Positions 1 through 33,640 of a DNA stretch of 33,640 nucleotides are shown here, one piece after another. Each line of letters begins with the position of its first letter. Within the stretch, counting starts at the first letter, position 1. The notes under the pieces were generated by a model, which saw only the letters and a program-made list of their open reading frames with translations, did no database searches and was not told where the DNA came from. Both the position numbers and the translations under genes were made by a program. The stretch comes from Blastococcus mobilis (lineage in GTDB: Bacteria; Actinomycetota; Actinomycetes; Mycobacteriales; Geodermatophilaceae), in NCBI RefSeq assembly GCF_900188025.1, contig NZ_FZNO01000038.1, positions 1-33,640 on the forward strand, written 5' to 3'.

Positions 1-2
1 AC

Positions 3-86
3 CGGGTCACCGTCTGCCCGCAGCGCATCAGCGCAATCGCCGCCGCCGCTCTCGTATTGACCTCACTCGACCGCGGAACCAAGTGA
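3..86 (+). CDS. Possible C-terminal tail of a transposase, cut by the window edge
   Basis: An open frame enters from the left edge and ends at TGA 84-86. It encodes about 27 residues ending in an alanine-rich helix and LTSLDRGTK. The size, the helix and the position directly beside a truncated oxidase gene suggest the last residues of an insertion-sequence transposase. The family cannot be named from so little sequence. The bases just after the stop (about 84-95, AGTGAGAAAACC) could be part of an IS terminal repeat. The rest of the element lies outside the window. It could equally be a chance open frame. Confidence 0.3.
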   Translation, partial: RVTVCPQRISAIAAAALVLTSLDRGTK

Positions 87-93
87 GAAAACC

Positions 94-702
94 TCAGTAC
101 AGGCCCGGGTCGGGGAACTGGATCCGGTAGGTGAAGCTGCCCCCCACCGGGATCGGGGCCTGCGTCTCCTGCGGAACCCCGTCGTAGCGGTTCCCGAGGC
201 GCAGTCCGTGCCAGTGCACGGTCGTGTCGACGTCGGCGTCGTTGGTGACGTGGACTGCGATCTCCGAGCCCTGCGGCACTCTCAGGGTGGGTCCGGGGAC
301 CGAGCCGTTGTAGCCGAGCACGCGCACGGTGGTTCCGGCGAGCCGCTTGGCGAGCGGGCCCAGCCGGAGGTCGAGCGTGTCCCCGTCGGCCAGCTCGAGC
401 ACCCGCGGGCGGGTGGCCTCGGGTAGGCCGGTGGTGTCGGTGGAGAAGAAGGTGTCCATGGCGGTTCCTCCTGAGACTGTTGCTGGGGAAGGCGTGGCGC
501 CGTCGACGCTCCTGTCGACGGCGAAGCCGGCGGCGCCGATGGCGGCGGCGACCGCGCTGGGGGCCGCCGGACCGGTCACGTGGACCGTTCGGGCGGCGAG
601 GTCGACCTCGAGGATCTGCACGCCCGGGACGTCGCTGACCCGGGCACTGATCGCCCGTACCGACTGCCGCGAGTTCATCGCCGGGACGTGGATCGAGATC
701 AT
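94..702 (-). pseudogene. HMA-like domain fused to truncated multicopper oxidase (cupredoxin) fragment
   Basis: The ATG at 702 has a good ribosome site (CAGGAGAAGG). Residues 1-65 look like a heavy-metal-associated ferredoxin-like domain (MISIHVPAMN start), but the usual metal-binding CxxC loop reads SRQS, so both cysteines are missing. From residue 82 the frame runs into the first cupredoxin domain of a multicopper oxidase, with the copper motif HWHG in VHWHGLRL. It stops at FPDPGLY, just where family members continue into the second copper motif (WYHPH-like). About two thirds of the oxidase is absent. A second start at ATG 459 has a strong AGGAGG, so the oxidase may have been separately translated and the HMA part joined by read-through. 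It is divergent from the AfsR-like gene. The cupredoxin identity is secure; activity is very unlikely. Confidence 0.7.
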
Positions 703-872
703 GGCCTTCTCCTGCGCAGGTTGGTCGGTGCAGACCTTGCGCAGGCGCGCTGTCCAGATGCTGTCCGACCGCTGACCGGACTTCCCCGGCCGGCCGCCAT
801 CTCGTTGTCCGTGCTGCGGGTGCGAGTCAGAATCGGCGCCGCGACAGGCCGATCGGACCGGGAGGCACGCGC

Positions 873-3800
873 ATGGAGATCCGCGTCCTGGGGCCGGTCG
901 AGGTGATCGTCGAAGGGCAGCTCCGATCACTGCCTGGTGGTGGGGAACGGGAGTTGCTCGCAGTGCTGGCGTTGTCGGCGGGCCGGGTGGTGGCCGTCCC
1001 CGCCCTGATCGATGCGCTGTGGGGCGAGGATCTTCCGGGCAATCCGGGCAACGCGTTGCAGGTGCGGGTGTCCAAGCTGCGGCGTGGCTTGAGCCTGGCC
1101 GGCGTGGACGGCGCGGTGCTCGTCACCCGCCCGCCGGGGTACCTGCTCGACGTCGATCCGCAGTGCGTCGACGCGATCCGCTTCGCCGGTCTGGTGGAGC
1201 GGGCTCGCGCCGCTGTCGGCGCGGATCCGGCCATTGCGGCGCGGCTGTACCGGGAGGGGCTGGCGTTGTGGCGCGGCGCCGCGCTGGCCGAGTTCGCCGA
1301 CGCCCGGTGGGCCGCACCGGAGGTGACGCGGCTGGCCGAGCTGCATCTGGCGGCCCGCGAAGAGGTCATCGACCTGGAGCTGGCGGCCGGCCGGCACGCC
1401 GACGTCCTGGCGGAGCTGGAGGCGTTGACCGCCGCTCATCCGTTGCGTGAGCGGCTGCACGCCCGGCTGATGCTCGCCCTCTATCGCGCCGGGCGGCAGG
1501 CCGACGCGCTGGCGGCCTATCAGCGAGCCCGGGCGGTGCTGGACGCGGAGCTCGGCCTGGCGCCCGGCGCCGAGCTGCGCGGGCTGCAGGAGGCGATCCT
1601 GCAGCAGCGTGCCGACCTGCGGGCACCCGCCCGCGTCACCACCGCTCCCGCGCCACCGCCCCGCGGAGCGCGGACGCTGCCGCCCCGGCTGACGTCGTTC
1701 CTCGGCCGCGAGGACGATCTGCAGCGCGTCGGCGCGCTGCTGCAGGTCCACCGGCTGGTCACCGTCACCGGACCCGGCGGTGTCGGCAAGACCAGCCTTG
1801 CCGTGGAGGCGGCTCGCGGCGCCGGGGCCGGCGTGCCGGACGGCATCGGGTTCGCCCGCCTGGCCGGCGTCACCGACCCGGGCCAGGTGCCGCACGCCGT
1901 CCTGGCCGCCTTCGACGTCCGGGACGTGCCGACGGCGACGGCCGAGGACCAGTTGCTCGGTCACCTCCGTGAGCGTGCCGCACTCGTGGTCCTGGACAAC
2001 TGCGAGCACCTCGCCGATGCGTGCGCGTCGCTCGCCGAACAGCTGCTGGAGTCCTGCCCGCAGATCCGGCTGCTTGCCACGAGCCGGGAGCCGCTCGCCG
2101 CGCGCGGCGAGGTCCAGTACGCGTTGGAGCCCTTGCCTGTGCCCGCCGACGACGGGCTGCCGGGCGATCTGGCGGCCAGCACCGCCGTCCAGCTCTTCGT
2201 CGACCGGGCGCGCAGCGCGGTGCCCGGCTTCGGCCTGCGCGAGGACAACGCGGCCGCCGTTGCCGCGGTGTGCCGGCACCTCGACGGCATCCCGCTGGCG
2301 CTCGAGCTCGCCGCCGCCCGCGTCGCTGCACTTCCGGTCGGTGAGCTGGCCCGGCGGATGGGCGACCGGTTCACGCTGCTGACGACGGGCCCACGCACCG
2401 CGGAAGCGCGCCAGCGCACCTTGAAGGCGACCGTCGACTGGAGCTACCAGCTGCTGACCGAACCGGAGCGGGTGCTGCTGCGCCGGTTGTCGGTGTTCCG
2501 CGGCGGCTGGACGCTGGACGCGGTGCCGGCCGTCGCCGGCGGCGCTTCCCTGGACCGTGCCGCCGTGGTCGACCTCCTCGGCCGGCTGGTCGGCCGGTCC
2601 TTGGTCGTCGTCGACCGAGTCGTCGTCGACGACGACGCCGGCCCGCGTTACCACCTGCTGGAGACCATCCGGGAGTACGCCTACGAGCGGCTGATGGAGT
2701 CCGGTGAGGAGGAGCAGGTCGCCCGGGCACACGTCCGGTACCTCACCTCGCTGGCCGAAGAGGCAGAGGCGGAGCTGCGCAGCGACGGCCAGGCCCGGTG
2801 GCTGCGTCGGCTCGCCGTGGAACGGGACGACGTCGACGCGGCGCTGGCCTGGTGCACCGAGCATGCCGCGGCGGAGCCCGACGCGGGCCTGCGACTGGTC
2901 GGCGCGCTGGGCTGGTACTGGTACTTCGCCACCCGGCCCGACGGCGGGCAACGGGTCGCCGCCATGCTGGCGGCCGCCCCGGCGGGCGCGCCGGAGGCGA
3001 AGGCACGGGCTCTGCAGGCACTCGCTGTCGCCGGACGGCCCGGAGCCTGCATCGTCCACCCCGCCCCCGACTGCGCAGCCGCCGTCGAGGTGAGCCGCAG
3101 GCTGTTCGCCGAACTCGGCGACGACTTCCGGACCGCACTGTCGGACACCCTGCTCGCCGTGGAGGCCATCGGGCATCCGGACCCGGCCGCGGGATTTCGG
3201 CTACTGACCGAGGCTGACCAGGAGTTCGCCCGGGACGGGGACGCCTGGTGCTCGGCGCTCGTGGATTTCGTGCGCATGGAACTGCACGCCGCCGAGGGGA
3301 ACCTGTCCGAGGCCACGTCGGTCGGCCACCGGGCCCTGGCGGCCTTCCGCGCGCTGGGGGACTCGTGGGGTGTCTCGGCCATCCAGTTCCACCTGGGCAT
3401 GGCTCTGCACCGCGCCGGGAAGCTGGAGGAGGCCCTGACCCTGTACGAGGGAGCGCTGAACAGCGTCCGGGACGTCGGCCTGGCCAACACCGTCCAGTAC
3501 GCCCTCGCCGGCGCCGGGCACGTGACGCTGCTGCTCGGCGACACCGACCGGGCCGCCCGCCTGTTCAGCGAATCGCATGCCGGGGCCCGGCAACTCGGCG
3601 CCGAAGGCAACCCGCGGGCAGCTGTGGGCGAAGGTCTGCTCGCGTGCGAGCGCGGTGACTTCTCCGCGGCACGGGAGCACTTCGCGTGGGCGCAACGCAT
3701 GCTGGCCGGCGTCAGCGAGCCGGAGTGGACGGCGACCGCCCTGGTAGGCCTCGGCCACGTCGCCGAGCGGGAGGGGGACCTCGCCGGTGCCGAGTCCTTC

Positions 3801-4091
3801 CATCGTCTGGCGTGGCAGACCGCCCCCGGCCACGCCGCCGCCCTCGAGGGCCTGGCGTGTGTCGCCGCCGCCCGTGGGGACGCCGCGGCTGTGGCACGCC
3901 TGCTCGGTGCGGCGGCCCGGTGGCGGGAGATGCGGCACCGACCCGCCTCCCGGCTGGAGCAGTTGGACGTCGACCGGGCCGAGCGCCACGCCCGAGCGCA
4001 GCTCGGCGACGCGGCCTACCAAGCTGCGCACGCAGCGGGCGCAGCCCGGCCGGAGGCCGTGGAGCTGGACAGCGCTGCCGCGGACTGCTGA
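873..4091 (+). CDS. AfsR/SARP-type transcriptional regulator (BTAD + NB-ARC ATPase + TPR)
   Basis: Protein of 1072 residues. The ATG at 873 is preceded by GGGAGG at suitable spacing. Residues 1-95 form an OmpR-like winged helix (MEIRVLGPVEV start, RVSKLRRGL recognition region). Residues 97-245 are the bacterial transcriptional activator domain (ending in ELGLAPGAELRGLQEAIL). An NB-ARC/STAND NTPase follows, with Walker A GPGGVGKT at 300-307 and a Walker B-like VVLDNCEHL near 370. The C-terminal 450 residues are TPR-like helices with the LLGAAARWREMRH segment common in this family. Such proteins are ATP-switched activators of secondary metabolism or local operons. No biosynthetic cluster is nearby, so its target is unknown; the divergent oxidase gene is the only adjacent candidate. 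The gene looks intact. Confidence 0.92.
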   Translation: MEIRVLGPVEVIVEGQLRSLPGGGERELLAVLALSAGRVVAVPALIDALWGEDLPGNPGNALQVRVSKLRRGLSLAGVDGAVLVTRPPGYLLDVDPQCVDAIRFAGLVERARAAVGADPAIAARLYREGLALWRGAALAEFADARWAAPEVTRLAELHLAAREEVIDLELAAGRHADVLAELEALTAAHPLRERLHARLMLALYRAGRQADALAAYQRARAVLDAELGLAPGAELRGLQEAILQQRADLRAPARVTTAPAPPPRGARTLPPRLTSFLGREDDLQRVGALLQVHRLVTVTGPGGVGKTSLAVEAARGAGAGVPDGIGFARLAGVTDPGQVPHAVLAAFDVRDVPTATAEDQLLGHLRERAALVVLDNCEHLADACASLAEQLLESCPQIRLLATSREPLAARGEVQYALEPLPVPADDGLPGDLAASTAVQLFVDRARSAVPGFGLREDNAAAVAAVCRHLDGIPLALELAAARVAALPVGELARRMGDRFTLLTTGPRTAEARQRTLKATVDWSYQLLTEPERVLLRRLSVFRGGWTLDAVPAVAGGASLDRAAVVDLLGRLVGRSLVVVDRVVVDDDAGPRYHLLETIREYAYERLMESGEEEQVARAHVRYLTSLAEEAEAELRSDGQARWLRRLAVERDDVDAALAWCTEHAAAEPDAGLRLVGALGWYWYFATRPDGGQRVAAMLAAAPAGAPEAKARALQALAVAGRPGACIVHPAPDCAAAVEVSRRLFAELGDDFRTALSDTLLAVEAIGHPDPAAGFRLLTEADQEFARDGDAWCSALVDFVRMELHAAEGNLSEATSVGHRALAAFRALGDSWGVSAIQFHLGMALHRAGKLEEALTLYEGALNSVRDVGLANTVQYALAGAGHVTLLLGDTDRAARLFSESHAGARQLGAEGNPRAAVGEGLLACERGDFSAAREHFAWAQRMLAGVSEPEWTATALVGLGHVAEREGDLAGAESFHRLAWQTAPGHAAALEGLACVAAARGDAAAVARLLGAAARWREMRHRPASRLEQLDVDRAERHARAQLGDAAYQAAHAAGAARPEAVELDSAAADC

Positions 4092-4099
4092 CGTCGACG

Positions 4100-4123
4100 G
4101 CCGCCGCGCCTCTGGGCGGCGGC
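4100..4123 (+). terminator. Candidate hairpin terminator after the AfsR-like gene
   Basis: GCCGCCG at 4100-4106 pairs perfectly with CGGCGGC at 4117-4123 around a 10-base loop, nine bases after the stop codon. There is no T-run, as is common in high-GC actinobacteria, so this is a weak call. Confidence 0.4.
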
Positions 4124-4351
4124 TGGCCTCGTCGAGTCGTCACGTGCTTGCTATCAGCGGTGGGCGGTGCCCTTGTCCCGCCCGTGACGTGTCATCGAGT
4201 ACCCGCGCCTCCGGCGCCATCACCTCCACCGCACGGCGGGCCGGCCGCTCGCGTACCGGCATGATCGCGCGTCCCACATCGGCTCACTGACGCGGGTGGA
4301 CACGCGGTGAACAACGTCTGGACATTTCTGCATCGGTCTTCCGCGCCGGTA

Positions 4352-4921
4352 TCACTGGGCGGGCTGGAGCTCGCTCTCGACGAGCCACTTGTGGTTGGTC
4401 ATCGTCATGCCGTTGATCACGGTGTCGACCATGTAGACGGTCTCGTCGGTCGAGCTCTCGATCGTCGCCTCGGCGCCGTCCATGCCGGTCATGTGATCGG
4501 CGTCCAGGACGACCTCGGTGCCATTCTCGAGGGGTGGCTCCCCGGGGTCCTCCAGCTCCTCGTGGACGACCCACTTGTGGTCGGTGACGGGCGGACCGCC
4601 AGTGGTCGGCGCGAAGGTCACCGAGTACGCCGTCGTGTCGAAGGCGCCGGAGATCCTCGCCCCCGCCCCCTGCATGCCCGGCATGTGGTCGGCGGTGATG
4701 GTGACCGTCGTGCCGACGGGGTACGTGGGATCGGTCGCCGTCTCGATCCCCTCGGGCGGAGGACCACCGTGGGGATTGTGCTGAGGCCCGGAGCCACCGC
4801 CGGTCTGCTGGTGTGCCGAGCCCCATCGGCTGACTTCCGCAGGCCGTGTTCGTCTGGGTACCGCCCGATCCAGCGCGCCGACGGACGGCTGAAGTAGGGC
4901 TTCGGCGTCTGATCCAGGCAC
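4352..4921 (-). CDS. YdhK-family (DUF1541) protein lacking a recognisable signal peptide
   Basis: The C-terminal 133 residues (4355-4753) contain two copies of the DUF1541 repeat, each with an ADHMxGMxGA motif and a (T)xHKWxVxxEL motif. This is the hallmark of the YdhK family, which is usually a small secreted or lipid-anchored protein of Firmicutes and actinobacteria with unproven function. Before the repeats is a Gly/Pro/His-rich linker (GGGSGPQHNPHGG). The only usable in-frame start found is GTG at 4921, and the 40 residues it adds are charged and not hydrophobic. No hydrophobic export signal or lipobox appears in any minus-strand frame between 4800 and 4925. The gene is therefore probably truncated at its 5' end, although the repeat domains are intact. 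The start is unreliable. Confidence 0.65.
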   Translation of the reverse strand: MPGSDAEALLQPSVGALDRAVPRRTRPAEVSRWGSAHQQTGGGSGPQHNPHGGPPPEGIETATDPTYPVGTTVTITADHMPGMQGAGARISGAFDTTAYSVTFAPTTGGPPVTDHKWVVHEELEDPGEPPLENGTEVVLDADHMTGMDGAEATIESSTDETVYMVDTVINGMTMTNHKWLVESELQPAQ

Positions 4922-5041
4922 CGTCCACCGACACTCCCTGCCGAACTCGGCTGATGGGGGCCGGCAGCACGTGTTGATCACGGTGCCTGACTCCAGGGGC
5001 CGACGATCGGTACACCGCGCAGCAGCGAGCACCCTGTACGC

Positions 5042-5398
5042 GTGACCAACGACGAAGCCGAGACAGCGGCCGTTGTCGAGCTCGAACGGCTGCTCCTCCG
5101 TCCTGACATTCGTGCCGACCGCCACCGAGTAGAGGTGCTGCTGCACCAGGACTTCCAGGAGTTCGGCGCCTCGGGCCGCGTCTGGGATCGGGAGGCGATC
5201 GTCGATGCGCTGGCAGCGGACCCAGCGGCCCCTGGGCCTGCTGAGGCGTTCGCACCGGTGCGGCTCGCTGAGGACGTCGTCCTCCTCACCTACCGCGTGA
5301 GCGGAGAAGCCGGCTCGCTGCGCAGCTCGCTGTGGGTGCGCGACACTGCGGCAGGCTGGCAGCTGCGCTTCCATCAGGGCACGCGGATGCCGGCCTGA
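5042..5398 (+). CDS. DUF4440 / SnoaL-like (NTF2 fold) protein
   Basis: Protein of 118 residues from GTG 5042. The pattern ELERLLL, then LLHQDFQEFGASGRVWDREAIVDAL, then VVLLTYRVS and SSLWVRDTAAGWQLRFHQGT matches small DUF4440 proteins of the NTF2-like superfamily, which form a cone-shaped alpha+beta barrel. Members are often nuclear-transport-factor-like ligand binders or small enzymes, and no substrate can be assigned here. No strong ribosome site is visible before the GTG. It stands alone, divergent from the YdhK-like gene. The family call is good and the function is unknown. Confidence 0.75.
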   Translation: MTNDEAETAAVVELERLLLRPDIRADRHRVEVLLHQDFQEFGASGRVWDREAIVDALAADPAAPGPAEAFAPVRLAEDVVLLTYRVSGEAGSLRSSLWVRDTAAGWQLRFHQGTRMPA

Positions 5399-5564
5399 GC
5401 CCGCCGAACCAGGCACCGGTCATCAACGCTTGCTGCCGAGTCCGCCTCATGGTGTGTACGGACGAATGGGTCCGAGGTGCGGCCGCCGCGGCGTGCCGAC
5501 ACTCCGTGGACGTGTGACCGGTGGAGCTGAGAGGCGGCCGGAGGCCGGGACGAGGAGTCACGGG

Positions 5565-5903
5565 ATGACGCGGTATTCGATCTCGTTCGATGACGGCGCG
5601 ATGACGTTCCCGGCGCAGGACCTGCGCACCGTGGCCAAGGCCGCGCACGAGGTGGTCCAGGAGGCGGAAGACGCCGGCGCGTGGGTCTTGGGTGGCGGAG
5701 TGGAAAGCCAGAGGGCGAGCGTCGTGGCCACCGACGGGAGGGTCACCGACCGCCCGTACCCGGAGACCAAGGCGGTCCTCGGCGGGTTCGCAATCGTCGA
5801 CGTGTCCTCACGCGAAGAGGCGCTGGAGTGGGCTGCCAAGATCGCCTCGGCGTGCCGCTGTGCGCAAGAGGTGCGGGGGCTCCTGCCCGACCCGACCGTC
5901 TGA
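5565..5903 (+). CDS. YCII-like (DGPF domain) protein
   Basis: Protein of 112 residues. The ATG at 5565 has GAGGAG about ten bases upstream and was preferred over the longer frame starting at 5430, whose extra residues look like noise. The order VLGGGVESQRASVVATDGRVTDRPYPETKAVLGGFAIVDVSSREEALEWAAKIASAC, given here only in outline, is that of YCII-related proteins: a variable sugar-bowl strand, DGR, a flexible loop, GGF-x-IVDV, and a helix with EEALEWA. The family has a ferredoxin-like fold, is implicated as small accessory or dehalogenase-like proteins, and some members accompany ECF sigma factors. No sigma factor is adjacent here. Function is unknown. Confidence 0.8.
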   Translation: MTRYSISFDDGAMTFPAQDLRTVAKAAHEVVQEAEDAGAWVLGGGVESQRASVVATDGRVTDRPYPETKAVLGGFAIVDVSSREEALEWAAKIASACRCAQEVRGLLPDPTV

Positions 5904-6137
5904 TCGACGCACACCCGCGGCGTCCGCAGCGGACGGCGTCGTCGCGCGGGACCACGCCGAGCCGGACCGTCGCGCGGACTCTCCACCGTCTGCGGCGCCA
6001 CCCGGAAGACGTTCCAGACCCGGTTCTGGGCGGCCCGACCGATGTTCGGTCCGCCGCGGTGTCCTCGAGGAGGCCCCTTCGCCGGGGGAGCGGCTATCGG
6101 CGTGGACGCGGTCCGGCAGCTCAACGGGCATGACGGT

Positions 6138-6797
6138 TCAGCTCTGCGTCATTCGCGCCAGGATCGCGGTGGTCGTCGCATGGAGTACCCCTATCCGGGC
6201 CGCCTCCTCCAGGTGCAGCGGGCACAGACCGGAGATCGCGTCCTGGACGATCAGCGTCCGGTAGTCGTGCTCGCTCGCCCCGTACACGGTCGCCCGGGGA
6301 CAGTTGGCGTAATTGCACCCGGCGACCACGACGGTGCTGACGTCGAGTGCACGCAGGTGAGCGTCCAGGGGCGTGCGGTGGAAGGCTCCCCAGCGCGGCT
6401 TCCACATCGCCCATTCCCCGGGCCCGAGGGGTTGCAGCTCACCGGCCAGCAGCTCGCGAGGCGACAGCCGAGCGTCGGGAGCAGGTCGCAGATCAGGAGC
6501 GATCTGCGACCCCGGGGAGCCGGGGCGTACTACCGGAGCCCCCGAGGCGATCAGCGTGCGGCGCGACAGGTCGACGTCATCGCCCTCGTAGAGACGGACG
6601 ACGTGTACGACGGGACGGCCGGCGGCCCGGAAGCCACGGACGAGGCGCGAGATGGTCGGCACGACGGCGCTGGTGCCGGCGACGGGGCTGCTGCCCCCGT
6701 CGAGGAAGTCGATCTGCGTGTCGATCACCAGCAGCGCGGACCGATCCGGCTCGGGGGCGAGGTGCGCGTCGACGTCCGCCGGCCAGCCGGGTACCAC
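6138..6797 (-). CDS. Isochorismatase-fold cysteine hydrolase
   Basis: Protein of 219 residues. The GTG start at 6797 is preceded by GGGAGGTGA; longer in-frame starts up to 6935 only add arginine- and histidine-rich noise. The catalytic triad of the family is visible: Asp in VIDTQIDF (residues 24-31), Lys133 in MWKPRWGAF, and Cys166 in VVAGCNYANCPRATV. The family hydrolyses amides (nicotinamidase, ureidoacrylate and N-carbamoylsarcosine amidohydrolases) or vinyl ethers. Nothing in the sequence fixes the substrate. It is divergent from the FAH-family gene. A role on N-carbamoylsarcosine would suit the sarcosine genes further on, but the distance and sequence do not support saying so. Confidence 0.85.
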   Translation of the reverse strand: MVPGWPADVDAHLAPEPDRSALLVIDTQIDFLDGGSSPVAGTSAVVPTISRLVRGFRAAGRPVVHVVRLYEGDDVDLSRRTLIASGAPVVRPGSPGSQIAPDLRPAPDARLSPRELLAGELQPLGPGEWAMWKPRWGAFHRTPLDAHLRALDVSTVVVAGCNYANCPRATVYGASEHDYRTLIVQDAISGLCPLHLEEAARIGVLHATTTAILARMTQS

Positions 6798-6973
6798 GGC
6801 GTCACCTCCCGTCGGACGACGACTGCCGAGGACGACCGAGGAACGGCCCGGTCTCGTAGCGCCTTGACCTGCACCGACGCGCCCACCATGATGCCGGACG
6901 TGATGTGGATCACTCAAACGACCGTCATGCGCCATCCCTCTCTAGCGACGGCCCGGACGCCAGGATCCGCTCG

Positions 6974-7855
6974 ATGAGGCTGGTGTCGTTCCACGGCGAC
7001 GGCGACGGCGACGGCGACGGCGGCCTGCGGCTCGGTGTCGAGACCGGCGCCGGCGTCGCCGACGTCACCGAGGCCGCCGGGGACGGCAGTCGGGCATCGG
7101 TGCGGTCGCTCGCCGGCGGGGGCCAGGAGGCGCTGGAGTGGCTGCGGGGGGCGGCCGATTCGGCCTCGGACGTCGTCCCCATCGAGCAGCTCCGACTCGC
7201 GCCCGCAGTGCCCGACGCAGGCAAGATCATCTGTGTCGGCCTGAACTACCGCAAGCATGCCGCGGAAGGCGGCATGCCGGTGCCGGAGCGCCCGATCTAC
7301 TTCGCCAAGTACGCGAACAGCCTGGCCGCCTCCGGCGAGGCGGTGGTCATTCCCGCCGTCACGGAGAAGGCCGACTACGAGATCGAGCTGGTGGCCGTGA
7401 TCGGACGGCGCGCCAGGAAGGTGAGCGCGGACCGCGCGCTGGAGCACGTGTTCGGGTACGCGACCGGGAACGACCTGTCCGCGCGGGAACTGCAGATGCG
7501 CAGCACGCAGTGGATGTACGGCAAGGCGATCGACGGCTTCGCGCCGCTGGGACCCTACGTGGTGACCAGCGACGAGGTCCCCGACCCACAGGCGCTGGAC
7601 CTGCAGTGCCGGGTCAACGGCGAGCTCCGCCAGAGCTCCAACACCAGGGACATGGTGTTCTCCGTGGCCGAACTGGTGAGCGACCTGTCCCAGGTCATGA
7701 CCCTGGAGCCGGGCGACGTCATCTACACCGGCACGCCGGAGGGCGTGATCCTCGGCATGGCCGAGCAGGTCTGGCTGCAGCCCGGCGACGAAGTGGTCTG
7801 CGAGATCCAGGGCCTGGGGCGCCTGGTGACCCCGCTGGTGGCCGACCCCGGCTGA
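6974..7855 (+). CDS. Fumarylacetoacetate hydrolase (FAH) family protein
   Basis: Protein of 293 residues from ATG 6974. The core carries the conserved signature: GLNYRKHAAE (His95) and RPIYFAKYANS, then the metal ligands in YEIEL (Glu136, Glu138) and GNDLSARE (Asp167), followed by QWMYGKAIDGFAPLGPYVV and IYTGTPEGV. The FAH family includes acylpyruvate hydrolases, oxaloacetate decarboxylases and 2-oxo-hepta-3-ene-dioate enzymes, which cut C-C bonds with Mg2+. The exact substrate is not readable. The N-terminus contains a GDGDGDGDG stretch from a four-fold hexanucleotide repeat. It lies 85 bases before the NhaC gene on the same strand, so the two may form one transcript, perhaps linking metabolite breakdown to ion-coupled transport. 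Confidence 0.9.
   Translation: MRLVSFHGDGDGDGDGGLRLGVETGAGVADVTEAAGDGSRASVRSLAGGGQEALEWLRGAADSASDVVPIEQLRLAPAVPDAGKIICVGLNYRKHAAEGGMPVPERPIYFAKYANSLAASGEAVVIPAVTEKADYEIELVAVIGRRARKVSADRALEHVFGYATGNDLSARELQMRSTQWMYGKAIDGFAPLGPYVVTSDEVPDPQALDLQCRVNGELRQSSNTRDMVFSVAELVSDLSQVMTLEPGDVIYTGTPEGVILGMAEQVWLQPGDEVVCEIQGLGRLVTPLVADPG
6995..7018 (+). repeat. (GGCGAC)x4 microsatellite in the FAH-family gene
   Basis: Four perfect GGCGAC units followed by GGCGGC, encoding alternating Gly-Asp at residues 8-16. Because the unit is six bases, slippage would change the length by two residues without shifting the frame. Confidence 0.9.
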
Positions 7856-7940
7856 GCGCACCCCAGCGCTGGCACTGGTCAGCAACACCGCCGTAGCCGG
7901 TGGCGGCGCACCACACCCCGCACTACCGAGGAGAACTCTC

Positions 7941-9527
7941 GTGGAACCGTCGATCCTGTCGCTGCTGCCAGCTCTCGTGACGATCATCCTGGCGATCGCC
8001 ACCCGGCGGATCCTGATCTCCCTCGGCGTCGGCATCGTGCTCGGGGCCCTGATGTACGCCGAGTGGGACGTCCTCGCCGCCCTCGAGTTCGTCCGGGAGG
8101 CGGCCTCGGGGCTCATCGTCGCCGACGGCGAGATCGCCGAGGAGGTCTACATCCTCGGCGCCGTCGTCCTCATCGGCGTCCTGTCCTCGCTCATCTACGT
8201 GTCCGGCGGTCTGCTCGCCTTCGCGTCCTGGGCCGTGCGGCGGGTCCGCACCCGCACCCAGGCGCAGTTCGTCCCGGTCGTGACGGGCATCGTGATCTTC
8301 TTCGACGACGCGTTCAGCAGCCTGGTCGGCGGCACCGTGAGCCGCTCGATCACCGACCAGCACCGCGTCTCCCGCGCCAAGCTGTCCTACCTGGTCGACT
8401 CGACCGCGGCTCCGGTGATCATCCTGGTCCCCATCTCCGGCTGGGCCGCCTTCATCGCCGCGACCATGACCGGCATCCTCGACGAGAACGAGGTCGACGG
8501 GCTCCACGGGTACGAGGCGTACCTGCAGTCCATCCCGGCGATGCTGTACCCGATCACCGCCCTGCTGCTGGTCGTCGCGGTGGCGTGGTTCAGCATCGAC
8601 ATCGGCCCCATGCGCCGGCACGAGCAGCGGGCGATCGAGCAGAACGTGCTGTTCGACCCCGCGCACGGCCTTCCGCCGGGTGAGACGGACCGCAACCTGC
8701 CGGTGCGCGAGGGCGGCCGCGTCCGCGACCTGGTCTGGCCCATCCTGACCCTGATCGCGGTCACGGTCGTCGGCGCACTGTGGATCGGCATCGCCGGGGC
8801 CGAGGGCTCGCTGGCGCCCATGGACATCCTGGCCGCCACCGACGTCATCCTGGCGCTGTTCTACGGCACCATCGCGGCCTGCCTCGTGGCCGCCGCCATG
8901 CTGCTGGTCCGGCGGACACCGGGCCGCGTGATCGGCAAGGCCGCGGTGTCCGGGGTGCGCTCCATGCTCTTCGCGGCCGCGGTGCTCTTCCTGGCCTGGA
9001 TCACGGCAGAGGTGATCGGAGAGCTCGGCATCGGCGAGTACCTGGCCGGAGTGATCGACGAGGCCCTGCCACTGGCCTTGTTGCCGGTCATCCTCTTCGT
9101 GCTGGCCTCGTTCATCGCCTTCTCCATCGGCAGCACGTTCGGGACCTTCGGTCTGCTGCTCCCGATCGCGGCGGAGATCGCGCTCTCCCTCGACAGCGCG
9201 CTGCTCATCCCGGTATTCGGGGCGGTGCTCGCCGGGGCGATCTTCGGCGACCACACGTCGCCGCTGTCCGACACCACGATCCTGTCCTCGATCGGCTCCG
9301 GGGTGCACCTCATCGACCACGTCACCACCCAGCTTCCGTACGCCCTGGTAGCCGCGGCGGCGTCGGCGGTGGGCTACCTCGTCTCCGGCCTCACGGAGAG
9401 CACCGGCCTCGGGCTCCTGGCTGCGGTGACTGCCCTCGCACTGGCCGTCCTCCTGCTGAAGGGGCGTAGCGCCGTCCGGGGTGCTGAGTCGGAGAGCGCG
9501 CCGCAGGTGGGCGAGGTCAAGGGCTGA
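7941..9527 (+). CDS. NhaC-family Na+/H+ antiporter (integral membrane)
   Basis: Protein of 528 residues from GTG 7941, with GAGGAGA seven bases upstream. It has about eleven to twelve hydrophobic segments across its length, a cytosolic linker near residues 225-265, and the conserved tract FIAFSIGSTFGTFGLLLPIAAEI followed by GAIFGDHTSPLSDTTILSS (shown in part). The GDHxSPLSDTT motif is diagnostic of the NhaC branch of the ion-transporter superfamily. The family includes Na+/H+ and malate-2H+/Na+-lactate antiporters, so with the FAH gene upstream the cargo could be an organic acid. It is convergent with the fmdB gene, with only 62 bases between them and no clear hairpin. Confidence 0.92.
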   Translation: MEPSILSLLPALVTIILAIATRRILISLGVGIVLGALMYAEWDVLAALEFVREAASGLIVADGEIAEEVYILGAVVLIGVLSSLIYVSGGLLAFASWAVRRVRTRTQAQFVPVVTGIVIFFDDAFSSLVGGTVSRSITDQHRVSRAKLSYLVDSTAAPVIILVPISGWAAFIAATMTGILDENEVDGLHGYEAYLQSIPAMLYPITALLLVVAVAWFSIDIGPMRRHEQRAIEQNVLFDPAHGLPPGETDRNLPVREGGRVRDLVWPILTLIAVTVVGALWIGIAGAEGSLAPMDILAATDVILALFYGTIAACLVAAAMLLVRRTPGRVIGKAAVSGVRSMLFAAAVLFLAWITAEVIGELGIGEYLAGVIDEALPLALLPVILFVLASFIAFSIGSTFGTFGLLLPIAAEIALSLDSALLIPVFGAVLAGAIFGDHTSPLSDTTILSSIGSGVHLIDHVTTQLPYALVAAAASAVGYLVSGLTESTGLGLLAAVTALALAVLLLKGRSAVRGAESESAPQVGEVKG

Positions 9528-9589
9528 GCGCTGGGCGGTGGAAGGACGCCGCGAGGTCGTAGCGGTAGGTGGCTTCGTCCAGGGGGAGG

Positions 9590-9862
9590 TCAGTGATGGT
9601 GGCCTCCCCGCCGCGGCAACCGGCGCCCGGACGGAGGACCGGTGATCACGGGTTCACCGCTGAGGGCCCGATCCACCCGGGCCCGGTCCAGCTTGTCCGC
9701 CCCGCGCAGCGATCCGGTCGCGGGTCTGCCTCCCGACACCGTGTAGACGCGGCGGGCCGGTTGGGCGCACGACGGGCATGGGGCGGCCTGCGCGGCGTCC
9801 TGCATGTCGCGTCGCAGGTCGAACGGACCGCAGCGGGGACAACGGAACTCGTACAGCGGCAC
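9590..9862 (-). CDS. fmdB: FmdB-family zinc-ribbon protein, downstream copy
   Basis: Protein of 90 residues from GTG 9862, preceded by CAGGAG. It opens MPLYEFRCPRCG and has two zinc knuckles, Cys8/Cys11 and Cys29/Cys32 (CPSC), which is the FmdB ribbon. The tail is basic and ends GGHHH. FmdB proteins were first described beside formamidase as possible regulators of amide use; their molecular role is not settled. This is the last gene of the five-gene amide operon, 71 bases after formamidase 1. Confidence 0.85.
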   Translation of the reverse strand: MPLYEFRCPRCGPFDLRRDMQDAAQAAPCPSCAQPARRVYTVSGGRPATGSLRGADKLDRARVDRALSGEPVITGPPSGRRLPRRGGHHH

Positions 9863-9933
9863 GGGTGGCTCCTGCCTGACGGGGGGTCGGGCCGGAACGG
9901 CGGCATCCCGCCGTCCCGGCCCTCGGGGATGGG

Positions 9934-11196
9934 TCAGTCCGCGACCAGCTCCCGGCCTCCGCCGGTGCTCTCCGGCAGGAGGTTACGGTCGAAGATCGAC
10001 AAGGGGATGCTGAGCGAGACCGCACTGTTCGGGATGTCCACGACGCCGCCGATCCGGCCGTCGATGGGGGCGGCCCCGAGGAACAGGTAGGCCTGCTCGA
10101 AGGTCCAGTCCATCGCCGGCATCAGGAAGTTGATCGCGTTCAGGCAGGCCTGTCGGTAGGCGACGGTGGCGTTCATGTAGTAGTTCCGACCGTCTTCGAC
10201 ACTGATTCCCTCGAAGGTCAGGAATTCCGAGTAGTTCGGGCCGACGCGTCCGGGCTTGAAGAACGGCATGTTGGTCTTGTACCGGTCCATCCCGCCCTTG
10301 ATGAGATCGAAGTGCAGGTCGATGAAGCCGGGCATCTCGATGGCACCGCAGAAGGTGATCTCCCCGTCGCCCTGGGCGAAGTGGAGGTCCCCGATCGAGA
10401 ACAGTCCGCCTGGGACGAACACCGGCATGTAGACCCGGCTGCCGACCCCGAGGTCCTTGATGTCGACGTTGCCGCCGTGTTCCCGCGGGGGAATCGTGCG
10501 GCAGGCCTCGGCAGCGGCCCGCTCGAAGTCCGCCCCGCTCAGCCGGCCGAGAAGGGCATCCTTGGGCAGCGGCGGGAGCGCCAGCGCCGGAACCTGCGGT
10601 GCGCCGGGCGTCTCGCCGCCGTGCGCGGGGATGTCGCCGGTCACCCGGTCGGGGTTCTGGTCGATCAACGCCTGTTCGCGGCGGTTCCACTCGGCCAGCA
10701 GATCAGCGGAGGGTGCACAGCCGAACAGCCCCGGGTGGGAGTTGCCGATGAAGCGCACCCCCGGCACGTGGCGGCTGCTCGTCCAGATCCCGTCGAGATC
10801 CCAGATCGCCTTGGACGCCTGCGGCGAGTAGTCCGTGAGGAAGCCGCCGCCGTTCTCCTTGGCGAAGATGCCGGTGTACCCCCACGGCTGTTCCTGGAAC
10901 GGACCGATGTTGACGATGTCGACGACGAGGATGTCGCCCGGCTCGGCCCCGTCGATCGCGATCGGGCCGCTCAGGACGTGGCAAGGATCGATGTTCATGT
11001 CGCGGATGTCGTCGGCGTCGTCGCTGTTGCGGACCTGGTCGTCGGTCCAGTCCTTGCACTCGATGCGGTAGGTGTTCCCCGGGGGGACCGTGTTGGCCGG
11101 CGGGATGTCCGGGTGCCAGCGGTTGTGACCGGGAACGGACTGTTCGGCCATGGGGACGCTGAGGTCCCGGTTGATCTCGAAGATGACGTCAGGCAC
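9934..11196 (-). CDS. fmdA: Formamidase / acetamidase (FmdA family), copy 1
   Basis: Protein of 420 residues. The GTG start at 11196 has GAGGAG at good spacing and yields the family N-terminus MPDVIFEINRD, so the 27 extra upstream residues of the open frame are rejected. The family signature is clear: GHNRWHPDIPP, HVLSGPIAIDGAEPGD, WGYTGIFAKENGGGF, PGLFGCAPS, ENGG-like HGGNVDIKDL, and FAQGDGEITFCGAIE. FmdA enzymes hydrolyse formamide or short amides to the acid and ammonia in the cytoplasm. Compared with copy 2 it has an insert (DIPAHGGETPGAPQ) before LALPPL. Intact and co-transcribed with copy 2. Confidence 0.93.
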   Translation of the reverse strand: MPDVIFEINRDLSVPMAEQSVPGHNRWHPDIPPANTVPPGNTYRIECKDWTDDQVRNSDDADDIRDMNIDPCHVLSGPIAIDGAEPGDILVVDIVNIGPFQEQPWGYTGIFAKENGGGFLTDYSPQASKAIWDLDGIWTSSRHVPGVRFIGNSHPGLFGCAPSADLLAEWNRREQALIDQNPDRVTGDIPAHGGETPGAPQVPALALPPLPKDALLGRLSGADFERAAAEACRTIPPREHGGNVDIKDLGVGSRVYMPVFVPGGLFSIGDLHFAQGDGEITFCGAIEMPGFIDLHFDLIKGGMDRYKTNMPFFKPGRVGPNYSEFLTFEGISVEDGRNYYMNATVAYRQACLNAINFLMPAMDWTFEQAYLFLGAAPIDGRIGGVVDIPNSAVSLSIPLSIFDRNLLPESTGGGRELVAD

Positions 11197-11316
11197 TGGG
11201 GACTCCTCGGAGGGTGCGGCAGGTTCGGGCAGGACAACGGGCGGGCCCGCTTTTTCCTGGCGCGGTTGCGTTCTCACGGGCGCCAGGGCTCCCGTGACGC
11301 CGGTGCGTCGCCGTGC

Positions 11317-12570
11317 TCAGAAGCTGGACCGGGGAACGCCCATGCCGGGGTCGATCCGGGCCGGCCCGGACGCCGACGGAGCGACGTCGAAGTCGAAGAT
11401 CGCGGTGGGGATGTACACCGTCGAGCACGAGTTGGGGATGTCGACGACCCCTGAGAGCCGGCCCTCGATCGGCGCTGCCCCGAGGATCATGTAGGCCTGC
11501 TCCGGGCTGTAGCCGAACGTGGTCAGGTAGTCGATCGCGTGGAGACAGGCCCGCTGGTAGGACAGGTGGGAGTCCAGATAGTGCTGCTGGTCGTCCAGGG
11601 TCACCGAGGTGCCGGAGAACGCCAGCCACCGCTCGTACCTCGGATCGACGTTGCCGGGCATGAAGATGGCGTTCTCACCCACGCCGTAGGTCTCCATGCC
11701 GCCGGAGATGAGATCGACGTGCAGGTCCATGAAGCCGCCCATCTCGATGGCCCCACAGAAGGTGATCTCGCCGTCCCCCTGCGAGAAGTGCAGGTCGCCC
11801 ATCGACAGTTTGGCTCCCTCGACGAACACCGGGTAGAAGACCCGGCTGCCCTGGGTCAGGTTCTTGATGTCCTGGTTGCCCCCGTTCTCCCGGGGCGGCG
11901 CGGTCCGGGCGGCCTCGGCCGCCGCGCGCTCGAAGTCCGCTCCCTCCAACCGCCCGAGGATCGCGTCCTGCGCCAGCGGGGGAAGGGCCAGCGGCGGCAC
12001 GCGGTCGGGGTCGGTGGCGATGAGGTCGGCTTCGCGCCGGTTCCAGCGCGCCAGGAGCTCCGCTGACGGCGCGGTGCCCATCAGGCCGGGGTGGACGATC
12101 CCGGTGAAGGAGACGCCGGGAAGGTGCCGGGACGTCGCCTTCTGACCCGAGAAGTCCCAGATGACCTTGTATGCGTCGGGGAACTGCTCGGTGAGGAAGC
12201 CGCCGCCGTTCTGGGTCGCGAAGATGCCCGTGTAGCCCCAGCCCTGTCCGGCGAGCGGGCCGGAATCCTCCTGCGGGATCGGGCCGACGTCGAGGATGTC
12301 CACGATCAGGAGGTCACCGGGCTGCGCGCCCTCCACGCGGATGGGGCCGCTGAGGACGTGCACGGTCGAGAGCGGCGCGTCACGGACGTCGTCGGCTGAG
12401 TCGTCGTTGTGGATGGCCCCGTCGAACCATTCACGGCAGTGCACACGGAAGGACTCCCCGGGGCGGACGGTCACCTCGGTCGGGATGTCTGGATGCCAGC
12501 GGTTGTGGCCGAGGTACTTCTGTTCGGTGAATTTCTTGGTGGAGTCGAGCGGGAACACGACGTCCGGCAT
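11317..12570 (-). CDS. fmdA: Formamidase / acetamidase (FmdA family), copy 2
   Basis: Protein of 417 residues. The ATG at 12570 has a strong CGAGGAGG upstream. It carries the same landmarks as copy 1: GHNRWHPDIP, HVLSGPIRVEGAQPGD, WGYTGIFATQNGGGF, HPGLMGTAPS, PPRENGGNQDIKNL, and FSQGDGEITFCGAIEMGGF. It matches classical bacterial formamidase slightly better than copy 1 (PPRENGGNQDIKNL). The two copies differ along their whole length, so the duplication is old and they may have different amide substrates. There are 49 bases after the amiS-like stop and 120 bases before copy 1. The product would be ammonia plus formate or acetate. Confidence 0.94.
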   Translation of the reverse strand: MPDVVFPLDSTKKFTEQKYLGHNRWHPDIPTEVTVRPGESFRVHCREWFDGAIHNDDSADDVRDAPLSTVHVLSGPIRVEGAQPGDLLIVDILDVGPIPQEDSGPLAGQGWGYTGIFATQNGGGFLTEQFPDAYKVIWDFSGQKATSRHLPGVSFTGIVHPGLMGTAPSAELLARWNRREADLIATDPDRVPPLALPPLAQDAILGRLEGADFERAAAEAARTAPPRENGGNQDIKNLTQGSRVFYPVFVEGAKLSMGDLHFSQGDGEITFCGAIEMGGFMDLHVDLISGGMETYGVGENAIFMPGNVDPRYERWLAFSGTSVTLDDQQHYLDSHLSYQRACLHAIDYLTTFGYSPEQAYMILGAAPIEGRLSGVVDIPNSCSTVYIPTAIFDFDVAPSASGPARIDPGMGVPRSSF

Positions 12571-12619
12571 GGCTGACCTCCTCGCGACGATGGGAATCCT
12601 TCGGAGTGGGGGAGGGGCC

Positions 12620-13381
12620 TCACCGCCGTCGGTGGGCCGGCGCGTCCGAGCGTCGGCCGGCGGCCTGCTCCTGACCCGCGGCGACGTTGCCGTACATCTC
12701 CGTGGTCCGCGGCTGAGTTCCGCCCGCCTGCCCGGGGTTCTCGCCCTCACGAAGTTCCGGCGCCGGGGCCGTCGCCGTGGTGGCTCGCGGTTCGCGTAGC
12801 CGGGGGTACAGGCCCAGCGAGAGCACGCAGAGGACCGCCAGGGCGATCGCCGACGTCGTGAGGTAGTCGTCCCACACCTCGGTCAGCAGCATGAACGCGG
12901 GCACGGCGGCCGTGATGACCCCGGCGACGATGGCGACAGCACCGGTGAATCGGGTCAGCTCCTCCCGCTTGAGGCCGAGAACGAGGAAGAACAGCGCCCA
13001 CAGCACCGCCCAGTACAGCCAGATGACCCCGAAGGCAGGGTCGTCGAAGCGCCCGAAGTTGAGCCCGGCGTACACGACGGCGCAGACCGCGACGAACGCG
13101 GAGAACCAGCCCAGCCCGGTGCCGTCCAGGCCGCCGAGCAGGTTGAAACCGACGTACAGGTAGGTGAAGCCGAACAGGTAGAGACCCGAGGCGGAGAGAA
13201 TGGTGTTCGCATCACCACCGGACGTGAAGATCAGATAGGTCGGCGTGATCACCTGCAGACCGCCGACGAAGAAGTTGAGCGGCGCGGCCGCGCGGGCGTC
13301 GACCCGCCCCAGCAGCATCAACCCGTTGACGATCAGAACCGCTCCGACGTACAGCAGTCCGACGCTGCCCATGTCGACCAT
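12620..13381 (-). CDS. AmiS/UreI-family amide or urea channel
   Basis: Protein of 253 residues with about six to seven membrane segments in the first 195 residues (GSVGLLYVGAVLIVNGLMLLG, then repeated hydrophobic stretches rich in aromatic residues) and a charged cytosolic tail of about 55 residues. The opening segment, the PLNFFVGGLQ loop and FGFTYLYVGFN are typical of the AmiS/UreI family of hexameric pores for short amides or urea. Starts at ATG 13381 and ATG 13372 are both possible; the second is better spaced from GAAGGG. Its place between fmdB and two formamidases points to amide uptake. Urea from creatinase is another candidate cargo, which is inference. Confidence 0.88.
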   Translation of the reverse strand: MVDMGSVGLLYVGAVLIVNGLMLLGRVDARAAAPLNFFVGGLQVITPTYLIFTSGGDANTILSASGLYLFGFTYLYVGFNLLGGLDGTGLGWFSAFVAVCAVVYAGLNFGRFDDPAFGVIWLYWAVLWALFFLVLGLKREELTRFTGAVAIVAGVITAAVPAFMLLTEVWDDYLTTSAIALAVLCVLSLGLYPRLREPRATTATAPAPELREGENPGQAGGTQPRTTEMYGNVAAGQEQAAGRRSDAPAHRRR

Positions 13382-13452
13382 CCCTTCGTACCGGTCGATG
13401 AGGTTCCTCTGTCCAGGTGTGTTCGTCGCGGCTGCCGCGTTCGACGGTCACG

Positions 13453-13737
13453 TCACGGGCGTGGCAGCCGACGCAGGGCCGGGTTGCGTCTCATGTCCGC
13501 TCGGCCACCACTGCGGGGTGGAGGCGCGGAGACGACGCCGGGTTCGTCGCGGGTGCGTTCGGTGGCGTCGATGAGCGCGCGGCGGGTCGACGAGCCCAAG
13601 GAGAGCCGCGGTGCCGTATAGCACCGCAACGCCGACGAGCCACACACCGGGCACGGGACGGCGGCCGCGGCGGTGCCGATGGGCCGGCTTTCCTCGGTGG
13701 TGCCGTGCTCGGCGCAGCGGTAGATGTAGACCGCCAT
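13453..13737 (-). CDS. fmdB: FmdB-family zinc-ribbon protein, first gene of the amide operon
   Basis: Protein of 94 residues. ATG 13737 was chosen over GTG 13743 because GGGAGGTG lies just before it. It opens MAVYIYRCAEHG and has one standard knuckle, Cys29/Cys32 (CPVC). The first knuckle reads CAEH, so histidine replaces the second cysteine, which could still bind zinc. The C-terminal half is basic and divergent. It leads the operon fmdB-amiS-fmdA-fmdA-fmdB, with 71 bases to the channel gene. Having an FmdB at each end of the operon is unusual. Confidence 0.82.
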   Translation of the reverse strand: MAVYIYRCAEHGTTEESRPIGTAAAAVPCPVCGSSALRCYTAPRLSLGSSTRRALIDATERTRDEPGVVSAPPPRSGGRADMRRNPALRRLPRP

Positions 13738-13789
13738 GGCCACCTCCCGGCGCAGCTCGGACGCGAGGCCGTGTCACCGAACTGACAGC

Positions 13790-13821
13790 GGGACGCTCTA
13801 CTCGCGCAACCAAGCGGTCAA
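13790..13821 (-). promoter_or_regulatory. Possible promoter of the amide operon
   Basis: On the minus strand a TTGACC hexamer (13816-13821) is followed about 15-17 bases later by TAGAGC/GAGCGT, 60-80 bases upstream of the first fmdB start. The -10 match is poor and this is only a candidate. Confidence 0.3.
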
Positions 13822-13952
13822 GGGTGCAAACGGCCCGACAGGGACGGTGTGCGCGCCCAGCGGCGCGTCCTCACAGCGCGCCTGTCGCCCGAGCGATCAG
13901 TGACGCCGACGTGGCCACGGCGCACCGATCCGCGGCGAGGAGGACCGCGACC

Positions 13953-14711
13953 GGTCCGCTGCTCGGGGACGCCGGTCACCGAGCCGCACGGGAAAGGCGC
14001 ACGAAGGACGTCGGCCAGCCCGACTTCGGTGCGAGGTGGCGCGGTGATCTCAGACGTCAACTGCCAGACGGTAGCTCTCGAGGGTGAAGACTGCGGCACG
14101 TCCATGCTGCCCACCGGGGCGACTCGGGCGAGGTCGTTGCGGAGCAGGTCGACGATCTTCAGGTTCTCGGCCCGCTCCTTGGCGCTGGACTGCAGTTGCC
14201 GGGCCTGCTCCCGATCCACCCCCGTGGTGTGGCCGCGGGCGGCCGTGCCCTTCATGGGACGGGTGCGAAGCCGGTCGCCGGTTTACTCAAGAACAGTTCG
14301 GGGCTGGCGCCGGCGATGACGTGCCGGCCCGGATCCAAGAAGGCGTCGTACCCGCACCGTTGAGCGAGGGCCAGATCGGCGTAGAGCGCGCGCACGTCGC
14401 CGTCCGCGTGCCCGCAGAGCCGGTCGGTCAGGTTGCACTGGTAGGTGTCGCCGGCCGCGATGTGCTGGCGTATGCGAGCGACGGCGAGTCGGGGCGGCCA
14501 CCGCCAACGTCGGGTCGAGGTCGGCGGCCGCTTCGTGGGAGTCGTACCCGAGAGCCCAGTCGCCGACGGCGGTGGCTTGCCCGACCTCGGCCAGGACCGC
14601 GATCACCTCTTCGGGGCGCGAGGCGACGAGCACCTGGTGCGGCGGCGGAGATCGCAGCGCTCTGTCCGGGACCAGGTCGTCGGCCCGGGCCCAGGCGGTC
14701 ACTCCGCTCAT
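13953..14711 (-). pseudogene. pabB: Decayed aminodeoxychorismate synthase component I (pabB)
   Basis: ATG 14711 overlaps the folP stop (ATGA), showing original translational coupling. The first about 75 residues (ADDLVPDRALRSPPP, RPEEVIAVLAEV, GDWALGYDSHEAA) match the PabB N-terminus. Near 14485 the homology jumps to another frame (RIRQHIAAGDTYQCNLTD to HVIAGASPELF) with about 70-80 expected residues missing. It returns to the first frame after a TAA at 14283-14285, continuing GDRLRTRPMKGTAARG, AENLKIVDLLRNDLARV and PFPCGSVTGVPEQRT, where recognisable homology ends. The expected C-terminus is absent. An internal deletion, two frame changes, a nonsense codon and a lost end make this a clear pseudogene of p-aminobenzoate synthesis. 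Confidence 0.85.
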
Positions 14712-15619
14712 CCGAGCACGGGTCCTGGCGACCGGGGCTGTGCTCGTGCGGCAGCCACCGTCAGGACGGCGTCGACCGAGGAGCCGACGTCGTGCACCCG
14801 CACTCCCCATACCCCGGCCTGGGCGGCCAGGACGGTGATGGCGAGGGTTCCCGCATCACGCTGCTGCACAGGGCGGACCTGGCCCCTGCGGTCGGCCAGC
14901 AGCCGACCCAGGAAGCTCTTGCGGGATGCGCCCACCAGCACCGGGCACCCGAGAGCGACGAGCCGGTCCAGCCCGGCGAGCAGCGTCCAATCGTGGCCGG
15001 CCTCCTTGGCGAAGCCCAGGCCGGGGTCGAGGATCAGCTGGGCCGGGTTCACTCCGGCAGCCACGGCGGCCTCCGCCCGGGTGGTCAGTTCGGCCGACAC
15101 CTCGGTGACGACGTCCCTGTAGTGGGCCCGGGCATACATGTCCCGGCTGTGTCCGCGCCAGTGCATGAGAACCCAGCGGACCCCGGTGCCGGCGACCACG
15201 TCGACCATGCCGGGATCGGCGCACCCACCGCTCACGTCGTTGACCATGACCGCGCCCGCCTCGATCGCCGCTGCGGCGACCTCCGCCCGGGTGGTGTCGA
15301 CGCTGACGGGAACGCCGGCCCGGGACAGCTCGGTGATCACCGGCAGCACCCGTCGACGCTCCTCGCCGGCGCTGATCCGGCCCGCGCCCGGACGGGTGGA
15401 CTCCCCGCCGACGTCGACGAGGTCGGCACCGGCGCCGTGCATGGCCAGGCCGTGCGCGACCGCGGCGTACATGTCGGGATAGCGACCGCCGTCGGAGAAG
15501 GAGTCCGGCGTGACGTTGAGGATCCCCATCACCCGGCACCGGTCGAGGGGCGGAGGGAACCACCGCTCCACCTTCCGCGCCGGTGCGACCCGTTCGACCC
15601 CCGCCAGGTCAGCCCGCAC
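14708..15619 (-). CDS. folP: Dihydropteroate synthase
   Basis: Protein of 303 residues from GTG 15619, with AGGAGAAGGG about 13 bases upstream. It has the full set of DHPS signatures: MGILNVTPDSFSDGG, LVDVGGESTRPGA, VSVDTTRAEVA, MVNDVSGG, LILDPGLGFAKE, PVLVGASRKSFLG and a C-terminal RVHDV. It joins p-aminobenzoate to hydroxymethyl-dihydropterin diphosphate in folate synthesis. Here it sits at the end of the sarcosine-oxidase operon, where extra tetrahydrofolate would serve as methyl-carbon acceptor. Its start lies inside the 3' end of the pyc remnant (11-base overlap) and its stop overlaps the pabB start. It is probably a second, pathway-linked folP. Confidence 0.93.
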   Translation of the reverse strand: MRADLAGVERVAPARKVERWFPPPLDRCRVMGILNVTPDSFSDGGRYPDMYAAVAHGLAMHGAGADLVDVGGESTRPGAGRISAGEERRRVLPVITELSRAGVPVSVDTTRAEVAAAAIEAGAVMVNDVSGGCADPGMVDVVAGTGVRWVLMHWRGHSRDMYARAHYRDVVTEVSAELTTRAEAAVAAGVNPAQLILDPGLGFAKEAGHDWTLLAGLDRLVALGCPVLVGASRKSFLGRLLADRRGQVRPVQQRDAGTLAITVLAAQAGVWGVRVHDVGSSVDAVLTVAAARAQPRSPGPVLG

Positions 15620-15809
15620 TGGTCGAGCTTCCCTTCTCCTGCAGGACGAGCAGGAGGTCGCCCTCGACCTGTTGCACGGGCTCGATGGCGGCCGGCGCCG
15701 GGTCCTCCCAGGAGAACGCCACCACCGTGCCGGCTCCCACCTCGTAGGCGGCCCGGAACGCCCGGACGGCGATCTCACCACGGTTGGCGACGAGGACCTT
15801 CGAGAACAA
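15609..15809 (-). pseudogene. N-terminal remnant of a pyruvate carboxylase-type biotin carboxylase
   Basis: Open frame of 66 codons starting at TTG 15809 after GGGAG. The first 37 residues (MFSKVLVANRGEIAVRAF, then RAAYEVGAGTVVAF) are the unmistakable N-terminus of pyruvate or acyl-CoA carboxylase biotin-carboxylase domains. After SWEDP the sequence no longer resembles the family and ends 29 residues later, inside the folP start region. A whole enzyme would need over 1100 residues, so this is a remnant of a deletion. It lies between sdaA, whose product is pyruvate, and folP. A full pyc here would have made oxaloacetate from that pyruvate. Confidence 0.75.
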
Positions 15810-15858
15810 CGGAACTCCCGGTGACGTCGAGTGCGGGTGGGGCGGTGTGCTCAGTCCC

Positions 15859-17232
15859 TCAGCACTCGATGACGTTGACGGCCAGCCCGCCGCGCGAGGT
15901 CTCCTTGTACTTGACCTTCATGTCCCGGCCCGTGTCCCGCATCGTCTTGATCGCCTTGTCGAGGCTGACCTTGTGGCTGCCGTTGCCCGAGAGTGCCAGC
16001 CGGGCCGCGTTGATCGCCTTGACGCTGGCGATCGCGTTGCGCTCGATGCAGGGGATCTGCACGAGGCCGCCGACCGGGTCACACGTGAGCCCGAGGTTGT
16101 GCTCGATACCCACCTCGGCGGCGTTCTCCGCCTGCGGCGGCGTGCCGCCGAGCACCTCGCAGAGCGCCCCGGCCGCCATCGAGCAGGCCGACCCCACCTC
16201 GCCCTGGCAACCGACCTCCGCCCCGGAGATCGACGCGTTCTCCTTGAACAGGATGCCGATCGCGGCGGCGGTCAGCAGGAAACGGACGACGCCGTCGTCA
16301 TCCGCGCCCGGGACGAACCGCACGTAGTAGTGCAGGACAGCGGGCACGATGCCGGCGGCGCCGTTGGTGGGCGCGGTGACGATCCGCCCGCCCGAGGCGT
16401 TCTCCTCGTTCACCGCGAGGGCGAAGAGGTTCACCCAGTCCATCACGCGCAGCGGGTCGACCGAACCGGTGTCCTGGCTCAGCCCCTGGAACAGCGCCGG
16501 GGCGCGGCGGGGCACCTTCAGCCCGCCCGGCAGGACCCCCTCCCGGTGGCAGCCGCGCTCGACGCAGGCCTGCATGACCGACCACAGGTGCAGCATCCCG
16601 GCGCGGACCTCGGCCTCGGTCCGCCAGGCCTGTTCGTTGGCGAGCATCACGTCGCTGATCGACATCCCCTCGCGGGCACAGTGCTCGAGCAGCTGGGCGC
16701 CGGTGGTGAACGGGAAGGGCAGCGGGGTGTCGTCGAGGACCACCCGGTCGGCGCCGGTAGCCGCCTCGTCGACGACGAAGCCGCCACCCACCGAGTAGTA
16801 GGTCCGCTCGACGAGGACCGTGCCGTCGGAGTCCAGCGCCCGGAACACCATGCCGTTGGGATGGGCCGGCAGGGACTTGCGGCGGTGCAGCACCAGGTCG
16901 CCGTCGGCGTCGAAGGGCACCTCGTGCTTGCCGCCCAGGAGGAGGACGCCGTGTTCACGCGCCCGGGCGACGCGGTCGTCGGAGGAGTCGGTGTCGACGG
17001 TCGCCGGCTCCTCCCCCTCCAGGCCCAGGACGACTGCCTTGGCCGAGCCGTGGCCGTGGCCGGTCGCGCCCAGGGAGCCGAACAGCTCGGCCTGGATGCG
17101 GGCGACCTCGGGCAGCCGGCCGGCGTCGGCCAGGCCGTCGACGAACATCTTGGCTGCGCGCATCGGCCCCACAGTGTGCGAGGAGGAGGGGCCGATGCCG
17201 ATCGAGTAGAGGTCGAATGCGGACAGCGCCAT
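15859..17232 (-). CDS. sdaA: L-serine ammonia-lyase (iron-sulfur, single chain)
   Basis: Protein of 457 residues, the normal length for the fused alpha-beta form. The ATG at 17232 overlaps the soxG stop (TGATG). Conserved landmarks are [18 protein letters not shown] at the N-terminus, the substrate loop [16 protein letters not shown], and the [4Fe-4S] cysteines in [16 protein letters not shown] and [18 protein letters not shown]. It converts L-serine to pyruvate and ammonia in the cytosol and is oxygen sensitive. It completes the route sarcosine to glycine to serine to pyruvate encoded by the same operon. Confidence 0.95.
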
Positions 17233-17834
17233 CACGGCACCCGCGGGCCGGCGTACTCGGTGATCGCGTCGAGCAGCCAGCGGGCCACGTAGTCGGCGAA
17301 CGACGACCGGGGGAGGACCCGGTACGTCGTCGCCCCGGTCTGCCAGAGCAGGACCGGCACCAGACCGAGGGTGGTGGCCACCGCGGTGCCCGGCCCGAAC
17401 GAGCGCGGGTGAAGGTCGGCGGGGCAACCCTTCTCCAGCGTCTCGCGGGCGGCGGGGCCGCTGAGCTCGAGGGTGGTCCGGTTGGCCGACACGTCCACCA
17501 CGGCTCCCCGGTCACCGGCGAGCGCGTCGCGCAGCTCGGCCACCAGCGTGGCGGCCTCCGTGCCGGAGATCACCAGCCACTCGTCCGGGCCGAGCCACAG
17601 GACACCGTGCCGGCTGGACGACGTCACCTGTCCGCAGGCCTTGGGCAGTTCGGCACCGAGCCGCTCGCCGAGCCGGGCGAAGGCGGGGGAACCCGGGTCG
17701 ACCCGAACGCTGACCATGGTGAGGAACGGCAGCTCGCGCAGCGCCACGCCGCGCTCGCCGGCGATCCGCTCGGTCTCCAACCGGTCGTGCAGGTGGTGCA
17801 GCGGGCTGCGCCGCAGGGTGGCCAGGTCAGCCAT
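17232..17834 (-). CDS. soxG: Sarcosine oxidase gamma subunit
   Basis: Protein of 200 residues. ATG 17834 was chosen over the adjacent GTG 17837; it overlaps the soxA end by eight bases. The pattern SPLHHL near the start, [64 protein letters not shown] (shown as landmarks) and [12 protein letters not shown] is typical of the SoxG/GcvT-like gamma chain. It is a structural subunit of the heterotetrameric enzyme, packing against the GcvT-like part of SoxA. Its length and position between soxA and sdaA fit the usual operon. Confidence 0.93.
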
Positions 17835-20709
17835 CACGCTTGGTCCCTTCCGGGTCGTAGAGAACGGGTTCGGCGACCGTGACCGGAACCAGGTCCTCGC
17901 CCACCGGCGCGAGGAGGGTCTGCCCTATCCGGTTGCGGCCGTTGGCGACCAGCGCCAGCGCGAAGGGCCGCTCCAGCGCCTGGCTGTGGTAGCTGGAGGT
18001 GACGTGCCCCAGCATGGGGACCGGCCCGTCGGCCGGGGTCACCGGCACGTCCTGGTCGATGACCTGGGTGCCTTCGGGCAGCCGGGTCGTGCGGTCCTCG
18101 GGCAGCAGGGCCACCAGGTGCTTGCGGTCCGGCCGGGCGGTGTCGTCGCGGCTGAAGGATCGCTTGCCGACGAAGTCCTTCTGCTTGGAGACGATCCACT
18201 CCATGCCGAGATCCTGCGGCGTCACCGTGCCGTCGGTGTCCTGCCCCACGATGGGGTAGGCCTTCTCGGCCCGGAGCACGTGCATGGTTTCGGTGCCGTA
18301 GGGCGTGATGCCCAGGTCCGCCCCGGCGGCGTACACCTGCTCCCACACCGCCAGCCCGTACCACCCGGAGACGTTGACCTCGTAGGCGAGCTCCCCGGAG
18401 AACGAGATCCGCCCGATGCGGGCGGGGATGCCGGAGGCGAGGGTCGTCTCGCGGAAGGTCATGAAGGGGAACGCCTCGTTGGACACGTCCAGGTCCGGCG
18501 CGAGCCGGGCGACGACCTGGCGGGACTGCGGCCCGACGACCGCGACCGTCGTCCACTGCTCCGTGACCGAGGTGAAGGAGACGTCCAGCTCCGGCCACTC
18601 GGTCTGCAGCCACTCCTCGAGCCAGTCGAGGACGCGCGCGGCGCCACCGGTGGTGGTGGTCATGAAGTAGCGGTCGTCGGCGAGGCGGAGGGTGACCCCG
18701 TCGTCGAAGACCATCCCGTCCGCGGTGCACATCACCCCGTACCGGGCCGAGCCCACCGGTAGCTTCTTGAAGGCGTTGGTGTAGATCCGGTTGAGGAACT
18801 CGCCGGCGTCGGCGCCCCAGATCTCGATCTTGCCGAGGGTGGAGGCGTCCATCATCGCCACCCCGGTGCGCGCCGCCCGGCACTCGCGGGCGACCGCGGC
18901 GTCGATGTCCTCGCCCGGCTGCGGGTAGTACCACGGCCGCAGCCACTGGCCGACCAGCTCGAACTCGGCGCCCCGTGCCACGTGCCAGGGGTGGGCCGGG
19001 GTGGTGCGCTCGGGGTCGAACAGGCTGCCCCGCTCGCGGCCCGCCAGGGCGGCGAAGGACACCGGGGTGTAGGGCGCCCGGTAGGTCGTCGTCCCGATCT
19101 CGCCGACCGCCGCAACCCCGAGGGCAGCGGCGATCACGCCGATCGCGTTGACCGCGGAGGTCTTGCCCTGGTCGTGGGCGGTGCTGATGGAGGTGTAGCG
19201 CTTCACGTGCTCGACGTTGCACATGCCGGCGCCCGTGGCCCGCCAGACGTCGGCGACGGTCTGGTCGCGCTGGAGGTCGACGAAGTGCTCGTCCCACTCC
19301 TCCGGGCCGCCGCTGCGGCCCGGGACCACCCAGAGCTGCCGGGTCGGGCCGGAGGAGGAGGGGGCGACGGCTGCCGGAACGGTTGCCTCGACGGGGAACC
19401 CCGCGGCGACCGATGCGGCGATCCCGGCCTCCGTGCCCTCCGCCAGACACCCGGCGAGGGTGAAGGTGCCCTGCGCCGAGCCGACCACATGCTGGTCGCG
19501 CACCGTGCTGTCGGGCACGAATGCCGCCAGGGCGTCGTCCCAGCGCAGCCGGCCCTGCCGCTGGCTGTGCAGGTGCACCACCGGGCTCCAGCCGCCGGAG
19601 ACCGCCAGCAGGTCGCCGTCGAGCTGCTCGACGTCCCCGGTGAGCAGACCGTCGGCGTCCAGGCCGCTGATGAGGACGCCGGTGAGCCGCGGGTCGCCGA
19701 GCGTCTCCACCACGGCGCTGCCGGGAAGGACGCGGACCCCGGCCGCGGCCAGCTCACCGGCCCGGGCCGACAACTCCGGCCGGGCGTCCACCACGGCCAC
19801 CACCTCCACGTCTGCGGCGACCAGGTCGGCGGCGGTGTCGTAGGCGCTGTCGTTGGTGGTGGCCACCACGACCCGCGCGCCGGCGGCGACCGCGTACCGG
19901 TTGAGGTAGCCGCGCACGGCGGAGGCGAGCATCACGCCCGGGCGGTCGTTGCCGGCGAACACCAGGGGGCGCTCGTGCGCACCGGTGGCGAGCACCACTT
20001 GACCGACGCGGACGTGCCACACCCGCTGCCGGGAAACGCCCCGTGGGGCCGGGCCGGGCAGGTGGTCGGTGCGGTGCTGGACGGCGACGACGTAGTTGTC
20101 GTCGTAGCTGCCGAAGGCGCTGGTGCGGGTCAGGACGACGACCTCGGGCGCCGACTCCAGCTCCGCGACGACTCGCGCCACCCAGTCCAGGGCCGGGACG
20201 CCGTCGACGGTCTCGCCGCGTCCCGAGAGGAGCGAGCCACCGGGCTCGGCCTGCTCGTCGACGAGGACGACCCGCGCGCCGGAGCGGGCCGCCGCGGCCG
20301 CCGCCGCCAGGCCGGCCGGACCGGCTCCGACGACGAGGACGTCGGCGTGCACGAACTTCTTGTCGTAGACCGCCTCGTCCGGCGTCGGGTCCAGCCGGCC
20401 GAGACCGGAGAGCGTCCCGGCACGGAGCCCCTCCACGAGGGACACCGTGGTGGCGGTCAGCATCGATTCCGAGACGTCGCCGCCGACCTGCACCAGCGCG
20501 TTGGGCTCCTCGACCCCGGCGGCGACGATCCCGCGGGGGCGTCCGCGGTAGATGGACGGGGCGACCTCGATGCGGCCGTTGGCCAGCAACGCCGAGGCGA
20601 CGGTGTCGCCGGGGTGGCCGGTCAGCTCGACCCCGTCGACGGTGAAGCGCAGGACGGTGTCGCGGTCGATCCGGCCGCCGCTCGGCAGCCGGGAGGTCTG
20701 GTGGGTCAC
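17827..20709 (-). CDS. soxA: Sarcosine oxidase alpha subunit (FAD/NAD and GcvT domains)
   Basis: Protein of 960 residues from GTG 20709, preceded by GAGGAGGAT; the longer frame to 20787 is rejected. Residues about 1-95 form a ferredoxin-like 2Fe-2S-type N-terminal fold ([25 protein letters not shown] region). A dinucleotide-binding motif [12 protein letters not shown] follows near 125, then a second [18 protein letters not shown] nucleotide-binding segment. The C-terminal about 380 residues are a GcvT-like tetrahydrofolate-binding domain ([22 protein letters not shown] region to [18 protein letters not shown]). It takes the methylene from the iminium intermediate onto tetrahydrofolate. Intact. 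Confidence 0.95.
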
Positions 20710-20783
20710 GGATCCTCCTCGCTGGTGCTCGTCGGCCACGTGACCGACGGTGCTGTGTTCATCGCGTGACCTTGCGTGCTCGG

Positions 20784-21092
20784 TCACGAGGACGTCTCCG
20801 GGGAGGTGCCCGCCATGGCGGCGTCGGGACGGGGGTCGGTGGGCTTGTAGACGGCGAGCACGTCATAGGTGACGGTGTCCCGGACCGCGTTGAACCAACG
20901 GCGGCACCCGGTGCTGTGCACCCAGCGCTCGGCGAAGGCCCCCTTGGCGTTGTCGCGGTAGAAGAGGTACTCCGCCCACTCCTGATCGGGCAGGTCGGCG
21001 GGGGTGGCGGGGTAGGCGACGTGCGCCTGGCCCCCGTAGTGGAACTCGGTCTCGTCCCGTGGCCCGCACCAGGGACAGGTCAGCAGCAGCAT
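20784..21092 (-). CDS. soxD: Sarcosine oxidase delta subunit (zinc-binding)
   Basis: Protein of 102 residues from ATG 21092, with CGAGGAG upstream. It opens [20 protein letters not shown] and has the zinc ligands Cys6, Cys9, a histidine and a later Cys in [15 protein letters not shown], with the family phrase [13 protein letters not shown]. The delta chain is a small zinc-bearing structural subunit of the heterotetramer. It lies 24 bases after soxB and 74 bases before soxA. Confidence 0.95.
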
Positions 21093-21116
21093 GCTGGCTC
21101 CTCGTGGACTTCGGGG

Positions 21117-22349
21117 TCAGTGGGCCACGGCGGCGGCGCCGTGCTCGTCGATGAGGGCTCCGGTGGCGAACCGCTCCAGCGCGAACGGCGCGTTGAGCGG
21201 ATGCGGCTGCCCGGTCGCCATGGTGTGCGCCATCGTCCAGCCGGCGGAGGGGGTGGCCTTGAAGCCGCCGGTGCCCCAGCCGCAGTTGACGTAGAGGTTC
21301 TCCACGGGCGTCTGCCCGATGATCGGCGAGGCGTCGGGGGAGACGTCGACGATCCCGCCCCAGGTCCGGAGCACGTGCGCCCGGGCGAAGATCGGGAACA
21401 GCTCCACCGCGGCGGCCATCTGGTGCTCGATGACGTGGAAGGAGCCTCGCTGGCCGTAGCCGTTGTAGGAGTCCACCCCGGCACCCATGACCAGCTCGCC
21501 CTTGTGCGCCTGCGAGACGTAGACGTGCACGTGGTTGGACATGACGACCGTCGGGTGCACCGGCTCGTACAGCTCGGAGACCAGCGCCTGCAGGGGATGG
21601 GACTGGATCGGTAGCCGGAATCCGGCCCGCTCGGCCAGCACGCTGCTGTGCCCGGCCGCGGCCATGCCGACGACGCCGGCGGAGATCGGCCCGCGGCTGG
21701 TCTCCACGCCCACCACCCGGGCCCCGTCCTTGAGGAAACCGGTGACCTCGCAGTTCTGGATGAAGTCGACGCCCAGCCGGTCGGCGGCGCGCGCGAACGC
21801 CCAGGCCACGTGGTCGTGCTTGGCGATGCCGGCCCGCGGCTGGAAGGTGGCCCCGAGCACGGGGTACCGGATGTCGGGGGACACGTTGAGGATCGGGCAG
21901 ATCTTCGCCACCTCGTCGGTGTCCAGCCACTCGGCGTCCACTCCGTTGAGCCGGTTGGCGTTGACCCGCCGGGTGGACTCCCGGACGTCCTGCAGCGTGT
22001 GCGCCAGGTTGAGCACCCCGCGCTGGCTGAACAGGAAGTCGTAGTCCAGCTCGGCGGGCAGCTGCTCCCAGAGCTTGAGGGCGAACTCGTAGATGCCTGC
22101 GCTCTCGTCCCACAGGTAGTTGGACCGGATGATCGTGGTGTTCCGGGCCATGTTGCCGCCGGCCAGCCAGCCCTTCTCCAGGACGGCGACGTTGGTCATG
22201 CCGTGGTTCTTGGCCAGGTAGTAGGCCGTGGCGATGCCGTGGCCGCCGCCACCGATCACGATCGCGTCGTACGAGGGCTTCGGATCCGGGTTGCGCCAGA
22301 GCCAGTCCGGATGCTCGGGCAGGTGGCGGGGATCGGTCTGCGCGCTCAT
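21117..22349 (-). CDS. soxB: Sarcosine oxidase beta subunit (FMN/FAD)
   Basis: Protein of 410 residues. ATG 22349 was preferred over ATG 22364 because it overlaps the glyA stop as ATGA. The FAD-binding motif [18 protein letters not shown] is near the N-terminus. The histidine in [16 protein letters not shown] (about residue 178) corresponds to the covalent FMN attachment site known in characterised SoxB proteins. The C-terminus carries [19 protein letters not shown] and [14 protein letters not shown], typical of the DadA-like oxidoreductase fold. It oxidises sarcosine and passes electrons through FMN to oxygen. Confidence 0.95.
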
Positions 22350-23647
22350 GCCGTTGCCGCCCATGACAGGCCCCCGTTCAACCGGGGGTACAGGGGGAAC
22401 TTCGCGGCGAGGGTCTCCACCCGGTCGCGCAGCTCGCCGGCGAGCTCGTCGGTGAGATCACGGGTGAGCGCGGTGGCGATGATGTCGGCGACCTCGCGGA
22501 ACTCCGTGGTGCCGAAGCCCCGGGTGGCCAGCGCCGGGGTGCCGATGCGCAGCCCGGAGGAGACCATCGGTGGCCGGGGGTCGAAGGGGACGGCGTTGCG
22601 GTTCACGGTGATGCCGATCCGGTCCAGCCGGTCCTCGGCCTGCTGACCGTCCAGGCTGGAGTTGCGCAGGTCGACCAGGACGAGGTGCACCTGCGTGCCG
22701 CCGGTGAGCACGGAGATGCCGGCTTCCTGGACGTCGTCGGCCATCAGCCGGCCGGCGAGCACCCGGGCGCCGTCGAGCGTCCGCTGCTGCCGCTCGCGGA
22801 ACTCCTCCGTGGCGGCGACCTTGAACGCGACCGCCTTGGCGGCGATGACGTGCTCGAGCGGGCCGCCCTGCTGGCCCGGGAACACCGCACTGTTGATCTT
22901 CTTGGCGAGTTCCGCCTTGCTGAGGATCACGCCGCCCCGTGGCCCGCCGAGCGTCTTGTGGGTGGTCGTGGTGACGACGTCGGCGAAGGGGACCGGGTTG
23001 GGGTGCAGGCCGGCCGCCACGAGGCCGGCGAAGTGCGCCATGTCGACGAGGAGGTAGGCGCCCACGAGGTCGGCGATCCTGCGGAACTCGGCGAAGTCGA
23101 GGTGGCGGGAGTAGGCCGACCAGCCGGCGACGATCATCTTCGGCCGGTGCTCGCGGGCGAGCCGCTCCACCTCCTCCATGTCCACGTGCAGGTCGGACTC
23201 GCGGACGTGGTACGGGACGACGTCGTAGAGCTTGCCGGAGTAGTTGATCCGCATGCCGTGCGTCAGGTGGCCGCCGTGCGCGAGGTCGAGACCCAGGATG
23301 GTGTCGCCCGGGTTCAGCAGGGCGAACATCGCCGCCGCGTTGGCCTGCGCGCCGGAGTGCGGCTGCACGTTCGCGGCCTCGGCACCGAACAGCGCCTTCA
23401 CCCGGTCGATGGCGAGCTGCTCGATGACGTCGACGTGCTCGCAGCCGCCGTAGTAGCGGCGTCCCGGATAGCCCTCGGCGTACTTGTTGGTCAACACGGA
23501 GCCCTGGGCGGCCATGACCGCCGAGGGGGCGAAGTTCTCCGACGCGATCATCTCCAGCGTCGACTGCTGGCGGTGGAGCTCGGCGACCACCGCGGCATGC
23601 ACGTCGGGGTCGAGCGCGCTGAGCTCGAGGTCGAGGATGTCGGCCAC
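22346..23647 (-). CDS. glyA: Serine hydroxymethyltransferase
   Basis: Protein of 433 residues from GTG 23647, with AGAAGGGA upstream. The in-frame extension to 23749 would run through the operator and is rejected. It has [47 protein letters not shown] and the PLP lysine in [14 protein letters not shown]. It interconverts glycine plus methylene-tetrahydrofolate and serine. As first gene of the sox operon it consumes both products of sarcosine oxidase. The C-terminal four bases overlap soxB (ATGA). It is probably a pathway-specific second copy besides the housekeeping gene. Confidence 0.96.
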
Positions 23648-23669
23648 GGCCGTCCCTTCTCTGGCTGAG

Positions 23670-23696
23670 TTGGTATGCAACGTCGTTGCGTACCAA
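23670..23696. promoter_or_regulatory. 27-bp near-perfect palindromic operator
   Basis: TTGGTATGCAAC and GTTGCGTACCAA flank a 3-base centre (GTC) and pair at 11 of 12 positions. It lies just downstream of the predicted glyA -10 box, where a bound repressor would block transcription. It contains two of the eight GCAAC/GTTGC half sites in this intergenic region. A helix-turn-helix dimer is the likely ligand; the IclR protein at 25290 is the nearest candidate. Confidence 0.75.
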
Positions 23697-23698
23697 GC

Positions 23699-23727
23699 AA
23701 CGTAGGTGTGCAACGGGCCACAGTCAA
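23699..23727 (-). promoter_or_regulatory. Promoter of the glyA-sox operon
   Basis: On the minus strand TTGACT (23722-23727) is separated by exactly 17 bases from TACGTT (23699-23704). This fits the actinobacterial housekeeping pattern. Two direct GCAAC half sites (23697-23701 and 23710-23714, read on the plus strand) lie in and beside the -10 box. Confidence 0.6.
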
Positions 23728-23775
23728 GGACCGCCATCGTCCTCGGCATCGCGCTCGAAGGGCGGTTGCTGCCGC

Positions 23776-23804
23776 TTGACAGTGGCGCAGACCACTTCTA
23801 CCTT
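23776..23804 (+). promoter_or_regulatory. Promoter of the creatinase gene
   Basis: TTGACA (23776-23781), 17-base spacer, then TACCTT (23799-23804). The -35 is a perfect consensus and the -10 keeps the T-A----T positions. The operator GCAAC-CAC-GTTGC begins two bases after the -10 box, over the likely transcription start. Confidence 0.55.
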
Positions 23805-23805
23805 C

Positions 23806-23830
23806 GCAACCACGTTGCCGCAGACGCAAC
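23806..23830. promoter_or_regulatory. GCAAC-N3-GTTGC operator with extra half site, creatinase side
   Basis: GCAAC at 23806-23810 and GTTGC at 23814-23818 form a perfect 5-bp inverted repeat, and another GCAAC follows at 23826-23830. The 3-base centre equals that of the palindrome on the glyA side, so both promoters probably answer to the same protein. Confidence 0.6.
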
Positions 23831-23949
23831 GCAGTCGGACTCGCACCAGTCAGTCGGACGCCGCTCCGCAAACCACCCGTCCAGGGGCGCGCGTACGGCA
23901 TCGCATCCCGGCTCCCGTGCACCGACCGTCAGGGAAGAGGAGAACCACG

Positions 23950-25179
23950 ATGTCCGTCACCGATCTCGAGCGCCTCAAGGTGATCCACAACGGAGAGAAG
24001 GAGCAGCACACCTTCTCGGTGGAGGAGATGGAGCGCCGGCTCTCGTCCCTCCGGAAGATCATGGCCGAGGAGGGCGTGGACGTCGCGCTGCTCACCTCGT
24101 ACCACAACGTGAAGTACTACTCGGACTTCCTGTACACGTCCTTCGGCCGGCCCTACGCCTACGTGGTGACGGCGGACGACCAGTACACCGTCTCCGCGAA
24201 CATCGACGCGGGCATGCCGTGGCGTCGCACCTACGGCGACAACGTGGTCTACACGGACTGGCACCGCGACAACTACATCTGGGTGATCCGCGAGAGCCTC
24301 CGCAGCCGGGGCGTCAAGCCCAGCCGGATCGGCGTCGAGGACGACACCCTGCCGCTGGAGATGCGGCAGAAGTTCGCCGCGGCGTTCCCCGACGCCGTCC
24401 TCACCGACATCTCGAAGGCGGCCATGCGCCAGCGCATGGTGAAGTCGGCCGAGGAGATCGAGGTCATCAAGCACGGAGCGCGCATCGGCGACCTGGGCGG
24501 CGAGGCGATCCGCGCGGCGATCACCGAGGGCGTCCCGGAGTTCGAGGTCGCCCTCGCCGGCACGAACGCGATGGTGCGGGAGATCGCCCGGACCTTCCCG
24601 CACACCGAGATCCGCGACACCTGGGTGTGGTTCCAGTCGGGCATCAACACCGACGGGGCGCACAACTGGCCGACGACCCGGCAGGTGCAGCGGGGGGACA
24701 TCCTCAGCCTGAACTGCTTCCCGATGACCTCGGGGTATTACACGGCCCTGGAGCGGACCCTTTTCTACGGGGAGCCGGACAAGCGCTCGCTGGAGCTCTG
24801 GGAGATCAACGTGGCCGTGCACCGGGCCGGCCTGGAGCTGATCAAGCCCGGCATCTCCTGCGCCCAGATCGCGCACTCGCTCAACGAGATGTACATCCAG
24901 CACGGCCTGCTGCCCAACCGGACCTTCGGCTACGGCCACTCCTTCGGGGTGCTCTCCCACTACTACGGCCGGGAGGCCGGGCTGGAGCTGCGCGAGGACA
25001 TCGAGACCGTCCTCGAGCCCGGCATGGTCGTCTCCATGGAGCCGATGATCATGGTGCCGGAGGGGCAGCCCGGGGCCGGTGGCTACCGTGAGCACGACAT
25101 CCTCGTGGTGAACGAGAACGGGGCCGAGAACATCACGAAGTTCCCCTTCGGCCCGGAGCACAACATCCTCGGGGTCTGA
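23950..25179 (+). CDS. Creatinase (creatine amidinohydrolase)
   Basis: Protein of 409 residues (characterised creatinases are about 403-411). ATG 23950 has AGAGGAGAA upstream; the longer frame from 23686 crosses the operator and is rejected. Blocks are near-identical to Pseudomonas creatinase: TSYHNVKYYSDFLY, YTDWHRDNY, WFQSGINTDGAHN (containing the catalytic His232 equivalent), GDILSLNCFPM, YYTALERTLF, FGYGHSFGVLSHYYGREAG and VSMEPMIM. The pita-bread fold is shared with Xaa-Pro peptidases, but creatinase does not use metal. It hydrolyses creatine to sarcosine and urea in the cytosol. It is divergent from glyA-sox, which use the sarcosine. Confidence 0.95.
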   Translation: MSVTDLERLKVIHNGEKEQHTFSVEEMERRLSSLRKIMAEEGVDVALLTSYHNVKYYSDFLYTSFGRPYAYVVTADDQYTVSANIDAGMPWRRTYGDNVVYTDWHRDNYIWVIRESLRSRGVKPSRIGVEDDTLPLEMRQKFAAAFPDAVLTDISKAAMRQRMVKSAEEIEVIKHGARIGDLGGEAIRAAITEGVPEFEVALAGTNAMVREIARTFPHTEIRDTWVWFQSGINTDGAHNWPTTRQVQRGDILSLNCFPMTSGYYTALERTLFYGEPDKRSLELWEINVAVHRAGLELIKPGISCAQIAHSLNEMYIQHGLLPNRTFGYGHSFGVLSHYYGREAGLELREDIETVLEPGMVVSMEPMIMVPEGQPGAGGYREHDILVVNENGAENITKFPFGPEHNILGV

Positions 25180-25216
25180 ACACCCCGGGCCGGCTTCTCC
25201 TCCCGGCCTCCCCGCA

Positions 25217-25262
25217 CGGCGATGCCACGCCGCGAGCCTCCGGCTGCGGCGTGGCGTCGCCG
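25217..25262 (+). terminator. Long hairpin terminator after creatinase
   Basis: CGGCGATGCCACGCCGC (25217-25233) pairs with GCGGCGTGGCGTCGCCG (25246-25262) over 17 positions with one wobble pair, and the loop is 12 bases. There is no T-run. It separates creatinase from the IclR gene. Confidence 0.65.
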
Positions 25263-25289
25263 GCGTCCGGACCACGACAATGGAGTTCG

Positions 25290-26096
25290 ATGACCACCAC
25301 CGGCAACCAGGTCGACCCCCAGGACGTCCCCGAGAACGGGGAGTCGCGCGGGATCTCCGTGCTCCAGAACGGCCTCGCCGTCCTGCGTGCCTTCGCGGTG
25401 GACGAACCCGTCCTGGGTGTCTCGGAGATCGCGGCGAAGGTGGGGCTGCACAAGAGCACTGTCTCCCGCATCCTGGCCACCCTCGAGCTGGAGAACCTGG
25501 TGGAGCGGGACCCGACCACCCGACGGTTCCGGCTCGGCCTGGGCGTGATCGCGTTGGCCGGGCCGCTGCTGGCTGACCTCGACGTGCGCCGGGTGGCCTA
25601 TCCGGTCCTGCAGGAGCTCAGCCGCCGTACCGGCGAGACGGCGGCGCTCATGGTCTGGGACGGGGGTGAGGCCGTGTGCGTCGAGCAGGTGCCGAGCACC
25701 CACCAGGTCAAGCACACGACCCCGCTGGGAACCCGCTACAACACCGCCGCGAGCTCGTCGGTACAGGTCTTCCTGGCCCAGCTCGATCCCTTCACCGTCC
25801 GGAACCTCCTCATCAAGGGCGTGGTCGACCACCCCGGGCTCACCGAGGTAGCCCTGGACGCTTTCGTCGTCAGACTCCGGGAGATTGCCGAGCAGGGGTA
25901 CGCGGTCAACTACGGCGAGACCTCGCTGGAAGAAGTCGGCGTGGCTGCTCCGGTGTTCGACCACCGGGGGGAGCCCGTAGCGGCGGTCCTGGTCTCTGCA
26001 CCGCGGTTCCGGATCTCCACCGAGCAGCTCGGCCTCATCCGGGAGGCGGTCACCGGAGCCGCCGCCGACATCGGTTCCCGTCTCGGCGGCGCCTGA
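25290..26096 (+). CDS. IclR-family transcriptional regulator
   Basis: Protein of 268 residues from ATG 25290, preceded by TGGAG. Residues 22-85 form the winged helix (VLQNGLAVLRAFA, LGVSEIAAKVGLHKSTVSRIL, then LVERDPTTRRFRLG). Residues 100-265 form the IclR effector domain (LQELSRRTGETAALMVWDG, GTRYNTAASSS, EQGYAVNYGETSLEEVGVAAPVFD). IclR proteins bind short palindromes as dimers or tetramers and respond to small metabolites. Its position straight after creatinase makes it the likely regulator of the shared glyA/creatinase operator, with creatine or sarcosine as possible effector; that part is inference. It is convergent with the PucR gene. Confidence 0.92.
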   Translation: MTTTGNQVDPQDVPENGESRGISVLQNGLAVLRAFAVDEPVLGVSEIAAKVGLHKSTVSRILATLELENLVERDPTTRRFRLGLGVIALAGPLLADLDVRRVAYPVLQELSRRTGETAALMVWDGGEAVCVEQVPSTHQVKHTTPLGTRYNTAASSSVQVFLAQLDPFTVRNLLIKGVVDHPGLTEVALDAFVVRLREIAEQGYAVNYGETSLEEVGVAAPVFDHRGEPVAAVLVSAPRFRISTEQLGLIREAVTGAAADIGSRLGGA

Positions 26097-26195
26097 AGAA
26101 GGACCACTCTTCCCCCCACGCCTCGCACGCTCGGCGCGGGACCCTTAAGGGGGGGCCGCTCCAACACGTCGCGAAGCTCGTGGCGGGCGTCCTGG

Positions 26196-27728
26196 TCAGG
26201 TCGGCTGTTCGAGTCGCGACTGCTGGAGGCCGTGGCGCAGCCGCAGCGCCAGGTGCAGCGGCAGGACGCGGTCGGTGCCGGTCGGATCCCCGCCGACCAT
26301 CCTGAAGACCCGATCCAGGCGGCCGTAGAGGGATTGCCGCTGCACGTGCAGGGCATCCGCAGTGCGCGTCTTGCTGCACCCGGAGTCGAGGTAGACCTCG
26401 AGCGTGTGCAGCAGCGTCTCGCGTTCGGCCGGCCGCAGTGCGAGCAGCATCGCCAGCTGGCCGCGGACGAACTGCTCGCGCCGGAGCCGGAGATCCTCGC
26501 CGCCGAGCAGGGACTCGATGGCGGTGGCCGTCGCATCCACCACCGAGCCCGGACCGTACGCGGACCGCTGCTGCACCGCCGACACCGCGAGCTCCATCGA
26601 CGTGGACACGGACGCCAGGTCCGGGACGACGGGCCCGACTCCGACGACCACGGCGTTCAGGTCCCGCGCCCATTCCTTCACCTGGGCGACCAGTGCCGCG
26701 CGGCCGGTGGCCGCGGTCTTGCGGTCGGGCAGGGACAACACCGCACGGACCTCGGTCTCCGAGGTGTCCATCGCGATCCGGCCGTGGCGGCGGAGGAGTC
26801 CGTCGAAGCCCGGGAGGCCGGCGCTCGTGGCCGCGGTGATCAGGGCGATCGCCACCACTGGATCGGCGGGATCGAACCCGATGAGCTGCCCGAGGTGGAT
26901 CAGCCGGGTGGGGTTCTGCGGGGCGCGGCATGCCGTCCGGGCGAGTTCACTGGCCGCGAAGTCCCGGGTCGACGGTGGGTGACTGCGCAGCAGGGCCAGC
27001 CCGATCGCCTCGCTGGCCCGCTCGCCGATGACCGCCAGGAGCTCCGGGTCGGTGTCCGGCCGGGGGTAGAGGATGAGGGTCGCCGCGTGCGCGCCCCGGA
27101 CGCTGATCCGGGACGTCGTGCCGCCGACCGGGGGAGACGGTGACTCGGCCGGCAGGGCGTCCTCGGGGTCCGGGAACCGGGTGATCAGCCGACCGGCGCT
27201 GGTGAACAGCGCCGCCGGGACGCCGGTGCGCTGCACCAGCAGCTCCAGGAGCGCGCGGACGTCCCCGCCGTGCGCGAGGATGCCCGACAGCGCGTGCGCG
27301 AGCTCGCCGCCGTAGCGGAGCAAGATGACCGACTGGTTCACCAGTTCGGCGTTCACCGCTTCGGCCACATCGACGAACGGGATCCGGCGGCGTAGTTCGA
27401 TGACCGGGAAACCGACGGCGTCCGCCTCGGTCAGCACCGCCTCCGGCACGGCGGAGAGTCCCGAGCCGATCTCGATCGCCACCCCGGCGACGTTGCGCTC
27501 GGCCAGCTGGCGTACGTACCGGCGCTGATCCGCTGCCGAGGCGCCGGCCAGCATCTCGCCACCGGTCAGCAGCAGCTCTCCGCCGCGCAGCAACGACGCG
27601 ATCTCGATGACCTCGCTCGAGTGGATCCACCGCACCCTCCGCCGCAGGCCGGAGGACCCCGCGAGCACGAAGGGTTCACCAGGGGTGAGGCTTGGGTGAG
27701 CGAGCACGCGTTCCAGCGTCAGCTGCAT
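26196..27728 (-). CDS. PucR-family transcriptional regulator
   Basis: Protein of 510 residues from ATG 27728. Residues 10-125 are the PucR-like purine-catabolism sensor domain (VRWIHSSEVIEIASLLRGGELLLTGG pattern and RNVAGVAIEIG). A GGDEF-like central region follows, and the C-terminal HTH_30 motif reads LLHTLEVYLDSGCSKTRTADALHVQRQSLYGRLDRV in outline, near residues 440-480. The family activates purine, allantoin, cytosine or amine use. It is divergent from the NCS1 permease and very probably controls it. Confidence 0.92.
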   Translation of the reverse strand: MQLTLERVLAHPSLTPGEPFVLAGSSGLRRRVRWIHSSEVIEIASLLRGGELLLTGGEMLAGASAADQRRYVRQLAERNVAGVAIEIGSGLSAVPEAVLTEADAVGFPVIELRRRIPFVDVAEAVNAELVNQSVILLRYGGELAHALSGILAHGGDVRALLELLVQRTGVPAALFTSAGRLITRFPDPEDALPAESPSPPVGGTTSRISVRGAHAATLILYPRPDTDPELLAVIGERASEAIGLALLRSHPPSTRDFAASELARTACRAPQNPTRLIHLGQLIGFDPADPVVAIALITAATSAGLPGFDGLLRRHGRIAMDTSETEVRAVLSLPDRKTAATGRAALVAQVKEWARDLNAVVVGVGPVVPDLASVSTSMELAVSAVQQRSAYGPGSVVDATATAIESLLGGEDLRLRREQFVRGQLAMLLALRPAERETLLHTLEVYLDSGCSKTRTADALHVQRQSLYGRLDRVFRMVGGDPTGTDRVLPLHLALRLRHGLQQSRLEQPT

Positions 27729-27789
27729 GACGATTCGTCACCCCATGACCCGGACATGCCGGACAGGATGCATCTTGTCGCGTGTGATC

Positions 27790-27809
27790 TGCAACACCCA
27801 CGATGTTGC
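27790..27809. promoter_or_regulatory. GCAAC/GTTGC inverted repeat before the NCS1 permease
   Basis: TGCAACA (27790-27796) and TGTTGC (27804-27809) form an inverted repeat with a 7-base centre, 37 bases before the permease start and between it and the divergent PucR gene. It shares the GCAAC half site with the glyA/creatinase operators but has different spacing. Confidence 0.4.
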
Positions 27810-27845
27810 GACCGAGAGCACATCCGTCGACCGGAGGCCCGCCCC

Positions 27846-29372
27846 ATGTCAGCCGCAGCCAAGACCGAGCCGGCGTCCATTCACGACGTCGAGGAGCAGC
27901 TCCAACCGATCCCCGAGAGTTCCCGCACGACCAAGGTGTCCGGCCAGTTCTGGATCTGGTGCGGCGCCAACATCGCCCCGATCAACTGGGTTCTGGGTGC
28001 GCTGGGCGTGAACCTCGGCCTGGGCCTCGCCGACACGCTGACCGTCCTGATCCTGGGCAACCTGATCGGCATGGCGGTCTTCGGCCTGTTCGTGCTGATG
28101 GGGCAGCGGACCGGCGTGACCGGGATGGTGCTGGGCCGCGCAGCGTTCGGCCGCCGTGGCAACTACCTGCCCTCGCTGATCCAGGCCACCCTGTCCATCG
28201 GCTGGTGCGCGGTGAACACCTGGATCATCCTCGACCTGGTCATTGCGCTGCTCGGGCAGTTGGGCGTCGTCGACCCGGCGGCGGACAACTACGCGGCCAA
28301 GATCGCGGTCGCCGCGCTCCTGATGGCGATCCAGGTGGCGATCTCCTGGCTGGGGTACCGCGCGATCGCGGCCTTCGAGCGCTGGACGGTCCCCCCGACG
28401 ATCGCAGTCCTCGTCCTCATGTCCGTCGTGGCCTGGTTCTTCCTCGACATCGACTGGTCCTACGCCGGCCCGGAGGGAGCCGTGCTCTCCGGAGGAGAGC
28501 GGTTCGCCGCGATGACCGCGATCATGACCGCGATCGGTATCGGCTGGGGGATCACCTGGTTCACCTACGCGGCTGACTACTCGCGCTTCGTCAGCACCCG
28601 GATGCCCCGGCGCAAGCTCTACTTCGCCAGCACGCTCGGCCAGTTCATCCCCGTCGTCTGGCTGGGCGTGCTGGGGGCCACCCTGGCCACCAAGAACGGT
28701 TCCGTGGACCCGGGCCAACTCATCGTCGAGAACTTCGGAGCGCTGGCGATTCCGGTGCTGCTGCTGGTCCTGCACGGGCCGATCGCCACCAACATCCTCA
28801 ACATCTACACCTTCTCGGTGGCGACCCAGGCCCTCGACATCAAGATCCCCCGACGCAGCCTGAGCGTGCTGGTCGGCGTCCTGGCCATGGGGGTCGTGAT
28901 CTTCTTCATCTTCCAGGAGAACTTCGCGACGGTCCTGGACACGTGGCTGATCGGACTGGTGGCCTGGGTGGCGACCTGGGGCGGGATCATGCTCGTCCAC
29001 TACTACCGGATCGAACGTGGCCGCGTGCGCGTCGACCGTCTCTTCGACCCCGTGGGAACTCGCCGCCTGGCCGACGTGAACTGGGCCGGATACGTGGCCT
29101 TCTTCACCGGGATCTTCGCCACGTGGCTGTTCATGTACGGGCTGCTTCCCATCTTCCAGGGCCCGATCGCCGTCGGCATGGGCGGCGTGGACCTGAGCTG
29201 GCTCGCGGGCGGGCTCACGAGTGCGGCGGTGTACGCCGTGCTCGGCCCGATCGCCGCAGCCAAGTACGAAGGGATCGCGCCCGACGCCACCGTGCGTTCC
29301 GACGTCGCGACCCCGGCTCCGCGGGTCGCCCCTGTCGCGAACGCCGCCGGCACCCCCGAGGTGATCGCATGA
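27846..29372 (+). CDS. NCS1-family permease (cytosine/purine/hydantoin/allantoin type)
   Basis: Protein of 508 residues from ATG 27846; the frame upstream of this is noise. It has about twelve membrane segments. The first is FWIWCGANIAPINWVLGALG, followed by NLIGMAVFGLFVLMGQRTGV and GRAAFGRRGNYLPSLIQ, the typical nucleobase-cation-symport-1 layout (WxGANI, RxAFGRRGN, WFTYAADYSRF). The family carries cytosine, purines, allantoin, hydantoins or thiamine with H+ or Na+. The cytosine deaminase homologue nearby suggests a nucleobase-like cargo. Its TGA overlaps the next gene's ATG. Confidence 0.92.
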   Translation: MSAAAKTEPASIHDVEEQLQPIPESSRTTKVSGQFWIWCGANIAPINWVLGALGVNLGLGLADTLTVLILGNLIGMAVFGLFVLMGQRTGVTGMVLGRAAFGRRGNYLPSLIQATLSIGWCAVNTWIILDLVIALLGQLGVVDPAADNYAAKIAVAALLMAIQVAISWLGYRAIAAFERWTVPPTIAVLVLMSVVAWFFLDIDWSYAGPEGAVLSGGERFAAMTAIMTAIGIGWGITWFTYAADYSRFVSTRMPRRKLYFASTLGQFIPVVWLGVLGATLATKNGSVDPGQLIVENFGALAIPVLLLVLHGPIATNILNIYTFSVATQALDIKIPRRSLSVLVGVLAMGVVIFFIFQENFATVLDTWLIGLVAWVATWGGIMLVHYYRIERGRVRVDRLFDPVGTRRLADVNWAGYVAFFTGIFATWLFMYGLLPIFQGPIAVGMGGVDLSWLAGGLTSAAVYAVLGPIAAAKYEGIAPDATVRSDVATPAPRVAPVANAAGTPEVIA

Positions 29373-30271
29373 CGATCTCCTGGCCGAACGGCCACCGCGC
29401 GGCGGCGGCCTTCACCTTCGATGTGGATGCCGAGTCCTGCGTCCTGGCCCACGACCCGGCCGCGTCGTCGCGGATGTCCCTGATGACGCACCAGGCCTAC
29501 GGACCCCGGGTCGGGGTGCCCCGGCTGCTGCGACTTCTGGAGCGCAGGGGGGTGACGGCGACCTTTTTCGTGCCGGGGTTCACCGCCGACACCTATCCGG
29601 ACATGGTGCGCCAGATCCGCGACGCCGGGCACGAGATCGCCCACCACGGGTACCTGCACGAGCCGATGCAGGGCATCTCCGCCGAGGCCGAGGCCGAGTA
29701 CATCGATCGGGGTCTCGAGGCCCTCGACCGGCTGGGCGTGCGGCCGGTGGGCTACCGGGCACCCTGGTGGGAGATGAACTGGCATTCTGCGGACCTGCTC
29801 ATCGAGCGCGGCTTCCACTACGACTCGAGCCTTCTCGATGGGGACGTCCCCTACCGGTTCTCCGGGGAACTGGGGCAGGGCGATCTCGTGGAGATCCCCG
29901 TCGACTGGACCCTCGACGACTGGGAGCAGTACGCCTTCTATCCCGGATGGACCGGCAGTGGCGTCATCGAGAGCCCGGCGAAGGTGCACGAGATGTGGCT
30001 GCTCGAGGCGCAGGCCCACCACGCGGAAGGCGGCTGCTTCGTCCTGACCAATCACCCGTTCATCTCCGGGCGTCCATCGAAGGCAGCCGCGCTCGAGCGG
30101 CTGATCGGCGACGTGTGCGAGCTGGACGGAATGTGGGTCGCGACCCTGGGCGAGATCGCCGCACACACAGCCGCGACGGTGGGCGAGGTCCGCCGGATCA
30201 GGCGGGTGGAGTGCCCCGAGGGCTACTTCGACCGCCCGGCGACGCCGAAGGCGACCGCCAGCGCCCAGTGA
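29369..30271 (+). CDS. Cytosolic polysaccharide-deacetylase-fold (CE4) hydrolase, possible cyclic-amide hydrolase
   Basis: Protein of 300 residues. ATG 29369 overlaps the permease stop (ATGA), so translation is coupled. There is no signal peptide. NodB-type motifs are FTFDVD (residues 15-20), EIAHHGYLHEP (His92, His93, His97), RAPWWEMNW (130-138) and a late TNHPF histidine, so Asp-His-His metal binding looks intact. Some intracellular members of this fold, such as PuuE allantoinase, open cyclic ureides instead of deacetylating sugars. The permease upstream and deaminase downstream favour such a role, acting on a hydantoin or pyrimidine derivative. The substrate is inference. Confidence 0.85.
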   Translation: MTISWPNGHRAAAAFTFDVDAESCVLAHDPAASSRMSLMTHQAYGPRVGVPRLLRLLERRGVTATFFVPGFTADTYPDMVRQIRDAGHEIAHHGYLHEPMQGISAEAEAEYIDRGLEALDRLGVRPVGYRAPWWEMNWHSADLLIERGFHYDSSLLDGDVPYRFSGELGQGDLVEIPVDWTLDDWEQYAFYPGWTGSGVIESPAKVHEMWLLEAQAHHAEGGCFVLTNHPFISGRPSKAAALERLIGDVCELDGMWVATLGEIAAHTAATVGEVRRIRRVECPEGYFDRPATPKATASAQ

Positions 30272-30288
30272 GTCACCACTCCGACGTG

Positions 30289-30325
30289 AAGGCGCCCGGT
30301 CCGCAGCATGCGGACCGGGCGCCTT
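30289..30325. terminator. Perfect 17-bp bidirectional terminator hairpin
   Basis: AAGGCGCCCGGTCCGCA and TGCGGACCGGGCGCCTT pair perfectly around a 3-base loop. The sequence lies in the 77-base gap between the convergent CE4 and deaminase genes and ends in TT on one strand and starts in AA on the other. It would serve both. Confidence 0.85.
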
Positions 30326-30348
30326 CCGTCGTGCACCGCTGGGCGTCG

Positions 30349-30846
30349 TCAGGCATGTTCGCCGATGTCCTCGAGCCACAGCTCCGGTCGTTCGGCGAGC
30401 ATCCGCTGCATGAGCGCGATGCAGTCGGGGTCGTCGAGGACGTCGAGCTGGACGCCGTGCGAGCGCAGCAGCTCCTCGGAGGCCTGGAAGCTGCGGTTCT
30501 CCCCGATGACGATCCGCGGAATCTCGTACAACAGCGCCGTCCCCGCGCACATGTAGCAGGGCGACAGCGTCGTATAGAGCACCGATCTCCGGTACACCGA
30601 CGCCGGCAGCCTCCCGGCTCGCTCGATGCAGTCGGTCTCCCCGTGCCGGATCGCGCTGTTCATCTGGACCCGACGGTTGCGCCCGAGGGCCAGCACCTGC
30701 CCGTCGTGAACCAGAGCGGCACCGATGGGGACACCGCCCTCTGCCCACCCCAGCCGAGCCTGTTCGACTGCCAGACCGAGGAAGTGCCGATCCTGGTCCA
30801 AGGGGGACAGGGACCGGGACGTACTGGGCGCTAGGTGGTCGGTCAC
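30349..30846 (-). CDS. Yeast-type cytosine deaminase homologue (nucleoside/cytosine deaminase fold)
   Basis: Protein of 165 residues. GTG 30846 has GGAGGGA upstream; the longer frame to 30939 is rejected. The zinc motifs are HGE (68-70) and PCYMC (96-100). Outside these it follows fungal cytosine deaminase closely: GGVPIGAALV, GRNRRVQ (Asn57), YTTLSPC, GENRSF (Phe120), and a C-terminal WLEDIGE (Trp157, Asp160), all matching substrate pocket residues of the yeast enzyme. Cytosine to uracil plus ammonia is the most direct prediction. Creatinine or another heterocycle is possible. It is convergent with the CE4 gene. Confidence 0.88.
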   Translation of the reverse strand: MTDHLAPSTSRSLSPLDQDRHFLGLAVEQARLGWAEGGVPIGAALVHDGQVLALGRNRRVQMNSAIRHGETDCIERAGRLPASVYRRSVLYTTLSPCYMCAGTALLYEIPRIVIGENRSFQASEELLRSHGVQLDVLDDPDCIALMQRMLAERPELWLEDIGEHA

Positions 30847-31183
30847 CGGCGCTTCCCTCCACGTAGACGGACGAACGGTCGTGGTGCACATCATGCCGCC
30901 GGGCGCCGGTGGTGGTCGGGCGCCGCGACCGGCGCCCAACTGGGGGATCCAGGAGCCGCCGTCAGCAGCAGCAGTGGTCTCGCCAGTCGCCCGCGCGAAG
31001 TTTCAGCCGCTCAGCCGCCCGGCATCACGCGACGCTCGGCCTCCGCCGGGCCTTCGACCCGTCCGCTGCCTCGGTGCAGCCGGAGCGTCACGCCGTCGCA
31101 CGAGTTGTTCGGCACGACGAGTGTCCACGTGGCGACCCGCTGCATACATCCACGGCTCCGGTCCACCATGAGCCGAGTGGTGG
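30847..31183. other. Gene-free stretch of 337 bases
   Basis: No frame here has recognisable protein content. The only structure seen is a GGGCGCC (30918-30924) / GGCGCCC (30931-30937) inverted repeat with a 6-base loop, which could be a weak terminator for the AhpD-like gene read leftwards. Nothing else is visible. Confidence 0.5.
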
Positions 31184-31609
31184 TCATCCCTGCTGGGCGT
31201 CTGTCTCTTCCGCGAACTCTCGGAAGGCCGCGAACGCGCGTGGACCGTACACGGTGGCCGGTCCACCGTTCATCGCAATGGTGACACCGAGCGCTTCGGC
31301 AACCTCCGACTCGGTCGCGCCGGTGCGCGCGGCGCCACGAGCGTGCGACGCGATGCATCCGTCGCATTCCTTGCTGACCGCGATGGCTAGCGCGATCAGT
31401 TCCTTGGTCTTCTCGTCCAGCGCACCCGCGGCGTATGCGGCGGCATGCATCTGCCGATAGCCGTCGTAGACCTCGGGGATCGCGCGACGCAACTCGCGGG
31501 AGGGTTCGCGGAGCTCCTTGTGAACGGCGTGGCCATAGCTCATGACGTGATGGTGACAGCCCTCCCCAGCCCGTCGCAGAGTCTCCGCGGCGGTGTGCTC
31601 GGCGGTCAC
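31184..31609 (-). CDS. Carboxymuconolactone decarboxylase / AhpD-like protein
   Basis: Protein of 141 residues from GTG 31609, preceded by GGAGG seven bases upstream. The core has LREPSRELRRAIPEVYDGYRQM, then LDEKTKELIALAIAVS and CDGCIASHARGA (Cys82, Cys85, His89), the redox-active CxxC-x3-H motif of AhpD-type enzymes, followed by ESEVAEALGVTIAMNGGP. The fold includes peroxidase partners and gamma-carboxymuconolactone decarboxylase; the CxxC favours thiol redox chemistry. It overlaps the end of the LuxR frame by four bases (GTGA). Confidence 0.88.
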   Translation of the reverse strand: MTAEHTAAETLRRAGEGCHHHVMSYGHAVHKELREPSRELRRAIPEVYDGYRQMHAAAYAAGALDEKTKELIALAIAVSKECDGCIASHARGAARTGATESEVAEALGVTIAMNGGPATVYGPRAFAAFREFAEETDAQQG

Positions 31610-32856
31610 CGGCCCGCCTCCGCAGACGCCTGACGACGATGGCCCCGCAGTCGCTGACCACGGGAGCGTCCGCCATGGAAGTGTCCGAGGGGCGACTCAC
31701 GACATCCGCACACGCGTGTCGGGGTGGCCGGGAGCCGAAGAAGCAGCCGGTCCCCTCGGAGAGTCCAGACCGACGAAGTAGCCGTACGGACTGGGCGGTA
31801 CCCCCTGGAGCGGGGTGGCTCGTAGTGCCGGCCGAAGAGCAGGGCGGCCAGTTCGGCGCGTCCGGCCACGCCGGCCTTGCCGTAGACGGTCCGGAGGTGG
31901 TCCCCGAGCGTGTGCTCGGTCATCCGGAGGCGGCGGGCCAGATGCGTGCGGGAGGCGCCCTGGAGGAGTCCCTCGACGACCTCGCGCTCCCGCGGGGTGA
32001 AGCCGAGGACCCGCATGAGCAGCGGTGACAGCTCGACCGGCCGGGGGCGCTCAACGACGGCGGCCACCGCTCCGTCCACGCCCTTGGCCGGAGAGCCGTG
32101 AAAGCTCAGGACGCCGCCCGGACCCGTGACCGTGAGCGATGCCGTCCCACGGGCACGCGTGGCGCTCCCGAGGTTCGCCAGCACGGTGAGGACCTGACGC
32201 TCGGGCAGGGCAGCGAGCAGGTCCTCCGCCGCTGCCGAGGTGACCAGCACGGCGTCGTCCTCGCCGAGGACGAGGGAGCCGGGCGGGGACCCGACCGCGG
32301 GGCTGTCGCAGACCGCTCGGAGCAAGGCCGTCCGGAGGGCGCGGGCGATCACCGGTGCGGCGGCCGTCGCCACCGCGACGTCCTCGGCCGTGAAGTGCCG
32401 CTCCTCGAACCGGTACAAGATGACCGTGCCCCACTGCTCGCCGTCGACCGCCAGCCGCACGCGGAGCTCGTCGTGGACGCCGGCCGGCTCGAGCAACTCG
32501 ACGTAGCGGCGTACGCCCTGTGGCGCGGACACCGCCGTCCGCAGCGCGGCCGCGGTCACCCCGCGCCGGGAGAGGTCCCAGAAGGTGTGCGGGTCCCCGT
32601 CCGCTCACTCGAGCTGGAAGAGACGACGCTCCCGCGCCGCGCCGACGTCGTCGTGCGGCCCGCTCTCGAGGACGCCGAAGCGCGCGCAGCTGGTGCTGAG
32701 CGTCGTGGCAGGGTCGACGGTGCCCCAGGCCGAGCCCTCCGCGCCCACCGCGCGGCGCAGCACCGCGTCGGCCGCGGCGACGGTCTCGGCCAGGTCGGTG
32801 CCCTCGGTCAGGGCGCGCTGCAGCGCTTCGCGGACGCGGCGGCTGCGGCTGGGCAC
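31606..32856 (-). pseudogene. LuxR-family regulator interrupted by an in-frame TGA
   Basis: Reading from GTG 32856 gives 83 residues (SRSRRVREALQRALTEGTDL to ARERRLFQLE), then TGA at 32605-32607. The same frame continues without a shift as ADGDPHTFWDLSRRGV, a GAF-like stretch (LRVRLAVDGEQWGTVILYRF), and a LuxR helix-turn-helix near 31855-32025 (LGFTPREREVVEGLL, HLARRLRMTEHTLGDHLRTVYGKAG). The TGA sits where a tryptophan codon (TGG) is expected by the local sense. One base change would thus split the gene. Downstream re-initiation could still make a DNA-binding fragment. The last 80 residues look unrelated and may follow a lost stop. Confidence 0.8.
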
Positions 32857-32939
32857 GCCGGGATCGTAGGTCGAGGGGCACTCGGGGCCCGTGGAACCGG
32901 GGATGGTGACGGCCCCGTCGTCGCGGCGATGGTGTCCAC

Positions 32940-33422
32940 ATGTCGCAGAGCACCCAGACCGCCGAACCCCGCGTCGTCCCGCCCGGAGCGGGCACCACCG
33001 CTCCCGCTGCCGCGCAGGGCCTGCCCACCATCGAGGTGAAGCTGAGCGGCGCCGACGGCGCCGGCTGCTCGCTCGTCGAGTACGACATCCCCGGTCGCTT
33101 CTCACCGCCCCCGCACCTCCACCGGCACACCCGAGAGGGGGCCGTCGTCTACGTGCTCGCCGGGGAGCTGCACTACTGGTTCGCAGACGGCGACGTCGTC
33201 GCCGGAGCGGGCACCCTGGTGCACCTGCCGCCCGGCGCCTGGTTCCGGTGGGCGAACGAGAGCGACGAGCCCGCGCGGATGCTGTGCATGTTCGCGCCCG
33301 CGGGCTTCGAGCAGTTCTTCCTCGACGTCATGGCCGAGACCAGGGCCGAGGGTGGAGACCTGCGGAGCGTGATCGGCCCCCTGCGGGCCCGCTACGGGGA
33401 CGAGGACCACCCCGGGCACTGA
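32940..33422 (+). CDS. Cupin-domain protein
   Basis: Protein of 160 residues from ATG 32940. A single small beta-barrel carries the first cupin motif PPPHLHRHTREGAVVYVLAG (metal ligands His59, His61, Glu66, with His63) and the second around GTLVHLPPGAWFRWANES, where the late histidine ligand is less clear. A Pro/Ala-rich segment of about 28 residues precedes it. Cupins of this kind can be dioxygenases, isomerases or binding proteins; no substrate is evident. It is divergent from the broken LuxR gene, which may once have controlled it. Confidence 0.88.
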   Translation: MSQSTQTAEPRVVPPGAGTTAPAAAQGLPTIEVKLSGADGAGCSLVEYDIPGRFSPPPHLHRHTREGAVVYVLAGELHYWFADGDVVAGAGTLVHLPPGAWFRWANESDEPARMLCMFAPAGFEQFFLDVMAETRAEGGDLRSVIGPLRARYGDEDHPGH

Positions 33423-33471
33423 GGTCGTGTCCCGGGGCCGTCCTCACCCAGCGCGGCGTCCCTGAACGACG

Positions 33472-33504
33472 ACAGGCCTCGCGATCACTGACCGCGGGGC
33501 CTGT
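33472..33504 (+). terminator. Hairpin terminator after the cupin gene
   Basis: ACAGGCCTCGCG (33472-33483) pairs with CGCGGGGCCTGT (33493-33504) with one wobble pair and a 9-base loop, 50 bases after the stop codon. Confidence 0.7.
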
Positions 33505-33640
33505 CTGCTGTGTCCGAGGGACGACCCGCTGAAGCACTCGAAGGCGGCGTCCGAACGGGACACGTGAACTGCCAGCCGTGCCCGGGCGGTTGGCCTTCCC
33601 TCACGCGTCGTCCTCACCTACCGTGCCGCAGGTCCGGTTC

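Follow-up and report, generated by a model that had tools for sequence, protein, structure and literature searches.

In the gap between the glyA and creatinase genes of Blastococcus mobilis we identified a conserved three-box site that is present in two identical copies, with one copy at each inferred promoter. It has the geometry of IclR-type operators and co-occurs with relatives of the IclR-family regulator encoded beside creatinase. As judged from sequence comparison, this neighbouring regulator is very probably a repressor that controls creatine and sarcosine breakdown at both sites, and this predicted three-box address is also found at genes of the pathway in numerous other soil bacteria. 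The analysis was based on a stretch of 33,640 nucleotides (contig NZ_FZNO01000038.1), referred to below as the window, and the features of interest are presented in Table 1.

Table 1. Genes, three-box sites and promoter-like elements around the glyA-creatinase gap, in window coordinates.
Feature	Position	Strand	Remarks
soxG (sarcosine oxidase gamma)	17232..17837	-	TIGR01375 above cut-off
soxA (sarcosine oxidase alpha)	17827..20787	-	TIGR01372 above cut-off
soxB (sarcosine oxidase beta)	21117..22364	-	TIGR01373 above cut-off
glyA (serine hydroxymethyltransferase)	22346..23647	-	first gene of the divergent operon; assigned by homology
27-bp palindrome, TTGGTATGCAAC-gtc-GTTGCGTACCAA	23670..23696	.	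12-base arms, 11/12 match; spans boxes 1 and 2 of site 1
Site 1 (O-gly), GCAAC-N3-GTTGC-N7-GCAAC	23677..23701	+	exact; overlaps the -10 and the likely glyA transcription start
-10-like TACGTT of glyA-sox	23699..23704	-	inferred; overlaps box 3 of site 1
-35-like TTGACT of glyA-sox	23722..23727	-	inferred; 17-base spacer
-35-like TTGACA of creatinase	23776..23781	+	inferred; 17-base spacer
-10-like TACCTT of creatinase	23799..23804	+	inferred
Site 2 (O-cre), GCAAC-N3-GTTGC-N7-GCAAC	23806..23830	+	exact; one base between the creatinase -10 and box 1
Creatinase (creatine amidinohydrolase)	23950..25179	+	PDB 1chm, E 1.7e-175; Pfam M24/Creatinase_N
IclR-family regulator	25251..26096	+	Pfam IclR_C/HTH_IclR; proposed binder of both sites

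The start codons of glyA (23647) and creatinase (23950) are separated by 302 bases, and the regulator gene follows creatinase on the same strand after 71 bases. Judged from homology, the identities of creatinase, soxA, soxB and soxG are secure. A PucR-type regulator, an NCS1-type permease and a PuuE-like protein of the polysaccharide-deacetylase family are encoded farther downstream in the window. The permease and PuuE-like genes, in this order at 27621-30271, also have matches at the creatinase loci L002, L007, L008, L012 and L060, and a possible role of their products is the uptake and ring opening of a compound such as creatinine. A Creatininase-family gene is located elsewhere in the genome, on another contig (C59).

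The preliminary description of this DNA had listed eight GCAAC or GTTGC pentamers within 154 bases, and all eight were confirmed in the gap (23677, 23685, 23697, 23710, 23765, 23806, 23814 and 23826). Six of them form the two sites of Table 1, in which the boxes start at offsets 0, 8 and 20; in the whole 5.09-Mb genome the exact pattern is found twice, both times in this gap, with 0.0084 copies expected from composition. The remaining two pentamers, at 23710 and 23765, are not matched at equal offsets in any of seven other divergent loci, some of which carry extra pentamers at other places. Because two of the eight are thus not conserved, the single cooperative operator of eight half sites that had been proposed was rejected in favour of two three-box sites accompanied by two unconserved pentamers.

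The density of the pentamers was compared with that of randomized sequences. None of 5000 dinucleotide shuffles of positions 23652-23950 reached eight GCAAC/GTTGC copies (mean 1.07, largest 6), and the densest stretch of equal size in the rest of the window has three. In a fairer test, in which any pentamer was allowed, some pentamer reached at least eight copies in 123 of 3000 shuffles, so that the count alone is modest evidence; it is the shared three-box arrangement, which the preliminary description had not noted, and its conservation that are decisive. The 27-bp palindrome noted earlier, with 11 of 12 matching arm bases, was found again. Such structures are not rare: palindromes with 12-base arms, no more than one mismatch and 0-8 bases of spacer occur at six distinct places in the window. 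The palindrome was discarded as a functional unit because its TTGGTA/TACCAA ends were not observed around the sites of other loci.

The half sites had also been described as lying over both predicted promoters. This holds in so far as -35 and -10 sequences 17 bases apart can be recognized ahead of each gene, whereas a strict sigma-70 scan found no promoter in the glyA-creatinase gap. Additional information was obtained from 126 sites with at most one mismatch, present in 79 of 88 sources: TTGAC occurs upstream in 83 of them and starts 30-34 bases before box 1 in 82, and in the logo of these TTGAC-bearing sites a TAnTCT-like -10 ends just before the box. The three-box site therefore likely spans the transcription start. 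With a conserved site on each inferred promoter, the suggestion that creatinase and glyA-sox share a divergent control region is supported.

Conservation of the repeats in orthologous intergenic regions was analyzed in the best 80 of 580 relatives from a creatinase scan of species genomes, which together with the window gave 81 sources (882,950 bases). In this set the exact site was found in 60 of the 81 sources (74 copies) and a site with at most one mismatch in 73, so that the repeats are indeed conserved. At the same tolerance, the reversed pattern and two patterns with altered spacing were found in 0 of 81, and patterns of arbitrary boxes in 0, 0 and 4. Two locations of the site were observed, immediately ahead of creatinase or, in many loci of the Arthrobacter type, approximately 1.5 kb upstream, where it precedes an MFS-type transporter gene that is itself ahead of creatinase; a scan of only the 400 bases before creatinase misses these loci. 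Just 3' of box 3, many Arthrobacter-type loci (L011, L012, L015, L018, L019 and relatives) carry a further inverted repeat resembling CCAAA-n-TTTGG, observed by eye, which precedes the transporter gene. When dyads were counted in the 81 upstream stretches, GTTGC-N7-GCAAC was found in 18 and GCAAC-N3-GTTGC in 17; the top dyad was CCGCT-N2-AGCGG (28), which we assumed to reflect upstream coding sequence.

The conservation is concentrated in the boxes. In five divergent loci (the window, L002, L105, L106 and L107) the boxes of both sites are 100% identical, whereas identity is 31% and 33% in the spacers. In the adjoining 25-base stretches it is 34% to the left of site 1, 52% to its right, that is, toward the glyA -35, and 25% to the right of site 2. 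All four creatinase-bearing genomes among the 112 of the window's family have two exact sites each. Among 394 genomes of the class, the exact site is present in five of the eight with creatinase versus seven of the 386 without it, and the reversed control in one of 394; of the other three creatinase-bearing genomes, two (L108 and L110) have one-mismatch sites, and in L111 creatinase lies at a contig end. Two genomes without creatinase at the threshold used, G057 and G301 (loci L097 and L099), share one identical exact three-box site, perhaps belonging to another regulon of the same kind. Among the 16 genomes listed for the genus, creatinase was found in that of the window only, and this patchy occurrence in genus and family (4 of 112 genomes) suggests that the cluster may have been gained by transfer.

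The IclR-family protein had been named as a candidate binder, and two lines of evidence, the three-box geometry typical of IclR sites and the co-occurrence of site and regulator, make it the likely one. In the 80 of 88 sources with intact creatinase surroundings, site and IclR match are found together in 74, the site only in one (L006, with no IclR match in its 11 kb), the IclR match only in two (L075 and L067, with no site within one mismatch) and neither in three. The eight loci that end near creatinase (L005, L024, L026, L034, L045, L046, L047 and L111) were left out of this tally; four of them have the site and four do not. In Glutamicibacter creatinolyticus (L067) the IclR match, at approximately 8693-9149, is split between frames and no site was found within two mismatches; what is apparently the same genome has a second creatinase locus (L198, G626), where the exact site occurs three times and the IclR match is uninterrupted by stops.

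The association was also analyzed genome-wide in 295 genomes of one family (that of G002), where the exact site was found in 113 and the reversed pattern in two. An IclR match at E <= 1e-60, a threshold that also admits paralogues, was found in 125. Both were present in 110 genomes, the site only in three, the IclR match only in 15 and neither in 167 (Fisher 8e-60, relatedness ignored), so that 110 of the 113 exact-site genomes carry a relative of the window's regulator. Among the 15 genomes with the IclR match only, a one-mismatch site was found in 14 and lay at most 9 kb from the IclR match in 11; since the reversed control at one mismatch also matched in seven of these 15, the distance carries more weight than the number of matches. 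It should be mentioned that the counts and Fisher values overstate independence, because Arthrobacter relatives dominate the loci and the 295 genomes represent one family.

The predicted recognition helix also speaks for the IclR protein as the binder. In the window's regulator, whose effector domain has a solved relative (PDB 3obf), the helix reads HKSTVSR from residue 67 of the open reading frame as listed. Among the 78 IclR relatives compared at creatinase loci, HKS[TS]VSR is found in 72 and HKSSASR in one, and five are gapped; L067 and L046, with a weak IclR match, were left out of the comparison. The next IclR relative in the window's own genome is 30% identical to the regulator, and the HKS[TS]VSR helix was found in none of the eight, out of ten, other relatives of that genome with an aligned helix.

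The genes adjoining the sites were identified by automatic choice of open reading frames and homology, with paired sites counted twice. Their products include MFS-type transporters, creatinase, GlyA, S-(hydroxymethyl)mycothiol dehydrogenase and BCCT-type transporters. The representative of the mycothiol dehydrogenase scores 668 bits with TIGR03451 (cut-off 513), and it fits as a target because sarcosine oxidase makes formaldehyde; the BCCT and MFS representatives, both 400-residue fragments, do not reach the curated cut-offs. These lists are incomplete, because no right-hand neighbour was recognized for 74 of 111 exact sites in the short stretches scanned. A second set of exact sites has a different promoter and a distinct N7 spacer (L160, L163, L175, L188, L194, L212 and L219; L222-L226). 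At all eight translated sites of this set, in seven loci, the site precedes an open reading frame similar to N-carbamoylsarcosine amidohydrolase, and one such protein that was searched matches PDB 1nba (E 5e-158); in an eighth locus no site was found in the strand scanned. The five loci of the second set with flanking sequence all contain IclR paralogues, 43-54% identical to the window's protein over the matched stretch, with the helix HKSTVSR in at least one paralogue at each locus, and four of them contain a hydantoinase-like gene.

We propose that the IclR protein keeps both promoters and its own gene repressed until it is released by a metabolite of the pathway, a reading to which we assign a probability of about 85%. 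Each site would be occupied by one dimer, seated on either the N3 or the N7 pair, or by a tetramer covering the three boxes. When bound, the protein would shut off the glyA-sox operon at the same time as creatinase-iclR, and thereby also its own expression, and the two sites would act in parallel, so that looping would be unneeded. A repressor role is deduced from position only, since in both genes the boxes overlap the -10 or the likely transcription start. For the effector, sarcosine is a guess with roughly even chances, made because it is the metabolite common to the genes adjoining the sites; creatine, likewise guessed from the content of the regulon, is clearly a weaker candidate. More tentatively, and at somewhat less than even odds, a GCAAC three-box code, with a TTGACaGTG-like promoter at many targets, may be recognized by IclR paralogues that form a small clade and share the helix, and may in several actinobacterial families connect the whole route that leads from creatine and N-methylhydantoin via sarcosine to glycine and to the detoxification of formaldehyde; as the middle box can pair with either neighbour, two dimer registers may give a stepwise response.

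Other explanations were weighed against repression by IclR. The same boxes could be used by IclR as an activator which, like PcaU, recruits polymerase when the metabolite is present; PcaU is an activator. The poor -10 elements are of the kind that activator-dependent promoters would have, and three-box sites of the IclR family include that of PcaU (main text of PMC8222616), but the promoter-type boxes begin just past the -10 and cross the likely start, a place that suits blocking rather than recruiting, and activation is thus an unlikely reading. We consider it very improbable that the boxes are bound by a different protein, for example PucR or a global nitrogen regulator, and that IclR is linked to the site by bystander synteny. 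PucR, which had been suggested as a possible binder, is encoded nearby in the window and at some of the other loci, but it has no positive association with the site, being matched in 28 of 75 loci with the site versus four of five without it, and was set aside. The box geometry matches IclR sites, the site is associated with IclR relatives across the genomes of one family, and the consensus CTAT-N6-ATAG given for the nitrogen regulator AmtR in the main text of PMC8864220 looks unlike the boxes. That the repeats arose by chance and have no function has a negligible probability: the any-pentamer shuffles leave some room for it, whereas boxes, spacing and promoter position are conserved across genera.

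A cooperative loop, in which IclR tetramers join the two sites across 129 bp, was analyzed using the spacing of paired sites, which have the same orientation, with up to two mismatches allowed in the partner, and lie 92-168 bp apart. Of 163 distinct promoter-type sites, 54 have such a partner, so that pairs are frequent; the background rate, 433/6720, is inflated because the stretches scanned included real sites, and it was left out of account. In a first, smaller set of 39 pairs the spacings bunched at about 123, 133-137, 141-147, 157 and 165-168, and the periodicity was reached by one of 2000 nulls for all pairs, by one when clustered by spacing, by three with one value per cluster and by 125 for distinct spacings. 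With more loci, however, the gaps between the bunches were partly filled (138, 140, 150, 152 and 154). For the best period between 9 and 13, the signal was then reached by 11 of 2000 nulls with all 54 pairs, by 35 when clustered by spacing and by 1981 with distinct spacings; for a period of 10.5 bp the corresponding numbers were 6, 7 and 604. The distinct spacings thus show no periodicity, and the remaining signal comes mainly from a mode at 140-147, which may reflect shared ancestry. Moreover, 109 of the 163 promoter-type sites have no such partner. The tests for periodicity disagree, and looping is a less likely reading than repression by IclR through two sites acting in parallel.

For the breakdown of creatine, creatinine and sarcosine, the analysis yields a candidate for the regulator, together with an exact 25-bp site and a defined set of genes; enzymes of this pathway serve in clinical assays of creatinine. 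Moreover, the well over one hundred natural sites make it possible to study how three boxes are used by IclR proteins.

Transcriptional control of related pathways is known from other bacteria. In the actinobacterium Corynebacterium glutamicum, creatine and creatinine use is likewise under transcriptional control, although by AmtR, a nitrogen regulator of the TetR family whose CTAT-N6-ATAG sites look unlike the GCAAC boxes (PMC8864220, main text, in which the term "iclr" does not occur). Genes of sarcosine catabolism are likewise controlled by different regulators, namely SouR/GbdR in Pseudomonas, as given in the same text, and SoxR with sigma-54, hence another promoter type, in Bacillus thuringiensis (in the part of PMC4941409 consulted). 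We found no IclR regulator of creatine, creatinine, sarcosine or N-carbamoylsarcosine genes in the literature, of which the broader coverage was partial.

The sites can be compared with the IclR motifs described in the main text of Suvorova & Gelfand 2021 (PMC8222616), in which "creatin*" and "sarcosine" do not occur (supplementary tables aside). Two motif types are distinguished there, group 1, with GTT-11-AAC as the largest subgroup, and group 2, TGRAACA-N1-2-TGTTYCA; three-box sites combining both were predicted for 32 orthologous groups, with PcaU, PobR and HmgR as earlier cases. Both sites of the window contain a group 1 pair, as GTTGC-N7-GCAAC corresponds to GTT-N11-AAC, and a group 2 pair, as GCAAC-N3-GTTGC corresponds to AAC-N3-GTT, and a linked IclR-family gene co-occurs with the site. 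The boxes fit the majority consensus GTTYC/GRAAC in four of five letters, the fourth being G instead of Y, and this G is kept in the sites of other loci as a sequence variant. According to the same main text the consensus is typical rather than defining, since departures are also found in listed members such as HutR, MhpR and TphR. Operators of this kind are already known, whereas this creatine/sarcosine regulon was not found described, the supplementary tables of PMC8222616 aside. The operators of PcaU, PobR and HmgR (Acinetobacter baylyi and Pseudomonas putida) likewise combine a palindrome with an external direct half-site into three boxes and serve catabolic pathways. They differ in the boxes, GTTCG for PcaU and GTCCG for PobR versus GTTGC here, and in the substrates, aromatics versus creatine and sarcosine; in addition, the site described here is positioned at the likely transcription start, which suggests repression.
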